A DNA stretch of 64,000 nucleotides from Vreelandella jeotgali Hwa (GTDB lineage Bacteria; Pseudomonadota; Gammaproteobacteria; Pseudomonadales; Halomonadaceae): positions 1 to 64,000 of the forward strand of contig NZ_AMQY01000017.1 in NCBI RefSeq assembly GCF_000334215.1. The letters run 5' to 3'. Both the position numbers and the translations under genes were made by a program. Position 1 is the stretch's first letter; every line of letters begins with the position of its first letter. This document shows positions 1-64,000 of this stretch, piece after piece. Below the pieces are notes generated by a model that saw nothing but the letters and a program-made list of their open reading frames with translations, made no database searches and was not told the origin of the DNA.

Positions 1-2
1 GA

Positions 3-122
3 TTTGACAGTTTCAGCAGGCGCTATTTACTATACGAAACAGACATTGATGAATATTCCAGACGCCGATTTGTCCCCCGGATTGCGGGCGTCCACCGGTT
101 TTATCCGGTGAAGTGCAGCTAA
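3..122 (+). CDS. Possible 3' end of an upstream gene (partial)
   Basis: One plus-strand frame is open from the window edge to a TAA at 120-122, and a strong terminator follows 22 bases later, which is what the tail of an upstream gene would look like. A second frame is also open (to a TGA at 109-111), and neither has the GC-rich third positions of the surrounding genes, so the coding frame is uncertain. A TTGACA-TACTAT promoter-like pair at 4-33 could instead make this a short untranslated RNA. No product can be named. Confidence 0.25.
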   Translation, partial: FDSFSRRYLLYETDIDEYSRRRFVPRIAGVHRFYPVKCS

Positions 123-143
123 AAGGGTGTGTCCAGCGTTGGT

Positions 144-171
144 GGCCACCCGTTCAGGGTGGCCTTTTTTT
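144..171 (+). terminator. Rho-independent terminator upstream of metN
   Basis: A perfect 8-bp stem (GGCCACCC / GGGTGGCC, loop GTTCA) is followed directly by seven T. It should end the transcript entering from the left, or act as an attenuator in a metN leader. Confidence 0.8.
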
Positions 172-226
172 GCTGCCCTCCTTATGCTTGCCCCTCGCCG
201 TCCGTCTTCGGCATACCACGATTTCG

Positions 227-255
227 CCGGCACACCGCCAGGGGCGGTGTGCCGG
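227..255 (+). promoter_or_regulatory. Perfect 13-bp hairpin ahead of metN
   Basis: The arms 227-239 and 243-255 are exact reverse complements separated by three bases (AGG). There is no T-run after it, so it is not a normal terminator. It ends 19 bases before the metN ATG, where a ribosome would bind, and no clear Shine-Dalgarno is visible for metN. It may be an operator or an RNA structure limiting translation; the role is inferred from position only. Confidence 0.5.
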
Positions 256-274
256 TCCGGCTAAAGCAGACGTC

Positions 275-1318
275 ATGATCACACTTGAAAACGTCAGTAA
301 AACCTACGGCAGCGGCAGCGGCGCCGTTCACGCCCTGCGCGATGTCGATCTGCACATTCCCGAAGGCCGCATTCACGGCGTCATTGGCCTGTCGGGGGCG
401 GGCAAGTCTACCCTGATCCGCTGCGTCAACCTGCTGGAGCGCCCCACTACCGGCAGCGTTACCGTCAATCATCAGGCCATGACGCAGCTGAGCAGCTCGG
501 CCCTCAACCGCGCGCGCCATCGCATCGGCATGATCTTTCAGCACTTTAACCTGCTGACCACGCGCACGGTGTTTGCCAACGTCGCCCTGCCGCTGGAGCT
601 GATGGGCTACCGGCGCGCCGCCATCAGGCACCGCGTGGCGCCGCTGCTGAAACTGGTGGGCCTCGACGACAAGGCCGAGCAGTTCCCCGCCCAGCTATCC
701 GGCGGGCAGAAACAGCGCGTGGCAATTGCCCGGGCACTGGCCAGCGAACCGGCGGTACTGCTGTGCGACGAGGCCACCTCGGCGCTGGACCCGCAAACCA
801 CCGGCTCCATTCTTGAGCTGCTGCGCGAGATCAACCGCGACCTGGGCATTACCATCCTGCTGATTACCCACGAGATGGAGGTGGTCAAATCCATCTGCCA
901 TCGCGTCAGTCTGATATCCGACGGACAGCTGGTGGAAGATGCCGAGGTCGGGCACTTTTTCACCGCGCCCGCTACCCGGCTGGGCCGCGAATTTCTCAAC
1001 GACTTCCTCGAACTCGAGCCGCCCCGCGAGCTGGTCAGCCGGCTGGAGGATAGCCCCGGCGACAATACGCACCCCGTGGTGCGGCTGACGTTTTCCGGTG
1101 ACGCCGTGGCCACGCCACTGATTTCGCAGCTGGCGCGGGAGTGCGGCGTTGACGTCAGCATCCTCCAGGCCAAGGTCGAAGCCATTCAGCAGCGTACCCT
1201 GGGCCTCATGATTGCCGAGCTGATGGGCACATCGGAGCAAACCGGCCAGGCAATGCACTATCTGGAATCACACGAACTGCAAGTGGAGGTACTGGGGCAT
1301 GTCCAGCGCGATGATTGA
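275..1318 (+). CDS. metN: Methionine ABC transporter, ATP-binding protein MetN
   Basis: ATPase of the high-affinity D/L-methionine importer MetNIQ, acting on the cytoplasmic face of the inner membrane. The 347-aa protein has a Walker A (GLSGAGKST, about residues 38-46), the ABC signature LSGGQKQR (about 141-148), a Walker B with LLCDEATSALD (about 165), and a C-terminal extension of the size of the NIL domain that binds methionine and inhibits transport when the cell is replete. The ATG at 275 fits the family N-terminus (MITLENVSKTY); an in-frame GTG at 113 would run through the terminator hairpin and was rejected. The stop overlaps metI by 20 bases, so the genes form an operon. Confidence 0.95.
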   Translation: MITLENVSKTYGSGSGAVHALRDVDLHIPEGRIHGVIGLSGAGKSTLIRCVNLLERPTTGSVTVNHQAMTQLSSSALNRARHRIGMIFQHFNLLTTRTVFANVALPLELMGYRRAAIRHRVAPLLKLVGLDDKAEQFPAQLSGGQKQRVAIARALASEPAVLLCDEATSALDPQTTGSILELLREINRDLGITILLITHEMEVVKSICHRVSLISDGQLVEDAEVGHFFTAPATRLGREFLNDFLELEPPRELVSRLEDSPGDNTHPVVRLTFSGDAVATPLISQLARECGVDVSILQAKVEAIQQRTLGLMIAELMGTSEQTGQAMHYLESHELQVEVLGHVQRDD

Positions 1319-1952
1319 CCTTATCTGGCAAGCCACGCTCGAAACCTTCTACATGGTGGGGATTTCGGGGCTGATAGCGGCGCTTCTCGGCGTGCCGCTG
1401 GGGGTGCTGCTTTACGTGACCCGGCCGGGGCAGATTCTGGCCATGCCGATAACCCATCAGCTGGTGAGCATTCTCACCAATATCGGCCGCTCGGTTCCGT
1501 TTATCATCCTGATGGTGGCGATTATTCCGTTTACGCGCGCGCTGATCGGCACATCCATTGGCATCAACGCCGCCTCGGTGCCGCTGACCATCGCCGCGAT
1601 CCCGTTTGTCGCCCGGCTGGTCGAAGGCTCGCTGAACGAGATTTCGCCCGGGCTGATCGAATCGGCCCAGGCCATGGGCGCGACCCCCTGGCAGATTGTC
1701 TCCCGGGTGCTGGTTCCCGAGGCACGCGGCGGCATTATCACCGCGCTGACCGTCACCGTTGTCACGCTGGTAAGCTACTCGGCCATGGCCGGCGCGGTGG
1801 GCGGTGGCGGCCTCGGCGACCTGGGCATACGCTACGGCTACAACCGCTTCAACCCCACCGTCATGCTGATTACCGTGGTGATTCTGGTGATCATGGTGCA
1901 GGGGTTTCAAAGCCTTGGCGATTACCTGGTACGTAAAAGCGACCGCAAATAA
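1299..1952 (+). CDS. metI: Methionine ABC transporter, permease MetI
   Basis: Membrane subunit of MetNIQ, a 217-aa protein with about five hydrophobic segments. The EAA-type loop that docks on the ATPase reads SAQAMGATPWQIVSRVLVPE (about residues 122-141). Translation starts inside the end of metN; an alternative ATG at 1311 would shorten the protein by four residues and reduce the overlap to 8 bases. Size and motif match MetI of other gammaproteobacteria (about 217 aa). Confidence 0.95.
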   Translation: MSSAMIDLIWQATLETFYMVGISGLIAALLGVPLGVLLYVTRPGQILAMPITHQLVSILTNIGRSVPFIILMVAIIPFTRALIGTSIGINAASVPLTIAAIPFVARLVEGSLNEISPGLIESAQAMGATPWQIVSRVLVPEARGGIITALTVTVVTLVSYSAMAGAVGGGGLGDLGIRYGYNRFNPTVMLITVVILVIMVQGFQSLGDYLVRKSDRK

Positions 1953-2025
1953 TCCATCGGCGCATAGCGGCCGCTGGCGGCACACTACACAAAGAACCAA
2001 AAAGCATTAGACAACCGTTTTTTAT

Positions 2026-2053
2026 TACCGCAATATTGCTCAACGGTATTTTT
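2026..2053 (+). terminator. Weak stem-loop plus T5 between metI and metQ
   Basis: TACCG at 2026-2030 pairs with CGGTA at 2044-2048, enclosing the small palindrome GCAATATTGC, and five T follow. It lies 20 bases before metQ and could reduce read-through or stabilise the metNI message, allowing different MetQ levels. The stem is short, so this is tentative. Confidence 0.3.
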
Positions 2054-2072
2054 CCCCGACTGGAGACAAAAC

Positions 2073-2858
2073 ATGCAAAAACTCGTGATTGGTAGTCTCA
2101 CCGCCCTGGCGCTGGGCATTAACGTGGCCAACGCCGATACATTGAAAGTGGGCACCGTGGCCGGCCCGGAAACCGATGTGATGCAGGTCGCCGTGGATAT
2201 CGCCGAAGCGCAATACGACCTGGACGTCGAGATTGTCGAGTTTACCGACTACGTGACGCCCAACGCCGCGCTGGCCGACGGCAGCCTCGACGCCAACGCC
2301 TTCCAGCACGAGCCCTATATGCAGTCCATGGTCGACGATCGCGGCTACGACTTTGCCATCGCCGGCTATACCTTTGTCTTCCCCATCGGCGCCTATTCGG
2401 ACGCCTACGACACCATCGAGGCGCTGCCCGACGGTGCGGATATCGCTCTGCCCAACGATCCGTCCAATGAAGGCCGTTCGCTGATCCTGATGCACAACAA
2501 GGGGCTGATCGAGCTCAACGATCCGGACAACCTCGAAGCCACGCCGATCGACATTGCCGACAACCCCCACGACTACAACTTCCGCGAGATCGAAGCGGCC
2601 CAGCTGCCCCGCGTGCTGCCCGACGTGGACATGGCGTTCATCAACAACACCTTCGCCCAGCCGGCCGGCCTGAGCCTTGACGACGCCCTGGTGCGCGAAG
2701 GCCCGGAATCGCCCTACGTCAACCTGATCGCCGTACGCGGCGGCGACGAGGACCGCGAAGATATTCGCCAGCTGGTTGACGCCTACCAGAGCGAAGCCGT
2801 GGTGGAAAAGGCCGACGAACTGTTTGAAGGCTCTGCGGTTGCCGGCTGGACCGAATAA
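2073..2858 (+). CDS. metQ: Methionine-binding protein MetQ (NlpA family)
   Basis: Periplasmic substrate-binding protein of MetNIQ, 261 aa. A Sec signal peptide of about 22 residues ends ANA before DTLKVGTV, the typical start of the mature NlpA-family fold. There is no cysteine after the hydrophobic stretch, so unlike E. coli MetQ it appears to be a soluble periplasmic protein rather than a lipoprotein. A GGAG ribosome-binding site lies 8 bases before the ATG. It follows metI by 120 bases in the same direction. Confidence 0.93.
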   Translation: MQKLVIGSLTALALGINVANADTLKVGTVAGPETDVMQVAVDIAEAQYDLDVEIVEFTDYVTPNAALADGSLDANAFQHEPYMQSMVDDRGYDFAIAGYTFVFPIGAYSDAYDTIEALPDGADIALPNDPSNEGRSLILMHNKGLIELNDPDNLEATPIDIADNPHDYNFREIEAAQLPRVLPDVDMAFINNTFAQPAGLSLDDALVREGPESPYVNLIAVRGGDEDREDIRQLVDAYQSEAVVEKADELFEGSAVAGWTE

Positions 2859-2877
2859 GCGCCTATCCGGCCAGCTA

Positions 2878-2910
2878 CCTATTATCATCGCGATTTCCTA
2901 TTATCATCGC
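2878..2910. repeat. Two 14-bp direct repeats after metQ
   Basis: CCTATTATCATCGC occurs at 2878-2891 and again at 2897-2910. No function is evident. Confidence 0.6.
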
Positions 2911-2916
2911 AGTATC

Positions 2917-2941
2917 GCAGGCCGGCTAAACGCCGGCCTGC
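2917..2941 (+). terminator. Stem-loop between metQ and msrC
   Basis: A perfect 10-bp GC-rich stem (2917-2926 with 2932-2941, loop TAAAC) lies 58 bases after metQ. Only a broken T-rich tract follows, so termination is likely partial. Confidence 0.5.
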
Positions 2942-2961
2942 TGCGTTTCCAGAGGCCATTG

Positions 2962-3501
2962 ATGATGACATCTCAAAAAGCCGATTTTCCGGCCGACTCT
3001 ACAGCCGATTCTCCGGCTAATTCCAAAACCGATTCTACAAACTACCCCCTGCTCAACCGTCAGCTGGCGGCCCTGCTGGACACTCGTGACTGGCTGACCA
3101 ACAGCGCCCAGCTGTGCGCGTTCCTCTTCCAACAGGTGCCGGCGCTCAACTGGGCGGGGCTTTATCTTCAGCGCGAGGAAGCGCTTTTGTGCCTGGGGCC
3201 GTTTCAGGGCAAGCCCGCCTGCCACCCGATTCCCTTCAGCCAAGGCGTGTGCGGCGCTGCGGCCCGCGAGCGGCAAACCCAGCGGGTGGACGACGTCAAC
3301 GCACTTGCCAGCCATATTGCCTGCGACGCCGACTCGCGCTCGGAACTGGTGGTGCCCATTGTCCACCACGATACGCTCTGGGGCGTGCTGGACCTGGACA
3401 GCCCCGAGCCCGGCCGCTTCGACGCCGACGATCAGGCGGGCATCGAAGCGCTGGTCGACACCTTCATGACCGCTACCGATCTACCGCCGTTATTGGATTA
3501 A
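2962..3501 (+). CDS. msrC: Free methionine-(R)-sulfoxide reductase (GAF domain)
   Basis: Reduces free L-methionine-(R)-sulfoxide in the cytosol, complementing the methionine importer next to it. The 179-aa protein is almost entirely one GAF domain with the three fRMsr cysteines at about residues 87, 97 and 121 (GKPAC, GVCG, HIACD); their spacing of 10 and 24 equals that of E. coli Cys84, Cys94 and Cys118. The ATG at 2962 has an AGAGG site 6 bases upstream; a second ATG follows at once. The N-terminal 25 residues are a low-complexity, Asp/Ser/Ala/Thr-rich stretch from short DNA repeats and are probably not part of the fold. Confidence 0.92.
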   Translation: MMTSQKADFPADSTADSPANSKTDSTNYPLLNRQLAALLDTRDWLTNSAQLCAFLFQQVPALNWAGLYLQREEALLCLGPFQGKPACHPIPFSQGVCGAAARERQTQRVDDVNALASHIACDADSRSELVVPIVHHDTLWGVLDLDSPEPGRFDADDQAGIEALVDTFMTATDLPPLLD

Positions 3502-3592
3502 ATTGGAGTAAAGCCTTCTCGCCTGAGCTCCTTATAGGCTATGGGCGATGCCGCTCCTGATAGGCTATAGCAAACACTGAAACGCCAAACAC

Positions 3593-3630
3593 AAAAACGC
3601 CCCGCAAGCCTTGGCCTGCGGGGCGTTTTT
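3593..3630. terminator. Bidirectional terminator between msrC and tRNA-Val
   Basis: A 14-bp stem (AAAAACGCCCCGCA / TGCGGGGCGTTTTT) has an A-run on one side and a T-run on the other, so it works in both directions. It ends msrC from the left and the tRNA-Val transcript from the right. Confidence 0.9.
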
Positions 3631-3643
3631 ATGACCAGCAAAC

Positions 3644-3720
3644 TGGTAGGACCAGGCGGATTTGAACCGCCGACCTCCACGATGTCAACGTGGCGCTCTA
3701 ACCAACTGAGCTATGGTCCT
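3644..3720 (-). tRNA. tRNA-Val (GAC), copy 2
   Basis: On the minus strand the cloverleaf is complete: acceptor AGGACCA/TGGTCCT, D arm GCTC-AGTTGGTTAGA-GC, anticodon stem CCACG/CGTGG with loop TTGACAT (anticodon GAC), T arm GGCGG-TTCAAAT-CCGCC, and encoded CCA. It reads GUC/GUU valine codons. It is identical to the copy 50 bases upstream and lies 13 bases from the terminator. Confidence 0.97.
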
Positions 3721-3770
3721 GATAATCGTGGCGTTATCGCCGGCTGCCGTTAGCCTGCGCTCGAAACCGC

Positions 3771-3847
3771 TGGTAGGACCAGGCGGATTTGAACCGCCGA
3801 CCTCCACGATGTCAACGTGGCGCTCTAACCAACTGAGCTATGGTCCT
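3771..3847 (-). tRNA. tRNA-Val (GAC), copy 1
   Basis: The 77-base sequence is identical to the other tRNA-Val, including the encoded CCA. It is the promoter-proximal copy of a two-gene tRNA operon. Two copies of one anticodon fit gene-dosage demand rather than a new specificity. Confidence 0.97.
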
Positions 3848-3881
3848 GTGGGCTGTCGCGCATGGCTGGCAACGGGTGCGT

Positions 3882-3909
3882 ATTCTACGGTTTCACGCCT
3901 GAAATGCAA
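3882..3909 (-). promoter_or_regulatory. Promoter of the tRNA-Val pair
   Basis: On the minus strand TTGCAT and TAGAAT are separated by 16 bases, followed by a GC-rich discriminator (ACGCACCCG) typical of stringently controlled stable-RNA promoters. The predicted start lies about 25 bases before copy 1. The rest of the gap to fumC (3910-4109) shows no gene. Confidence 0.65.
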
Positions 3910-4109
3910 GTCCTTTCCAGGATATCGCCGTTGGCTATGCCGAAAGAGCCGGAGACAGGTCGAAGAGAGGTTCCACGCCAGGGATGGCGTAGATAGCGTC
4001 CAGGGAGTGATTGATAGCGTCCCCTCGCCGACCTGTTGGCGCCTCGCTCGGTTGATTGATAGATGGAAACCAACGAGTCTTGCCTACGCTTGCCACGATT
4101 CCGACACGG

Positions 4110-5504
<1,395 letters not shown>

Positions 5505-5545
5505 ATCGGCTCTCCTTCAGATTGATGGGGTGGCCCCTGGCGGTG

Positions 5546-6250
5546 TTACCAGCCCAGGGCCTGCTTGACGAAGGGAATGGTCAGCTTGCGCTTGGCCGAC
5601 AGCGATGCCCGATCCAGGGTGTCGAGCGCACGGCACAGCTCGCTGAGCTGGCGCGGTCCACGATGCAGAATAAAGCGCGCCACCTCATCCGGCAGCTCCA
5701 TACCGCGCGCTTCGGCGCGCAGCGTCAGCGCTGCCATGCGGCCATCGTCGTCCAGCGGCCGAACGTGATAGGTCATGCCCCAGGTCAGCCGCGAGGCCAG
5801 ATCCGGCAGCAACACCGGCAGCTGGCGGGGAGACGCGTTGGCCGCAATCACCAGGCGTTTGCCGGCATCGCGCAGCCGGTTGAAGGCATGGAACAGGCCC
5901 TCTTCCCAGCGCTTTCGCCCAATGACGTATTCGAGATCATCGATCGCCACCAGGTCCAGCCGCTCGATATCTTCCAGCATCAGCGGCGGGAAGTGGCCCA
6001 GATCGGCCAGGGGCAGATACAGCGCCCGCGCCTGGCAGTCCGACGCCTGGTGGCAGGCCGCCTGCAACAGATGGCTACGGCCGGTCCCCGGTGGCCCCCA
6101 GAGATACAGGTAGGGCTCGCCGTCGGGCGTCAGCTGCCGAGTCAGCTGCTCCACCAGCGGGGCATTATGCGCGTCGGGGTAATAGTTGCCGAACCTGGCG
6201 TCGTCTCGCAGTCCCACGCCCAGCGGCAGCTGTGCCGGCGCTTGATTCAT
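5546..6250 (-). CDS. hda: DnaA regulatory inactivator Hda
   Basis: AAA+ protein that binds the DNA-loaded sliding clamp and promotes hydrolysis of DnaA-bound ATP, preventing re-initiation. The 234-aa protein has an N-terminal clamp-binding motif (QLPLGV, residues 7-12) and a P-loop GPPGTGRSH (52-60) with Arg in place of Lys, as in other Hda proteins. The ATG overlaps the stop of the permease gene by 4 bases (ATGA), so the two are translationally coupled. Confidence 0.92.
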   Translation of the reverse strand: MNQAPAQLPLGVGLRDDARFGNYYPDAHNAPLVEQLTRQLTPDGEPYLYLWGPPGTGRSHLLQAACHQASDCQARALYLPLADLGHFPPLMLEDIERLDLVAIDDLEYVIGRKRWEEGLFHAFNRLRDAGKRLVIAANASPRQLPVLLPDLASRLTWGMTYHVRPLDDDGRMAALTLRAEARGMELPDEVARFILHRGPRQLSELCRALDTLDRASLSAKRKLTIPFVKQALGW

Positions 6251-7344
6251 GATGACTCCCTTTCGTCACGGCCGCGCTTTTCCGAGCCATCCGGCTCAAG
6301 GCGTTGATCGTACAGAGCACTGTTTTTATACCGCTCAAGGCCCTCACGCAAGAGTACCATGACCACCGCCGCGGCCGGCAGCGCCAGCAGCACGCCCATG
6401 AAGCCGAACAGCTTGCCGCCGGCCAGCACGGCAAAAATTACCGCGACCGGGTGCAAACCGATCCGATCCCCCAGTAGTTTGGGCTGTAGCACCACGCTTT
6501 CAACGACCTGGCCGATACTGAACACCGCGATCACGCCGATAATCGACCACAGCGTGCCCATCTGAAACAGCGCCACGGCCAGGGCAACGCTGATGCCCAC
6601 AATAAAGCCCAGAAACGGCACGATGCTCGCCAGGCCGGCGATTACGCCAATCACCAGCCCGACATTCAGCCCCAGAAGACTCAGCCCCAGCGCATAGATA
6701 CCGCCCAGGCACAGCATGACCAGCAGCTGGCCGCGCAGGAAGGCCGACAGCACCTCGTTGCAACGCTCGGCAAGGCGCATCACATCGGCCAGCCAGGGCC
6801 GCGGAACCAACCCCAGGACGTTGTCCATCAGCCGCTGCCAGTCCAGCAGCAAATAAAACGTCACCACCGGGATCAGCGACACATAGGTAATCCACGACAT
6901 CAGCACCATGCCCGAGCGCCCGATCTGCCCTAGCGCCTTGGCCAGATAGCCGCCGGCATCGCGCCAGTTATCGGCGAACACCTCCTTGAGCCCGGCCAGC
7001 TCGGTGCTCAGGTCATAGCCGACCCATTCCTGCAGGCGGGGCGTCAGCGCGCCTTCGACCCAGTCAAGAATCGCCGGCACGGCTTCGCTCAGCTGCTTGA
7101 TCTGCTGCACAATCAGCGGCACCAGCACCAGCAGGCTCAACGCCAGAATCACCAGCAGCACCAGAAAGACACTGCTCACCGCCAGCGGCCGGCGCATGCC
7201 CAGCCGCTCGAAACGGTAGGTCAACGGATTGGCGACATAGGCCAGAATCAGTCCGGCAATAAACGGCATCAGCACGGCATGCAGCAGATGCAGAATCACG
7301 GCCACCGCACCCAGCGGAATCAGCCACCACCACGAATATCGCAC
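6247..7344 (-). CDS. AI-2E/PerM family permease
   Basis: Integral membrane protein of the AI-2E transporter (PerM/YhhT) family, 365 aa. It has two N-terminal membrane segments, a long soluble stretch (about residues 70-150), and five or six further segments, ending in a charged tail. Members have been proposed to export autoinducer-2 or ions; the substrate here cannot be told. Its position between hda and a divergent purM is the usual arrangement in pseudomonads and relatives. Confidence 0.85.
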   Translation of the reverse strand: MRYSWWWLIPLGAVAVILHLLHAVLMPFIAGLILAYVANPLTYRFERLGMRRPLAVSSVFLVLLVILALSLLVLVPLIVQQIKQLSEAVPAILDWVEGALTPRLQEWVGYDLSTELAGLKEVFADNWRDAGGYLAKALGQIGRSGMVLMSWITYVSLIPVVTFYLLLDWQRLMDNVLGLVPRPWLADVMRLAERCNEVLSAFLRGQLLVMLCLGGIYALGLSLLGLNVGLVIGVIAGLASIVPFLGFIVGISVALAVALFQMGTLWSIIGVIAVFSIGQVVESVVLQPKLLGDRIGLHPVAVIFAVLAGGKLFGFMGVLLALPAAAVVMVLLREGLERYKNSALYDQRLEPDGSEKRGRDERESS

Positions 7345-7482
7345 TCTTGTTGTCTCCCTGGTTGTCTCTGCCGGCCGCGCAATGCCATCCGTTTCGCCGG
7401 GTGTTACAATCTCGTCGTTATCGCACCGGCACTGCCCGCACAGCGCGGCCAGCCTTTATGATACCGCCTTACAGGACCTGCC

Positions 7483-8607
7483 ATGAACGAGACATCTTCT
7501 GCCTCATCGGCTCCCGCCTCGCTGAGCTACAAGGATGCCGGCGTGGATATTGACGCCGGCAACGCGCTGGTGGACCGCATCAAACACGTCGCCCAAAGCA
7601 CCTCGCGCCCCGAAGTCATGGGCGGGCTGGGCGGTTTCGGCGCCCTGTGCGAACTGCCCGCCGGCTACCGGGAGCCAGTGCTGGTCTCCGGCACCGACGG
7701 CGTGGGCACCAAGCTGCGGGTCGCCATGGAGCTTGACCGCCATGACACCATCGGCATTGATCTGGTGGCCATGTGCGTCAACGATCTGCTGGTCATCGGC
7801 GCCGAGCCGCTGCAGTTTCTCGACTACTATGCCACGGGCCGGCTCAACGTGGATATCGCCGCCGACGTGGTCACGGGAATCGGCGAAGGCTGCCGCCAGG
7901 CCGGCTGCGCGCTGGTAGGTGGCGAGACCGCCGAAATGCCCGGCATGTACAGCGGCAACGACTACGACCTGGCAGGCTTTTGTGTCGGTGTCGCGGAAAA
8001 GTCGGCGATCCTCGACGGCAGCCGAGTCGGCGACGGCGACGTCATTCTCGGGCTGGCGTCGTCCGGCCCCCACTCCAACGGCTATTCGCTGATCCGCAGG
8101 GTTCTGGATGTGAGCGACGCCTCGCTGGAAACCACCGTCGGCGATACCACCCTGGGCGATGCGCTCATGGCGCCCACGCGGATTTACGTCAAGCCGCTGC
8201 TGTCGCTGATGCATCACAGCGACACCGATGTCCATGCGCTCTCGCATATTACCGGTGGCGGCCTGCTGGAAAACCTGCCGCGCATACTCCCCGAGCACTT
8301 GGCCGCCCACCTGGACGCCGGCAGCTGGGAGCGCCCCGAGATATTCGACTGGCTCCAGCGCCACGGCAACGTCGATGACACCGAGATGCATCGCGTCTTC
8401 AACTGCGGCATCGGCATGGCACTGGTGGTGCCCGCCGACCAGGTCGAGCAGGCCTGGACGCACCTGGAAGCCCGGGGCGAAACCGTCTATCGCATCGGTT
8501 CGATCAACACCCGCGGAGACGACGAAGACAGCGTCACGCTGACTCACTCAAGCGAACTCACCCATTCCGAACTCAACCACTCAAGCGCAGGGGACACGCC
8601 GGCATGA
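7483..8607 (+). CDS. purM: Phosphoribosylformylglycinamidine cyclo-ligase PurM
   Basis: Closes the imidazole ring (FGAM to AIR) with ATP in purine synthesis; a cytosolic dimer. The 374-aa protein has the family core [14 protein letters not shown] (about residues 69-82), [11 protein letters not shown] (about 147-157) and [14 protein letters not shown]. The last 25 residues or so are a Thr/His/Ser/Glu-rich tail from short repeats at about 8540-8585 and lie outside the usual 345-350-aa protein. It overlaps purN by 4 bases. A TACAAT at 7405-7410 may be the -10 element, without a convincing -35. Confidence 0.95.
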
Positions 8608-9353
8608 GCGACGACGCCACGCTGAACGATTTTGACGCCGAAGCCGTTGCGCCGCCGCGCGTCGTGGTACTGGTGTCGGGCAGCGGCAGCAACCTCCAGG
8701 CGCTGATCGAGGCGCAGTCCCACGACCGCCTGGGCGGCGGGGAGATTGTGGCGGTGGTGTCCAACGAAGCCGACGCCTACGGCCTCAAGCGCGCGCGCGA
8801 CGCCGGCATTGACGCCGTGGCGCTGCCCCACCGCGAATACGACAGCCGCGATGCCTACGACGGTGCGCTGATCAAGGTTATCGAACGCCACGAGCCCGAT
8901 CTGATCGTACTCGCCGGCTTTATGCGCATCCTGACACCGCGTTTTGTCCAGCGCTTTATCGGCCGGATGCTGAACATCCACCCTTCGCTGCTCCCCGCCT
9001 ATCAGGGATTGCATACGCACGCCCGGGCGCTCGCCGACGGCGTGGCCGAACACGGCTGCAGCGTCCATTTCGTCACCGAGGAGCTCGACGGCGGCCCCGT
9101 GGTCATGCAGGCCGCACTGAACGTCGCCGACGACGACACTCCGGGCACGCTGAAAGACAGGGTTCACGCCCGGGAGCATCTGATCCTGCCGATTGCCGTC
9201 AGCTGGTTTCTGGAAGGCCGGCTGCGCTATACCGGCAGCGCCGCCGCGATGGACGGCACAACACTGCCCGCCTGCGGCATGCGCCTGAGCCACGACGATG
9301 CGGCCGAAGAGCTGGACGAAGACCTGACCGATGAAGGTACCGCCGCAGAGTAA
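8604..9353 (+). CDS. purN: Phosphoribosylglycinamide formyltransferase PurN
   Basis: Transfers a formyl group from 10-formyl-tetrahydrofolate to GAR in purine synthesis. The catalytic Asn-His pair is in [16 protein letters not shown] (about residues 123-138). At 249 aa it is longer than E. coli PurN (212 aa); the extra residues are a variable N-terminus of about 16 and an acidic C-terminal tail. Translation is coupled to purM through ATGA. Confidence 0.94.
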
Positions 9354-9366
9354 CGCCTTGTCACAC

Positions 9367-9400
9367 AAACGGCGCACGGTAAATATACCGTGCGCCGTTT
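9367..9400. terminator. Bidirectional terminator between purN and dcd
   Basis: A perfect 15-bp stem (9367-9381 with 9386-9400, loop AATA) begins with AAA and ends with TTT, and further T-rich sequence follows. It separates the convergent purMN and mrp-dcd transcripts. Confidence 0.85.
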
Positions 9401-9443
9401 GCTGACCGTTTTTAGGCTCTACCCCGGCCTGCGCCGGAACGCA

Positions 9444-10010
9444 TCAGGTACGCGGCAGGGTTACGCCGCGCTGGCCCATGTATTTGCCGCCGCGATCCTT
9501 GTACGAGGTTTCGCAGATTTCGTCGGACTCCAGAAACAGCATCTGGGCCACGCCCTCGTTGGCGTAGATCCGCGCCGGCAGGTTGGTGGTGTTGGAAAAC
9601 TCCAGCGTCACATGCCCTTCCCATTCCGGCTCCAGCGGCGTGACGTTGACGATGATACCGCAGCGCGCATAGGTCGATTTGCCCAGGCACATGGTCAGAA
9701 CGCTGCGCGGTATGCGGAAGTATTCCACCGTGCGCGCCAGCGCAAAGGAGTTCGGGGGAATCACGCAGACATCGTCCTTGACGTCGACGAAGCTTTTTTC
9801 GTCAAAGCCCTTGGGATCCACCACGGCCGAATGGATGTTGGTAAACACCTTGAATTCGTCGGCACAGCGAACATCGTAGCCATAGCTCGAGGTGCCGTAG
9901 GAAATAACCCGCTGGTTATTCACGTAGCGCACCTGCTCCGATTCAAACGGCTCGATCATCGCCTCGCGCTGCGCCATGCGGCGAATCCATTTATCTGATT
10001 TTATACTCAT
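9444..10010 (-). CDS. dcd: dCTP deaminase
   Basis: Deaminates dCTP to dUTP, the main route to dTTP in Gram-negative bacteria. The 188-aa protein has the trimeric dUTPase-like fold with the conserved [17 protein letters not shown] segment (about residues 90-106), the active-site Glu region [16 protein letters not shown], and the Gly-rich C-terminus that closes over the nucleotide. Length fits the monofunctional E. coli type. Confidence 0.94.
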
Positions 10011-10061
10011 AAAAGGGTCTCAAAAGGGCCCCGACCGGCCTGGCCAGCGACCTGGCGGGCT

Positions 10062-10859
10062 TTACTCACTGAACGAAATGGCCGGGCCGTCACCCGCTGC
10101 CTGATCCATAGAATCCGCGACCTGGCGGGCCATCTGCGCAAAGGTTTGGCTCACGCTGCCATCCGGCTCGGAAACCACCGACGGCCGGCCGGAATCGGCC
10201 AGCTCGCGAATCGACAGACTCAGCGGCAGGCGCCCCAGCACCCGGGTATCGTACTCCTCGGCGATGCTGTCGCCGCCGCCCTCGCCGAACACCGGCGCTT
10301 CGTGGCCGCACTTTTCGCAGTGGTAGAGGCTCATGTTCTCGACCACGCCCAGCACCGGCACGTTGACCTTGCCGAACATCTCGATGCCCTTGCGCGCGTC
10401 CAGCAGCGCGATATCCTGCGGCGTGGTGACGATCACCGCGCCGGAAACCGGCACTTTCTGCGACAGCGTCAGCTGAATGTCGCCGGTGCCCGGCGGCATA
10501 TCGATCAGCAGAAAATCCAGATTATCCCACAGCGTCTGGTTGAGCAGCTGCTGAAAAGCGCCTACGACCATGGGCCCGCGCCATACCATGGGCTCGCGCG
10601 GGTCGGCGAGAAACGCCATGGACATCGCCTGGATGCCGTGGGCTTCGATGGGATAAAACGTGCTGTCACCCTTGGTTTTCGGGCGCTGGTCGGAAGCGCC
10701 GAGCATCTGCGCCTGGCTGGGACCGTAAATATCGGCATCCAGCACGCCCACCCGGTAGCCTTCGGCGGACAGCGCCAGCGCCAGATTGGCGGTCACCGTG
10801 GATTTGCCTACGCCTCCCTTGCCCGAGGCAACGGCAATAATATGCTTGACCCCTTCCAT
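10062..10859 (-). CDS. apbC: Iron-sulfur carrier ATPase Mrp/ApbC
   Basis: P-loop ATPase that carries and delivers Fe-S clusters. It has the deviant Walker A GKGGVGKST (about residues 13-21), the MMxMAFLxDPxxPMVWRGPMV region, and a CEKC motif that ligates the bridging cluster at the dimer interface. At 265 aa it lacks the N-terminal DUF59/MIP18 domain found in E. coli Mrp (about 370 aa); many bacteria have this short form. ATG 10859 was preferred to the upstream codon at 10868. Confidence 0.9.
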   Translation of the reverse strand: MEGVKHIIAVASGKGGVGKSTVTANLALALSAEGYRVGVLDADIYGPSQAQMLGASDQRPKTKGDSTFYPIEAHGIQAMSMAFLADPREPMVWRGPMVVGAFQQLLNQTLWDNLDFLLIDMPPGTGDIQLTLSQKVPVSGAVIVTTPQDIALLDARKGIEMFGKVNVPVLGVVENMSLYHCEKCGHEAPVFGEGGGDSIAEEYDTRVLGRLPLSLSIRELADSGRPSVVSEPDGSVSQTFAQMARQVADSMDQAAGDGPAISFSE

Positions 10860-10934
10860 TCTGCGCACCTCTTATCAGTACCGATTAATGATCGCCGCCG
10901 ATGATACCCCTAAGCCGTGCGGGTATAAACCGCG

Positions 10935-11777
10935 TCAGCGACGGGCCATTTTGTCGAGCATGGCGTTCACGGCTTCCAGGTGCTCGGGTTCGTTATGGCA
11001 CATGCCCTGAAACACCGCGCAAAGATCGAGAAACGGCTTCAGCTCCATGGAGCCGGCCTGCTTCATCAGGCGCTTGGTCAGCCGGGTCGCTTTGGGCGGC
11101 TGGGCGGCAATGCGCCGAGCATGGGTCATGGCGGCGTCCATCAGCGCCTCGGGGTCGGCCACTTCGAGCACAATACCGTATTCACGGGCTTCGTCGGCAT
11201 CGATCACCCGGCCGGAAAGCGTCAGCTCGAAGGCACGCTGATAGCCGATCTGTCGCTGCATCAGCCAGGCGCCGCCATCACCGGGAATGATCCCCAGGTT
11301 CAGGAAAGTCTCGCCGAATTTGGCCCGGGACGAGGCGATACGCATATCGGCCATGTTGGCCAGATCGAATCCGGCGCCGATAGCCGCCCCGTTGACCGCG
11401 GCAATGACCGGCACTTCCACCGCTTCCAGCGCCAGCGGCATGCGCTGAATGCCCTGCCGATAGCGGTCGGCCACTTCGGCCACATCGCCGGCAAAGTCAC
11501 CGCTGCGTTCGGCCATGTCCTTGACGTTGCCCCCGGCGGAAAACGTCGATCCGGCGCCGGTGATCACCAGCACCGAGACGGCCTCGCAGCGGTTGATCCA
11601 CTCGGTCACGGCAATGATGTCATCCACCAGCGCGGTGCCGGTGAGGGCGTTGCGCACATCGTGGCGGTCGAGCGTCAGCGTGGCAATGCGCTCTTTCAGC
11701 ATCAGCGTCGCATCGGTGAGCGAAGGTAACGGTATATTATCCGGATTATGGCAGGCGTTGGCGTGAGTATCGGTCAT
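10935..11777 (-). CDS. Crotonase-family protein (atypical active site)
   Basis: A 280-aa enoyl-CoA hydratase/isomerase-fold protein with the oxyanion-hole segments GSTFSAGGNVKDM and NGAAIGAGFDLANMAD. Aligned by eye with rat mitochondrial hydratase, the first catalytic Glu is Asp (GAGFD) and the second is Phe (FGETFLNLG). It is therefore unlikely to be a standard hydratase and may be an isomerase, lyase or thioesterase. The start overlaps the acyl-CoA ligase stop by 4 bases, so the two are made together and probably act on the same acyl-CoA. Confidence 0.85.
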   Translation of the reverse strand: MTDTHANACHNPDNIPLPSLTDATLMLKERIATLTLDRHDVRNALTGTALVDDIIAVTEWINRCEAVSVLVITGAGSTFSAGGNVKDMAERSGDFAGDVAEVADRYRQGIQRMPLALEAVEVPVIAAVNGAAIGAGFDLANMADMRIASSRAKFGETFLNLGIIPGDGGAWLMQRQIGYQRAFELTLSGRVIDADEAREYGIVLEVADPEALMDAAMTHARRIAAQPPKATRLTKRLMKQAGSMELKPFLDLCAVFQGMCHNEPEHLEAVNAMLDKMARR

Positions 11778-14032
11778 GCTTCAGGCTCCGAGTCGCTGTG
11801 CAAAGAGTCGTTATCAAAAGAGTCAGTATCCAAAGAGTCGCGGTGCAAAAGAATACGGGCATCTACCACGGCATAGCCGTCGGGGTAGGCAATCACGGGG
11901 TTCAGATCCAGCTCGGCGATGTCCGGATAGGCCTCCATCAACGTCGATACCTCCAGCAGCAATGATACCAGCGCTTCCTTATCCACGCCGGCCGCGCCGC
12001 GTACGCCGTCCAGCACTTTGGCCGCCTTGAGCTGCTCGATCATGGTGACGGCATCGTGACGGCTCAACGGCACGGCACGAAACGCCACGTCTTCCAGCAC
12101 CTCAACCAGAACGCCCCCGAGGCCGAACATGATCACCGGCCCAAAGGTCGGATCGCGCATCAGGCCGATAATCACTTCGACGCCTTTGGGGGCCATGGGC
12201 GTTACCAGCACGCCGTCGATGCGGGCGTTAGAGTCGTAGCGACGCGCCGAGCGCATGATATCGTCATACGCCGCGCTCATGGCCGCCTCACCGACCACAT
12301 CAAGCGCTACCCCGCCGGCATCGGACTTGTGCAGAATATCGGGGCTGACCACTTTCATCGCCACAGGCGTGTCGGCAAGGTCACCAGCGGCCTCGCTCAG
12401 TGCCTCGGCAGAGCTGACAACGCGCTCCGTCAATACGCCGATGCCGCGCTCCGCCAGCAGCGCCTTGGCCTCGGGTTCGAGCAGATCGCGCCCCTGCTGC
12501 CGGGCATGGCGAATCAGCGCCTGCCCCTCGGCGCCGGGTGCGGCCGGCTGTGTTCTGTTTTCAAAACGGTCTTTACCAGGCGTCGCCTGATCGTCGGCAG
12601 ACGCCGCGTGGGCCAGATAGTCCCCGCGTGCGCTTAGCTCAACCAGCACTTTCACGGCATTTTCGATCGAAGTATGGACTGGCACACCGGTTTCACGCAG
12701 GCGCCTGAGGGCCGGCGGCTTGACCGCTGCGTAGAGGCTGTAGACGACCACCGGCGCTGCCGTGGCGCCGGCGAGTTCGACCATGGCCTCGGCGCCGCGC
12801 ATTTCATCACCGGTCAGCGATTCGGCAAAACGCTGGCTGTAGCCCCCGAACATGCCCACCAGCAGCACGCTGTCAACGCCCGGGTCGTCGGCCACGATCG
12901 CCATGCAGGTAGCCAGCAACGACGGTTCGGCATCGCTGGAGCCGGCAACATCCACCGGGTTGACGGTCGACGCCTGGGGAAACAGCACCTCGGCCAGACG
13001 CTCACGCGTGCTGTCTGCCAGCGTGGCCAACAACAGCCCCGCCTCGGTCAGCCGGTCGGCGGCAATCGTCGCCTGGCCACCGCCGTCGGCGATCACCGCC
13101 ACGCGCTTGCCCGGCGCCTGCTGACGCTGCCCCAGCCCTTCCGCCACGGGCAGAATGTCATCGGAATACTGCACCACGTTGACCCCGGCCTGGCGCAGCA
13201 GGTCCACGGTCATGCCGTAGCTGCCGGCCAGAGCGCCGGTATGCGAGCTGGCCGACTGCTGCCCCTGCACCGTGGAGCCCGATTTGTAGACCACCACCGG
13301 CTTCACCGCGCTGACCTCACGAGCCGTTTGCAAAAACGCCCGGCCATCGCGGAAGCCTTCCACGTACAGCGTAGCCACCCGGGTATGCGGGTCCTCGCCC
13401 AGATAGCGCAGATAGTCGTTGAAGCCCAGATCACTCTGGTTGCCCGGCCCGACGTAGGTGCTGAAGCCCACCTCGCCGTGATGCTCGGCCTCCAGCGCCA
13501 GCGACAGCAGCATGTTGCCCGACTGCGAAACCACGCCGATATCGCCGGCTTTCAGATGATCCAGCGCCAGCAGGTTAAGCCGGTGATGCAGGTTGAAAAT
13601 CCCCGACGTGTTGGGACCGATCAGGCGCACGCCGCCGACCTGGGCACGCTGTAGCATCTCGGCTTCCAGCTGCGCGCCCCGGGGGCCGGTTTCACCAAAA
13701 CCGCTGGCCAGAATGATCGCCCCCTTGACGCCGCGCCGACCGCACTCGTCGAGCAGGCCGGGTACCGTGGCCGCAGGCGTGCAAATCAGCGCCAGCGCCG
13801 GCGCTTGGGGTAGCGCCTCCAGCGTCGGCCAGGCGCTGACGCCGAGTACCGAGTCGGCTTTGGGGTTCACGGGGTAGACGTTGCCGCCATAGCCGCCCTG
13901 CACCAGCCCCAGCATGGCCTTGTAGCCGCGTTTGGTAGGGTCGTTGGAAGCGCCGATAACCGCGACGCTATCGGGGGCCAGCACCGCATGCAGCGGACTT
14001 TGCCGGGGAAGGTGACTCTCTTGGATAGACAT
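11774..14032 (-). CDS. NDP-forming acyl-CoA ligase, fused two-part
   Basis: Acetate-CoA ligase (ADP-forming) family protein of 752 aa, activating a carboxylic acid as its CoA thioester. Domain order is a CoA-binding Rossmann domain (SVAVIGASNDPTKRGYKAM, about 18-36), a succinyl-CoA-ligase flavodoxin-like domain with the phospho-accepting His in SSHTGALAGSYGM (about residues 260-272), then an ATP-grasp domain (from about 500). No GNAT domain is present, so it is not a Pat acetyltransferase. Flanking crotonases suggest a side-chain-shortening pathway such as that for hydroxycinnamates, but the substrate is unknown. The last residues come from a 15-bp repeat. Confidence 0.88.
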   Translation of the reverse strand: MSIQESHLPRQSPLHAVLAPDSVAVIGASNDPTKRGYKAMLGLVQGGYGGNVYPVNPKADSVLGVSAWPTLEALPQAPALALICTPAATVPGLLDECGRRGVKGAIILASGFGETGPRGAQLEAEMLQRAQVGGVRLIGPNTSGIFNLHHRLNLLALDHLKAGDIGVVSQSGNMLLSLALEAEHHGEVGFSTYVGPGNQSDLGFNDYLRYLGEDPHTRVATLYVEGFRDGRAFLQTAREVSAVKPVVVYKSGSTVQGQQSASSHTGALAGSYGMTVDLLRQAGVNVVQYSDDILPVAEGLGQRQQAPGKRVAVIADGGGQATIAADRLTEAGLLLATLADSTRERLAEVLFPQASTVNPVDVAGSSDAEPSLLATCMAIVADDPGVDSVLLVGMFGGYSQRFAESLTGDEMRGAEAMVELAGATAAPVVVYSLYAAVKPPALRRLRETGVPVHTSIENAVKVLVELSARGDYLAHAASADDQATPGKDRFENRTQPAAPGAEGQALIRHARQQGRDLLEPEAKALLAERGIGVLTERVVSSAEALSEAAGDLADTPVAMKVVSPDILHKSDAGGVALDVVGEAAMSAAYDDIMRSARRYDSNARIDGVLVTPMAPKGVEVIIGLMRDPTFGPVIMFGLGGVLVEVLEDVAFRAVPLSRHDAVTMIEQLKAAKVLDGVRGAAGVDKEALVSLLLEVSTLMEAYPDIAELDLNPVIAYPDGYAVVDARILLHRDSLDTDSFDNDSLHSDSEPEA
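11802..11846. repeat. Three 15-bp tandem repeats at the acyl-CoA ligase 3' end
   Basis: AAAGAGTCGTTATCA and two variants lie head to tail in frame at 11802-11816, 11817-11831 and 11832-11846. They encode the Asp/Ser-rich C-terminal tail of the ligase. Confidence 0.8.
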
Positions 14033-14122
14033 GACAAACCTGAACCTGTCGGGGGGAATTAAGCGCTCTCCGAGTTGAGCGATCCCTGGATGGGACGATC
14101 TCGGAGTTTTGCAAACGATCAG

Positions 14123-14152
14123 CTAACGAACGATGAACTAACGAACGATGAA
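14123..14152. repeat. Two 15-bp tandem repeats
   Basis: CTAACGAACGATGAA is present twice without a gap (14123-14137, 14138-14152) in the 216-bp gap between the ligase and the second crotonase. No gene is visible in this gap. Confidence 0.8.
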
Positions 14153-14248
14153 CGGAGCGATCGATAAGCGCAGCGATGCCGGCGTTGAACAAGCGGAGCA
14201 AAACGCAAGGCAGCCGGAAAGCTGCCCAACGTCACGGCAGGGTCGCTG

Positions 14249-15124
14249 CTAGCGGCCCTGGAAGCAGGGCCGGCGTTTTTGCGCAAACGCCACCACGCCC
14301 TCCTGCCAGTCGGCCGTGGTGGAACAGGTAAAGACGGCGTCCAGCTCCTGCTGCAAATGACCGTCGAGATCGTTCGCGGCCCCGGTATTGACCAGCCGCT
14401 TGAGCATCGCCATCGAGACCGGCGCCTGCGCCGCCAGCCGCTCGCCCAGCGCCTGCACCTCGTTCGGCAGCTGCTCCGCAGGGCAGGCTTGCAGCGCCAG
14501 CTGCAGCCGGGCCGCTTCGGCGCCGGTGATTCGCTCGCCGGTATACAGCAGCCGACGTGCCTGGGTGAGCCCCACAATCTGCGGCAGGATTTTTGACACG
14601 CCCCCGCCCACGCTGGTGCCGATACTCGTTTCGGGGAAGCCGATCTGCGCCTCATCGGCCATCAGAATAAAATCGCAGGCCACCGCCATCTCGGCCCCCG
14701 CGCCCAGCGCATAGCCGTTCACCGCAGCAATCACCGGCTTGGGCAGCCGGTACAGCGCCTCGCAGGCGGCGTTGCCGCGCTCCAGATACAGACGCCGCTC
14801 ATAGGTACTCCGCGATGCACCGCCATGCTCCTTCATGTCGGCGCCGACGCAGAAAGCGCGACCTTCGCCGGTCAGCACCAAAGCGCGTACCCGGGTTGTT
14901 GTCCGGGCCAACGCCAGCGCGCTTTGCAGGTCGTCATAAAGCTGTTCGGTCACCGCGTTGAGGCGATGCGGCCGATTCAGGCGAATTTCCAGCACGCCGT
15001 CGGCGGCTGCCAGCCAGCGCAGGGCCAGGGTGTCGTAAACGGGCAGCGCGGCGGCATGCCCGTCGCCACTCTGGCCACGGTCGGGAACTGTGTCGGAAGA
15101 TGCATCGGAGGATGGCGTTGTCAT
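14249..15124 (-). CDS. Enoyl-CoA hydratase/isomerase family protein
   Basis: Crotonase-fold enzyme of 291 aa. Both catalytic glutamates are in place: one in NGYALGAGAEMAVACD and one in GFPETSIGTSVGGG, with oxyanion-hole residues in GRAFCVGADMKEH. It probably hydrates or cleaves an enoyl-CoA. ATG 15124 follows AGGA on the minus strand; an upstream in-frame start at 15187 would add 21 residues unlike the family. It is the first gene of a minus-strand group with the ligase and the atypical crotonase, divergent from the RpiR regulator. Confidence 0.88.
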   Translation of the reverse strand: MTTPSSDASSDTVPDRGQSGDGHAAALPVYDTLALRWLAAADGVLEIRLNRPHRLNAVTEQLYDDLQSALALARTTTRVRALVLTGEGRAFCVGADMKEHGGASRSTYERRLYLERGNAACEALYRLPKPVIAAVNGYALGAGAEMAVACDFILMADEAQIGFPETSIGTSVGGGVSKILPQIVGLTQARRLLYTGERITGAEAARLQLALQACPAEQLPNEVQALGERLAAQAPVSMAMLKRLVNTGAANDLDGHLQQELDAVFTCSTTADWQEGVVAFAQKRRPCFQGR

Positions 15125-15179
15125 GGTGTTCCTGGGCTCGTCGGAGAGTAAACACGAATGTGTCAGCTTATTGACGCTT

Positions 15180-15307
15180 CGATACAATCGTTTCGATATA
15201 AAGCCTATTAGCGCGCCCGCCCCGAGTCAATACAGACGTTACTTTTACGGCATTTTTCAATACAATTGTTCCGCCCGGTAATGCCATATACGCCAAGCTG
15301 TATTGAT
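15180..15307. promoter_or_regulatory. Recurrent ATACA(A) motifs in the divergent promoter region
   Basis: The AT-rich gap between the crotonase and the RpiR gene holds CGATACAATCG (15180-15190), CAATACA (15228-15234), CAATACAATTG (15258-15268) and, inverted, TGTATTGAT (15299-15307). The shared core and the divergent layout suggest operators for the RpiR-family regulator. Confidence 0.4.
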
Positions 15308-15329
15308 AAATCTATAAAGGATAGCGGCC

Positions 15330-16262
15330 ATGCGCCATGACCTGCCCCTCGATGATAGGCCTGCTGATGGCCTGTCTTCCGGTAAACCGTCACCTGATGA
15401 AGAACGCAACGCCATCGCCCGGGATCTGGCCGAGCTGTATCCCGCCCTGAGCCCCCAGCTCAGGAAAGCGGCCGGGTACATTCTCGACCACGGCGATGAG
15501 GTCGCCTTCCAGTCGGTACGCGGCACCGCCGCTGCCGCCGGCGTCACGCCGTCCACGCTGGTCCGCCTGGTCAAAAAGCTGGGATTCGGCAGCCATGAAA
15601 GCTTTCGGCAGGTGTATCAGTCAGCCCTGCAGGTCGGTTCCAGCGAACTATCCGGGCGTGCCAGCCGGCTCAAGCGCCAGGCCACCACGGACTCCGGCCC
15701 GGTTTTTACCGACGTCGGCGATGCCGCCTTTGCCAACATTGGCCACCTGTTCAGCGCGGATAATCAGGCCCGGGTTGAAGCAGCCGCGCGGCAGCTGTTG
15801 GCGGCGCGGCGCATTGCCGTGATCGGCTTTCGCGATACCTTTGCCTGCGCCTATCATTTTGCCTACGTCGGGCGCATTGCCATGCCCGGCATTAGCCTGG
15901 TGCGCGGGCAGGAAGGCGGCCTGCTCACCGAGCTGGACGCCTTCGACGACCAGGATGTCGCTATCGTGTTTGGCTTTACGCCCTACTGCGCCGAAACCCT
16001 GCGCGCCTTGCAGATCATCCGCGCCCACGGGGTCACGCCGATTGTGGTCACCGATACCATGCGCTCGCCGCTGGTGCCGGGCGCCGACCTGGTTTTCACC
16101 CTGGCCAGCGATACGCCGCACTTTTTCCCCTCGATTCTGTCCGCGATTACCCTGATCGAAGCCATCCTGGCGGAGTGCGTCGCGCAGGGGCCGGCGGCGC
16201 TGGTGGATAACGTCACCCGCTTTGAGCAGCGCATGCGAAGCCTGGGCGCCTACGTCGAATGA
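15330..16262 (+). CDS. MurR/RpiR family transcriptional regulator
   Basis: DNA-binding regulator of 310 aa. An N-terminal helix-turn-helix (about residues 40-93, with VTPSTLVRLVKKLGFGSHESF) is followed by a SIS sugar-phosphate-binding domain (about 145-285). It is divergent from the crotonase/ligase genes, the usual position of a local regulator. Some RpiR proteins of this type control acyl-CoA or amino-acid catabolism rather than sugars, which would fit here. Its stop overlaps the next gene by 4 bases. Confidence 0.9.
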   Translation: MRHDLPLDDRPADGLSSGKPSPDEERNAIARDLAELYPALSPQLRKAAGYILDHGDEVAFQSVRGTAAAAGVTPSTLVRLVKKLGFGSHESFRQVYQSALQVGSSELSGRASRLKRQATTDSGPVFTDVGDAAFANIGHLFSADNQARVEAAARQLLAARRIAVIGFRDTFACAYHFAYVGRIAMPGISLVRGQEGGLLTELDAFDDQDVAIVFGFTPYCAETLRALQIIRAHGVTPIVVTDTMRSPLVPGADLVFTLASDTPHFFPSILSAITLIEAILAECVAQGPAALVDNVTRFEQRMRSLGAYVE

Positions 16263-17062
16263 GCGCCCGAACGCACCCTGCCATCGCTCTGCCAACGCTG
16301 ATCGGGCATCGCGGCTATAGCGCTCGGGCGCCGGAAAACACCTTGGCCGCCGTGCGCGAAGCCCACCGCGCCGGCATTCAATGGGTGGAAATCGACGTCC
16401 AGCTGCTGGGCGACGGCACGCCGGTCATCTGGCATGACCGTGACGTCAGCCGCTGCAGCAACGGCACCGCCCGACTTGCACGTCTCGATTGGGAAAGCGC
16501 CGCCCAACTGGATGCCGGCGCCTGGTTTGGCAAAAAGCTTGAAGAAAGGTTTGGCGATGAGTCCGGCGACAGATTTAATGAAAGATTTCGTGGCGAGCGC
16601 ATGGCCACGCTGACCGAGATGCTGGCGCTGCTCAACGCTCTGGAAATGGGCGTCAACCTGGAGCTGAAACTCAACCCGGGCCACGACCCGATGGCTCTGG
16701 CGCGCCGGGTCATCCCCGAAACGCTGGCCACCCTGCCTGCCGAGCAGCGGGTGATATCGTCGTTCAGCCGGCCGGCTCTCGACGTCGCGCGCGAGATGGC
16801 ACCGCCGGCGGAACTGGCGCTGGGCGCGCTGTTCAAGCGTCTGCCGCGTCGCTGGCAACGCCACTGCGCTGAACTCCAGGCGTTCAGCGTGCATCTGGAC
16901 TGGCGCTACATCACCCGCCAGCAACTCACCGCGCTGCGCCTGGCGGGCTACGAAGTCGTCGGCTATACCGCCAATCACCCGGCGGCGTTTGCCCCGCTAT
17001 GGCAGTGGGGAATAAGCAGCGTAATCAGCGATGACCCCGTCGCTTTCATGGCCTCAGCTTGA
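16259..17062 (+). CDS. Glycerophosphodiester phosphodiesterase (cytosolic)
   Basis: Hydrolyses glycerophosphodiesters to glycerol-3-phosphate and an alcohol. The 267-aa protein carries the GDPD motifs [13 protein letters not shown] (catalytic His and ENT, about residues 15-27), [10 protein letters not shown] (metal site) and WHD, with no signal peptide, as in UgpQ. Residues about 100-120 are a Glu/Asp/Arg-rich insertion of low complexity. It overlaps the RpiR gene (ATGA), so it may share its promoter. Confidence 0.92.
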
Positions 17063-17204
17063 TGCTGCCATGATCGCGGCGGTTTTTTTGCCGCTTTTTA
17101 CGCTTCACCGTACAATGTCGGCATTTCACGCTGCCCTCACCTGCCGGCAGTGCCTGATTCAGGCGTTCTGTTCACCGTTGCCAGCCAAAGGAATTGACCT
17201 CCCC

Positions 17205-18923
17205 ATGCGCGCCAGCCAGCTATTGATTGCTACCCTGAAACAAACCCCCGCCGATGCCGAGGTCATCAGCCACCAGCTGATGCTGCGCTCGGGCATGGTT
17301 CGCCGGCTCACCTCGGGCCTGTATACCTGGCTGCCGCTGGGGCTGAAAACCCTGCGCAAGGTGGAAAACGTGGTACGCGAGGAAATGGATCGCGCCGGCG
17401 CTCAGGAAGTGCTGATGCCAGCGGTTCAACCTGCCGAGCTGTGGCAGGAGTCCGGCCGATGGGACGAATACGGCCCCGAGCTGCTGCGGCTCAAGGACCG
17501 TCATGAGCGCGACTATTGCGTTGGCCCCACCCACGAGGAAGTGATTACCGATCTGATCCGCAAGGAAATCGCCAGCTACAAACAGCTGCCGATGAACTTC
17601 TACCAGATTCAGACCAAGTTCCGCGACGAGATTCGCCCGCGCTTTGGCGTGATGCGCGCCCGGGAATTCGTGATGAAGGACGCCTACTCCTTCCACCTCG
17701 ACGAGGCCTCGCTCAAGGCCAGCTACCAGGGCATGTACGATGCCTACACCCGCATCTTTACCCGGCTGGGGCTCGACTTCCGGCCGGTGATTGCCGACAA
17801 CGGCTCCATCGGCGGCACCGGCTCCCACGAGTTTCATGTGCTGGCGGATTCCGGCGAAGACGATATCGTTTTCTCCACCCAATCCGACTACGCCGCCAAC
17901 ATGGAAAAGGCCGAAGCGCTGGCCGCGCCCAAAGGCAGCGACGCCAACCGCGACGCACCGGCCGAGGAACTGCGCCGGGTGGATACCCCGGACGCCACCA
18001 CCATCGCGCAGCTGGTCGAGCAGTTTGAGCTACCCGTGGAAAAGACCGTGAAAACCCTCATGGTAGAGGGCTCTGAAGGCGGCCTGGTGGCGCTGATCAT
18101 TCGCGGCGACCACACGCTCAACGACGTCAAGGCGGAAAATCTGCCTGGCGTCGCCGCTCCCCTGGTCATGGCCAGCGAAGAAGCCATCCGCGCGGCGGTA
18201 GGCGCCGGCCCCGGCTCGCTGGGGCCGGTAGAGCTCAACATGCCGATCGTTATCGACCGCAGCGTGGCGCTGATGAGCGACTTTGCCGCCGGCGCCAACG
18301 TGGAAGGCAAGCACTATTTCGGTATCAACTGGGAGCGCGACGCCGCCCTGCCCGACGTCGCCGACCTGCGCAACGTGGTGGAAGGTGACCCCTCGCCGGA
18401 CGGCCAGGGCACGCTGGCGATCAAACGCGGCATCGAAGTCGGCCACGTCTTCCAGCTGGGACAAAAATACTCCGAGGCCATGAACGCCACGGTCCTGGGC
18501 GAAAACGGCAAAACCAGCCACCCCTGGATGGGCTGCTACGGCATCGGCGTGACCCGTGTCGTCGCCGCCGCCATCGAGCAGAACCACGACGACGCCGGCA
18601 TTATCTGGCCCGACGCCATCGCCCCCTTCCAGGTCGCGCTGGTGCCGATGAACGCACACAAGTCCCAGCGCGTACGCGAAGAAGCCGAGAACCTGTATCA
18701 GACCCTGCAAGCAGCTGGATTCGACGTGCTGCTGGACGACCGCGATACCCGCCCGGGGGTCAAGTTTGCCGACCTGGAGCTGATGGGCATTCCCCATCGC
18801 GTCGTCATCGGCGACCGCGGGCTGGACAACGGCGAGCTGGAATACAAGGGCCGCCGGGATACCGAGGTAACCATGACACCGGCCGGGGAGATCGTGGATT
18901 TTCTGCGCAACCGCATGGCCTAA
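17205..18923 (+). CDS. proS: Prolyl-tRNA synthetase
   Basis: Class II aminoacyl-tRNA synthetase that charges tRNA-Pro. From the ATG at 17205 the protein is 572 aa, the length of E. coli ProS. Class II motif 2 ([17 protein letters not shown], about residues 140-156), an inserted YbaK-like editing domain (about 225-400) that clears Ala-tRNA-Pro, motif 3 near [13 protein letters not shown], and the C-terminal anticodon-binding domain are visible. AAAGGA lies 12 bases before the ATG. An upstream in-frame start at 17031 inside the GDPD gene was rejected. Confidence 0.96.
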
Positions 18924-19128
18924 GACGCGCCGGCGTCTGACAGCAGCCAGGGCAGCAAAACCGCATGGCGCGCTCTTTATTGACCGGGTTATTGCTCCGG
19001 TTGTCGCCCCGGCTATCGTCCTGAGCCTGGCGGCGACTCCCGCGGCGGCCGATAGCCTGGAGCCCACCCTCAACGCCGAGCAGACAACTCCCGGGCAGCT
19101 GAACGAGGCCCGGGCGTTTCAAACGGCC

Positions 19129-19524
19129 ATGGCGCCGCAGCTGGCCAGCTACATGCCGGATGCCGCCGCACGCGAACGCCTGCTGCGGCGCGTCTACCAC
19201 GAAGCACGACTGGCCGGCCTGCCACCGTCGCTGGTGCTGGCGCTGATTGAGGTGGAAAGCCACTTCCAGGCCGATGCGGTCTCGTCGGCCGGCGCGGTCG
19301 GGCTAATGCAGATCATGCCGTTCTGGATCAGCGAGCTGGGGCTGGCCGCCGATAACCTCAAGACACCCGAGCGCAACCTGCGCTACGGCTGCACCGTGCT
19401 CGCGCACTACCTGGAACAGGAAAACGGCGACTTCACCCGAGCGCTGGCGCGCTATCACGGCGATGTCGACGACACTCGATACCCCGAGCGGGTGATGGCG
19501 GCATGGCAGCAGCACTGGCATTAA
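19129..19524 (+). CDS. Lytic transglycosylase, signal region out of frame
   Basis: SLT-domain muramidase of 131 aa from the first in-frame ATG. The catalytic Glu lies in LALIEVESHF, followed by SSAGAVGLMQIMPFW and a C-terminal RYHGD segment. The frame stays open upstream without ATG, GTG or TTG and encodes a signal-peptide-like sequence ending ATPAAADS. An ATG at 18965 starts MARSLLTGLLL in another frame. The simplest reading is a 1-base deletion between the start and the cleavage site, or a sequencing error. Without it the enzyme would not be exported. Confidence 0.8.
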   Translation: MAPQLASYMPDAAARERLLRRVYHEARLAGLPPSLVLALIEVESHFQADAVSSAGAVGLMQIMPFWISELGLAADNLKTPERNLRYGCTVLAHYLEQENGDFTRALARYHGDVDDTRYPERVMAAWQQHWH

Positions 19525-19553
19525 CGCGAGGATTAACGCCGGTGCAGCCCCAA

Positions 19554-19735
19554 TGCCCGGCAGGGTTTCAGGGAAAGTGCCGGGCAGAGTTTCCGGGAAA
19601 GTACCCGGCAGGGTTTCCGGGGAAAGTGCTTGGGAAAGTGCCCGGCAGGGTTTCCGGGGAAAGTGCTTGGGAAAATGCCCGGCAGGCTTCCGTGGAAAGT
19701 GCTTGGGAAAGTGCCCGGCAGGGTTTCCGAGAAAG
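19554..19735. repeat. Minisatellite: six 24-bp cores, three with a 12-13-bp insert
   Basis: Units begin at 19554, 19578, 19602, 19639, 19676 and 19712. The core reads TGCCCGGCAGGGTTTCCGGG plus AAAG; units three to five carry an extra TGCTTGGGAAA-like block, making them 36-37 bp. There are no unique spacers, so it is not CRISPR. It fills the gap between the convergent transglycosylase and acyl-CoA synthetase genes. Confidence 0.9.
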
Positions 19736-19775
19736 TACCGGGCATGACCGGCTACCGGAGCCGGCCGGCGTGACG

Positions 19776-21407
19776 TTACGCCTTGCGCGCCTCTTCGCGC
19801 AGGATGAACTTCTGGATCTTGCCCGTTGAGGTCTTGGGCAGCTCGGTAAAGCGCACCGTTCTGGGGACGTTGAAACGCGCCATGTGCTCGCGGCAATGGT
19901 CGATAATGTCCTGCTCGCTGACATCTTCGTGGCCGCTTTTCAGCTTGATGAAGGCGCAGGGTGTTTCTCCCCACTTTTCATCGGGTTTGGCGACCACCGC
20001 CACTTCTTCCACCCCCGGGTGAGAGTAGATCGTGTCTTCCACCTCAATGGTGGAAATGTTCTCCCCGCCGGAGATGATGATGTCCTTGGAGCGATCCTTG
20101 ATCTCGATATAGCCATCGGCATGCCAAGCGGCCAGGTCACCGGTGTGATACCAGCCCCCTGCCAGCACCTGCTCGGTGGCCGCGCGGTTCTTGAGATAGC
20201 CCTTCATCACGTTGTTGCCGCGCATGAGGATCTCGCCGATCGTTTCGCCATCCTTCGGCACCGGTTCCAGCGTATCGGGATCGGCGACGCACAGCGCCTC
20301 CAGCATGTGATAGCGAACACCCTGGCGCGCCTTGATCCGGGCGCGCTGATTGGCCGGCAGCTCGTCCCAGGCGTCGCGCCAGGCACAGACGGTCACCGGT
20401 CCGTACACCTCGGTGAGGCCGTAGACGTGGGTCACGTCGATTCCCATGCGCTCAACGCCTTCAATCACCGACGCCGGCGGCGCGGCCCCGGCCGTGGTGA
20501 CTTTAACCGGCGGATCGAAGGTGCGCTTCTGCTCGTCGGGCAGATTGACCAGCCCGTTGAGCACAATGGGGGCACCGCTGAAGTGGGTTACGCCCTCGCG
20601 GGTGATCAGCTCCATGATCCGCCCCGGGTCCACCCGGCGGAGGCAGACGCTGACCCCGGCGCGGGCCGCCAGCGTCCAGGGAAAACACCAGCCGTTGCAG
20701 TGAAACATCGGCAGCGTCCAGAGATAGACCGGGTGATGCGGCATGGCCCATTCCATGATGTTGCTCACCGCGTTCAGATAGGCACCGCGATGGTGATACA
20801 CTACCCCCTTGGGCTTGCCCGTTGTGCCGGACGTATAGTTGAGCGAAATGGCCTGCCACTCGTCTTCGGGCAGCCGGTAGGCGTAGTCGGGATCGCCCTC
20901 GTCGAGCAGCGCTTCGTACTCTACCGCGCCAATTTGGCGGCCGCTCGGCATGGCGGCGAGATCCGCCACGTCGATCACCAGCGGCTTGTCGTCCAGCATG
21001 GCCAGCGCCTGCTCCATGACATCGGCAAACTCGGGGTCGACCAGCACCGCTTTGGCTTCGCTATGCTCGAGCATGTAGGCAATAACGGTAGCGGTCAGAC
21101 GGATATTGAGCGTATTGAGCACGCACCCGGCTAGCGGCACCCCGAAGTGAGCCTCAAACATGGCCGGAATATTGGGCAGCATCGCCGCTACGGCATCGCC
21201 CTTTTGCAGCCCGCGCTTTTCCAGCGCCGATGCCAGCCGCCGACAGCGCTCCCAGGTCATGGCCCAGTCGCGTCGAATGTCGCCGTATACCACGGCGGGA
21301 TAGTCGGGATAGACGGCAGCACTGCGCTCGATGAAGGTCAGCGGAGATAGCGGCACATAGTTGGCCGGCGTTTGCGGAAGGTCCTGCTCGAAAATCGTCT
21401 GACTCAT
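19776..21407 (-). CDS. AMP-forming acyl-CoA synthetase
   Basis: Activates a carboxylic acid through an acyl-adenylate to acyl-CoA. The 543-aa ANL-superfamily protein has the AMP-binding P-loop YTSGTTGKPKGVVYHH (about residues 175-190), the GLTEVYGP adenine-binding motif, the YHTGDLAAWHADGYIEIKDR hinge (about 410-430), and the C-terminal Lys in TSTGKIQKF. The closest recalled subfamily is medium-chain/methylmercaptopropionate-type ligases (AlkK/DmdB-like); the substrate is not determined. GGAGG precedes the ATG. Confidence 0.9.
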   Translation of the reverse strand: MSQTIFEQDLPQTPANYVPLSPLTFIERSAAVYPDYPAVVYGDIRRDWAMTWERCRRLASALEKRGLQKGDAVAAMLPNIPAMFEAHFGVPLAGCVLNTLNIRLTATVIAYMLEHSEAKAVLVDPEFADVMEQALAMLDDKPLVIDVADLAAMPSGRQIGAVEYEALLDEGDPDYAYRLPEDEWQAISLNYTSGTTGKPKGVVYHHRGAYLNAVSNIMEWAMPHHPVYLWTLPMFHCNGWCFPWTLAARAGVSVCLRRVDPGRIMELITREGVTHFSGAPIVLNGLVNLPDEQKRTFDPPVKVTTAGAAPPASVIEGVERMGIDVTHVYGLTEVYGPVTVCAWRDAWDELPANQRARIKARQGVRYHMLEALCVADPDTLEPVPKDGETIGEILMRGNNVMKGYLKNRAATEQVLAGGWYHTGDLAAWHADGYIEIKDRSKDIIISGGENISTIEVEDTIYSHPGVEEVAVVAKPDEKWGETPCAFIKLKSGHEDVSEQDIIDHCREHMARFNVPRTVRFTELPKTSTGKIQKFILREEARKA

Positions 21408-21541
21408 GGATCGCCTCCGGAATGGGCGCTGAATGGAACCCCGGCCCCGAAAGACCGGTCTGCCGCCAGACTAGAGGGCGCGCGACGCCGTGGCCATTAA
21501 CACAAGGGCGAAGACCCGGGGCATAAGCTGTTGGTACAGAT

Positions 21542-21568
21542 AAAAAAAGCCGGCCCCGAAGAGCCGGC
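21542..21568 (-). terminator. Minus-strand terminator below the ccoM-like gene
   Basis: On the minus strand GCCGGC pairs across an 8-base loop and is followed by seven T (the A-run at 21542-21548). It would stop transcription from the small membrane-peptide gene before the acyl-CoA synthetase. Confidence 0.75.
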
Positions 21569-21694
21569 GACTGGAAGCCACTGCCTGAGACACTGACCTC
21601 CTCCCCTGACGACTGGTACCCCTGGATGCGGCATGGCCGCAACGCTTCGAGGAAAATGCCGTTATGGCGCTGTCTTTAGCGCATTCTTGAAACC

Positions 21695-21784
21695 GTCCTT
21701 GATCAAACCGCCCCTGATAAAATCATCCTTGTTAATGCCGTCCCTGAAAAAGCCATCCTTGTTAATGCCGTCCCTGATGAAAAC
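21695..21784. repeat. Three 30-bp tandem repeats
   Basis: Copies start at 21695, 21725 and 21755; the last two share ATCCTTGTTAATGCCGTCCC exactly. A minus-strand frame across them would read repeated RDGINKD, but it has no recognisable protein context. Confidence 0.8.
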
Positions 21785-21791
21785 GTCCCTG

Positions 21792-21835
21792 GTAGTGCGG
21801 AAGTAGTGCGGAAGTAGTGCAGAAATAGTGCGGAA
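21792..21835. repeat. Four 11-bp tandem repeats
   Basis: GTAGTGCGGAA and close variants occur four times in a row (21792, 21803, 21814, 21825), directly after the 30-bp array. Together the arrays fill most of the gap between the acyl-CoA synthetase and the small peptide gene. Confidence 0.85.
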
Positions 21836-21875
21836 TAGCCCGCTGGCGGATTGCCGCGACGATTTACTGCGGCAA

Positions 21876-21986
21876 CTACTTCTTGCGGCGATGGTCGCGG
21901 ACAATAAACATGACCCAGCCGACCATGAAGGTGATCATCATGCCGACAGTCACCAGACCGAAAATCACTGCGTCGTCGAAATACAT
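21876..21986 (-). CDS. 36-aa single-pass membrane peptide, CcoM-like
   Basis: An ATG preceded by AGGAG encodes 36 residues: a short acidic start (MYFDDAVIFG), one hydrophobic membrane span, and a basic end (RDHRRKK). Size, the opening MYFD and the GLVTVG segment resemble the CcoM subunit that stabilises cbb3-type cytochrome oxidase in Pseudomonas stutzeri, as recalled from the family. An FNR/Anr box 62-75 bases upstream supports a role under low oxygen. No other cbb3 genes are in the window. A terminator lies downstream. Confidence 0.7.
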   Translation of the reverse strand: MYFDDAVIFGLVTVGMMITFMVGWVMFIVRDHRRKK

Positions 21987-22047
21987 AGCCGTGCGCTCCT
22001 GCCGTAATGTGTTGCGGCCATCCTAGGCAGGAAGCGGCACCTGAAAC

Positions 22048-22061
22048 CTGATGTGGATCAA
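22048..22061 (-). promoter_or_regulatory. FNR/Anr-type box upstream of the CcoM-like gene
   Basis: On the minus strand TTGATCCACATCAG matches the FNR/Anr consensus TTGAT-N4-ATCAA at 9 of 10 positions. It lies at a distance from the ATG that suits activation. Confidence 0.6.
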
Positions 22062-22216
22062 CTCCCGGAAACCACGGGCGCCTTGTGGCCAGGCCATTTG
22101 ATCCACGTCATGTTTACGCCTGTGCGCTATTTCTCGGGCCACTTTATCGCGAGCCGCTTTATCGCGGGCGGGCTCGGTGGCCGTTTCATCACAGGCTTGT
22201 GGGAGTTCGGCCCGAT

Positions 22217-22738
22217 CTACAGCACCTTGCGATCTTCCACGCTGGACGCATCCACGTCCGACGCCAGCGGATGCCCCTTGGCCAGCTCGGCGCGGCCGGC
22301 GTCGCGCACTCCCAACAACCGCACATCGTAGCGCAGGGTGCGCCCGGCGAGCGGGTGATTGGTATCGACGGTAACCTGGTCGCCGTCAACATCGACGACG
22401 GTGACAATCTGCGGGCCGGCTTCGCCTTCGGTCTGGAAGCGGCTGCCGGGAGACAGCTCGACGCCGCCGAAGGCATCGCGCCCCACCTGCTGTACCAGCG
22501 CCTCGTCGCGCAGGCCGTAGGCTTCCGCCGGCATCAGGGTCACGCTGAGTTCGGCGCCTTCGGCGCGGCCTTCCAGCGCGTGTTCAAGGCCGGGCACGAT
22601 GTTGTCGTGGCCATGCAGGTACTCCAGCGGCTGTTCCCGCGCGGCAGAATCGTCCAGCACCGTGGCGCGGTCAGCGCCCTCGGTCACGTCAACCAGTACA
22701 TAGTGCAGGGTCACGACCCGGTGTGCGGCAATCGACAT
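22217..22738 (-). CDS. slyD: FKBP-type peptidyl-prolyl isomerase, SlyD-like
   Basis: Cytosolic prolyl isomerase and chaperone of 173 aa. The FKBP half-domains (PLEYLHGHDNIVPGLEHALE and HPLAGRTLRYDV) surround an insert-in-flap chaperone domain (about residues 70-125), the SlyD architecture. The His-rich metal-binding tail of E. coli SlyD is absent, so nickel delivery is unlikely by that route. ATG 22738 has AGGAG 7 bases upstream; the in-frame start at 22792 adds residues without family support. Confidence 0.9.
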   Translation of the reverse strand: MSIAAHRVVTLHYVLVDVTEGADRATVLDDSAAREQPLEYLHGHDNIVPGLEHALEGRAEGAELSVTLMPAEAYGLRDEALVQQVGRDAFGGVELSPGSRFQTEGEAGPQIVTVVDVDGDQVTVDTNHPLAGRTLRYDVRLLGVRDAGRAELAKGHPLASDVDASSVEDRKVL

Positions 22739-22857
22739 ACAAAACTCCTCTCCGGTAGGCTGTGCGACGCCTGTTGCGCCTTTTTCGGGCACGGCAGTTT
22801 AACAGCTGACGATGCTGGCGTATTTTACCGCTTTACCCGATGTCAGGAGACGGTCCC

Positions 22858-24222
22858 ATGCCCACCCCCGCGGCACAGCATAGCTGGCGAGCCTCACTGG
22901 CGGTTTACCTGCGCGCTCCGGTCATCACCATGCTGTTTCTGGGGTTCTCGGCCGGTCTGCCGTTCTTGCTGGTGTTCTCCACCCTGTCGGCGTGGCTGCG
23001 CAGCGCGGATGTGGAAGTGGCGGCCATCGGGTTCTTCGCCTGGATCGGTATTCTGTATTCCATCAAGTTCTTCTGGGCACCGGTGGTGGACCGTATCCGG
23101 CTACCGCTGCTGAGCGCCGCCCTGGGGCAGCGGCGCAGCTGGATGCTGCTCGCCCAGGCGATGATCGCCACCGGGCTGGCGGGGCTGGCCATGACGCCAC
23201 CGATCGGCCACCTGGGCTGGGTCGCGGGCTTTGCGCTGCTGGTGGCCTTTGGCTCGGCGACCCAGGATATCGCCATCGATGCGTTTCGCATCGAATCGGC
23301 CGATGACGATATCCAGGCCGCCATGGCCTCGACCTACATCATCGGCTATCGCGGCGGGCTGCTGGCCGCCGGTGCCGGGGCGCTGTATATCGCCTCGGCG
23401 GTGTCCTGGCCTGCCGCCTATCTGGCCATGGCGGCGCTGGTTGGCGTGGGCATGATGACGGTGCTGCTGCGCCCGGAGCCTCAGCGGCTGAACCACAACC
23501 ACAAGCCGGTGCTGGAGCCCCGAGTACGCACCTATCTGCGCAACAGCCGGCACCAGTCGCGGATTCGCCGCCATATCGTTGCCTGGGTCATCGGCGCGCT
23601 GGTGTGCCCGTTCACCGATTTTTTTGTTCGCCACGGCATGAAAGCGCTGGCGCTATTGGCGTTTGTCGCGGTGTTCCGCATCAGCGATCTGGCCATGGCC
23701 TCGATGGCCAACCCTCTGTACATTGACCTGGGCTTTTCGCTCTCCACCATCGCCAACGTGACCAACATTTTCGGCATTGCCATGAGTATCGGCGGCGGGA
23801 TTCTCGGCGGGCTGCTGGTAGTGCGCTACGGCATCGGCCGGATGCTGATCGTCGGGGCGCTCGCGACCATGCTCACCAACCTGCTGTTTGTCGCTCTGGC
23901 GCTGATGGGCGACCGGCTACCCATGCTGGTGGTCACCATCGTCGGCGATAACCTGGCCAACGGCCTTGCCAGCGCGGTGTTCATCGCGTTTCTGTCGAGC
24001 CTGACCTCACGGGCCTACACCGCGACCCAGTACGCGCTGTTTTCCTCGCTGATGACGCTACCGGGCAAGTTTTTGAGCGGCTTCGGCGGCCTGGTGGTGG
24101 ATGCCCAAAGCTACGCCACCTTCTTTACTCTGGCGTCGCTGCTGGGCCTTCCCGCGGTGCTGCTGGCTGTCTGGGTCAATCGCGATATGCCCGGTCGGCC
24201 GCTGCCCGGCGGCGATGGCTGA
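22858..24222 (+). CDS. ampG: AmpG-family muropeptide permease
   Basis: MFS-type inner-membrane transporter of the PAT/AmpG family, 454 aa with about 12 membrane segments. It imports GlcNAc-anhydroMurNAc peptides during cell-wall recycling and can thereby influence beta-lactamase induction. Family features include GFSAGLPFLLVFSTLSAWLR near the N-terminus and a second-half SLTSRAYTATQYALFSSL. AGGAG lies 8 bases before ATG 22858, which was chosen over ATG 22840. The 3' end overlaps the convergent SEC-C gene by 47 bases. Confidence 0.88.
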   Translation: MPTPAAQHSWRASLAVYLRAPVITMLFLGFSAGLPFLLVFSTLSAWLRSADVEVAAIGFFAWIGILYSIKFFWAPVVDRIRLPLLSAALGQRRSWMLLAQAMIATGLAGLAMTPPIGHLGWVAGFALLVAFGSATQDIAIDAFRIESADDDIQAAMASTYIIGYRGGLLAAGAGALYIASAVSWPAAYLAMAALVGVGMMTVLLRPEPQRLNHNHKPVLEPRVRTYLRNSRHQSRIRRHIVAWVIGALVCPFTDFFVRHGMKALALLAFVAVFRISDLAMASMANPLYIDLGFSLSTIANVTNIFGIAMSIGGGILGGLLVVRYGIGRMLIVGALATMLTNLLFVALALMGDRLPMLVVTIVGDNLANGLASAVFIAFLSSLTSRAYTATQYALFSSLMTLPGKFLSGFGGLVVDAQSYATFFTLASLLGLPAVLLAVWVNRDMPGRPLPGGDG

Positions 24223-26035
24223 GCCAGTCCAGCGCGCCGGGGGTGGTGCGCCACTGGTCACGCATCAGCGTGCGATACTGCCAGGCCTCGGCGCGGGTCC
24301 CCGGCTCAATCTGCCCATCCTGGCCGGGCATCGCCGCGCGCGGGCTTTCGGCACAGAGCATCTCCAGCGCGTAGCGATTGTGGCGCTTGACCTCGGCTAG
24401 CGCAGACTCGGCCTGGTTCCAGTGCTGCAAGCGGTAAAGGGCCAGGGTGCGCCCGAAGAGGATATTGAGCCATAGCGAGCCGTCGTCCTCGGCGGTTTCC
24501 GCCAGTGCCAGCGCATCGCGGTTGCGCTCGTCGCGCAGCAGCTGGTCGAGCACCAGCTCGCGCAGCCCCAGACGGTCCTCGCAGTTGATCGCCAACAGCT
24601 GCTCGGCCAGGCGGCGGGAATGTTCCCGGGCGCCCCGCTCCATGCCCACTACCAGCGCCAGACCGGTGCGGAGCAGGTAGGCGTTATCGGCGTCATCCCA
24701 GCAGAGGCTGCCCTGACCCGCGGCCCGCGCCTGGTCGAGCCAGCGCGACAGCCGCCGCGCCAACGGCTCCAGCAGGCTGGGCGCCATCCACGGCAGGCTG
24801 CCAAAGCGGCTGGTCAGCGCCAGCGTCAGGTCCTGCACCACCTGGGGCGAATCCAGCCATTCGGGATGCCCACAGAGTTCGGACATCCATTCGATCGCAT
24901 TGGCCCAGGGGTCGTCGCGAAAGCCCAGCGCAACGTCGGTATCCACCAGCACCTTGAAGGTTCTGTGCCAGTCGGCAAACAGCGCCTCTTCGCGGGCGCT
25001 TTCCTGGTAGGCAATATGGCGCTCGTCCACGTCCGCCTGAAAGGTCAACGCGGGCGCTTCAGGCAGCCCGGCGAGCACTGACTGAAGCCCGATCAGCGGC
25101 GTCGCCAGATCTTCTTCAGCGCTCAATAGCTGATCGGCCAGGGTGGCGCCGGGGTTGTCGGCCAGCGCGGCGAGAAACGCCAGCTGGTCGTCATCCAGCT
25201 CGCCCTGGCGCACCAGCCGGCGGTACCAGAACTTCGCCCGGGCCCGGGCTTCCCTTTCGTGGCCCTCGTGGAGCAGCAGCATGGCTTCGATGTAAGCCAG
25301 GGTGGGCGAGTCCGGCAACGCCTTCTGCGCCCGCATGAACGTCGCCCGGGCGCTGTCCAGATCGTCGTTGTCGAGGTGCATCAGGCAGAGACGCTCCAGC
25401 GCCACGCCACGCAGAAACACCGGCCCGCGCTCAAGCACGTCATCCAGCAGCCCGGTCCGCTTGCGGGTAAAGCCCCGGTCCTGAAAGAGATCCAGCAGAA
25501 TTTCGAACGCCGGCTCCGCCTGCTCGGGCAGCGTTGACCAGTCGCGGCGATCGAACAGCGATTCGAGTATCTGCATGGCGCGCCCGGTCTGGCCGCTTTC
25601 GGCGGCAATCAGTCCGGCTTCCAGCAGCGCCTGGGCCGGCGCTTCGCGGCTTGCCAGCGCTGCTTTCAGCGACGCGCCCTTCCACTCCCGCAGCGACAGC
25701 ATCCACATCATCTGTTCGGGAATATCCGTGGGAAACGTCACTTGCGCGCAGCATTGCTTGTACTTGCGCCCGGAGTCGCACCAGCAGGGCTCGTTGCGTT
25801 CCGGCGGGGCCAGCGGTTCGCAGGCAAATGCCAGCCGTTCCAGCGGCGTTTGCGACCAGAGTTCCGGCGCAATGGCCTGCGCTGTGGCCACGCTGCCGTC
25901 AAAGTAGTCTCCCCCTTCAGCGCGCACCCAGATCATGAAATCCGGGTAGCGTTCTGTCCGCCGGATTGCCGCGAGCGCCTCGGAGGCAAAACCCAGCAGC
26001 TGATCGACCCATACCGCCAGCATCGGCGTCTCCAT
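24176..26035 (-). CDS. SEC-C motif protein with helical repeats
   Basis: A 619-aa protein with an N-proximal SEC-C zinc-binding motif (ERNEPCWCDSGRKYKQCC, Cys 84, 86, 95 and 96), followed by about 500 residues of Ala/Leu/Glu-rich helices resembling TPR repeats. SEC-C motifs occur in SecA and in many uncharacterised proteins and probably aid protein binding. The function is unknown. Its last 15 codons overlap the end of ampG on the opposite strand. Confidence 0.8.
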   Translation of the reverse strand: METPMLAVWVDQLLGFASEALAAIRRTERYPDFMIWVRAEGGDYFDGSVATAQAIAPELWSQTPLERLAFACEPLAPPERNEPCWCDSGRKYKQCCAQVTFPTDIPEQMMWMLSLREWKGASLKAALASREAPAQALLEAGLIAAESGQTGRAMQILESLFDRRDWSTLPEQAEPAFEILLDLFQDRGFTRKRTGLLDDVLERGPVFLRGVALERLCLMHLDNDDLDSARATFMRAQKALPDSPTLAYIEAMLLLHEGHEREARARAKFWYRRLVRQGELDDDQLAFLAALADNPGATLADQLLSAEEDLATPLIGLQSVLAGLPEAPALTFQADVDERHIAYQESAREEALFADWHRTFKVLVDTDVALGFRDDPWANAIEWMSELCGHPEWLDSPQVVQDLTLALTSRFGSLPWMAPSLLEPLARRLSRWLDQARAAGQGSLCWDDADNAYLLRTGLALVVGMERGAREHSRRLAEQLLAINCEDRLGLRELVLDQLLRDERNRDALALAETAEDDGSLWLNILFGRTLALYRLQHWNQAESALAEVKRHNRYALEMLCAESPRAAMPGQDGQIEPGTRAEAWQYRTLMRDQWRTTPGALDWLSHRRRAAADRAYRD

Positions 26036-26099
26036 CGTCTTGAACCGGCGCCAGCAACGCGCCGCATAAAGCGCCGTAGTCTAGCATGCCCGCCCGCCG

Positions 26100-27377
26100 C
26101 TACACAGGTGGCGACCGCCGTGGCGCATCCGCGCCGGTCTTCGCCCACGCCAGCAGCGGCTGGCAGCGCCGGTGCATATCCAGCCGTGCGCCCAGGCGCA
26201 CCATGTTCCAGTAATGGCCGTTGAGCGCCCGGGACAGCAGCAGCGTATCCGCCGGGGGCTGAAGGCGGTCCATGGCCGCCCATACCCGGGGCGACAGCTC
26301 GCGCAGCCGGCGATGCACGCGCACATCGGCGAAGTCCTGCTCTCCCGGCGCAAACAGCGGCGCGATGGCCTCGGCGGCCTCGCGGTACAGCGCCAGCGGT
26401 GCGCCCTGCCCCTGGCGGCCACCCAGCGCCAGCATGGCATCGTCCATGGCCATGGGGTCGTTGGCCAGCGTCGCTTCCAGCAGCGTCATCATGGCGACAA
26501 GACGCGCTTCGGGCACCGCTATCACGGCGCCGAAGTCGTAGATAATCAGGCGCGACTCGGCGTCCACGGCAAAGTTGCCCGCGTGGGGGTCAGCGTGGAG
26601 CTCGCCGTAGGTAAACAGCTCTTGCGTCAGCCAGTCGGCCAGCGTTGCGGCTACCGGCTGGCGCACCGCGTCGTCGGCACCGGTCACTTCATCCAGCGGC
26701 GTGCCGGCGAGATAGCGCATGGCCAGCACACGCTCGCCGCACAGCGCCGGAATCGGCTCGGGAATACACAGGCGCGGATCGTGGCGGTAGCGCTCCCGGT
26801 AACGCGCCAGCGTTTGCGCCTCGGCAGCGTAATCCAGCTCGTCGCGCAGCCCGGCGGCCAGCTCCTCGAACAGCGCATCCAGCCGCGCCGGCGATACGTT
26901 GAACCAGCGGCCCAGCCGCATCATCCGCTTGACCTGACGCAGATCGCCCTCCAGTGCGTCGCCGAGCCCCGGGTACTGCACCTTGAGCACCAGCGTCTCG
27001 CCTTCCAGAGTGACTGCCTTGTGTACCTGCCCCATGGAGGCGCTGGCAAAGGGCTGCTGCTCCACATGACGAAAGTGCGCGTCAAGATCGCCGTACTCGG
27101 CCACCAGCGTCTCGCGGATGCGCGGCCAGGGCATGGGCTCGGCCTGGCGCTGCAGGCGGGCCAGCTGATCGGCCAGCTCCGGCGGCAGAACGTCGTCCCA
27201 CTGGGCCACAATCTGCGCCAGTTTCATCGCCGGGCCGCGAAGCTCGGATAGACCGTCAAACAGCACCTCACCCAGCGAATGCCAGTCGGCATTGCCGCCC
27301 ATGCGGTTTTTCAGCACCGCGCCGCCGGTGCGTGCGCCAAGCCCGAAAAGCCGCCGCGTTCTGCCACGTTCACGCAT
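26100..27377 (-). CDS. ABC1/AarF (UbiB/COQ8) family atypical kinase
   Basis: Protein-kinase-like protein of 425 aa. It has the N-terminal KxGQ-type motif as KLAQ, an Ala-rich nucleotide loop (SASMGQVHKA, about residues 109-118) replacing the Gly-rich loop, the catalytic-loop equivalent HADPHAGN, and the metal-binding DFG. The family supports ubiquinone biosynthesis or lipid homeostasis as an ATPase. It lacks the C-terminal membrane helices of E. coli UbiB and is not next to ubiE/ubiJ, so it is probably a paralogue rather than UbiB itself. Confidence 0.85.
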   Translation of the reverse strand: MRERGRTRRLFGLGARTGGAVLKNRMGGNADWHSLGEVLFDGLSELRGPAMKLAQIVAQWDDVLPPELADQLARLQRQAEPMPWPRIRETLVAEYGDLDAHFRHVEQQPFASASMGQVHKAVTLEGETLVLKVQYPGLGDALEGDLRQVKRMMRLGRWFNVSPARLDALFEELAAGLRDELDYAAEAQTLARYRERYRHDPRLCIPEPIPALCGERVLAMRYLAGTPLDEVTGADDAVRQPVAATLADWLTQELFTYGELHADPHAGNFAVDAESRLIIYDFGAVIAVPEARLVAMMTLLEATLANDPMAMDDAMLALGGRQGQGAPLALYREAAEAIAPLFAPGEQDFADVRVHRRLRELSPRVWAAMDRLQPPADTLLLSRALNGHYWNMVRLGARLDMHRRCQPLLAWAKTGADAPRRSPPV

Positions 27378-27550
27378 GAGACATTCCTCTGTACAGTTAC
27401 ATCATACAAAAGCTATACGAAATGCACTGGGAAGAAAAGAGCGGTTAACATATCCGCCTCGGTCGCTGAACCGGGCCAGCGCCAACGCCTCTGCCACTTT
27501 CCGCCGGCGAGCGCGTCCACTATGGTGGCTGAAGACTAACGTGGCCGCAG

Positions 27551-27641
27551 GCAAATGTGGCAAGGACAAATGTGGCAAAGGCAATTTGGCAAAGACAAAT
27601 GTGACAAGGACAAGGCTGGCCGACGATAAATGCGGCCAAAG
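27551..27641. repeat. About five degenerate 15-bp tandem repeats
   Basis: The unit ACAAATGTGGCAAAG recurs, with variants starting near 27551, 27566, 27581, 27595 and 27626. The array fills the gap between the AarF-like gene and the hydrolase; no other gene is seen in 27378-27682. Confidence 0.75.
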
Positions 27642-27682
27642 ACACGTCGCAGCGAGGAACCAACCCCGGGAGGTACGCCGCC

Positions 27683-28249
27683 ATGAGCTATCGGGCACTG
27701 CTCAACATCGACTATACCCACGACTTTGTCGCCGACGACGGCAAGCTGTCCTGCGCCGCGCCGGGTCAGGCGCTGGAAGACAGCATCGTCGCGCTGACCG
27801 AATCATTTATCCAGGCCGGCGACGACGTCTTCTTCGCCATTGACGCCCACGAGGAAAACGACCCCTACCACCCCGAATCGAAGCTGTTTCCGCCGCACAA
27901 CATCATCGGCACCCCCGGGCGCGCGCTCTACGGCAAGCTGGCCGAGGTATACGACCGGCACCGCGACAAGCCCCAGGTCCACTACTTCGACAAAACCCGC
28001 TACAGCGCCTTCGTCGGCACGCCGCTGGAAACCAAGCTGCGCGAGCGCGGGATTACCGAACTGCACCTGGTGGGCGTGTGTACCGACATCTGCATCCTCC
28101 ACACGGCGATCGACGCCTATAACAAGGGCTTTGACATCGTGGTGCACGAACAGGGCGTGGCCAGCTTCAACCAGCCCGGCCACGCCTTCGCGCTTGAACA
28201 CGTCGTCTCCATTCTCGGCGGCAGAGTCGTTGAGGGCAGCCACGCCTAG
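27683..28249 (+). CDS. Isochorismatase-family cysteine hydrolase
   Basis: Cysteine hydrolase of 188 aa with the Asp-Lys-Cys triad at Asp10 (NIDYTHDF), Lys104 (FDKTRYSAF) and Cys133 (GVCTDICILHTA). The closest recalled group is nicotinamidase/pyrazinamidase-like amidohydrolases; the His/Asp metal-binding region DAHEENDPYHPES supports this. It is a stand-alone gene, with GGAGG 9 bases before the ATG. Confidence 0.87.
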   Translation: MSYRALLNIDYTHDFVADDGKLSCAAPGQALEDSIVALTESFIQAGDDVFFAIDAHEENDPYHPESKLFPPHNIIGTPGRALYGKLAEVYDRHRDKPQVHYFDKTRYSAFVGTPLETKLRERGITELHLVGVCTDICILHTAIDAYNKGFDIVVHEQGVASFNQPGHAFALEHVVSILGGRVVEGSHA

Positions 28250-28299
28250 CGCCACCATCGACCCCCGCCCGCTTTTTCGCTCCAGCCGAGGCTTTTGCC

Positions 28300-28956
28300 A
28301 TGATCCACGCCGCGCTTCCCTGCTGTCTTATCGGACTGATGGCAGGCCCCGTCTTCGCCGCCGAGGCTCTGACGTTCTCGCCGCAGGATATCCAGTCCTG
28401 GCCCACGCGCTCCTTTGACGGGGAAACCGAGTACCGGGTTGTCGAACGGGAAGACACGCCGCTGCTCCAGGCCAGCGCCCGGCAGCAGGCCTCGGCGAAA
28501 TACCTGGAACGCGAGATTGACTTGGGCAAAACGCCCTACCTGCACTGGTGCTGGCGGGTATCGGGCATTTACCCGGGCCTTGATGAGAAACAGAAATCCG
28601 GCGACGACTACCCCGCTCGCGTCTACGTGGCGCGCAAAACGGGGCTGCTGCCCTGGCAGGTGGAATCGGTGAACTACGTCTGGGCCTCAAACCAGCCGGC
28701 CGACAGCGACTGGCCCAACGCCTTTACCTCGCACGCCCAGCTGCTGGCCCTGCAAAGCGGCAGCGCCCGCGTGGGCGAATGGGTAGCGGAAGTGCGCGAT
28801 GTAGGCGACGACTACGAGCGCCTCTTCGGCAGCCGCCCGGAAAGCATCGACGGCCTGGCGCTGATGACCGACGGCGACAACGCCGGCGGAGACGCCACCG
28901 CTTGGTTTACCAAGCTGGGATTATCCGCCAGCCCCAAGCCGCCCGAATGCCCCTGA
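28300..28956 (+). CDS. Exported DUF3047 protein
   Basis: A 218-aa protein with a Sec signal peptide (about residues 1-20, ending PVFA before AEAL). The remainder matches the DUF3047 family as recalled, with the conserved YLHWCWRVSGIYPG, YPARVYVARK and DGLALMTDGDNAGG segments. The family is periplasmic or secreted and has no established function. It is the last recognisable core gene before the defence island. Confidence 0.85.
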   Translation: MIHAALPCCLIGLMAGPVFAAEALTFSPQDIQSWPTRSFDGETEYRVVEREDTPLLQASARQQASAKYLEREIDLGKTPYLHWCWRVSGIYPGLDEKQKSGDDYPARVYVARKTGLLPWQVESVNYVWASNQPADSDWPNAFTSHAQLLALQSGSARVGEWVAEVRDVGDDYERLFGSRPESIDGLALMTDGDNAGGDATAWFTKLGLSASPKPPECP

Positions 28957-29005
28957 AGCGCTGTCACGAATACAGCCATATCGACCATTCAAGCCTTTGA
29001 TCAGC

Positions 29006-29077
29006 TTATAGCCACAGCAGGCGCACAACGGCAATGTTGGCAAACAGCGTCAGCACCAGCGTGATCAAGACCGGCAT
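29006..29077 (-). CDS. Possible 23-aa hydrophobic peptide
   Basis: A minus-strand ATG opens a 23-codon frame (MPVLITLVLTLFANIAVVRL and three more residues) that is almost entirely one membrane span. There is only a weak AGG upstream. It may be a small membrane protein or the edge of a gene interrupted when the island arrived. No homologue is recalled. Confidence 0.25.
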   Translation of the reverse strand: MPVLITLVLTLFANIAVVRLLWL

Positions 29078-29114
29078 GCGTGCTGCCTAAAAGCAGCGCG
29101 ATGATGCAACCTAC

Positions 29115-30035
29115 TTATGCGCGAAGTCTGTTCAAAGCCTTCTCCAGCAACGTTAGTGACTGCTGGTGTTTCTCAGGACTCATCTTCGCAATATTGGCCA
29201 ACTTCCACCTCACAGCCGGCAGCCGGTCAACGCCAGAAAGCGATAGCCGCTGCCACTCGGGAACTCCCCGCTTGAACGAGAGAAGAAAGCGCACGTCTTC
29301 GTCTGTGATCAGCTGCCCTAGCCGTGAAAGTAGTTCACGGCGAGCTGCCTCAAGCTCAGAGAGCGGAATATCGCTATGCGCCATTCCGACAAATTCCTGG
29401 TGATAAATCCCTTCCAACGGTTGCAAACGCGGGTTAAGCACCTCGTTCAGAGGCCTTGGGTGGCCCAGTAAATACACCAGAAAACCTTCAAAAACATAGC
29501 GGTCCAGACCACCCTGATCCAGCAGCAGCTTCACATCAAAGAGGTCACGTGGGTGCTGACGATCAAGCGCTGCACAAATTTTGCCACCGTAAAGATCCGG
29601 CAGTGATACGACCTGTACCGTGGCAAAGCCGTATTCATCTTCGGCAACTTCAACAATGTCGCGCATTTGTGGTGGATGTAAGGTGCCGCGTAGAACCGGT
29701 GAAACCTCTACTTTTACCTGGCTACGCCCGCGACTTACCAGAATTCTTAATTCGTCTCGGCGATTATCCTGAAGCCTGGCCTGAACACTCGGCAACTGTG
29801 TATTAAAAGCCTGAGCCAACCGCTGCAACGCTTCGCGACAACGGCGTAAGGCCTCGGTACGCGGCTCCAACGGTAAATACGCCAAATCAATATCCACCGA
29901 AAGACGCGGAAACGGCTGTAAAAAAAGGTTAATCGCCGTGCCGCCCTTGAGAGCAAAACACGGCTCATCATTCAGAAATGGCAGCAGCGAAACCAGCAAA
30001 CTGACCTGCTCATGATAATGGGCTTCAATGCTCAT
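29115..30035 (-). CDS. abiEii: AbiEii-type nucleotidyltransferase toxin
   Basis: Toxin of a type IV toxin-antitoxin/abortive infection pair, 306 aa. The nucleotidyltransferase motif is split as LKGGTAINL (about residues 29-37) and SVDIDLAY (about 46-53, metal-binding Asp pair), with a downstream DLFDVKLLLD segment typical of AbiEii/AbiGii. The family is thought to transfer nucleotides to tRNA or related targets to stop growth on phage infection. It overlaps the antitoxin gene by 11 bases. Confidence 0.92.
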   Translation of the reverse strand: MSIEAHYHEQVSLLVSLLPFLNDEPCFALKGGTAINLFLQPFPRLSVDIDLAYLPLEPRTEALRRCREALQRLAQAFNTQLPSVQARLQDNRRDELRILVSRGRSQVKVEVSPVLRGTLHPPQMRDIVEVAEDEYGFATVQVVSLPDLYGGKICAALDRQHPRDLFDVKLLLDQGGLDRYVFEGFLVYLLGHPRPLNEVLNPRLQPLEGIYHQEFVGMAHSDIPLSELEAARRELLSRLGQLITDEDVRFLLSFKRGVPEWQRLSLSGVDRLPAVRWKLANIAKMSPEKHQQSLTLLEKALNRLRA

Positions 30036-30801
30036 CCGAAAAGGCCTCCGGGACCGTCACCAGGTATTCCTTGTCCAACACACCCCCTTGATAAAGCTGC
30101 CGCTTCCCCGTGCCAAGCTTCAGATGGCAAGGCTTCAGACGGCTGTACCAAGCATGCCCAGCGTAGCGAGCCAGCACCAGAAAGGCACGCTTGGTTCTCA
30201 CCGAGCGGCACCCTTCCAGCAAGGTCTGCAGCCGGCGTGGGCGCAATGTATTGAGCCCGCTAAACGTATCGACCAGCTCGCTGCTGAAAAGCAGTTCATT
30301 GGGTATTACCGCAACCCATTCCAGCACCGCTCGCTCCGGCGTAGCTATGCTTAAGCGAAAAGCCCTGCCGTCCGGCGCGTAGTCGGTAAAGCTTCCGGGA
30401 AGCCCGGCCGAGAGCCCTTTTTCCGGTTGGAGCACGACATTTCCCGCCCAGGTGGCACGCTTAAACCATAGCGGCAATCTGGCTGCCTTGCTGCCGTACA
30501 GGTGCGTTGTACGCTCCCCCATGGGTAGATAATGCGCAAAACCGTGCAGCGCCAAAGCCGTCTGGCCACCCGGCCATAGCGGCGGCCCCGCCTGCCCGGC
30601 ACTCGACTGCAGCGCAAACACGGCGCTTTCCCAGGTCAGTGGCTCACCTGTGCGGCAGTAGGCCCCGTGCCCCACACGCGTAAGCCAGCCGCCAAGAGCC
30701 AGCTTACGAGCCTGGTCCGAGGTCACGCCGTGCGACGCCAGCCACTCAGTGGTCACCACGGCTCCATACGGTATCTTGTGTAGCAGCTGGTTTATTTTCA
30801 T
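30025..30801 (-). CDS. abiEi: AbiEi-type antitoxin / autorepressor
   Basis: Antitoxin partner of AbiEii, 258 aa. The N-terminal winged helix-turn-helix (about residues 10-50, with TEWLASHGVTSDQARKLALG) is expected to bind the promoter, and the larger C-terminal domain neutralises the toxin without stable contact (type IV). The antitoxin-first order and overlap are typical. The promoter and a palindrome lie just upstream. Confidence 0.9.
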   Translation of the reverse strand: MKINQLLHKIPYGAVVTTEWLASHGVTSDQARKLALGGWLTRVGHGAYCRTGEPLTWESAVFALQSSAGQAGPPLWPGGQTALALHGFAHYLPMGERTTHLYGSKAARLPLWFKRATWAGNVVLQPEKGLSAGLPGSFTDYAPDGRAFRLSIATPERAVLEWVAVIPNELLFSSELVDTFSGLNTLRPRRLQTLLEGCRSVRTKRAFLVLARYAGHAWYSRLKPCHLKLGTGKRQLYQGGVLDKEYLVTVPEAFSDEH

Positions 30802-30837
30802 GCCTGATAACGGCCTTTAATTCCTTTTTCAGGGTGA

Positions 30838-30857
30838 ATTATAAACCACGAGGTTTA
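30838..30857 (-). promoter_or_regulatory. abiE promoter -10 with overlapping palindrome
   Basis: On the minus strand a perfect TATAAT (30838-30843) lies 38 bases before the abiEi ATG. The palindrome TAAACC-ACGA-GGTTTA (30842-30857) overlaps its upstream edge, where AbiEi-family repressors bind inverted repeats to regulate themselves. Confidence 0.5.
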
Positions 30858-30949
30858 GTTTCACACACCATAACGGCATTTAAGGCCGCTTTATCGGTAT
30901 TTTTTAAACCAGCAGCATGTGCAGATGCGTATTTTCGGCCGATTGCTGA

Positions 30950-31129
30950 ACCGGCAACGTCATCAACCAGCACTGCATCCGCGACGAGCTGCCCGAAGCC
31001 GCCAAGGTCGCCCTCGTCGACCGCCACATCGCCTACTACAACGCCCGCGGCCACTTGGTACTCGCCGACGCCGGCAAGGCGTTTTTTAACGATATTTTTC
31101 GGGAAGAGCCGGTGGGCGGGGGTGAGTAG
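30950..31129 (+). pseudogene. Gene remnant between AbiE and Pycsar
   Basis: A plus-strand frame without a start codon runs from a TGA to a TAG and reads like a real protein end, including DELPEAAKVALVDRHIAYYN and DAGKAFFNDIFREE. It begins abruptly, while the sequence to its left is AT-rich and non-coding. It is probably the 3' tail of a gene truncated by an insertion or deletion. The family is not recognised. Confidence 0.4.
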
Positions 31130-31190
31130 AGGTGTTTCATGATGCGGGAAAGGAGGGGGCATGAGCGCCGGGCGCTGATAGCGGTATGCT

Positions 31191-31478
31191 TCAGACGCCA
31201 AGCGCTTCGATTTCTTCACGACCATACACCCGGCCATAGCAGCCAATCAGCCCTTTAGCGCCGAGCATCGAAAGCCGAACGACCGGCAAGTCGGTTTTGG
31301 CAAAGCCTTCAACAATGGCCTTTTGCTGCTGCCCCTGGTTATCAAGCCGATGCGAACCGGCGTGTAGTGCTTGTTCAGCGGGATCAGCAGGAAATAGCAC
31401 CAGTCTGTCTATGAGCTTAAACCACTGTTCTATAGCGCTTGCAGCATGCGCGCCCACGAAATGGAGCCGAAGGCGCAA
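31191..31478 (-). CDS. Unrecognised 95-aa ORF
   Basis: A minus-strand frame of 95 codons ends GLIGCYGRVYGREEIEALGV. It starts at a non-ATG codon without a clear ribosome-binding site, so it may be another truncated tail. No domain is recognised. The surrounding gap 30858-31514 holds nothing else I can support. Confidence 0.25.
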   Translation of the reverse strand: MRLRLHFVGAHAASAIEQWFKLIDRLVLFPADPAEQALHAGSHRLDNQGQQQKAIVEGFAKTDLPVVRLSMLGAKGLIGCYGRVYGREEIEALGV

Positions 31479-31514
31479 TGTAGTGAGCGTCGCTGTGCCT
31501 ACATTTGTTATATC

Positions 31515-32870
31515 TTACCTGATCATTACGCCGATCCAATCACGAAATAAAAGCGTCCCACCTGAACCGTATACTTCACACTTCATTGTATGTAAGCCTC
31601 GATACTGTGTAGCTTCATCATGGGAAATCTGAGAAAACGGAGCGACTGATCGATCATATAAGCCAACTCTTTTCTTATGAATAAATTTAACTTGCCCCTC
31701 TTGCTCAACTCCTCTTTCACCCTCGGGTGTTGCAATGCCATGATTTGTCTTCTTAAACACTACTTTAAGTGGAAAATCTAGACGATTTGCTGTCTCAGCT
31801 TTTACTTCGAACCTTAAAGAAACACCAGCATCCAAAAATTTAGAGGCTGATATATACTCGACCTCCCTCTCATTGATAAAAGCAAAGCATCGATAGTTGA
31901 TATGTGGATGCCCTTTTACAGCACCATCACTTATCTTCTCTCTAAAACTCCTAGGAAGAGCGCTAAATTCCAAGCTTTTAGAATAAGATAACTTTCTCAT
32001 TCTGTAATCAAGAGCACTACCTTCACTATAAGTAATGTTCGGCGTTACTACAAGTACACTCTCAGACACTCCGTCTTTCTCTTTAATTTTTATATCTGAA
32101 TATTCCTCAGGCCAATTAACGAAGTCTAACAAGCCTTGACCGAGCATCGTTTGGTTTTTTCCAGCCAAACTTTGAAGTTTAGAAGCCATATCAACTGGTA
32201 ACCCCGTTGCTGAGACTTCTCCTACATTTTGATAGCCAAAACTCCCCCAAAGAACCTCTTGATCATTTCCAAAATCACAGCCAATTCTGAAACCAAAATC
32301 TTTCGAATCTAGGCCTTGCTTTCCCATCCATGGCTTAATACTTTCTTCAAGAATCGCTCTTAAAGTTATAGAGCAATTAATCGCATCGGCAACAGCATCC
32401 TCTTTTTCGGTATATTTACCACCAAAGAATGCCATCACAGCATCGCCCATTAATCTATGGACATGACCATCGAAAGACCGGATAATCTCAACACATGTTT
32501 GAACAACAGCATTTTTAAACTGAAAAACAAGATCTAGATCGTATAAAAGGGATAGCCTCGTAGAACCTTTAATATCGACGAACAGTGTGCAAGCATAGTG
32601 CCTTTTTGTTGCTCTTACTCCCTCTAGTTCCAAAAAATCTGGATGTGTCCCTATCGGTGAGGAATTGACTCCAGTCTTTCCAAAATGGGGCCGTATTTGT
32701 TCTTGTAAAAGAAATTCCTCTTGAGGGCCGGATGGTACGGATCTGATAGATTCTAAAGCAGGATGTGAGTCCATCGCTTCTGACATATCTGATTTAGACA
32801 AGTCAAAAGAAGATGACTGGCTGTTTACAGAATTGAATAAATCTTCAAAGACTCTCTCGAGATTAGCCAT
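31515..32870 (-). CDS. pycC: Pycsar-type class III nucleotide cyclase (PycC) with AGS-C domain
   Basis: Signal-producing enzyme of a predicted antiphage system. In Pycsar, cyclases of this class make cCMP or cUMP on infection. The 451-aa protein has a class III cyclase domain (about residues 90-270) with metal-binding Asp99 (TLFVDIKGST) and Asp143 (HRLMGDAVMAFF), 44 residues apart as in the family. The C-terminal part (about 310-451, with RGLHTMKCEVYGSG) resembles the AGS-C sensor domain found on such cyclases and on SMODS enzymes. It starts 4 bases after the effector stop. An in-frame TTG at 32882 would overlap. Base composition is strongly AT-rich compared with flanking genes. Confidence 0.85.
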   Translation of the reverse strand: MANLERVFEDLFNSVNSQSSSFDLSKSDMSEAMDSHPALESIRSVPSGPQEEFLLQEQIRPHFGKTGVNSSPIGTHPDFLELEGVRATKRHYACTLFVDIKGSTRLSLLYDLDLVFQFKNAVVQTCVEIIRSFDGHVHRLMGDAVMAFFGGKYTEKEDAVADAINCSITLRAILEESIKPWMGKQGLDSKDFGFRIGCDFGNDQEVLWGSFGYQNVGEVSATGLPVDMASKLQSLAGKNQTMLGQGLLDFVNWPEEYSDIKIKEKDGVSESVLVVTPNITYSEGSALDYRMRKLSYSKSLEFSALPRSFREKISDGAVKGHPHINYRCFAFINEREVEYISASKFLDAGVSLRFEVKAETANRLDFPLKVVFKKTNHGIATPEGERGVEQEGQVKFIHKKRVGLYDRSVAPFSQISHDEATQYRGLHTMKCEVYGSGGTLLFRDWIGVMIR

Positions 32871-32874
32871 TTCT

Positions 32875-33132
32875 TCAATCAACCCCCTCTAACATTAAAA
32901 ATATTATCGATATAGATAATGACGGAATAACTCCCCAGACAATTATGATGACAGCGATTTTTAATATGCGGAATTTCTCCTTGGCGACTTCAGCAACTAC
33001 AAATGCTTGCTTAGATAAGTCCTCAATCAAGATATCTAAAGACGCGTCTTTTATTTTCGCAGCATATCCAGAGCTCCCATTTTCGTAGCTAGCTACATCT
33101 CCAAATAATATTAATGATTTTTTTTCCACCAT
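32875..33132 (-). CDS. pycTM: Pycsar membrane effector, C-terminal fragment
   Basis: This 85-codon frame continues the effector after a frameshift. It holds SLILFGDVASYENGSSGY, a helical stretch (DILIEDLSKQAFVVAEVAKE) and a final membrane span (about residues 58-80), as in the second half of Pycsar effector domain (DUF5706-like) proteins. Its own ATG at 33132 has no ribosome-binding site. Removing one base from the A8 run at the junction joins it to the upstream frame as GGKKSLILFG, giving a normal-length effector of about 181 aa. Confidence 0.75.
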   Translation of the reverse strand: MVEKKSLILFGDVASYENGSSGYAAKIKDASLDILIEDLSKQAFVVAEVAKEKFRILKIAVIIIVWGVIPSLSISIIFLMLEGVD

Positions 33133-33487
33133 GGGTATTAGTATTTGGAAATACCACTCTAAGCAGGTTCACTGCAGCCAAAAGAGATAATACTATTGTT
33201 GATAAAGAGGAAAATATCGCAAAATAATAGAGCACTCCACACTCTTCCTTAGGCGCGGCAATCAACATTACACGCATAGTTAACCCTAAAACCACAGCAC
33301 CAACAAACGACATCATCAAGCCAACTTTAAAGTTGGTGGTTCCAATGTAATGATCATACCTATTTATCACATTAAACAAAAAGTCTAACTTTTCTTTAAA
33401 AACCAGCTCTTCATCACTCAAGACCACCTCCGTTCTTTCATAACACGAGAACATAACAGCTACTAAACCGCACGCTCGGTATTCCAC
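33089..33487 (-). CDS. pycTM: Pycsar membrane effector, N-terminal fragment
   Basis: Carries the first half of a PycTM-type effector: KLDFLFNVINRYDHYIGTTN, then two membrane spans (FKVGLMMSFVGAVVLGL; YYFAIFSSLSTIVLSLLAA). In Pycsar such proteins bind the cyclic pyrimidine nucleotide and permeabilise the inner membrane. After GGKK the frame leaves the family sequence and stops within nine codons. The likely start is TTG 33421, preceded by GGAGG at 5 bases; the GTG at 33487 is the longest option. Confidence 0.75.
   Translation of the reverse strand: MEYRACGLVAVMFSCYERTEVVLSDEELVFKEKLDFLFNVINRYDHYIGTTNFKVGLMMSFVGAVVLGLTMRVMLIAAPKEECGVLYYFAIFSSLSTIVLSLLAAVNLLRVVFPNTNTHGGKKIINIIWRCS
33118..33125 (-). 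other. A8 slippery run that splits the Pycsar effector
   Basis: On the coding (minus) strand eight A follow GGTGG. With seven A the two effector frames would be one. A homopolymer of this length can vary by replication slippage, be bypassed by polymerase or ribosome slippage, or be miscounted in sequencing. Confidence 0.85.
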
Positions 33488-33668
33488 TTGAACACGCGGG
33501 TACGTTCAATAGTATGATCTAGCGTACCATTTCTTCATTAGGCAATTGAAATTATTGAAATTTAATTTTCGCTTGGCAGTATAGCACCAATAATAACGCC
33601 ACCTATATAACACGACTGAATCAGCGGGCAGCGTTGAAACACTCACCGCCGCCCCGACTCCCCAAAAG

Positions 33669-36600
33669 TTACGCCTGACGCTGCGCATCACTCCCCACCA
33701 ACATTTTAAGCACCAGCATCGCGAACTGCCGGCCGGTTTCTTCGTTTTCCAGCAGCGGCATGGTGAGGGTTTCCTGGTCTTTCATCGCGTCCATCACGGC
33801 TTCCTGCACTCTTGCCGGTAGCAGGCCGTGCATCACCTGCTCCGGGGTGTGGTTATTGACCTGGGCCATGACCGCTTCGTCGCGTGAGATGCGGTCGGCG
33901 ATGCCGGTGACGAAGTGGAGCTTATCGTCGTCGCTGACTTCGGCGCCGTAGAGATCGTTCAGCCGCTCGATAATGTCGTCCAGGCGCTTCTTTTCCGGGT
34001 CATGGGGGTTGCCGGAGCCGACGTCGCTGACCGGCTTTAGCGGGTCGCCTTCGGCGACTTCCAGCTGCAGGCGCTTTTCTTCGCGCTTGGTCATCCGGTA
34101 GTGAGTCAGTTCAAGCTCGCTGACGTCGATGCTGTCGTCTTCCAGCAGGCGGTCGGTGCGCAGCAGCGGGTGCAGGTGGCGGGCGAACACGCACAGCTGC
34201 TCAAGCTCGGCGTCGTCAAAGGTGACGATCTGGCTTAAAAACTCGTAGGTGCGCACAAAGCTTTGCAGGTTCTTGCGGAACAGGTCCAGCTCGTCGCGGG
34301 TGGTGCCGGCTTCTTTCAGCTCTTGTTCGGTGCGTTTCAGGCCCTTGTCGTCGCCGTTCTGCTCGGCGGTATCGCGTTCGCTTTGCCAGATTTGCAGCTG
34401 CTCCAGCGCGAACCGGTAGCGCTGTTTGAAGCGATCCTGTGCCGGCTGGCAGTAATAGCTGAGGCTTGAGGCCGGGGCCTTGGGGTCAAAAAAGGCGTGG
34501 GCGAAGTGTTCCACTTCATCCCACTGGTAGATGCCGCTGGCGTCCAGGCTGCGCTGCAGGTCAAACACCACGTTAGGGTCGGAGACGTCGGCCAGCTCGG
34601 CCTTGCGGTAGTACGGGGCGAAGGCGGCGAGGATGTCCTCTTCATCGTTGTAGAAGTCGAGGATGAAGGTTTCCTTGCCGGGAAACAGCCGGTTAAGCCG
34701 CGAGAGCGTCTGCACGCAGTCGACGTTAGCGAGCTTTTTATCCACGTACATGGCGCAGAGCTTGGGCTGGTCGAAGCCGGTCTGAAACTTGTTGGCAGCG
34801 ATCATCACGTTGTAGTCGTCGGTGTCGAACGCCTGGGCCAGATCGCGGCCGTTGAGGTCAGGGTTGAGCAGCCGGCTGGTTTCGGTCACCTCTTCGGGGA
34901 TTACCTCGTCCTCCGCCACAGTGCCGGAGAAGGCCACCATGGGGTGAACGTCGGCGTAGCCCTGCGCCTGCACGTACTCGCGCATGGCCAGCTGGTAGCG
35001 CACCGCTTCCTGACGGCTGGCGGTGACCACCATGGCCTTGGCCTGGCCGTCGAGCAGGTGGCGCACGTTCTCGCGGTAGTGCTCGACGATGACCTCGACC
35101 CGCTGGGCGATGTTGTAGGGATGCAGCCGCACCCAGCGGGCCAGCGTGCGCGAGGCCTTTTTAGCGTCAACCTCGTACTCGTCGCCGTCCGGGTGGGCGA
35201 GCTTCCAGGCGGTGTTGTAGGTGACGTAGTTTTGCAGCACGTCGAGGATGAAGCCCTCTTCAATGGCCTGGCGCATGGAGTACAGATGAAACGGCTCGGG
35301 CTTGTTGTCGGCGCTGGCCGGCAGGCTCGGGTCCCGCGGGCGGCCGAACAGCTCCAGGGTTTTGGCCTTGGGCGTGGCGGTAAAGGCGTAGTAGCTGATG
35401 CGCTCGCTGGGGCGGCGGGCGGCCACGGCGGCACCCAGCATGGCATCCGCGCTGATCTCGCCCGCCTCGCCTTCGTCATCCTCGCCGGCGGCGGCCAGCA
35501 GCGCCTTGAGCTTGGTGGCGGAGCTGCCGGTTTGTGAGGAATGCGCCTCGTCGGCGATCACCGCGTAGCTGCCCTCGGCAAGCGCGGGGCGTTTATCCAG
35601 GGCGTCAAACAGCGCGGGGAAGGTCTGAATAGTGACGATGATGATGCGGGTGTTGCTGGCCAGCGCCTCGGCCAGCTGCTCGGACTTGCTCTGGCTGCCC
35701 AGATCCCGCGTGATGGGCCGCACAACGCCGTGGGCGTGCTCGAACTGGTAGATGGTGTCCTGGAGCTGGCTATCCAGCACCGTGCGGTCGGTGACCACAA
35801 TCACCGAGTTGAACAGCCGCGCCCCGCCGTCGGTATACAGGCTGGCCAGCTGGTGCGCCGCCCAGGCGATGGAGTTGGACTTGCCGGAGCCGGCGCTGTG
35901 CTGCACCAGGTAGCGCTTCCCGGGGCCTTCCTCCATCGTGGTTTGCACCAGCTGGTTCACCGCTCCCCACTGATGATAGCGGGGAAAGATCAGCGTCTCT
36001 TTGGTGCAGCGGCGGCCGTGAAAGTCCTCGACCGTTTTCTTTTCCAGATGCAGAAAGCGGCCCAGCACCTTCAGCCAGGCCTGCGGCGCGAAGACGTCCT
36101 CCCAGAGGTAGGCAGTGGCGTAGTCGTTGGGGTTTTGCGGCGGCGGGTTGCCCGCGCCCTGATCCTCGGTGCCGCGGTTGAACGGCAGAAAGAAGGTATC
36201 CTTGCCCGCCAGCCGGGTGGTCATGGCGACTTCCGCCTGGCTCACGGCAAAATGCACCAGCGCCCCGCGCTTGAAGGTGAGAAGCGGCTCGGCCTTGCGG
36301 GTAACGGGGTCTTTTAGCGGGCGATCCGTGCGGTACTGGCGTTTGGCGTTTTCTACCGTCTGCTTGAACTGGCTTTTCAGCTCCAGCGTGGCAGTGGGAA
36401 TGCCGTTGACGAACAGCACCAGATCCAGCCGTGGGTTATAGCTTTTGGCCGCGCTCTTCTCGCTGGCGTGGGGCGAATAAGAAACTTCAGGCACAACCCG
36501 CAGGCGGTTGGCGCGGTAGCGGGCGAGAGATTCCGGGTTCATGCCGTGGTCGGGCTGAAAGCTGCATAGATCAAACTTGATGCCCGGCACCTTAAAGCCG

Positions 36601-36860
36601 TGGCGCAGCACCTCAAGCGTGCCGGCCTTCTCCAGCTCCCGCACCGTGCGCTGGATAAACGCCCGCTCCGGCGCCTGGGGGTTATGCTTGCAGAACTGCG
36701 CCCAGCGCTCGGGCCAGGCGTCCTGCACGTAGCCCAGCAGGTCTTCGGTGTAGAGCGCGCTTGCGCGGTCGTAGCCGCTGGCCGCCCCGGTCAGCCAGCC
36801 GCCACTGGCCATGGCGGCGATAATATCCTGCTGAAACTGCGCTTCCCTGCTGCTGGCCAT
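33669..36860 (-). CDS. hsdR: Type I restriction enzyme, R subunit HsdR
   Basis: Motor and nuclease subunit of a type I restriction system, 1063 aa. The N-terminal nuclease domain has RLDLVLFVNGIPTATLELKS (PD-(D/E)XK-type Asp and ELK, about residues 145-165). The helicase core follows, with Walker A HSAGSGKSN (about 322-330), DEAH (ADEAHSSQTG, about 438-447) and TFTATPK-like motif III (YYAFTATPK). It is the last gene of the island's restriction locus, separated from the nuclease gene by 204 bases without visible features. Confidence 0.95.
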   Translation of the reverse strand: MASSREAQFQQDIIAAMASGGWLTGAASGYDRASALYTEDLLGYVQDAWPERWAQFCKHNPQAPERAFIQRTVRELEKAGTLEVLRHGFKVPGIKFDLCSFQPDHGMNPESLARYRANRLRVVPEVSYSPHASEKSAAKSYNPRLDLVLFVNGIPTATLELKSQFKQTVENAKRQYRTDRPLKDPVTRKAEPLLTFKRGALVHFAVSQAEVAMTTRLAGKDTFFLPFNRGTEDQGAGNPPPQNPNDYATAYLWEDVFAPQAWLKVLGRFLHLEKKTVEDFHGRRCTKETLIFPRYHQWGAVNQLVQTTMEEGPGKRYLVQHSAGSGKSNSIAWAAHQLASLYTDGGARLFNSVIVVTDRTVLDSQLQDTIYQFEHAHGVVRPITRDLGSQSKSEQLAEALASNTRIIIVTIQTFPALFDALDKRPALAEGSYAVIADEAHSSQTGSSATKLKALLAAAGEDDEGEAGEISADAMLGAAVAARRPSERISYYAFTATPKAKTLELFGRPRDPSLPASADNKPEPFHLYSMRQAIEEGFILDVLQNYVTYNTAWKLAHPDGDEYEVDAKKASRTLARWVRLHPYNIAQRVEVIVEHYRENVRHLLDGQAKAMVVTASRQEAVRYQLAMREYVQAQGYADVHPMVAFSGTVAEDEVIPEEVTETSRLLNPDLNGRDLAQAFDTDDYNVMIAANKFQTGFDQPKLCAMYVDKKLANVDCVQTLSRLNRLFPGKETFILDFYNDEEDILAAFAPYYRKAELADVSDPNVVFDLQRSLDASGIYQWDEVEHFAHAFFDPKAPASSLSYYCQPAQDRFKQRYRFALEQLQIWQSERDTAEQNGDDKGLKRTEQELKEAGTTRDELDLFRKNLQSFVRTYEFLSQIVTFDDAELEQLCVFARHLHPLLRTDRLLEDDSIDVSELELTHYRMTKREEKRLQLEVAEGDPLKPVSDVGSGNPHDPEKKRLDDIIERLNDLYGAEVSDDDKLHFVTGIADRISRDEAVMAQVNNHTPEQVMHGLLPARVQEAVMDAMKDQETLTMPLLENEETGRQFAMLVLKMLVGSDAQRQA

Positions 36861-37064
36861 GGCGTCCTCTGCGAATCTGTCTATATAAGGCTCAGCTTAC
36901 GCGGTTGAACGTGTGGGGCAAGGCGTAGAGGCCGCACCACTGGCAGTCACGGTCTTCCTGCCAAGCTTGGTGATCGGCGTAGCATCATTCTCCGCCGTGC
37001 GATTGCTACGAACGTTCATTTAAGTAGCCGCTGCCACTTTGCCGGCGTATCGCCGAAAACAGGG

Positions 37065-38159
37065 TTATGTAGCCTCTTTCTGCCATTCACTTTCCATGCT
37101 GATAATAGCTCGAAGATAGTCCGCTGCGGCTTTTTCTATGGCCTCCCAGTGCATTTCCTTAAAGTCATGAAAGAGAAGGTAATAGTCTCTGCCAATGCTG
37201 TGATTATCGAAGTGGTTGACATCTATGCCATGCTTTCTCAGCGCATTGATATCGCCATTTCTCTTGTCAATATAAGGTTGCACCCTCACCGTTTTAGGAT
37301 GATCTTTTGACAAAAAAACGACGACGATAGAGTTGCCTTTCCATCCAAGTGGCACAAAATGAAGTGCCGGCCCGACAGGCCAGTTTTTCGTCGACGATGT
37401 AATCGGTATCTCAAGATCACCGAGCCGACTATTGATACCTTCCTGCAGTCGATAACGAAGGCTTTCCAGCGCATCATTCCTGGCTTGAGTCAGAGCCTCG
37501 ATATTACCCAGGTTCTCCAACACATACTGCTCTTGAGCGTCGGTCAGGGTATCGGTCACGGTCAGGTTCTCCAGATGAATGATGAACTCGCGCAAAAATA
37601 GCAGCCACTTGCTTTCGCCGTGCTGCTCACAAAGGCAACGTACAGCAACTCGCAGGCGAGCCAAGAAGTCAGCGTACCTTATACCCAGCCAGCCGGTCGG
37701 GTGCGGCGCCAGACCTTCTGGCGACAACACGACGCACAGAACTTGCCGGTTGTCTTGACCTGACAAGCGTAGGGAGAGGTCTTCACTATAGTGAGCAAAG
37801 TCGTTGCTGAGATCGTGATATATCTTGTGCTCGACCGCCAGCACCCAGCGCTCTGACTCTAGCACCAGATCAATGCGCTGCTGCTGAGACGTCACCCACT
37901 CACGCGCTGGAGAACGGATCAAGTATCTCTCTTCCAACTCCGGCTGCTGCTGATCGGGAAGGCATTCAAGAAGCGCCGACAACACCACATTGCCGAATTC
38001 ATGCTCTGCATCGGAATCAAGAAAGAAGGCCAGCAAATCTGAAGTCGGGTTCTCGAAGTAACCGCGGGCACCTACATCGAAGAGGGTCCTTTCGCGGTGT
38101 GCTAACTGCTGAAGATCGGGCATACCGCTAAGTAAAGCTTTCATGCGTTCAACGCCCAC
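37065..38159 (-). CDS. PD-(D/E)XK superfamily nuclease
   Basis: A 364-aa protein with an N-terminal GYFENPTSDLLAFFLDS segment and the catalytic triad in RIDLVLESERWVLAVEHK (Asp97, Glu110, Lys112), as in the PDDEXK_4 family (PF14281, as recalled). Proteins of this type occur in restriction-modification and other defence loci; the function is unproven. The GTG at 38159 has AGGGAG 5 bases upstream; ATG 38144 is possible. It lies 15 bases downstream of the GIY-YIG gene in the same direction. Confidence 0.85.
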   Translation of the reverse strand: MGVERMKALLSGMPDLQQLAHRERTLFDVGARGYFENPTSDLLAFFLDSDAEHEFGNVVLSALLECLPDQQQPELEERYLIRSPAREWVTSQQQRIDLVLESERWVLAVEHKIYHDLSNDFAHYSEDLSLRLSGQDNRQVLCVVLSPEGLAPHPTGWLGIRYADFLARLRVAVRCLCEQHGESKWLLFLREFIIHLENLTVTDTLTDAQEQYVLENLGNIEALTQARNDALESLRYRLQEGINSRLGDLEIPITSSTKNWPVGPALHFVPLGWKGNSIVVVFLSKDHPKTVRVQPYIDKRNGDINALRKHGIDVNHFDNHSIGRDYYLLFHDFKEMHWEAIEKAAADYLRAIISMESEWQKEAT

Positions 38160-38174
38160 ATTTTCTCCCTTACG

Positions 38175-39104
38175 CTATTCCGGAGTAGCTTCTGCTGCTT
38201 CGCTCACCCGCTGATCCTGCCACTCGCCGTAGGTCAGCCCGCTGCCTTCCGCTTTCCAATCCTTGCGCCCGTTAGCCGCTCGGCCTGCCACCACCGCAGC
38301 CGCTGCGCTGGGGCTGGAAAAGGCGTAGTCCGTAGTAAAGCGACGCAGATTATTCCCGCTGTCTGCCAGCACACCGTCATCGCACAGCTGTTGAAATAGC
38401 ACCTGATAACCGCCGTCTATCCCGGCCCACTCACCGCGCGCGAGCGAGCCTTCCAGCACGTAAAATTCATCATCAATCTCTTGGGCACGCGCCTTAATGC
38501 CGTGCTTGGGTACTTTCATGCTGAAGTCGGGCGACGGCTCAACGGAAACTTCCGACTCTTTTTTGACAGTAGATGGCATCGCAACATCGCGCAGAAAATC
38601 CAACCCCAACACCGGCAGCACGGTACGAATTTGCTCAGTGAAAAACGCCATATCCGCACGATCCGGCTCCGGCAGATTGATATAATCGTGTGCCGTGTTG
38701 TTGATAAGCCGGCAGCGGCCAATCTTGCCGGCACTCTGGATCAGCAGGCTTTCCAAGTATTTGACGTGGGCCTTGGTTAGGTTCTGGTCCTTGCTGGTCA
38801 CCAGGCAGACCTTCTCCCAAAAATCCTTGCCGCCCTTATCTTCGGGGCGGTTATGCTGTTTGAGCCGCGTGCCCACGTCGTCGCTTTCGCCGATGTAGAC
38901 CAGCGGGCGCAGGCTGTTCTCGGGATCAGGCCCCACCAGAAAATAAATGCCGGTGCGCCCACACTCCGGACGCTGCACCAGCTCGATAAGCTTGCTGCGC
39001 GGCCCGGTGAGAACGTGGCCGGTCCAGTTCATGATCTCGGCGGACAGCAGGCCATTGGGCGTGCCATCCACGAGAAATAGCCGGATACTTCGTCCCTGAA
39101 TCAT
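38175..39104 (-). CDS. GIY-YIG nuclease with DUF4357 domain
   Basis: A 309-aa protein. The GIY-YIG motif is GIYFLVG and LVYIGESDDVGTRLKQHN (about residues 52-82), followed by SKDQNLTKAHVKYLE with the catalytic Glu. The C-terminal 55 residues match DUF4357 (SPSAAAAVVAGRAANGRKDW), a small domain often attached to such nucleases and to restriction genes. It may cleave DNA as an accessory function of the hsd locus. An 81-base gap separates it from hsdS. Confidence 0.87.
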   Translation of the reverse strand: MIQGRSIRLFLVDGTPNGLLSAEIMNWTGHVLTGPRSKLIELVQRPECGRTGIYFLVGPDPENSLRPLVYIGESDDVGTRLKQHNRPEDKGGKDFWEKVCLVTSKDQNLTKAHVKYLESLLIQSAGKIGRCRLINNTAHDYINLPEPDRADMAFFTEQIRTVLPVLGLDFLRDVAMPSTVKKESEVSVEPSPDFSMKVPKHGIKARAQEIDDEFYVLEGSLARGEWAGIDGGYQVLFQQLCDDGVLADSGNNLRRFTTDYAFSSPSAAAAVVAGRAANGRKDWKAEGSGLTYGEWQDQRVSEAAEATPE

Positions 39105-39185
39105 GGTGCTCCTTTTTTATTGGTAAATCGCCCTCGGCTCGGCGGCCATGGGCGCGTCTTCCGGCTCGGCCTGCTCTGCGGCCTG

Positions 39186-40388
39186 CTAGCCACGCACGTC
39201 GATCTTGCCGGTCACGGCGGCGGAGATTAGCGCCGAGCGGCGTTCTTGGAATAAATTAATTCCATCAAATGCTTCTTTGATTAGCTCTTTGGTTACCTTA
39301 TCTATCTTAGTGATCCTTTCTTGTATTTTTAACCGTTCATCAGGCGAAGGGGAGGATGCTACAACAATAGAACCGAGAGCCTCACTGGTGAGCTTGGGCT
39401 GAGCAGATCCTGTGACATGAATGGAAAGATCTAAATCTTCAATCACCTCAGCCCAGTATTCTAGGTTATCATCGATAGGCTCTAGAATATGGGCATGGTT
39501 ATTGACCCAATACCTACCTCTAGCAACGAAAGAGATAGGAGACGACCTCGCAAGCAGGTTAGCACCATCCTCGGAAACAAGAACATGATCCTTTTCAAAT
39601 ATAAAATCATCTATCCAATCAATAACCCCAGAGGCACCGTAGTAAGGAAACTCACCTTGTCGCCCCCCGCGATCTTCAGCTTTAAGCGGTATTCTTCTTC
39701 CATCTAAAAATCTAAAAAACATCTTGATCGGGGCCACTACCCAATGCGCCGGCACTTCCCCCAGCCACTCCACGCCGGAATCTTTCATCGGCGCGTCGGG
39801 ATCGAGCCCCTTGGTGACAGCATGGGAAATCACCGCTTGGCGCTTTTCCTTGAGCAGTGCGATCAGACGCTGCTGCTCGGCAATCAGCGCGTCGATGCGG
39901 GCGGTTTCGTGGTCGAGGAAGGTAGCGATCTGGGCTTGCTCTTTATAGCTCGGTAACGGCTGGATATGATTAGCCAAATCGAACTGACTCATACTTGGCA
40001 GCGCCGTATTGGTTGAATAAAGAGAAAAAGGGATTATAGTCGCTGCATAATACGCATACCTCCCATTAGCTCTTGGCAGAACCTCTGTATAAAACATGGT
40101 ATCAACCGTCCAAAACTTCCCCTTAACATATAAAGGCTTATCAATAGTGCCTTTCCTTCCAAGCAAGACAGACTCACCATCATATAAATAATCCGTTGCG
40201 TAGGTGAACTGTCCGCCGGAACCAATCACTGGATAGCTAGTAGGCTCAACGCTCTCCACTTCTTTATAGTCTTGTCCGCCTTGGATTCTAAGCAAATGTT
40301 TGAGGCGCCCTATTTGCCAATGCACCGGCACGTCCCCCAGCCATTCGACGCCGGAGCCCTTGTATTCGGGATAAGCTGGGAAACTCAT
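39186..40388 (-). CDS. hsdS: Type I restriction enzyme, specificity subunit HsdS
   Basis: DNA-recognition subunit of 400 aa. Two target-recognition domains are each introduced by the repeated segment SGVEWLGDVPVHW (about residues 12-24) and SGVEWLGEVPAHW (about 210-222), with coiled-coil spacer helices after each (AQIATFLDHETARIDALIAE; RLKIQERITKIDKVTKELI). The TRDs are more AT-rich than the conserved parts, as expected for exchangeable units. ATG 40388 follows GGGAGGGCGAGTC; its ATGA overlaps the stop of the 49-aa ORF. Confidence 0.93.
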   Translation of the reverse strand: MSFPAYPEYKGSGVEWLGDVPVHWQIGRLKHLLRIQGGQDYKEVESVEPTSYPVIGSGGQFTYATDYLYDGESVLLGRKGTIDKPLYVKGKFWTVDTMFYTEVLPRANGRYAYYAATIIPFSLYSTNTALPSMSQFDLANHIQPLPSYKEQAQIATFLDHETARIDALIAEQQRLIALLKEKRQAVISHAVTKGLDPDAPMKDSGVEWLGEVPAHWVVAPIKMFFRFLDGRRIPLKAEDRGGRQGEFPYYGASGVIDWIDDFIFEKDHVLVSEDGANLLARSSPISFVARGRYWVNNHAHILEPIDDNLEYWAEVIEDLDLSIHVTGSAQPKLTSEALGSIVVASSPSPDERLKIQERITKIDKVTKELIKEAFDGINLFQERRSALISAAVTGKIDVRG

Positions 40389-40534
40389 GACTCGCCCTCC
40401 CAGCACATTTTCAGAAAAGCCACGAAAAACCCGCCAAAGTGTGCGTCAGTGAGAGGCATGGCGGGTGTGTCATCGGCCATGCTGAGGCGGCGCGCGCAGG
40501 CTGTCAACGCGTGCTTTACGTGTTCGATCAACAT
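40385..40534 (-). CDS. 49-aa ORF coupled between hsdM and hsdS
   Basis: The ATG at 40534 overlaps the hsdM stop (TAATG) and the TGA at 40385-40387 overlaps the hsdS ATG (ATGA), so the frame is exactly fitted between the two genes. It encodes 49 residues: a basic helix (MLIEHVKHALTACARR) followed by a short hydrophobic stretch (FGGFFVAFLKMCW). No family is recognised. Its tight coupling suggests that it is translated, perhaps to stabilise or modulate the methyltransferase complex. Confidence 0.65.
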   Translation of the reverse strand: MLIEHVKHALTACARRLSMADDTPAMPLTDAHFGGFFVAFLKMCWEGES

Positions 40535-42522
40535 TATACCGCCATCTCCTCGATCATCTGCTTGATCCGGTCGGTGCAGGCCTGGAGGTCGGCGTCGATG
40601 TCTTCCAGCGGGCGCGGGGGCTCGAAGGTGTAGAAGTGGCGGTTGAAGGGAATCTCGAAACCGACGATGCCGATGCGCTCGTCCAGCGGGTCGATTTTAC
40701 TTTTGTCGACCCAGGCGTCGGGCACGTGGGGCTTCACTTCGCGCTCGAAGTAGTCGAATACCAGCTCGTCCAGCGGCACGTTTTCGTGATCGCGCAGGCC
40801 GGTGTCGGGTTCAGGATTGCCCTTTTTATCGCGGCAGATATCGGCCTCGGAATCGCGCTCGCCAAGGGCGGCCAGCACGGCCTTTTGCAGCGGCGCGCCG
40901 ACTTTCATACCGGCCGGCAGGTGTTCGGCAAAGGCGGTCTTCAGCACCTTGAGAAACGCCTCGCGGTTAGTAAACACTTGCTCTTCGCCCAGGCTTGCGC
41001 AGGCGTTGTTCAGCGCGTCGCGCTCGGCATCGGCAAGTTTCTGGATAGGCTTTTGTTCGCCAAGCCGGGCCAGGCGCTCGGAGCTTGCCTGGACGTTCAG
41101 GCGCAGCGGGCGCTCCACGGTAATGCGGCGGTAGCCGAAGGCCTCGACGGGGAATATCTTGCTCTCTTCGCTTTCGGCAAAGCGGCCGTACAGGCGCACC
41201 ACCTCGTCGAGGTCGCGGTCGGCGATAAAGTGGCGCTTGCTGCCCAGCGACTTGCGCATTTTGCTGCCGCGGGCGGTGGCGTCGATCAGCTGCACCTTGC
41301 CCCGGCGCTCGGCGGGCTTGTTATTGGATAGCACCCACACGTAGGTGGCAATGCCGGTGTTGTAGAACAGATCCGTCGGCAGGCCGACAATGGCTTCGAC
41401 CATATCGTGCTGCAGCAGGTAGCGGCGGATTTCCGACTCGCCGCTGCCCGCGCCGCCGGTAAACAGCGGCGAGCCGTTGAGGATAATCCCGATGCGCGAG
41501 CCGCCCTCTTTTTTGGGGCGCATTTTGCTCACCAGGTGCATAAGAAACAGCAGCGAGCCGTCGGAGACTCGGGGCAGCCCGGGGCCAAAGCGGCCATCAA
41601 AGCCCTTGTGTTTATGCTCGTCGACGACGCCTTTCTGAACTTTCTTCCAGTCCACGCCGAACGGCGGGTTGGCGAGCATAAAATCAAACGGCTCGCCGGC
41701 CAGCTGGTCGTCGGAAAGCGTGTTGCCCAGCTTGATTTGGCTCACGGCCTGGCCCTTGATCAGCATGTCGGCCTTGCAGATGGCGTAGGACTCGGGGTTG
41801 AGCTCCTGGCCGTGGAGCGAGACGCTCATGCCGCCGCTGACCTGCTGCATGTAGACATCGCTTTCGGAGAGAAAGCCGCCGGTGCCCGCGGTAGGGTCGT
41901 ACACGGTGACGATGCCGCCGCTTTTAAGCTTGTCGTCCTGCCCGGTGAGCACCAGCGAGGTGGTCAGGTGTACCACGTCGCGCGGGGTAAAGTGCTCCCC
42001 CGCCGTCTCGTTGGAGCTTTCGGCAAACTTGCGGATCAGCTCTTCAAACACCAGCCCCATGCCGTAGCCGGACAGCCGCTCGGGGCTCAGGTCGGTTTTG
42101 GCAAAACGCTCGACCACCTGATACAGCAGGTCGACGGCTTCAAGCTGCTGGACGTGGTTCTCGAACTCGAAGTGTTCGAAAATCTCCCGGGCGTCCTGGC
42201 TGAACGAGCGCACGTAGCTCATCAGATCATCGGCGGTCTGGGTTGGCGACAACGTGCCCAGCGTCAACGGCGAGGCGTTGAAAAACGGCTGGCCGGCCTC
42301 GCTCAACAGTAATTTGTCGCGCACCGCATCGGGCTTGTTCTGATGCGCCTCGGCCGCCTCAAGCACTTTCGCCTTGGTGGGTTCCAGCACGCACTCCAAC
42401 CGGCGCAGCAGGGTGAACGGCAGGATGATGCGGCCGTATTGAGACTGCTTGAAATCGCCGCGCAGAAGATCCGCCACGGACCAGATAAGCGCCGCCTGCC
42501 GAGAGTGGTTTTCCGTGTTCAC
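40534..42522 (-). CDS. hsdM: Type I restriction enzyme, methyltransferase HsdM
   Basis: Adenine-N6 methyltransferase subunit, 662 aa. The helical N-terminal domain (about 1-160) is followed by the SAM-binding motif DPTAGTGGFL (about residues 219-228) and the catalytic NPPFG (about 293-297). HsdM with HsdS modifies host DNA; adding HsdR gives restriction. The GTG at 42522, with GGGGAAG upstream, was chosen because the family starts near NTENHSRQAALIWSVADLLRG; the longer start at 42597 adds 25 unrelated residues. First gene of the operon, divergent from topB. Confidence 0.94.
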   Translation of the reverse strand: MNTENHSRQAALIWSVADLLRGDFKQSQYGRIILPFTLLRRLECVLEPTKAKVLEAAEAHQNKPDAVRDKLLLSEAGQPFFNASPLTLGTLSPTQTADDLMSYVRSFSQDAREIFEHFEFENHVQQLEAVDLLYQVVERFAKTDLSPERLSGYGMGLVFEELIRKFAESSNETAGEHFTPRDVVHLTTSLVLTGQDDKLKSGGIVTVYDPTAGTGGFLSESDVYMQQVSGGMSVSLHGQELNPESYAICKADMLIKGQAVSQIKLGNTLSDDQLAGEPFDFMLANPPFGVDWKKVQKGVVDEHKHKGFDGRFGPGLPRVSDGSLLFLMHLVSKMRPKKEGGSRIGIILNGSPLFTGGAGSGESEIRRYLLQHDMVEAIVGLPTDLFYNTGIATYVWVLSNNKPAERRGKVQLIDATARGSKMRKSLGSKRHFIADRDLDEVVRLYGRFAESEESKIFPVEAFGYRRITVERPLRLNVQASSERLARLGEQKPIQKLADAERDALNNACASLGEEQVFTNREAFLKVLKTAFAEHLPAGMKVGAPLQKAVLAALGERDSEADICRDKKGNPEPDTGLRDHENVPLDELVFDYFEREVKPHVPDAWVDKSKIDPLDERIGIVGFEIPFNRHFYTFEPPRPLEDIDADLQACTDRIKQMIEEMAV

Positions 42523-42713
42523 TGTGCTTCCCCGCGTCAATGCCAAAGTGACAAAAGCCCCATGATACACAGCGCAAGCGCACGCATGCAGGGCCACATT
42601 AGTGCCAAAACGACAAAAACCGGGAAGCGGTGCGTATCGCCTCGCGCGGGCGGTGCGCTTGGCGGTGTCGGCTCTGCTACCATGACGCTCTGGTTTTTAT
42701 CCGAGTGCGCCCG

Positions 42714-44642
42714 ATGCGTTTGATCATTGCCGAGAAGCCCAGCCTTGCCCGGGCCATTGCCGATGCGCTGCCCGGGCGTGCGCAGAAGCGCGACGGCGCG
42801 CTGTACGCCGACGATACCGTGGTGACCTGGTGTTTGGGCCATCTGCTGGAGCAGGCGCCGCCCGAGGCCTACGACGCCGCCGATAAACAGTGGCGGCTCG
42901 ACCGCCTGCCGATTGTGCCCGCCGCGTTCAAGCACGTGCCAAGGCCGAAGGCACGCGGTCAGCTGGCGGTCATCCGCCGGCTGCTCAAGCAGGCCGGCAC
43001 CGTGGTTCACGCCGGCGACCCCGACCGCGAAGGCCAGCTGCTGGTGCAGGAAGTGGTCGAGTATCTGGGCTATCGCGGGCCGGTCAAGCGCCTGCTGGTC
43101 AACGACCTGAACCGCCCGGCGGTGGCGCGGGCGCTCGGGCAGCTGGCCGATAACGCCGAGTTTGCTCCTCTGTACCGCGCCGCCCGGGCACGCTCCCGAG
43201 CGGACTGGCTGTACGGCATCAACCTGACCCGGGCGTGGACGCTGCTGGGGCGCCAGGCGGGCCACGACGGCGTGCTCTCCGTGGGCCGGGTGCAGACGCC
43301 GGTGCTGGGCCTGATTGTGCGCCGGGACACGGCCATCCGCGAGTTTGTGCCCTGGCCGTTTTATCCGCTGTGGGTCAACGTCCGCGTCGCCGGCGGTGAG
43401 TTTTGCGCCTGGTGGGTGCCCGGGCCGCCGCACCCGCTGGATGACCGGGGCCGGCTGCTCGACCGCACCCCGGCAGATGCGCTGGCCGAGGCGCTGCCCG
43501 GGCGTGAAGGCCGGGTGGCGCAGCTCCATCAGCGGCAGAAACGCCAGGCGCCGCCGCTGCCCTACTCGCTGTCTGCCCTGCAAGTGGACGCCGCTCGCCG
43601 CTACGGGCTCTCCGCCAGGGCGGTGCTGGATACCTGCCAGGCGCTGTACGAGCGCCACCGGCTGATTACCTACCCGCGCTCGGACTGCCGCTACCTGCCC
43701 AAAGCCCATCTCGCCGAGGCGCAGCGCACCCTGGCCGGTGCCTGCCGGTCGGATGCCACACTTCAGGGCTGGCTGGCAGGTGCCGACTTCAGCCTGCGCT
43801 CGAAAGCCTGGGATGACGGCAAAGTCGGCGCCCACCACGCCCTGGCGCCCAGCGGCAAAACGCCGGACCTGGATCGGCTGTCGGCGACCGAAGGCAAGGT
43901 ATTCCGGCTGATCACGCGCAACCTGGTCGCGCAGTTCTATCCGCCGCTGCTGACCTTTGAAACCCGGACCGAGCTGGCCATTGACGGCGAAACCTTTCGC
44001 GCCGGCGGCCAGCAGGTGCTCGACCCGGGCTGGAAGCCGCTGTTCACCTCGCGCGAAGAGGCGCCGCCGCTACCGCCGATGACCCAGGGCGAAACCTGCC
44101 GGGTGCAGAATGCCGGCGTGGAAGCGCAGGAAACCCGCCCGCCCGAGCCGTTTACCGACGCCAGCCTGATCAAGGCGATGATGAACATCGGCCGCTACGT
44201 TGACGACCCCGAGGTCAAGCGCACGCTGCGCAATACCGACGGCCTGGGCACCGAGGCTACCCGAGCAGGCATTATCGAAACCCTGGTCGCCCGCGGCTAT
44301 CTGGTGCGACAGCAAAAGGCCCTGCGCGCCACCCGGCTGGGCGCGGCGCTGATCGGCGCGCTGCCCGAAGCCGTGGCCACGCCGGAACGCACGGCTCTTT
44401 GGGAGCAACGCCTGGGCGCGATGGCGGACGGCCGCGACGACGACGCCGACTTTCAGCAGGCGCTGCTGACCGACCTGCGCGGGCTGCTGTCGCAAAGCGA
44501 TGCCGGCCGGCTGCGCCACAGCCTGCAAACCGCCAGCGGCGAAGCGGCTCCCAAAGCTTCGGCGCAGCCAAAGCGCCCGCGCAACAAGGCCGGCGCCTCA
44601 CGTCGCCGGCGTTCCTCGACCTCTCGACGGAGTCGCTCATGA
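42714..44642 (+). CDS. topB: DNA topoisomerase III
   Basis: Type IA topoisomerase of 642 aa that decatenates DNA and resolves recombination or replication intermediates. The TOPRIM domain begins MRLIIAEKPSLARAIADALP with DPDREGQLL as the metal-binding motif; the active-site Tyr is in LITYPRSDCRYLP (about residues 315-327). The C-terminus is a basic Arg/Ser tail instead of zinc fingers. ATG 42714 fits the family start; the upstream frame from 42630 does not. It overlaps panE by 4 bases. Confidence 0.94.
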   Translation: MRLIIAEKPSLARAIADALPGRAQKRDGALYADDTVVTWCLGHLLEQAPPEAYDAADKQWRLDRLPIVPAAFKHVPRPKARGQLAVIRRLLKQAGTVVHAGDPDREGQLLVQEVVEYLGYRGPVKRLLVNDLNRPAVARALGQLADNAEFAPLYRAARARSRADWLYGINLTRAWTLLGRQAGHDGVLSVGRVQTPVLGLIVRRDTAIREFVPWPFYPLWVNVRVAGGEFCAWWVPGPPHPLDDRGRLLDRTPADALAEALPGREGRVAQLHQRQKRQAPPLPYSLSALQVDAARRYGLSARAVLDTCQALYERHRLITYPRSDCRYLPKAHLAEAQRTLAGACRSDATLQGWLAGADFSLRSKAWDDGKVGAHHALAPSGKTPDLDRLSATEGKVFRLITRNLVAQFYPPLLTFETRTELAIDGETFRAGGQQVLDPGWKPLFTSREEAPPLPPMTQGETCRVQNAGVEAQETRPPEPFTDASLIKAMMNIGRYVDDPEVKRTLRNTDGLGTEATRAGIIETLVARGYLVRQQKALRATRLGAALIGALPEAVATPERTALWEQRLGAMADGRDDDADFQQALLTDLRGLLSQSDAGRLRHSLQTASGEAAPKASAQPKRPRNKAGASRRRRSSTSRRSRS

Positions 44643-45565
44643 CACCACGCCATCTGGTGGTCGGCCCCGGCGCCCTGGGCCGCATGCTGGCCCATGCGCT
44701 GGCCGATCGCTACCCGGTCAAACTGGTGGCGCGCCGGGCGCTGCCCGAACGCCAGACGCTGACCACGCCCGAGGGCCGGACGTTGACGCGGCAGCTGCCG
44801 ATTGTCCGACTGGAGCAGCTGACGCCCGCCCAGGCGCCCGCCTTTATTCATCTGACGACCAAGGCGTACGCCGCCGACGACGCCGCCGATGCGCTGGCCG
44901 AACGCCTTGGCCCGGGGATTCCCCTGGTGCTGTGGCAAAACGGCTTTGCCGTGCAGCCCCGCCTGAGCGAGCGCTGGCCGGGGCCGGTGCTCTGCGCCTC
45001 GACAACCGAGGGCGCGTACGCGCTGGACGATGCCAGCATGGTTCACGCGGGACGGGGAGAAAGCGCTGTGGGCGGCTTGGACGGCCGCCATGCCGAAACG
45101 GCCCAAATGCTGGTCGACGACCTGAACCGGGCAGGCATGACCGCCGACGCCGTCGACGATATCGACACCCGGCTCTGGCGAAAACTTGCGGTGAATGCGG
45201 CCATCAACCCCCTGGTGGCGCTGAACAACGTGCCCAACGGGGCGCTGGAAGACGCGCGCTTTCACCGCGAGCTGGACGCCGCCATCGCGGAAACGGCGGC
45301 GATTCTGGCTGCTCTGGGCGTCGCGCCCCCCGAGGGCGCCGGCGTGGATGGCTGGCACCGGCTGGTCAACCGGGTAATTCAAGCCACGGCCGGCAACCGG
45401 GCGTCGATGCTGCAGGATCTGGACGCCGGCCGCCCTACCGAACGCAACGCCATTCTCGGGCCGTTGATCGAACAGGCCCGGCAGCACCGACTGCCCTGCC
45501 CGCAGCTTGAGGCGCTGAACGCCCGGCTCGCCAGCTGGGAGGCCGCTCAGCGCCAGGAGCGCTGA
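44639..45565 (+). CDS. panE: 2-dehydropantoate 2-reductase (KPR/ApbA)
   Basis: NADPH-dependent reduction of ketopantoate to pantoate for coenzyme A synthesis. The 308-aa protein has a Rossmann GPGALGRMLAH loop (about residues 9-19), a KAYAADDAADAL segment, the catalytic Lys in RKLAVNAAINPLVALNNVP (about 180-198), and a helical C-terminal domain. It starts within the topB stop (ATGA), with CGGAG upstream. The family includes paralogues with other ketoacid substrates, so panE is likely but not certain. Confidence 0.85.
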   Translation: MTPRHLVVGPGALGRMLAHALADRYPVKLVARRALPERQTLTTPEGRTLTRQLPIVRLEQLTPAQAPAFIHLTTKAYAADDAADALAERLGPGIPLVLWQNGFAVQPRLSERWPGPVLCASTTEGAYALDDASMVHAGRGESAVGGLDGRHAETAQMLVDDLNRAGMTADAVDDIDTRLWRKLAVNAAINPLVALNNVPNGALEDARFHRELDAAIAETAAILAALGVAPPEGAGVDGWHRLVNRVIQATAGNRASMLQDLDAGRPTERNAILGPLIEQARQHRLPCPQLEALNARLASWEAAQRQER

Positions 45566-45645
45566 GCGGCGGTTTCAAGGCAAGGCGTATGGTGTGAGTA
45601 AAGTGTGGGTGTAAGTGTAGGACTGAGCATTCGTCGGGCCAGCGT

Positions 45646-46779
45646 TTATTCGCCGAGGTCGGCCAGCGGATTTTTCGCCCAGGGCTCGGCGAGCATGCCT
45701 TCAATAAAGTGCGGGTCCACGTCGATCAGGCCCGAATAGCGAAAGCGCGGCGACTGGTCCTTCTCCACCAGCAGCGCGCGTACGCCTTCGGCGAGATCGC
45801 CCTGACGGCAGCAGCGCACCGACAGCGCCAGCTCGCTGCGAAACACCTCCGCCAGCGACATATAGCGCGTGCGAGTGAGCTGCTCGTCAATCAGCTTGAT
45901 GGAAATCGCGCTGCCGTTGGCCAGTGTCTTGCGCGCCCGCGCCAGCCAGGGGTCGTCGTGTTCGCAGTCAAGAATCGCCGCGACCTGCTGCTCCACGGTG
46001 TCCTGGTCCATCAGCTCGCGCACCAGCCCGGCGTGTTCCACAACCGGCATCGGCAGCGCATCGAAGATCTCGGCCTCGGCGGCCTCGCGCTCGAGGTCGC
46101 GCAGCACGCGATTGACCGCGCCGTGGCGGGCGTGATGGCCTTCGGCCGAATGCCAGTCGACCTCGGTCAGCTGCTGGATCATGATGTCGCGGGCGTTGCT
46201 GTCGAGCATGCGATCGGCCAGCCCCAGCTGGCAGGCATCCCGGGCGTTGAGCTGGCTGCCGGTAAGCGCCAGAAAGCGCCCCATGTTGTCCGGCAGGCGG
46301 TTGAGAAACCAGCTGGCGCCGACGTCGGGGTACAGGCCAATGGTGACTTCGGGCATCGCCAGCTTTGACGTCTCGGTCACCACGCGATGGCTGCCGCCGT
46401 TAAGCAGCCCCATGCCGCCGCCCATGACAATGCCGCTGCCCCAGACCACCACGGGTTTGCTGTAGGTATGCAGGCGATAGTCCAGGCGGTACTCGCCGCC
46501 GAAATAGTATTCGTCGAGTTCCTCGGCATGGCTGTCCTGCCCGGTGATCGAGCGATACAGCGCCACGACGTCGCCGCCGGCACAAAAGGCTTTCTCGCCG
46601 GCGCCGCACAGCACAATGGCGACGACGCTGCTGTCGTCTTCCCAGGCTTCAAGGCGCGGCAGAATGGCCTCGATCATGTCGTAGGCCAGCGCGTTGAGCG
46701 AACGCTCGGCGTTCAGGCGAATCTCGCCGATGCTGTGGCCGTCCAGCGTGGGATGTTCAATAAACAATACGTTGCTCAT
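45646..46779 (-). CDS. 3-hydroxyisobutyryl-CoA hydrolase (crotonase fold)
   Basis: Hydrolyses 3-hydroxyisobutyryl-CoA in valine catabolism. The 377-aa protein has the HIBCH-type KAFCAGGDVVALYRS oxyanion segment (about residues 61-75), GIVMGGGMGLLNGGSHRV, and the conserved EVTIGLYPDVGASWFLNRLP (about 140-159), with the long C-terminal extension that distinguishes it from hydratases. ATG 46779 fits the family start. It stands alone, without other valine-degradation genes next to it. Confidence 0.9.
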   Translation of the reverse strand: MSNVLFIEHPTLDGHSIGEIRLNAERSLNALAYDMIEAILPRLEAWEDDSSVVAIVLCGAGEKAFCAGGDVVALYRSITGQDSHAEELDEYYFGGEYRLDYRLHTYSKPVVVWGSGIVMGGGMGLLNGGSHRVVTETSKLAMPEVTIGLYPDVGASWFLNRLPDNMGRFLALTGSQLNARDACQLGLADRMLDSNARDIMIQQLTEVDWHSAEGHHARHGAVNRVLRDLEREAAEAEIFDALPMPVVEHAGLVRELMDQDTVEQQVAAILDCEHDDPWLARARKTLANGSAISIKLIDEQLTRTRYMSLAEVFRSELALSVRCCRQGDLAEGVRALLVEKDQSPRFRYSGLIDVDPHFIEGMLAEPWAKNPLADLGE

Positions 46780-46874
46780 GGTGTCAGCTAGCTCCCCGTC
46801 GTAGCGTCTGTCGTTGTGAACCCGTCTAAACGTCTGTTGTTGTGGACCTGTTGTCGCGTTGGTTGTTGTGAAAT

Positions 46875-46900
46875 GGCGCCTGCCCATACCGGCGGGCGCC
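46875..46900 (-). terminator. Stem-loop after ppc
   Basis: On the minus strand GGCGCCCGCC pairs with GGCAGGCGCC (one G-T wobble) around a 6-base loop, then ATTTC. It lies directly downstream of the ppc stop and probably ends that transcript, although the T-run is weak. Confidence 0.5.
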
Positions 46901-46908
46901 GTGCGGTA

Positions 46909-49557
46909 TCAGCCGGTATTGCGCAGGCCGGCGGAAATCCCCGCCATGGTGACCATCAGCGCCCGGGACAGATCTGCGCTGATGGCGCCGTCCGCGTCGC
47001 GGTTGCGCTGCAACAGCTCGGCCTGGAGGCCGTGAAGCGGATCGATATAGGGGTTGCGCACTTCGATAGCCTGATGAATCAGCGGCGTGTTTTCCAGCAG
47101 GTCGTCGTGTTCGAGCAGCGTCAGCACGCTGCTTTCGAGCCGCTCAAAGCGTTCGCGGAGCTTTTTGCCCAGCGCCTTGAGCGCCGGCTCGTCCACCAGC
47201 CGGTGCTCGTAGTAGGCAGCGATGCCGATATCGGCCTTGGCCAGCAGCATTTCCAGCATATCCAGATAGGTGCCGAAAAACGGCCAGTGGTCGCGCATTT
47301 CCTTGAGCACTTCGGGCCCGCCGGGCTGCGCCAGGCGCCCGCTGAACGCCTGCTCGCTGCCCAGCCAGGCCGGCAGCATCAGCCGGGTCTGGGTCCAGGC
47401 AAAAATCCAGGGTATCGCCCGCAGGGTTTCCACGCCGCCGTCCTGGCGCCGCTTGGTGGGCCGAGAGCCCAGCGGCAGCCGGCCGAGTACGCTTTCCGGG
47501 GTGACCGCGCGGAAATACGGCACGAATTCCGGATCGTCGCGCACCACGTTGACGTACACCTCGTGGGAGGCCGACGCCAGCTGGTCCATCTCCTCGCGCC
47601 AGTGGGGTTCGGGCACCGGCGGCGGCATCAGGGTCGCTTCCAGCACCGCGCAGGTGTAAATCTCCATCGAGCGCAGGGCGATATCCGGCTGGCCGAACTT
47701 GAAGCGAATCATCTCGCCCTGTTCGGTCACCCGCAGGCTGCCGTTCACCGAGCCCGGCGGCTGGGACAGAATCGCCGCGTGGGCCGGCCCGCCGCCGCGG
47801 CCCACGGCCCCGCCGCGACCGTGGAACAGCGTGAGCTTGACGCCGTGGTCGCGGCAGACGTCGACCAGGGTTTCCTGAGCGCGGTACTGCGCCCAGGCGG
47901 CCGCCAGCTGGCCGGCGTCCTTGGCCGAATCCGAATAGCCGATCATGACTTCCTGGCGGCCGGGCATCAGCTCGCGGTACTCGGGTAACGACAGCAGCCG
48001 GTCGATGACTTCGCCGGCGCCGTCGAGATCGTTGAGGGTTTCAAACAGCGGCGCGATGGGCAGGGATACCCGGCCGCCGACCTCCTGCATCAGCAGCGCC
48101 ACGGTGAGCACGTCCGACGGTTCGGCGGCCATGGAAATCACGTAGCTGCCCAGCGCCTCGGGGTGTTCCTCGGCGACTACCCGAAAGGTTTCCAGCACTT
48201 CCCGGGTTTCCGCCGAACACTGCCAGCGCAGCGGAATCAGCGGCCGGTTGGACTTGAGCTCGTCGAGCAGAAAAGTCTGGCGCTCGGCTTCGTTCCAGCG
48301 CTGGTAGTGGCCCAGCCCGAGCTCGCCGGTAATGTCTTCCATTACCTGCTCATGGCGGCCGGCTTCCTGGCGCAGGTCGAGCTTGGTCAGCGTCACGCCG
48401 AATACCGCGACCCGGCGCAGGGTGTCCAGCAGCGCACCGTTGGCAATGGCGTCCAGCCCCGAGTCGCACAGCGAGCGGTAGCAGGACAGCAGCGGCGCGT
48501 ACAGCTGTTCGCGGGTTTCAATCACCGGGCCGCCGTCAAAGCTGCGGCCGTTCAGCCGCGCCTCGGCCCAGTCCCGGGTCGCCTGCATGCGGGTGACCAG
48601 GCGCCGCAGCAGCTCACGATAGGGCTCGGGCACGTCGCCCACTTCGGCCTTGAGCGCGCTGTTGGCCTGCCACATGGAGAGCTCGTTTTTCAGCTGCTCC
48701 AGGTCGCGCAGGTACAGGTCGGCGGCCATCCAGCGCCCCAGCAGCAGCACTTCCCGGGTGACGCTGGCCGTCACGTTGGGGTTGCCGTCGCGGTCGCCAC
48801 CCATCCAGGAGGCGTAGCGAATGGGGGCGGCGTCCAGCGGCAAACGCTCGCCGGCGGTGTCGAGCAGCAGGTTGTCCAGGTCGCGGTGAAAATCGGGCAC
48901 CGCCTGCCACAGGGAGTTCTCGATCACCGCAAAGCCCCACTTGGCTTCGTCCACCGGCGTCGGGCGCTCGTGACGAATTTCATCGGTGTGCCAGGCCTGG
49001 CTGATCAGCTCGGCCAGGCGTCCGCGGGCGCGTGCCGCGCGTTCGGGGGCGTCTTCGGCGCCTTCGATATCCGAGAGGCAGTCGTCGATGGCGTCGTACT
49101 TCTGGATCAGGGTACGACGAATGATTTCCGTGGGGTGCGCGGTCAGCACCAGCTCCACGCGCATGTCGGCGAGGGTCTGCACCAGCTCGCGCGGCGAGCT
49201 GCCCGACTGCCGGGCGCTTTCCAGCAACTTGCCCAGCGTGGGCTGGCTGCCCGGCTTGTAGTCTTCAACGTGGCGAAACCGGGCGCGGTAGTGCTGTTCG
49301 GCGATGTTGGCGAGGTTGAGAAACTGGTTGAACGCCCGGGTAACGGGCAGCAGGTCTTCATCGGGCAGGTTGCGCAGGTAGTCTATCAGCTCGCGCTGTT
49401 CCAGCGTGTCCTGGCGGCGCCCCTGCTTGGCGTAGGAACGGATGGTTTCAATCCTGTCGACAAACGCCTGGCCGAGGTCGTCGGCAATGGTGTGGCCAAG
49501 GCTGTCCCCCAGAATGCGTACGTTATCGCGCAGTGATTCGTGCAGGTCGTGACTCAT
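46909..49557 (-). CDS. ppc: Phosphoenolpyruvate carboxylase
   Basis: Carboxylates PEP to oxaloacetate to refill the TCA cycle. At 882 aa it equals the usual bacterial length. The catalytic His is in LTAHPTEIIRRT (about residues 135-146), followed by GWMGGDRDGNP-like (ASWMGGDRDGNPNVT), the GYSDSAKDAGQLAAAW segment and the Gly-rich loop FHGRGGAVGRGGGPAHAAIL (about 578-597). The C-terminal RNTG is the conserved allosteric aspartate-binding end. It is downstream of mazG by about 45 bases. Confidence 0.96.
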   Translation of the reverse strand: MSHDLHESLRDNVRILGDSLGHTIADDLGQAFVDRIETIRSYAKQGRRQDTLEQRELIDYLRNLPDEDLLPVTRAFNQFLNLANIAEQHYRARFRHVEDYKPGSQPTLGKLLESARQSGSSPRELVQTLADMRVELVLTAHPTEIIRRTLIQKYDAIDDCLSDIEGAEDAPERAARARGRLAELISQAWHTDEIRHERPTPVDEAKWGFAVIENSLWQAVPDFHRDLDNLLLDTAGERLPLDAAPIRYASWMGGDRDGNPNVTASVTREVLLLGRWMAADLYLRDLEQLKNELSMWQANSALKAEVGDVPEPYRELLRRLVTRMQATRDWAEARLNGRSFDGGPVIETREQLYAPLLSCYRSLCDSGLDAIANGALLDTLRRVAVFGVTLTKLDLRQEAGRHEQVMEDITGELGLGHYQRWNEAERQTFLLDELKSNRPLIPLRWQCSAETREVLETFRVVAEEHPEALGSYVISMAAEPSDVLTVALLMQEVGGRVSLPIAPLFETLNDLDGAGEVIDRLLSLPEYRELMPGRQEVMIGYSDSAKDAGQLAAAWAQYRAQETLVDVCRDHGVKLTLFHGRGGAVGRGGGPAHAAILSQPPGSVNGSLRVTEQGEMIRFKFGQPDIALRSMEIYTCAVLEATLMPPPVPEPHWREEMDQLASASHEVYVNVVRDDPEFVPYFRAVTPESVLGRLPLGSRPTKRRQDGGVETLRAIPWIFAWTQTRLMLPAWLGSEQAFSGRLAQPGGPEVLKEMRDHWPFFGTYLDMLEMLLAKADIGIAAYYEHRLVDEPALKALGKKLRERFERLESSVLTLLEHDDLLENTPLIHQAIEVRNPYIDPLHGLQAELLQRNRDADGAISADLSRALMVTMAGISAGLRNTG

Positions 49558-49602
49558 GTCCTGGTCTCCTTGCAGGGAACGCGAACCGGTTCAGCCGGGC
49601 GG

Positions 49603-50430
49603 TCAAGTGGTGTCTTCCATCCCGGCAATGTGCCAATGATGTTGCAGCTCGTCCAGCGAGACCTGCGACGGCCTCAGGCCCTGCTCTGCCAGGGCGTGCT
49701 CGAGACGGCGAAACCGCGACTCAAAACGACCGCTGGCGCCGCGCAGGCACTGCTCGGGGTCGGCATTGAGCCGGCGCGCCAGGCCGGTCACGGCAAACAG
49801 CAGGTTGCCGACGCGCTGCTCGGTGCCGGGCTCGCTGCCCGCGTCCAGCGTCTGCTCCAGGTCGTCCAGCTCTCCGCGAATGCGCTCCAGCGCCGCGCGG
49901 GTATCGGGCGCGTCCAGGCCGGCACCGGCGGCGCGCTTGCCCAGCTTGGCCGCCCGGGATAACGCCGGCAGCGTGAGCGGTATATCGTCGAGCACCGAGG
50001 CCGAAGAGCGAGTGCGCTGATCGCGTTCGCGGGCCTTGAGCGACTCCCAGTTATGCTTGATGTGGCGCTGCTCCAGCGCGTCCGGGTCGACCCCCGGCGG
50101 GCGACGCGACGCCAGGGTGCCGTCGGGAAAGACGTGCGGATGACGCCGGAGCATCTTGGCGGTCAGCGTATGCACCACGTCGTTAAAGTCGAAGCGCCCT
50201 TCCTCCTCGCCGAAGCGGGCATAGTACACCACCTGGAACAGCAGGTCGCCGAGCTCGCCGGGCAGCTCGTCAAAGGCGCGGCGCTCGATGGCATCGGCAA
50301 CCTCGTAGGTCTCCTCCAGGGTGTGCGGCACAATGCTGTCCCAGTCCTGGCGGATATCCCAGGGGCAGCCCTGGTCGGGGTCGCGGAGCACGGCCATCAG
50401 GGTCAGCAGGTCGTCCAGCGTATAGCGCAT
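49603..50430 (-). CDS. mazG: Nucleoside triphosphate pyrophosphohydrolase MazG
   Basis: Hydrolyses (d)NTPs to monophosphates and modulates stringent-response nucleotides. The 275-aa protein has two MazG domains; the first carries the metal-binding pattern EETYEVADAIE and ELGDLLFQVVYYAR (about residues 37-74). The ATG at 50430 overlaps the relA stop (TGATG) and has AAAGGAGG upstream, so it is co-translated with relA, as in many gammaproteobacteria. Confidence 0.93.
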   Translation of the reverse strand: MRYTLDDLLTLMAVLRDPDQGCPWDIRQDWDSIVPHTLEETYEVADAIERRAFDELPGELGDLLFQVVYYARFGEEEGRFDFNDVVHTLTAKMLRRHPHVFPDGTLASRRPPGVDPDALEQRHIKHNWESLKARERDQRTRSSASVLDDIPLTLPALSRAAKLGKRAAGAGLDAPDTRAALERIRGELDDLEQTLDAGSEPGTEQRVGNLLFAVTGLARRLNADPEQCLRGASGRFESRFRRLEHALAEQGLRPSQVSLDELQHHWHIAGMEDTT

Positions 50431-52727
50431 CAATTCCCTCCTTTGCGCCCGGCTCGGGTTGTCGAACGCTCGACGCCGGTGGGCGCGGCGTTGCGCAGCC
50501 GGCGCACTTCAATCACGTTGGGCTGCTGCTGAATACGCGAGAACAGACGGCCCAGAGTTTCCAGCCCGTCCACCTCCAGGGTAATACGCAGCCGGGCGGT
50601 GCCCGCATCGGCGTCGGTGTGGGTATTCACGGCCAGGACGTTGACCTTCTCGCGGCCCAGCAGACCGGTTACGTCTCCCAGCAGGCCGGAGCGGTCCCAG
50701 GCCTGTATTTCCACCGTTACCGGATAGCGGGTTTGCTCGCGCTCGCCCCACTCGGCCTCGATAATGCGTTGGGGCTCCTCGGCGCGTAGCTGCAGCAGGT
50801 TGGCGCAGTCCTGGCGGTGAATGGTGACCCCGCGCCCCTGGGTAATAAAGCCGGCGATGGGCTCGCCTGGCACCGGCCGGCAGCAGTTGGCCATCGCGGT
50901 TTTCAGGTTGCCCACCCCGAGCACGGTAATATCGCTTTTGGCGTGCTGGCTGGGTTGGCGCCGCGGCTTGGCCAGCAGGCGGTTGAGCTTTTCCTCGTCG
51001 TCATGCTCGCCGAACAGCTGCTGCGCCTGGTTGAGCACATGGCCAATACGCAGATCGCCGGCGCCCAGGGCGGCGTACATGTCGTCGGGGCTGATGTGGT
51101 TAACGGCTTTGGCCAGCCGGTCCAGATCCAGCCCGTCCACGGCCAGACGCTGCATTTCACGGTCGAACAGCGCGCGGCCGTCTTCGAGGTGGCGGTCCCG
51201 ATCCTGATACTTGAACCAGGCCTGAATTTTGGCCCGCGCCCGGGAGGTACGCACATAGCCCAGGCCGGGGTTCAGCCAGTCACGGCTGGGACCGCCCTTG
51301 CTGGCGGTGAGGATTTCCACCTGCTGGCCGGTCTTGAGCGTATAGGTCAGCGGCACGATGCGCCCGTCGACCTTGGCGCCCCGGCAGCGGTGGCCAACTT
51401 CGGTGTGAACCCGGTAGGCAAAATCGATCGGCGTGGAGACGCCCGGCAGGTCGATGACATGGCCTTCGGGGGTGAAGACGTAAATGCGGTCCGTAGCGAC
51501 GTCGCTTGCCAGCCCTTCGCGCAGGTCGCTGAACTCGCCGACTTCGTCCTGCCATTCGAGAACGTGGCGCAGCCAGGCAATCTTTTCTTCATAGCCACGG
51601 CTTTTATTGCCGGCATCGTGGCCCTTGTAACGCCAGTGGGCGCAGACGCCCAACTCGGCCTCGTCGTGCATGGCAAAGGTGCGAATCTGGATTTCCAGCA
51701 CCTTGTTTTCCGGCCCCAGCACCGCGGTGTGCAGCGACTGATAGCCGTTTTTCTTGGGGTTGGCGATGTAGTCGTCAAACTCGTCGGGGACGTGATGCCA
51801 GCGCGAATGGACAATGCCCAGCACGGTGTAGCAGTCGGCCATATCGGGCACCAGAATGCGCACCGCGCGGATATCGTTGACCTGAGAGAAATCCACGCCC
51901 TTGCGCTTCATTTTGCGCCAGATGGAATAGATATGCTTGGCACGGCCGCTGACGTCGTGATCGTGAATGTGGCGCGCTTCCATCAGCCTCTTGAGGGTCT
52001 CGACCACGTCGTCGATATAGCGCGTGCGGTCCAGACGCTTTTCCGCCAGCTGCCGGGCAATGGCCTTGTAGTCCTCGGGGTGCTGATAGCGAAACGCCAG
52101 GTCTTCCAGCTCCCACTTGACGTGGCCGATGCCCAGCCGATGAGCCAGCGGGGCATAGATATCCGACACCTCCCGGGCGACCTCCTGGCATTTGTCCAAC
52201 GGCGCGTAGCGCACCTGACGCAGAGCGCAGGTACGCTCGGCGATCTTGATCAGCGCCACGCGCACGTCGTCGACCATGTTGACCAGCATCTTGCGCAGGT
52301 TGTCCTGCTGGTTGTGCTGGGTCATGCCGTGATGCGGCGAGTGCGGATGGTTGATGGCCGCCATCTGCCGCACGCCGTCGATCAGCCCCGCCACTTCGGC
52401 GCCAAAGCGTTGGCTGACGGCGTCCGGCGTCAGCAGGTTTTCGCGCACGGCGCGGTACAGCACCGCCGCTTCGAGCGCCGGCTGATCGAGCTTGAGCTCG
52501 CCGAGAATATCGGCCATTTCCAGCCCCATGCGGAAGCTCGAAATCGGCGTCAGCCAGCCGCGATGGGCATACGGGGTTTCCATTTCCAGCTGTTGGGCCA
52601 GCCGGCAGGCCGCCAGCAGGCGCTCGGGGTCGGCCAGCTGAACGTCGTCCTGCAGGCGCGTCAGCCACCGGGGTATGTCGACCGTGCCGTCCGGCATCAG
52701 CGGCTGGTCGTCACGCACTTTGACCAT
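50430..52727 (-). CDS. relA: (p)ppGpp synthetase RelA
   Basis: Ribosome-associated synthetase of (p)ppGpp in amino-acid starvation, 765 aa. Order: an inactive HD-like domain without the HDxxED motif, hence synthetase only; a synthetase domain with RILVPDMADCY and the RelA-type EFDDYIANPKKNGYQSLHT (about residues 333-351); a TGS domain (DRIYVFTPEGHVIDLP); and a C-terminal ACT domain. ATG 52727 fits the family. It lies between rlmD and mazG. Confidence 0.95.
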   Translation of the reverse strand: MVKVRDDQPLMPDGTVDIPRWLTRLQDDVQLADPERLLAACRLAQQLEMETPYAHRGWLTPISSFRMGLEMADILGELKLDQPALEAAVLYRAVRENLLTPDAVSQRFGAEVAGLIDGVRQMAAINHPHSPHHGMTQHNQQDNLRKMLVNMVDDVRVALIKIAERTCALRQVRYAPLDKCQEVAREVSDIYAPLAHRLGIGHVKWELEDLAFRYQHPEDYKAIARQLAEKRLDRTRYIDDVVETLKRLMEARHIHDHDVSGRAKHIYSIWRKMKRKGVDFSQVNDIRAVRILVPDMADCYTVLGIVHSRWHHVPDEFDDYIANPKKNGYQSLHTAVLGPENKVLEIQIRTFAMHDEAELGVCAHWRYKGHDAGNKSRGYEEKIAWLRHVLEWQDEVGEFSDLREGLASDVATDRIYVFTPEGHVIDLPGVSTPIDFAYRVHTEVGHRCRGAKVDGRIVPLTYTLKTGQQVEILTASKGGPSRDWLNPGLGYVRTSRARAKIQAWFKYQDRDRHLEDGRALFDREMQRLAVDGLDLDRLAKAVNHISPDDMYAALGAGDLRIGHVLNQAQQLFGEHDDEEKLNRLLAKPRRQPSQHAKSDITVLGVGNLKTAMANCCRPVPGEPIAGFITQGRGVTIHRQDCANLLQLRAEEPQRIIEAEWGEREQTRYPVTVEIQAWDRSGLLGDVTGLLGREKVNVLAVNTHTDADAGTARLRITLEVDGLETLGRLFSRIQQQPNVIEVRRLRNAAPTGVERSTTRAGRKGGN

Positions 52728-52744
52728 GTCGTTTGTTCATCCCT

Positions 52745-54184
52745 TCAGCAGTCGCCGCCCGTCTTGCGGGTATCCTGCAACCCTATCAGGGTTTCCAGAT
52801 GGGCAGTGTGCATAAACATGTCGGCAACGGCTACGTGCCTGATGCGGTAGCCGCCCTCTATCAGACGCGCCAGATCGCGCGCAAGGGTCGCCGGGTCGCA
52901 GGAGATAAAGGCCAACTGCGCGGGGCGCTCGGACGCCTGCGCCAGCGCCCGGCATACCGCGTCGGCGCCGGCGCGCGGCGGGTCCAGCACCAGCACGTCG
53001 GGGCTGGCGTCGGCGAGCAGGGCCTCCACGTCTTCCGCGGCGTCGAGGTCGGCCTGGCGAGCCGCTACGTCGAGATCGTTACGCCGGGCGTTGGCGGCCA
53101 GCCGTTCGACCATGGCCGGATGGCCCTCCGCCGCCATCACCCGGGCACCCGCTGCCGCCGCCGGCAGGCTGAAATTGCCGATGCCGGCGAACAGGTCCAG
53201 CAGCCGCTGGCCGGGCTCCGGCGCCAGCCAATCCATCACCCAGGCAACCATCTGCGCGTTGACCCCGGCGTGGGCCTGAAGAAAATCCCCCGGGGCAAAT
53301 CCCAGCGTCAGCGGTGCCCTGCCCGGTAGCGTCAGGGTTTCGCGGAGGTCGGGCGCCAGCGTCAGCCATTGCCGCTGCGGCTCATGGCGACCCTGGAGCA
53401 GTCCCAGAGCCACCGGGTTTGCCTGGTCGGCCAGCTCGTCGGCGAACGCCAGCCAGCGCTGGGCATCCTCCGCGTGGGGTTTTAGCTGGCGCACGGTTAT
53501 CGCGCAGGCATCGGGCGCGGCGACCAGTTCGACATGGCCGACCTGACGCGGCGCCTCCAGCGACTGGATAACCCGGCGCAGCGGTGCCAGCAGCGCCTGA
53601 AGCTCGGGCACCAGCACCTCGCAATGCTCAATATCAACAATCCGGTGGCTACCCGCCGCGCGAAAGCCCGTGAGCACTCGTCCCTGGCCGTCGACGTTGA
53701 CGCTCAGCCGCGCTCGGCGACGATACGTCGAGACGTCGCTGTAAAGCAGGGTCATGGCCTCCGGGAGCTCGACCCCTTGCCGCGCGAACAGCTCGCGCAC
53801 CACGCTGCATTTGTGTTCGCGCTGGGCGGCGAGACTCATGTGCTGCAAATCGCAGCCGCCGCAGCGGCCGAAATACGCGCAGGGCGGGTCGGTGCGCTCG
53901 GGGGCAGCATTCAGGCGCCGGCGAACATGCGCCTCGTCGAAACGCTGGCGGGTGCGGTGAATGGCCGGCTCGACGCGCTCGCCCGGCAGCGCCAGGTCGA
54001 CAAACAGCGTCTTGCCCGACGGCAGGTGCCCTACCCCGCGGCCGTCATGCGCCAGCCGCTCGATCAGCACGCTATTGTCGTCGGCGGTCTTGTCGTTGGC
54101 CGGTGGAGTCTCCGCCGCCTGGCGCGACAGACCCGAGACGCCCGATGCCCGGCGCGGCGGGCGTTTCCTGCCCAGCATGGCCAT
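52745..54184 (-). CDS. rlmD: 23S rRNA m5U1939 methyltransferase RlmD
   Basis: SAM-dependent uracil-C5 methyltransferase acting on 23S rRNA U1939. The 479-aa protein has a TRAM domain (about residues 40-100), the Fe-S cluster cysteines in PPCAYFGRCGGCDLQH, the SAM-binding LLDLFAGIGNFSLP, LDPPRAGA, and the catalytic Cys in FISCDPATLARDL. ATG 54184 follows GGAGG; the frame is open to 54253 but that would overlap cysM. Confidence 0.93.
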   Translation of the reverse strand: MAMLGRKRPPRRASGVSGLSRQAAETPPANDKTADDNSVLIERLAHDGRGVGHLPSGKTLFVDLALPGERVEPAIHRTRQRFDEAHVRRRLNAAPERTDPPCAYFGRCGGCDLQHMSLAAQREHKCSVVRELFARQGVELPEAMTLLYSDVSTYRRRARLSVNVDGQGRVLTGFRAAGSHRIVDIEHCEVLVPELQALLAPLRRVIQSLEAPRQVGHVELVAAPDACAITVRQLKPHAEDAQRWLAFADELADQANPVALGLLQGRHEPQRQWLTLAPDLRETLTLPGRAPLTLGFAPGDFLQAHAGVNAQMVAWVMDWLAPEPGQRLLDLFAGIGNFSLPAAAAGARVMAAEGHPAMVERLAANARRNDLDVAARQADLDAAEDVEALLADASPDVLVLDPPRAGADAVCRALAQASERPAQLAFISCDPATLARDLARLIEGGYRIRHVAVADMFMHTAHLETLIGLQDTRKTGGDC

Positions 54185-54185
54185 C

Positions 54186-55082
54186 CTAGACCTCCGGAGC
54201 GTAAAGGCCGGTGGACAGGTAGCGGTCACCGCGGTCGCAAACAATGAAGACAATCACGGCGTTTTCGACCTGCTCGGCGATGCGCAGCGCACCCGCCAGG
54301 CTGCCGCCCGACGAGACGCCGGCGAGAATACCCTCCTCCCGGGCCAGCCGGCGCATGTTGTCTTCGGCCTCGGCCTGGCCGATATCCAGCAGGGTGTCGA
54401 CCCGCGAGGCATCAAAAATCCCGGGCAGATAGGCCTCGGGCCAGCGGCGGATGCCGGCGATGCTGGCGCCATCCTCGGGCTGCAGGCCCACGATCTCGAC
54501 CTCGGCGCGATGCTCCTTGAGATAGCGCGATACCCCCATGATGGTGCCGGTGGTGCCCATGGAGCTGACAAAATGCGTGATGTTGCCGCCGGTCTGCTGC
54601 CAGATTTCCGCGCCGGTGGTGCGGTAGTGCGCCAGGGGGTTATCAGGGTTGGCGAACTGATCCAGCGGCTTGCCTTCGCCCCGGGCGATCATGGCGTCGG
54701 CCATGTCGCGGGCTTCTTCCATGCCGCCCTCGCGGCTCGCCGATACCAGGGTCGCGCCGTAGGCGGCCATGGCCTGCTTGCGCTCCCGGGAAGCGCTTTC
54801 GGGCATGACCAGCACCATGCGGTAGCCCTTGGTTGCGGCGGCCATGGCCAGGGCAATGCCGGTATTCCCCGAAGTGGCTTCAATCAGCGTATCGCCGGGG
54901 GTGATATCGCCGCGCGCCTGTGCCTCGGCGAGCATGGTCATGGCCGGGCGGTCCTTGACCGAGCCGGCGGGGTTGTTGCCTTCCAGTTTGGCCAGCAGGG
55001 TGTTGTTGCGTCCGGCGCTGATGCGCTGCAAGCGCACCAGCGGGGTGTGGCCAACGATGTCTTCCAAAGTCGGATATTCCAT
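54186..55082 (-). CDS. cysM: Cysteine synthase B
   Basis: PLP enzyme that makes cysteine from O-acetylserine and sulfide or thiosulfate. The 298-aa protein has the PLP-binding Lys in NPAGSVKDRPA (about residues 36-46), the substrate loop EATSGNTGIALAM, and the GVSSGGSLAG phosphate-binding segment. The CysM-type RRWPEAYLP near residue 217 separates it from CysK. It is 1 base upstream of rlmD, so the pair is likely co-transcribed. Confidence 0.93.
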   Translation of the reverse strand: MEYPTLEDIVGHTPLVRLQRISAGRNNTLLAKLEGNNPAGSVKDRPAMTMLAEAQARGDITPGDTLIEATSGNTGIALAMAAATKGYRMVLVMPESASRERKQAMAAYGATLVSASREGGMEEARDMADAMIARGEGKPLDQFANPDNPLAHYRTTGAEIWQQTGGNITHFVSSMGTTGTIMGVSRYLKEHRAEVEIVGLQPEDGASIAGIRRWPEAYLPGIFDASRVDTLLDIGQAEAEDNMRRLAREEGILAGVSSGGSLAGALRIAEQVENAVIVFIVCDRGDRYLSTGLYAPEV

Positions 55083-55114
55083 GAGGGCTTCCTTCTTGCC
55101 GCGATAACGGGCAG

Positions 55115-55522
55115 TTACAGGGTCGGGGCCGAGCGTTCAGCGGCCTGACGTTCCAGGATGACAAAGGCCAGCGCATAGTCGGCTTCATCGCTCAGGCTGA
55201 CATGAGCGTGGGCCACGCCCAGGGCGCGCGCGCGCGCATCGGCCTGGCCGCCCAGGCGCAGCGCGGGCTTGCCCAGAGCATCGTTCAGCACCTGGACATC
55301 GCGCCATTCTATCCCCTCGCGGAAGCCGGTGCCCAGCGCCTTGACGAAGGCCTCCTTGCCGGCGAAGCGCTTGGCGATAAACGCCGCCGGGTGGGCGTGG
55401 CGCTGCAGCAGGGCCTGCTCGTCGGCGCCCAGCAGACGGCGGGCAAACCGCTCACCGTGGCGCTGGATCGCGGCGTCAAAGCGGGCGATACGGGCAATGT
55501 CCGAACCGATACCGACAATCAC
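55115..55522 (-). CDS. acpS: Holo-acyl-carrier-protein synthase
   Basis: Transfers 4'-phosphopantetheine from CoA to apo-ACP. The 135-aa protein shows the AcpS-type GIGSDIARIARF (about residues 4-15, magnesium-binding Asp), AKRFAGKEAFVKALGTG (about 50-66), and HVSLSDEADYALAFVI. It starts with GTG three bases after the pdxJ stop, as in the usual pdxJ-acpS pair. The last ten residues or so are variable. Confidence 0.93.
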   Translation of the reverse strand: MIVGIGSDIARIARFDAAIQRHGERFARRLLGADEQALLQRHAHPAAFIAKRFAGKEAFVKALGTGFREGIEWRDVQVLNDALGKPALRLGGQADARARALGVAHAHVSLSDEADYALAFVILERQAAERSAPTL

Positions 55523-55525
55523 CGG

Positions 55526-56326
55526 TCAGTGCTCATGGTGGCTATGGTCATCGTGGTCGTGCTCGTCGAGCGCGGCCATCAGGCCGGCTTCCTGACCGGC
55601 GATAATCAGCCGCTTCATGTCGCTGACGGCGTCTTTCAGCCCCGTAAACAGCGCCCGGGCGATGATGGCGTGGCCGATATTGAGTTCGTGAAGGCCGGGC
55701 AGCGCGGCAATCGCTTCGGCGTTGTGGTAGTGCAGCCCGTGGCCGGCATTGACGGTCAGCCCAAGGTCGGCGGCGTTCTGCGCGGCGCGCGTCAGCCGGC
55801 GATACTCATCATTGGCCGCTTCACTGCCCGCGGCGGCATTGGCAAAGGCGCCGGTATGCAGCTCCACGGTGGGCGCGCCGGCGCGCGCGGCGGCGGCGAT
55901 CTGCGCCGGCTCGGGATCGATGAACAGCGACACCTCGCAGCCGGCCTGCGCCAGCCGCGCGCACGCCGCCCGGCAGGCATCGAAGCCGCCGGCGACGTCC
56001 AGCCCGCCTTCGGTTGTCAGCTCATCGCGCTTTTCCGGCACCAGGCAGACGTTAGCGGGCTGAACCTCTTCGGCCAGCGCGAGCATCTCCGCGGTCGTGG
56101 CCATTTCCAGGTTCATGCGCGTGTTGAGCACTGCCGCCAGCAGGTGGATATCCCGGGGCTGAATATGCCGGCGATCTTCGCGCAGGTGGACCGTAATGCC
56201 GTCGGCGCCTGCCTCTTCGGCGATCAGCGCGGCCTGAACGGGATCGGGATAGCGCGTGCCCCGCGCCTGGCGCAGGGTGGCAACGTGGTCGATATTGACG
56301 CCTAACAGAATACGCGGGGGGTGCAT
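55526..56326 (-). CDS. pdxJ: Pyridoxine 5'-phosphate synthase
   Basis: Condenses 1-deoxyxylulose-5-phosphate with 3-amino-2-oxopropyl phosphate, the ring-closing step of vitamin B6 synthesis. The 266-aa protein has [20 protein letters not shown] at its N-terminus, [12 protein letters not shown], the catalytic Glu in VCLVPEKR, and HTGAFA. ATG 56326 follows GGAGG. The end is a 13-residue His/Asp stretch ([13 protein letters not shown]) beyond the family core, capable of binding metal ions but of unknown relevance. Confidence 0.94.
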
Positions 56327-56381
56327 GGGGCCTCCGGAACGTGACAAAAAACCTGGCCGGCCGCCGCCGGGCAGGATGACA

Positions 56382-57080
56382 TCAGGATGAAGGGCGACGT
56401 CGCCGGACCAGGTCTTCCATCAGGCGGCGCGAACGCAGCTCCGCGTGCCCCAGCAGGGGGGCCAGCGCCTGACGCATGGTCGCCTTCAGGGCCCCGGCCA
56501 GCCCCGGGCGATGCCAGGCGCCCTGCGCCACCTGACGCAGCGTGCGCCCTTCAATGCCGTTGTCGGCGGGGGCAAAGGCGCCGCTGGCAACGTCGAAACG
56601 GTAGCGCGTCTGGCTGTCCAGCGCCTCGCCGACCGGGGTGGCAAAACGCGGCGTGGCGCCCCGGGCTTCCAGCAGCGACCACTCAAAACGCCGCAGTGCC
56701 AGCGCCCGTTCGGCCGGCAGTGTCAGAGCATCCAGCAGCGCCGTATAGAAGGCAAAAACATCGGTTGCCGGCATTTCCACCGGCAACAGGCGGGTGGCGA
56801 TCTCGTTGGCATAGAGCCCGCAAAGTAGCCCCTCGCCGGCGAGCAGCGCCACATAGCCGCGGGTTTCCATCAGCATCAGCCGCTTGAGCTCGCGCTCGCC
56901 CTGCCAGGTGACAAACAGCGGCGCAAACGGCTGCAGGCGCTGACGGGATTTGGCCCCGGGGCGCTGCACGCCGCGGGCCACGGCGCGTATACGGCCGTGA
57001 TTCAGTGTCAACAGATCCACCAGCGCGCTGGTTTCCCGGTAGGGCCGGCGGTGGAGCAGAAACGCCGGTTCGGGCGACAT
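56382..57080 (-). CDS. recO: DNA repair protein RecO
   Basis: Recombination mediator that helps load RecA on SSB-covered gaps in the RecFOR pathway. The 232-aa protein has an OB-fold N-terminus ([20 protein letters not shown]) with the [10 protein letters not shown] segment, then a helical C-terminal domain; the zinc-binding cysteines present in some RecO proteins are absent, as in E. coli. ATG 57080 aligns best; an in-frame GTG at 57092 is possible. It is 17 bases downstream of era. Confidence 0.9.
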
Positions 57081-57097
57081 GCGCTCAGCCACCGGGG

Positions 57098-57997
57098 TTA
57101 TTCGAGGTTATAGCCAAGGCTCTTGAGCGCCCGGCTGTCGTCGGACCAGCCGCGTTTGACCTTGACCCAGAGGTTGAGCATCACCTTGCCGTCGAGCACA
57201 CGCTCCATGTCCAGGCGCGCCTCGCGGCCGATGCTCTTGATGCGCTCGCCGCGATCGCCGATCAGAATGACCTTCTGCCCCTGGCGCTCCACCAGAATCA
57301 GCGCGCTGATGTGCGTGACCCGGTCGGTTTCGTGAAACTCCTCGATCTCCACGGTCATCTGGTACGGCAGCTCATCGCCCAGCTGGCGCATGATCTTCTC
57401 GCGCACCAGCTCCGCGGCCATGAAGCGCAGGCTTTTATCGGTGATCTGATCATCGGGGAAATAATGCACGCTCTCGGGCAGATGGCCGGCCACTTCGTTT
57501 TCCAGCGCGTCCACCTGGGTGCCGTGCTTCGCCGAGATCGGCACAACGGCAGCAAAGTCGCGCCGCGCGCCCACGGATTCCAGCCAGGGCAGCAGCTCGC
57601 TCTTGTCCTTGAGGCGGTCGACCTTGTTGACCGCCAGCACCACCGGCGCGGTGACGTGCTCCAGACGCTTGAGCACCGCCTGGTCTTCCTCGCTCCAGCG
57701 GGTGCGATCGATGATGAACACCACGCAGTCCACGTCGCGCAGCGCCTGGCCGGCGGCCTGGTTCATGAAGCGGTTGATGGCCTTGTTGCGATCCTTCGAC
57801 ATGATGTGCATGCCGGGGGTATCCACGTAGACAAACTGCGCATCGCCGAGGGTCTTGATGCCCATGACCTGGTGGCGCGTTGTCTGTGGGCGACGCGAGG
57901 TAATCGAGACCTTCTGCCCCAGGATACGGTTCATCAGCGTTGACTTGCCGACGTTGGGGCGCCCGACAATGGCGACAAATCCACAGGTCCGGGTCAT
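57098..57997 (-). CDS. era: GTPase Era
   Basis: Ras-like GTPase that binds the 3' end of 16S rRNA and assists 30S assembly. The 299-aa protein has G1 GRPNVGKST (about residues 12-20), G3 VDTPGMH (about 59-65), G4 NKVD (about 124-127) and a C-terminal KH domain ([15 protein letters not shown]). Its ATG overlaps the rnc stop by 4 bases, the widely conserved rnc-era coupling. Confidence 0.96.
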
Positions 57998-58686
57998 GCG
58001 TTATCTCCACGGCTTTTTTCCAGGTAGCTCAGGGCTTTTTCCGCGGCTTCCTGCTCGGCATAGCGGCGGCTTGAGCCCTTGCCGGTGGTGTGTTTTTCCA
58101 GCAGCTCGATGTGGCAGTCCACGGTAAACGTCTGGGCGTGAGCTTCCCCTCTGACCTGCACCACTTCGTACTGCGGCAGCGCCGACTGGCGCGATTGCAG
58201 GAACTCCTGCAGGCGGGTCTTGGGGTCTTTCTGGGTATCCTGCAGCGAAATACGCCCCAGCCGCTCGCTGAACCAGGCGATAATACGCTCGCTGACCGCG
58301 GGCATGCCGGCATCCAGATAGATCGCGCCGATCACCGCTTCAACGGCGTCGGCGAGGATCGAATCGCGCCGGTGGCCGCCGCTTTTCATCTCGCCGGACC
58401 CCAGCTGCAGGCATTCGCCAAAGCGCATCTCCCGAGCCAGCTCGGCCAGCGTCTGGCCCTTGACCAGCCGCGCCCGTAGCCGTGAAAGCTGGCCTTCCCG
58501 CGCCTGGGGAAATTGCTCGAACAGCGCCTGGGCAATCACGAAGTTGACAATCGAGTCGCCCAGAAACTCCAGACGCTCGTTGTTGCGGCCGCCATAGCTG
58601 CGGTGCGTCATGGCGAGCTCCAGCAGCGACGGATCGTTGAAGTCGTAGCCGATGCGTTGGCTAAACGTCTTGAGCGAATGACTCAC
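57994..58686 (-). CDS. rnc: Ribonuclease III
   Basis: Double-stranded-RNA endonuclease that processes rRNA precursors. The 230-aa protein has the catalytic signature [17 protein letters not shown] (about residues 36-52), a second acidic site in [13 protein letters not shown] (about 113-125), and a C-terminal dsRNA-binding domain ending [14 protein letters not shown]. It follows lepB after a repeat-filled gap. Confidence 0.95.
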
Positions 58687-58762
58687 GAGGCTCCCATGTC
58701 ACGGACGGTGATGCGTGAAGGTAAATAACAGGGTAAAACAGCCGGCTCCGGGCCACTATTAA

Positions 58763-58847
58763 CCATTGACCACTATGGACCATTGACCACTATTGACCAT
58801 TGACCACTACTGACTATTGACCACTACTGACTACTGGCCACTACTGA
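58763..58847. repeat. Five 17-bp tandem repeats running into lepB
   Basis: CCATTGACCACTATTGA and variants occur at 58763, 58780, 58797, 58814 and 58831. The last copy contains the lepB stop codon and final codon, so the array has grown up to or through the gene end. It fills most of the lepB-rnc gap. Confidence 0.88.
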
Positions 58848-59638
58848 ATATGCCGGATGCTGGTAAAGCTCGGCAAGCCGCCGTCCCAGTGCATCCACAC
58901 GGCGAAAGCGCGACCGACGATGTTCTCTTCCGGCACAAAGCCCCAGTAGCGGCTGTCGTTGGAGTGATCGCGGTTGTCGCCCATCATGAAATACTTGCCG
59001 TCGGGGACTTCGATTTCACGCATCTGCGGGCCGGGGTCCAGCGGATTGTTGTACAGCGCATGGTGGGTGTCGCCCAGGGTTTCATCGAGCAGCAGCTGGC
59101 GCGGCGAGGCGTCGGGGCCCTTTTCTTCCAGCGACTTGGTCACTTCCTCGCCGTTGATATACAGCTGCTTGCCTTCGTAGCGAATATGGTCGCCGGGCAG
59201 CCCTACCACGCGCTTGATGAAGTTGACCGACGGCTCTTCGGGGTAGCGAAACACCATGACATCGCCACGCTCGGGCTCGCCCACGTCCAGCACCTCGGTA
59301 TTGAGCACCGGCAGCCGCAGGCCGTAGGCGTACTTGTTGACCAGGATAAAATCGCCGACCTTGAGCGTCGGGCGCATGGACCCCGAGGGAATCTGGAACG
59401 GCTCGACGATAAAGCTGCGCACGATCAGCACGACCAGCAGCACGGGAAAAAACGAACGTGCATAGTCGACCGGCCAGGGCTCCTTGTAGAGCTTTTCGCG
59501 CTCGTCCGCCGAGAGGTCGCCCTCGCTTTCCGCTTCGGCGGCGCGAGCCCGGCGCCCGGGCCGCCAGATCACCGCATCCAGCAGGTAAATCAGCCCGGAA
59601 AGCGCTACGGCAAGCACCAGAAGTAATGAGAAGTTCAT
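58841..59638 (-). CDS. lepB: Signal peptidase I
   Basis: Inner-membrane protease that removes Sec and Tat signal peptides. The 265-aa protein has two membrane spans (about residues 3-20 and 62-78), the nucleophilic Ser in PSGSMRPTLKVGD (about 89-101) and the general-base Lys in SVNFIKRVVGLPGDH (about 139-153), plus box E GDNRDHSNDSRYWG. It lies 14 bases downstream of lepA, the standard lepA-lepB pair. Confidence 0.95.
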   Translation of the reverse strand: MNFSLLLVLAVALSGLIYLLDAVIWRPGRRARAAEAESEGDLSADEREKLYKEPWPVDYARSFFPVLLVVLIVRSFIVEPFQIPSGSMRPTLKVGDFILVNKYAYGLRLPVLNTEVLDVGEPERGDVMVFRYPEEPSVNFIKRVVGLPGDHIRYEGKQLYINGEEVTKSLEEKGPDASPRQLLLDETLGDTHHALYNNPLDPGPQMREIEVPDGKYFMMGDNRDHSNDSRYWGFVPEENIVGRAFAVWMHWDGGLPSFTSIRHIQ

Positions 59639-59652
59639 GGGGAATCAGTGTC

Positions 59653-61470
59653 CTAGTCGTCGTTGACCTTGAGCACGGCGAGAAAGGCGTCCTGGGGAAT
59701 CTCCACGCGCCCAACCTGCTTCATGCGCTTTTTACCGGCTTTCTGCTTTTCCAGCAGCTTTTTCTTGCGCGACATGTCGCCGCCGTAGCACTTGGCCGTG
59801 ACGTTCTTGCGCAGCGCCTTGACCGTGGAGCGCGCCACAACCTGGCTGCCGATGGCCGCCTGGATGGCCACGTCGAACATCTGCCGGGGAATCAGCTCTT
59901 TCATCTTTTCGACCAGCGCGCGCCCCCGGGGATGCGCATGATCACGATGAATGATGACCGCCAGGGCATCAACCTTGTCGCCGTTGATCAGCACGTCCAG
60001 ACGCACCAGGTTGGCGGCCTCGAAGCGCTCGAAATTGTATTCCAGCGATGCGTAACCCTTGGACAGCGACTTGAGCCGGTCGAAAAAGTCCATGACCACC
60101 TCGGACATGGGCAGCTCGTAGGTCAGCTGAATCTGGTTGCCGAGAAACAGCATGTCGAGCTGGGTGCCGCGACGCTGCTCGCACTCGGCGATCACGTTGC
60201 CCACAAACTCCTGGGGCACCAGAATGCTGGCGCGGACAATGGGCTCGCGCATTTCCGCCACGTCGGCGAAGTCGGGCAGCCGGGACGGGTTGGAGACGTA
60301 GCTGTACTCGCCGTTTTCCATCATCAGCTCGTAGACCACCGTCGGCGCGGTGGTCAGCAGATCCAGGTTATATTCGCGTTCCAGACGCTCCTGGATGATC
60401 TCCATGTGCAGGGTGCCGAGAAAGCCCACGCGAAAGCCGAAGCCCATGGCGTCGGAATTTTCCGGCTCGTAGTCCAGCGAGGCGTCGTTGAGCGCGAGCT
60501 TTTCCAGCGCATCGCGGAAGCCTTCGTAATCGTCGGCGCTGACCGGGAACATGCCGGCGTAGACCTGGGGGTTGATCTGCTGGAAACCCGGCAGCCTGGG
60601 GGTATCCGGGGTTTTGGTGTGGGTGATGGTATCGCCCACCGGCGCGCCCTGGATATCCTTGATACCGGCAACCAGAAAGCCGACCTCGCCGGCATGCAGC
60701 ACGCCCGTTTGCTTGCGCTGCGGGGTGAAGATACCAACCTCGGTGGCTACCCAGTCGCCTTCCGTGGAGGTAATCCGCAGCTTGTCGCCCTTGCGCAGGA
60801 TGCCATCAAACACCCGCACCAGCGATACCACGCCCAGGTAGTTATCGAACCAGGAATCGATGATCAGCGCTTTCAGCGGCGCGTCGCTTTCCCCTTTGGG
60901 CGGCGGGACGTCGCGGACCAGCCGCTCCAGCAGGGCATCAACCCCCAGCCCGCTTTTGGCGGATACCTGGCAGGCATCGGCGGCATCAATACCGATAATT
61001 TCCTCGATCTCCTGGGAAACGCTGTCCGAATCGGCCTGGGGCAGGTCAATCTTGTTGAGCACCGGCAGCACTTCGAGCCCTTCTTCCACCGCCGTATAGC
61101 AGTTGGCTACCGACTGGGCTTCCACGCCCTGGGCGGCATCCACCACCAGCAGCGCGCCTTCGCAGGCATACAGCGAACGCGACACCTCGTAGGAAAAGTC
61201 CACGTGGCCGGGCGTGTCGATGAAGTTGAGCTGGTAGATTTCGCCGTCAGCCGCCTTGTAGTCCAGCGTGACCGACTGCGCCTTGATGGTGATACCGCGC
61301 TCGCGCTCGATATCCATGGAGTCCAGCACCTGCTCCTTCAGCTCGCGGTCGGTGAGCCCGCCGCAGACCTGAATCAGGCGGTCCGACAGCGTGGACTTGC
61401 CGTGGTCGATGTGCGCGATGATGGAAAAGTTGCGTATGTTATTGATAATACTTCTATTTTCGTCTTTCAT
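59653..61470 (-). CDS. lepA: Elongation factor 4 (LepA)
   Basis: Ribosome-binding GTPase linked to back-translocation and 30S maturation. The 605-aa protein has G1 AHIDHGKST (about residues 18-26), [10 protein letters not shown] (G2), DTPGHVDF (G3) and NKIDLP (G4), followed by EF-G-like domains and the LepA-specific C-terminal domain ending [19 protein letters not shown]. The length is typical. It follows mucD after a 207-base gap. Confidence 0.96.
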
Positions 61471-61620
61471 CAGGTGCCAGAATCCGATATTGGGTCACGC
61501 TGTAGGCGACTCTCGGCGCAGCGTGGGTAAAGAATGGCGGCTATTGTACCGTTCCCGGATGGACCGTGCTATGGCGTATCCGCGCTGACCGCTGCGACAC
61601 GCCTCAGCACTCGGGCACAA

Positions 61621-61648
61621 CAAGGCCCGACACCATGGCCGGGCCTTG
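61621..61648 (-). terminator. Stem-loop after mucD
   Basis: CAAGGCCCG pairs exactly with CGGGCCTTG around a 10-base loop, 30 bases beyond the mucD stop. Only TTGTTG follows on the minus strand, so termination may be partial and some lepA message may come from upstream. Confidence 0.5.
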
Positions 61649-61677
61649 AGGTTTGCATCTTCAGGATCGCCAGCGGA

Positions 61678-63111
61678 CTACGGCATGCGCAGCGCCACAA
61701 ACAGCGAGCGGCCCTCACGGTACAGGCGCAGCGGGATGGCTCGGTCGTCGGGCAGCTGCTGGACGATATTGACCAGGTCGTCGGCCGACATCACCGCCTG
61801 GTGATCCACGCTGACCAGAATATCGCCGGATTTTATCCCGGCGCTCGCCGCAACGCTGCCGGGCTTGACCCTGCGGACCTGAACGCCGCCGTCGATCTCC
61901 AGCCGCTTGCGCTGCTCCGGGTCAACGTCGCTGACTGCCACACCCAGGCGCGCCTGGCTGGCCGATTCATCGCGGCGTTGCGACGTTCCCTTTTCGCTCT
62001 CGGGCCAGCTGCCCAGCGTTACCGTTTCGCGGGTTTTCTCCCCGTCGCGCAGCAGCGAAAGCGTGACCTCTTCATCCGGTGCGACGCGGCCAATCAGCCG
62101 AGGCAGTGTGCTCGAACGCTTCACCGCCTGCCCGTTGACGGCCAGAATCACGTCGCCGGCCTTGAGGCCACCCGCGGCGGCCGGGCCTTCGGGGTCCAGG
62201 TCGGCAATCAGCGCCCCGCCGGGCTTGTCCATGCCGAAGGATTCGGCCAGATCCCGGGAAACGGGCTGGATCATCACACCCAGCCAGCCGCGATCGACCT
62301 TGCCGTCCTGGCGCAGCTGGTCGGCCACATCCATCGCCACGTTGACGGGAATGGCGAACGACAGGCCCATGAAGCCGCCGTTACGGGTAAAGATCTGGGA
62401 GTTGATCCCGATGACCTGGCCGTCCAGGTTAAACAGCGGCCCGCCCGAGTTACCCGGGTTGATGGCCACGTCGGTCTGGATGAAAGGCACGTAGGCGTCC
62501 TGCGGCAGGGTACGATTCATCGCGCTGATGATGCCCGACGTTACCGAGTGGTCAAAACCGAAGGGCGAGCCGATCGCCGCGACCCAGTTGCCGACTTCCA
62601 GCTCGTCGGAATCGCCCATTTCCAGCGTGGTCAGATCCTCGGCATCCACCTTGATCAGAGCGATATCGGTCTGCGAGTCACTGCCGATGATCTTGGCGGT
62701 CATTTCCCGACGATCGTTAAAGCGCACCTGTACCTTGTCGGCATCGCGGACCACATGCGCGTTGGTCATGATGTAGCCGTCTTCGCTGATGACAAAGCCC
62801 GACCCCAGCGACTGGCGTTTCTGTGACGGCCCCTGGCCGGGCCCTCCGCCGTGCGGCGAGGGAGAACGCCCGCCGAAGCGGTCACCGAAAAAGTGGCGGA
62901 AAATCTCGGGGACATCCTGGCCGTTGAAATCGTGGGGTAATGACGGGCTGCGCTGCTCGACTTCGCGCGTCGTTGAGATATTGACCACGGCCGGCGCCGC
63001 CTGCTTCACCAGCTGGGTAAAATCCGGCAGCTCGCGCGCCTGGGCGGCGCCGGCGGCCGTTATCCATACAAGACAAAGCCACAGCGTGGCGGGGAGAATC
63101 ATGCGTTTCAT
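61678..63111 (-). CDS. mucD: Periplasmic serine endoprotease MucD/DegP-like
   Basis: HtrA-family protease and chaperone of the envelope stress response. The 477-aa protein has a signal peptide (about residues 1-26), a trypsin-like domain with His119 (MTNAHVV), Asp in SQTDIALIKV and Ser in NPGNSGGPLF, then two PDZ domains (about 280-365 and 390-475). Its place downstream of mucB/rseB and upstream of lepA matches the pseudomonad algU operon; no mucC is present between them. Confidence 0.94.
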   Translation of the reverse strand: MKRMILPATLWLCLVWITAAGAAQARELPDFTQLVKQAAPAVVNISTTREVEQRSPSLPHDFNGQDVPEIFRHFFGDRFGGRSPSPHGGGPGQGPSQKRQSLGSGFVISEDGYIMTNAHVVRDADKVQVRFNDRREMTAKIIGSDSQTDIALIKVDAEDLTTLEMGDSDELEVGNWVAAIGSPFGFDHSVTSGIISAMNRTLPQDAYVPFIQTDVAINPGNSGGPLFNLDGQVIGINSQIFTRNGGFMGLSFAIPVNVAMDVADQLRQDGKVDRGWLGVMIQPVSRDLAESFGMDKPGGALIADLDPEGPAAAGGLKAGDVILAVNGQAVKRSSTLPRLIGRVAPDEEVTLSLLRDGEKTRETVTLGSWPESEKGTSQRRDESASQARLGVAVSDVDPEQRKRLEIDGGVQVRRVKPGSVAASAGIKSGDILVSVDHQAVMSADDLVNIVQQLPDDRAIPLRLYREGRSLFVALRMP

Positions 63112-63207
63112 GCAAGTGCTCCTTGGGTAACAGTCAACCGGATAACAATCCGGCTGGATGACAATGAGTGAGTTGGCAATGAATGAGGCGACAATTCATG
63201 AAATGAA

Positions 63208-63278
63208 AATCAATGGAATACCCATCAAGGGGATAACCATCAATAGAATAACAATCAATGGAATAACCACCCATCAAG
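63208..63278. repeat. Degenerate repeats of about 15 bp between mucB and mucD
   Basis: Variants of ATCAATGGAATAACC recur about four times in the 178-bp gap between mucB and mucD. No gene is seen here. Confidence 0.6.
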
Positions 63279-63289
63279 TCAGCGGCATG

Positions 63290-64000
63290 CTATTCCGTTG
63301 AGTGAGTGTCCGTTGACCGGGTGTCTGCTGACTGAGTGTCTGCTGAATGAGTTTCCGTTGACCGGGTGACGGAGCGCGCGATGCGCCCGAGCATATCGGG
63401 TGGAATCTCGCCGATAGCGATTACCTGCCAGGGCTCATCGCCCGAGTGGCGCTCCACGGCAATGGCGGACACGCCCAGACGGTGGACGCCGGTAGCCAGT
63501 GCCGTGGAAACAGCCGGGGATTCCACAAAGACACTGACCGTCGCCAGACCGTCGCTGTACAGCCGCTGGGTACGGCCCTCCTGCGACTGCTGCACCGCGC
63601 CCGGCTGACGTACCATGCCATCCGGCAGCCAGCCGGTGCGCCACTCGGGCAGGTCGTCGTTTGCGCGGTTTTCCACGGTGACGGCATCCGGGTAGCGTTC
63701 GGGGGACTGCAGCCGGGTTACCTGAAAGGTTTCCAGAATGGTGTCGTCGTTATCGCGCAGGACGTGCTTCAGCAGCAGCCCGGTTTCACGATCCAGCCAC
63801 CACTGATGGCGATAGCGGTCGTCGTCGACGGGGGTAAACGTGAGTTGCACGGCGTCGCGGTCGGCAACGCGCTTGTCCTCGGCGAGGGAAAGATCGTAGA
63901 CAGATGCCACGTGCCTGGCCCAGCGCAGGGGCATGGAGGGCGATGCGCCGTCGGAGGCGTCTTCGACGGGCGGTTGACCGTCGGGGGCAAGGCTGCCTGG
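63290..64000 (-). CDS. mucB: Sigma-E regulator MucB/RseB (5' end outside window)
   Basis: C-terminal part of the periplasmic protein that binds the anti-sigma factor and delays its cleavage. The frame is open to the right edge, so the start is missing. Recognisable RseB segments are HVASVYDLSLAEDKRVADRD, the lipoprotein-like-domain motif WWLDRETGLLLKHVL, and the C-terminal GVHRLGVSAIAVERHSGD. The final residues, about 20 (STETHSADTQSADTRSTDTH), come from a 15-bp repeat and lie outside the conserved fold. Confidence 0.88.
   Translation of the reverse strand, partial: PGSLAPDGQPPVEDASDGASPSMPLRWARHVASVYDLSLAEDKRVADRDAVQLTFTPVDDDRYRHQWWLDRETGLLLKHVLRDNDDTILETFQVTRLQSPERYPDAVTVENRANDDLPEWRTGWLPDGMVRQPGAVQQSQEGRTQRLYSDGLATVSVFVESPAVSTALATGVHRLGVSAIAVERHSGDEPWQVIAIGEIPPDMLGRIARSVTRSTETHSADTQSADTRSTDTHSTE
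63295..63369. repeat. Five 15-bp tandem repeats in the mucB 3' end
   Basis: Units such as CCGTTGACCGGGTGT and CTGCTGACTGAGTGT occur at 63295, 63310, 63325, 63340 and 63355. They are in frame and encode a Ser/Thr/Asp-rich tail. Confidence 0.85.

Follow-up and report, generated by a model that had tools for sequence, protein, structure and literature searches.

Among the closest described systems to the locus considered here is RCd22–AbiF of Clostridioides difficile, which pairs an RNA of Rfam family RF03085 with a toxin gene of the Abi_2 family (PF07751). According to the available text of the report on this system, the abiF RNA RCd22 neutralises AbiF by binding, in cis as well as in trans, and the terminator of RCd22 strongly limits read-through (PMC12373285). 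AbiF is also the proposed ancestor of Cas13, as stated in the accessible parts of two papers (PMC12737573, PMC12165695). Toxin genes can be embedded in restriction–modification (R-M) operons. Abi2/AbiF/AbiD are listed as such in a table of PMC3710099, and prrC of EcoprrI is an established example (PMC3874165). The accessible portions of these two papers do not describe an RNA, a bridging open reading frame (ORF), or an orphan state. Leader ORFs are a further point of comparison. In the available part of a review, coupled ribosomes are said to antiterminate intrinsic terminators, and terminators within the first 100 nt of an ORF are said to give near-complete termination (PMC7858274). Among the matches listed from the open-access literature, in the text available and with subscription papers outside its range, no abiF RNAs inside hsd operons, no bridge ORF over abiF RNAs, and no orphan abiF RNAs acting as counter-defence are described.

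The locus lies in a stretch of 64,000 nucleotides from Vreelandella jeotgali Hwa (contig NZ_AMQY01000017.1, positions 1 to 64,000), referred to here as the window. The interval between hsdM and hsdS is best read as an orphan abiF antitoxin-type RNA gene within a type I R-M operon, lying under a translated bridge ORF, and we give this reading a probability of about 0.6. The locus resembles RCd22–AbiF in its hairpin family, in the promoter-like hexamers upstream, and in the run of T residues behind the hairpin; in relatives of the window, the RNA also stands directly before an abiF gene. The window differs from what the available text gives for RCd22 in that no abiF gene lies beside the RNA, which forms part of an operon and is overlain by a coupled ORF, and in having one hairpin rather than two. 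With PrrC of EcoprrI and the embedded Abi2/AbiF/AbiD genes, as far as the accessible text of PMC3874165 and PMC3710099 goes, it shares the placement of RNase-type toxin genes among R-M genes. As in the leader ORFs of the reviewed examples, translation across the hairpin would control termination. Unlike in those examples, so far as the review's available part shows, the hairpin is also an antitoxin-type RNA and lies between structural genes (PMC7858274).

The hsdM–hsdS junction and its RNA

The genes hsdM, hsdS, and hsdR occur together in the window, each identified by Pfam and PADLOC (Table 1), and the preliminary description was right to place the junction in a type I restriction operon. It was exact, too, in reporting an ORF that occupies the entire hsdM–hsdS interval through TAATG and ATGA overlaps. 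The last A of the hsdM stop codon TAA (40534-40536) is the first base of the ATG of this ORF, and its TGA (40385-40387) overlaps the ATG of hsdS (40386-40388). The 49-residue product of this bridge ORF is MLIEHVKHALTACARRLSMADDTPAMPLTDAHFGGFFVAFLKMCWEGES. The hsdM reading frame opens further upstream, with an alternative GTG at 42597. Between hsdS and hsdR (37065-39104) are a DUF4357/GIY-YIG-like gene (PDC-S14) and a PD-(D/E)XK gene (PDC-S26), both of PADLOC candidate defence families.

Table 1. Features of the R-M operon and of the hsdM–hsdS junction, in window coordinates
Feature	Position	Strand	Evidence or remark
hsdR	33669..36860	-	Pfam SWI2_SNF2, HSDR_N; PADLOC REase_I
hsdS	39186..40388	-	Pfam Methylase_S; PADLOC Specificity_I
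Bridge ORF	40385..40534	-	49 codons and stop; TAATG overlap with hsdM, ATGA overlap with hsdS
GGGAGGG, possible Shine-Dalgarno sequence of hsdS, within bridge ORF	40395..40401	-	By eye
abiF-type RNA, orphan	40421..40468	-	Rfam RF03085 match at 40429-40465; leave-out covariance model R2
Run of five T behind the hairpin, terminator-like end	40425..40429	-	Sequence; fold
-10-like CAGCAT, weak (3 of 6)	40479..40484	-	17 nt spacer; 13 nt before hairpin
-35-like TTGACA, putative own promoter of RNA	40502..40507	-	Placement conserved across abiF RNAs
hsdM	40534..42522	-	Pfam N6_Mtase and HsdM_N; PADLOC MTase_I

The RNA under the bridge ORF has a full-length match to RF03085, with all pairs kept. The Rfam score of 36.1 bits (E 3.9e-5) is 0.9 bit below the curated gathering cut-off of 37 bits, and the RNA is therefore called abiF-type. 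The hallmarks of the family are present, including the outer 6-bp stem, the inner XGC/GCX pairs, and a conserved CCUCUC-type loop. A covariance model, denoted R1, was seeded with 41 abiF RNAs from bacterial genomes, leaving out a weakly matching 42nd (L090). Because the window RNA is one of the 41 seeds, a second model, R2, was rebuilt without either RNA of this genome, and R2 still matches the window RNA at 58.9 bits (E 8.8e-18). Among the 41 RNAs, 98.3% of cells are paired, and both sides have changed in five of the nine pairs. In 500 shuffles, none equalled the RNAs in four of five covariation measures, and 56 did so in the fifth, the number of pair types. The window strand folds with -20.6 kcal/mol (z -4.3). 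A P4/C4-type immunity RNA, another candidate, was given up when the Rfam search identified abiF. A blastn search found no copy of the RNA in E. coli genomes.

The hexamers listed in Table 1 may form a promoter that belongs to the RNA itself. R1 gave 98 matches, of which 70 RNA rows were retained after removal of those below 26 bits and of repeat views of one place. With relatives kept in, the second hexamer of the best promoter-like pair falls 12-14 nt ahead of the hairpin in 53 of the 70 RNAs, and the mean placed promoter score is 8.39 of 12, against 6.21 (sd 0.13) in base-shuffled upstream sequence. A generic scan of the window's interval for promoters and terminators found neither.

The double coupling of the ORF had been held to be unlikely by chance. 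A null model was used in which the end of hsdM, the RNA, and the start of the next gene are held fixed while the spacers are shuffled by dinucleotides. For the window alone, the frame remains open through the RNA in 42% of shuffles and also stops at hsdS in 29%; the single observation is therefore not strong, and improbability emerges only over many loci.

Toxin genes, orphan RNAs, and fossils

In relatives, the DNA beyond hsdM shows the stretch around DTPAMPLTDAHFGGFFV as a hairpin followed by a T-run, often ahead of extra genes. This view comes from 46 of 52 hsdM loci, those in which DNA beyond hsdM was read, and 15 of the 46 have an abiF RNA no more than 300 nt behind hsdM. HsdM is the nearest annotated upstream gene for 27 of the 70 RNA rows, representing 21 loci, a set that includes loci added from other searches. 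An AbiF gene follows the RNA in 16 of these 21 hsdM-RNA loci, one of them short (L129), and none was found after the RNA at L003, L030, L045, L171, or in the window. An annotated plasmid record gives the gene order methyltransferase, Abi family protein, subunit S, and helicase. In the window, no abiF (Abi_2) gene adjoins the RNA, and the junction does not hold an AbiF toxin–antitoxin pair. The next gene is hsdS, directly behind, and the RNA is therefore an orphan.

Two other sites in the same genome carry parts of such a module (loci L078, L311, and L080). On contig 10, a second abiF RNA (39204-39252) is followed by a truncated AbiF. On contig 13, an Abi_2 gene (279-896) is 34% identical to the plasmid AbiF, and no abiF RNA was found near it.

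The 72 nt behind the orphan RNA in L003 and L305b align to the 3' end of abiF, and both alignments beat all of 1000 shuffles and 1000 genome windows. Their best AbiF-end matches are L005 and L050; the reference set of AbiF ends contained one RNA sequence (L303), which was not the best match of either tail. A fossil in the 36-nt tail of the window was considered and set aside as not significant, as 173 of 1000 shuffles and 169 of 1000 genome windows gave an alignment as good. The locus L305 comes from a genome (G651) of the same family as the window and holds three abiF RNAs in one type I R-M operon. Its order is hsdM, RNA, AbiF, orphan RNA, and hsdS, with a further orphan RNA before hsdR and the fossil abiF 3' end behind the middle RNA. 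Orphan abiF RNAs also lie ahead of hsdR or an HsdR-like gene at L004 (~9537-9584), L082/L305 (~7875-7922), L096/L306, and L101/L307, and there a terminator-like hairpin thus precedes the restriction subunit. At L302 (1498-1545), an abiF-type RNA is placed, by eye, inside an apparent tRNA gene cluster, and no AbiF was found in the 3-kb locus.

The strongest of the rival explanations is that the window carries a decaying remnant of a lost AbiF module, with an ORF that is open by chance and with neither ORF nor RNA functioning at present. The missing abiF gene, the fossil tails behind two other orphan RNAs, and the frequent openness of the window's frame among shuffles agree with such a remnant, as does the weak -10 element. 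The first base of that element is C in all three aligned orphans and T in all five aligned AbiF-bearing relatives, a difference that could mark weaker promoters and fits decay. Decay sits less well with the RNA itself. The three orphans before hsdS (window, L003, and L305b) are identical pairwise at 44 of 48 RNA positions, whereas hsdM of the window and of L003 has diverged at 79 of its 285 four-fold sites. The bridge is also still open in the orphans L003 (116 aa) and L305b (68 aa). A remnant without present function is a possible explanation, though not the one we favour.

The bridge ORF across loci and its peptide

A bridge was defined as an ORF that starts within 6 nt of the hsdM stop and reads through the RNA, and it was scored in the 21 hsdM-RNA loci against the null model described above. 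Bridges are present in 16 of the 21, where 5.3 are expected (P 2.4e-8), and in every one of the 16 the start lies at position -3 or 0. Fifteen loci, against 3.5 expected (P 1.3e-11), are double-coupled, their bridge ending no more than 12 nt from where the next gene starts. The excess persists when two near relatives are removed (15 of 19 bridged, P 4.8e-8) and when the window and the three loci that gave rise to the idea are removed with them (11 of 15, P 1.5e-6). A comparison of frames within the 21 loci finds the first RNA crossed without a stop by the coupled frame in 17, and by the other two frames in 4 and 8. At L035, the hsdM-coupled ORF spans only the first of two hairpins, and the locus was scored as bridged and not as double-coupled; L304, whose junction looks the same as that of L037, was kept out of the count. 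The five loci unbridged at the hsdM stop are L030, L043, L049, L051, and L171. Among these, L043 has starts at +9/+12, and L049 and L051 start at +43 behind AAAGGA.

Seven further RNA arrays, from newly fetched or longer stretches, include five bridged ones where 2.0 are expected (P 0.005). L303, L305a, and L305b, which had no role in forming the idea, are all bridged; L308b, L309, and L307 were already known in outline and hence are not independent of it. The two unbridged arrays are L305c, before hsdR, and L307, whose ORF begins 14 nt beyond the preceding stop codon yet spans both hairpins. The bridge ORF covers the hairpin and T-run in the window, and this coverage recurs among the 21 loci; a translation-dependent attenuator would show such coverage together with read-through that changes with translation. 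Because the -3 or 0 overlap and the open frame recur in 16 of 21 hsdM-abiF RNA loci, translation of the bridge ORF, coupled to that of hsdM, is probable. Of the earlier proposal of a translated small protein, the translation part is thus supported and a functional small protein is not.

Bridges might instead be maintained because they couple translation to the next gene or avoid Rho-dependent polarity, and not because they silence the hairpin. The stop/start overlaps at both ends would be expected of such an arrangement, and relatives free of the RNA have hsdM overlapping hsdS directly (for example, L002 and L004). An untranslated intergenic gap would expose the message to Rho. By eye, however, Shine-Dalgarno-like stretches precede the window's hsdS and some of the abiF genes, and coupling may therefore be dispensable for initiation. 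Antitermination, Rho protection, and translational coupling are not separable by sequence. We consider coupling or Rho protection as the sole reason for the bridge rather unlikely.

The peptide is a different matter from its translation. Peptide searches of genomes returned no full-length homologue of the 49 residues, which tells against the small-protein claim, and a pattern-based search of the genome collection returned nothing. Across 274 genomes of the class there are 22 partial matches outside the window's own genome. Six of the seven that were checked fall on an abiF RNA, the exception being L056, and a plasmid match of the bridge peptide falls on an abiF RNA as well (L076). The best of the partial matches align around DTPAMPLTDAHFGGFFV. 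Pfam and PADLOC gave no match to the 49 residues, Pfam also gave none for six bridge peptides, and PHROGs gave none for the window ORF and five bridge peptides. The Pfam "Ash"/P4 Icd-like proteins, suggested by the motif NTPAKPMPTDVG, were tried and rejected, with no match in the window ORF and six bridge peptides.

The 16 bridges range from 47 to 116 residues. Their pre-hairpin peptides are unrelated, with E >0.5 for every pair except L010/L037 (E 6e-5). Eleven cross the hairpin in phase 0 only; in the other five, phase 1 or 2 is used over a hairpin. Between L010 and L037, the pre-hairpin codon changes are 1 synonymous to 16 non-synonymous, and between L049 and L051, which start at +43, they are 2 to 13. 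Taken together, unrelated pre-hairpin peptides, varied phases, and these ratios indicate that openness is kept and sequence is not. The preliminary description had named an interval varying in length or frame as evidence against its small protein, and in the main this is what is found, with differing bridge lengths and all three phases in use. The exception is the RNA class of the window (CATGCCTCTC). All 11 of its bridged loci, the 8 from the first set plus L303, L305b, and L309, share a single phase over the hairpin. Common descent of the junctions may be the cause of this constant phase, or the peptide stretch over the hairpin may be constrained in this class. Apart from that class, peptide and frame are not kept together in relatives, as they would be in a conserved small-protein gene.

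A real small protein regulating the HsdM:HsdS ratio or restriction would fit the overlaps at both ends, the recurrence of coupled ORFs at the same place, and the TPAMPL..FGGFF part made common by the single phase of the window's class, but it is very improbable given that no full-length homologue or family was found, that pre-hairpin parts are unrelated with other phases in 5 of 16 bridged loci, that purifying selection is not seen before the hairpin in two diverged pairs, and that the RNA accounts for the shared TPAMPL..FGGFF part. The bridge ORF is probably not a conserved small protein. The best reading is that translation across the embedded RNA and terminator is conserved and that the peptide is not.

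Phage RNAs and probable translation across the hairpin

The abiF RNA is also carried by phages. The accessible text of one paper mentions it for cyanophage S-CREM1 and for three phages recorded in Rfam (PMC9964418). The 53-nt RNA matches six phage records, two of which are the same Salicola phage, and in the three T7-like Aeromonas phages fetched the connector and scaffold genes flank the hairpin. R1 matches all four fetched Aeromonas and Salicola phage stretches (L180-L183) at 43.5-63.5 bits, two of them with a compensatory CCCGAC/GTCGGG stem. In these four stretches, no Abi gene is annotated and none was found by an AbiF profile. Viral contigs were also scanned by pattern; of the 116 stretches found, 80 were loaded (L186-L265). 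The full outer stem is present in 68 of the 80 viral loci, although the pattern had not required its 3' arm, and a T-run is present in 65. AbiF is absent from the fetched DNA of 78 of the 80; where 600 nt or more of downstream sequence is available, the figure is 70 of 72. Bacterial genomes, by comparison, have AbiF behind 31 of 42 RF03085 matches, as counted by hand with fragments included (Fisher P 2e-17, between two sets that came from different searches). No HsdM was found in the viral contigs. The AbiF-less phage RNAs are candidates for an RNA-only counter-defence against AbiF.

In the window, one stretch of DNA would serve two transcripts. A transcript begun at the putative promoter of the RNA would lack a start codon ahead of the hairpin; it would fold and end at the T-run, giving a short RNA. 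On the operon transcript, ribosomes re-initiating on the hsdM stop would cross the hairpin, RNA polymerase would not be stopped, and hsdS and hsdR would remain expressed. Since termination early in an ORF is reported to be efficient, such a shield would need ribosomes already trailing from hsdM. The toxin gene may have been lost by internal deletion, leaving an RNA and a bridge that either are relics or protect against AbiF from another source.

A broader reading, which we offer tentatively and hold to be less than an even prospect by some distance, joins translation-gated antitoxin RNAs in restriction operons with orphan copies that act in trans as decoy antitoxins against AbiF. Ribosome flow from hsdM would hold the hairpin open and allow expression of AbiF, hsdS, and hsdR; once an infecting phage stopped host translation, this transcript would end at the hairpin. 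The orphan RNAs would then provide toxin immunity in hosts and an RNA-only counter-defence in phages.

What seemed to be a small gene becomes a testable design, in which a single stretch of DNA would have to code for protein when carried on one transcript and fold into an antitoxin-type RNA when carried on the other. The design suggests how a toxin–antitoxin cassette whose RNA bears a terminator can sit in an operon without silencing the genes downstream. It also carries a warning for the annotation of small ORFs, as conserved hairpins can mimic conserved peptides. The orphan RNAs of hosts and phages offer a direct way to ask whether the RNA alone defeats AbiF.
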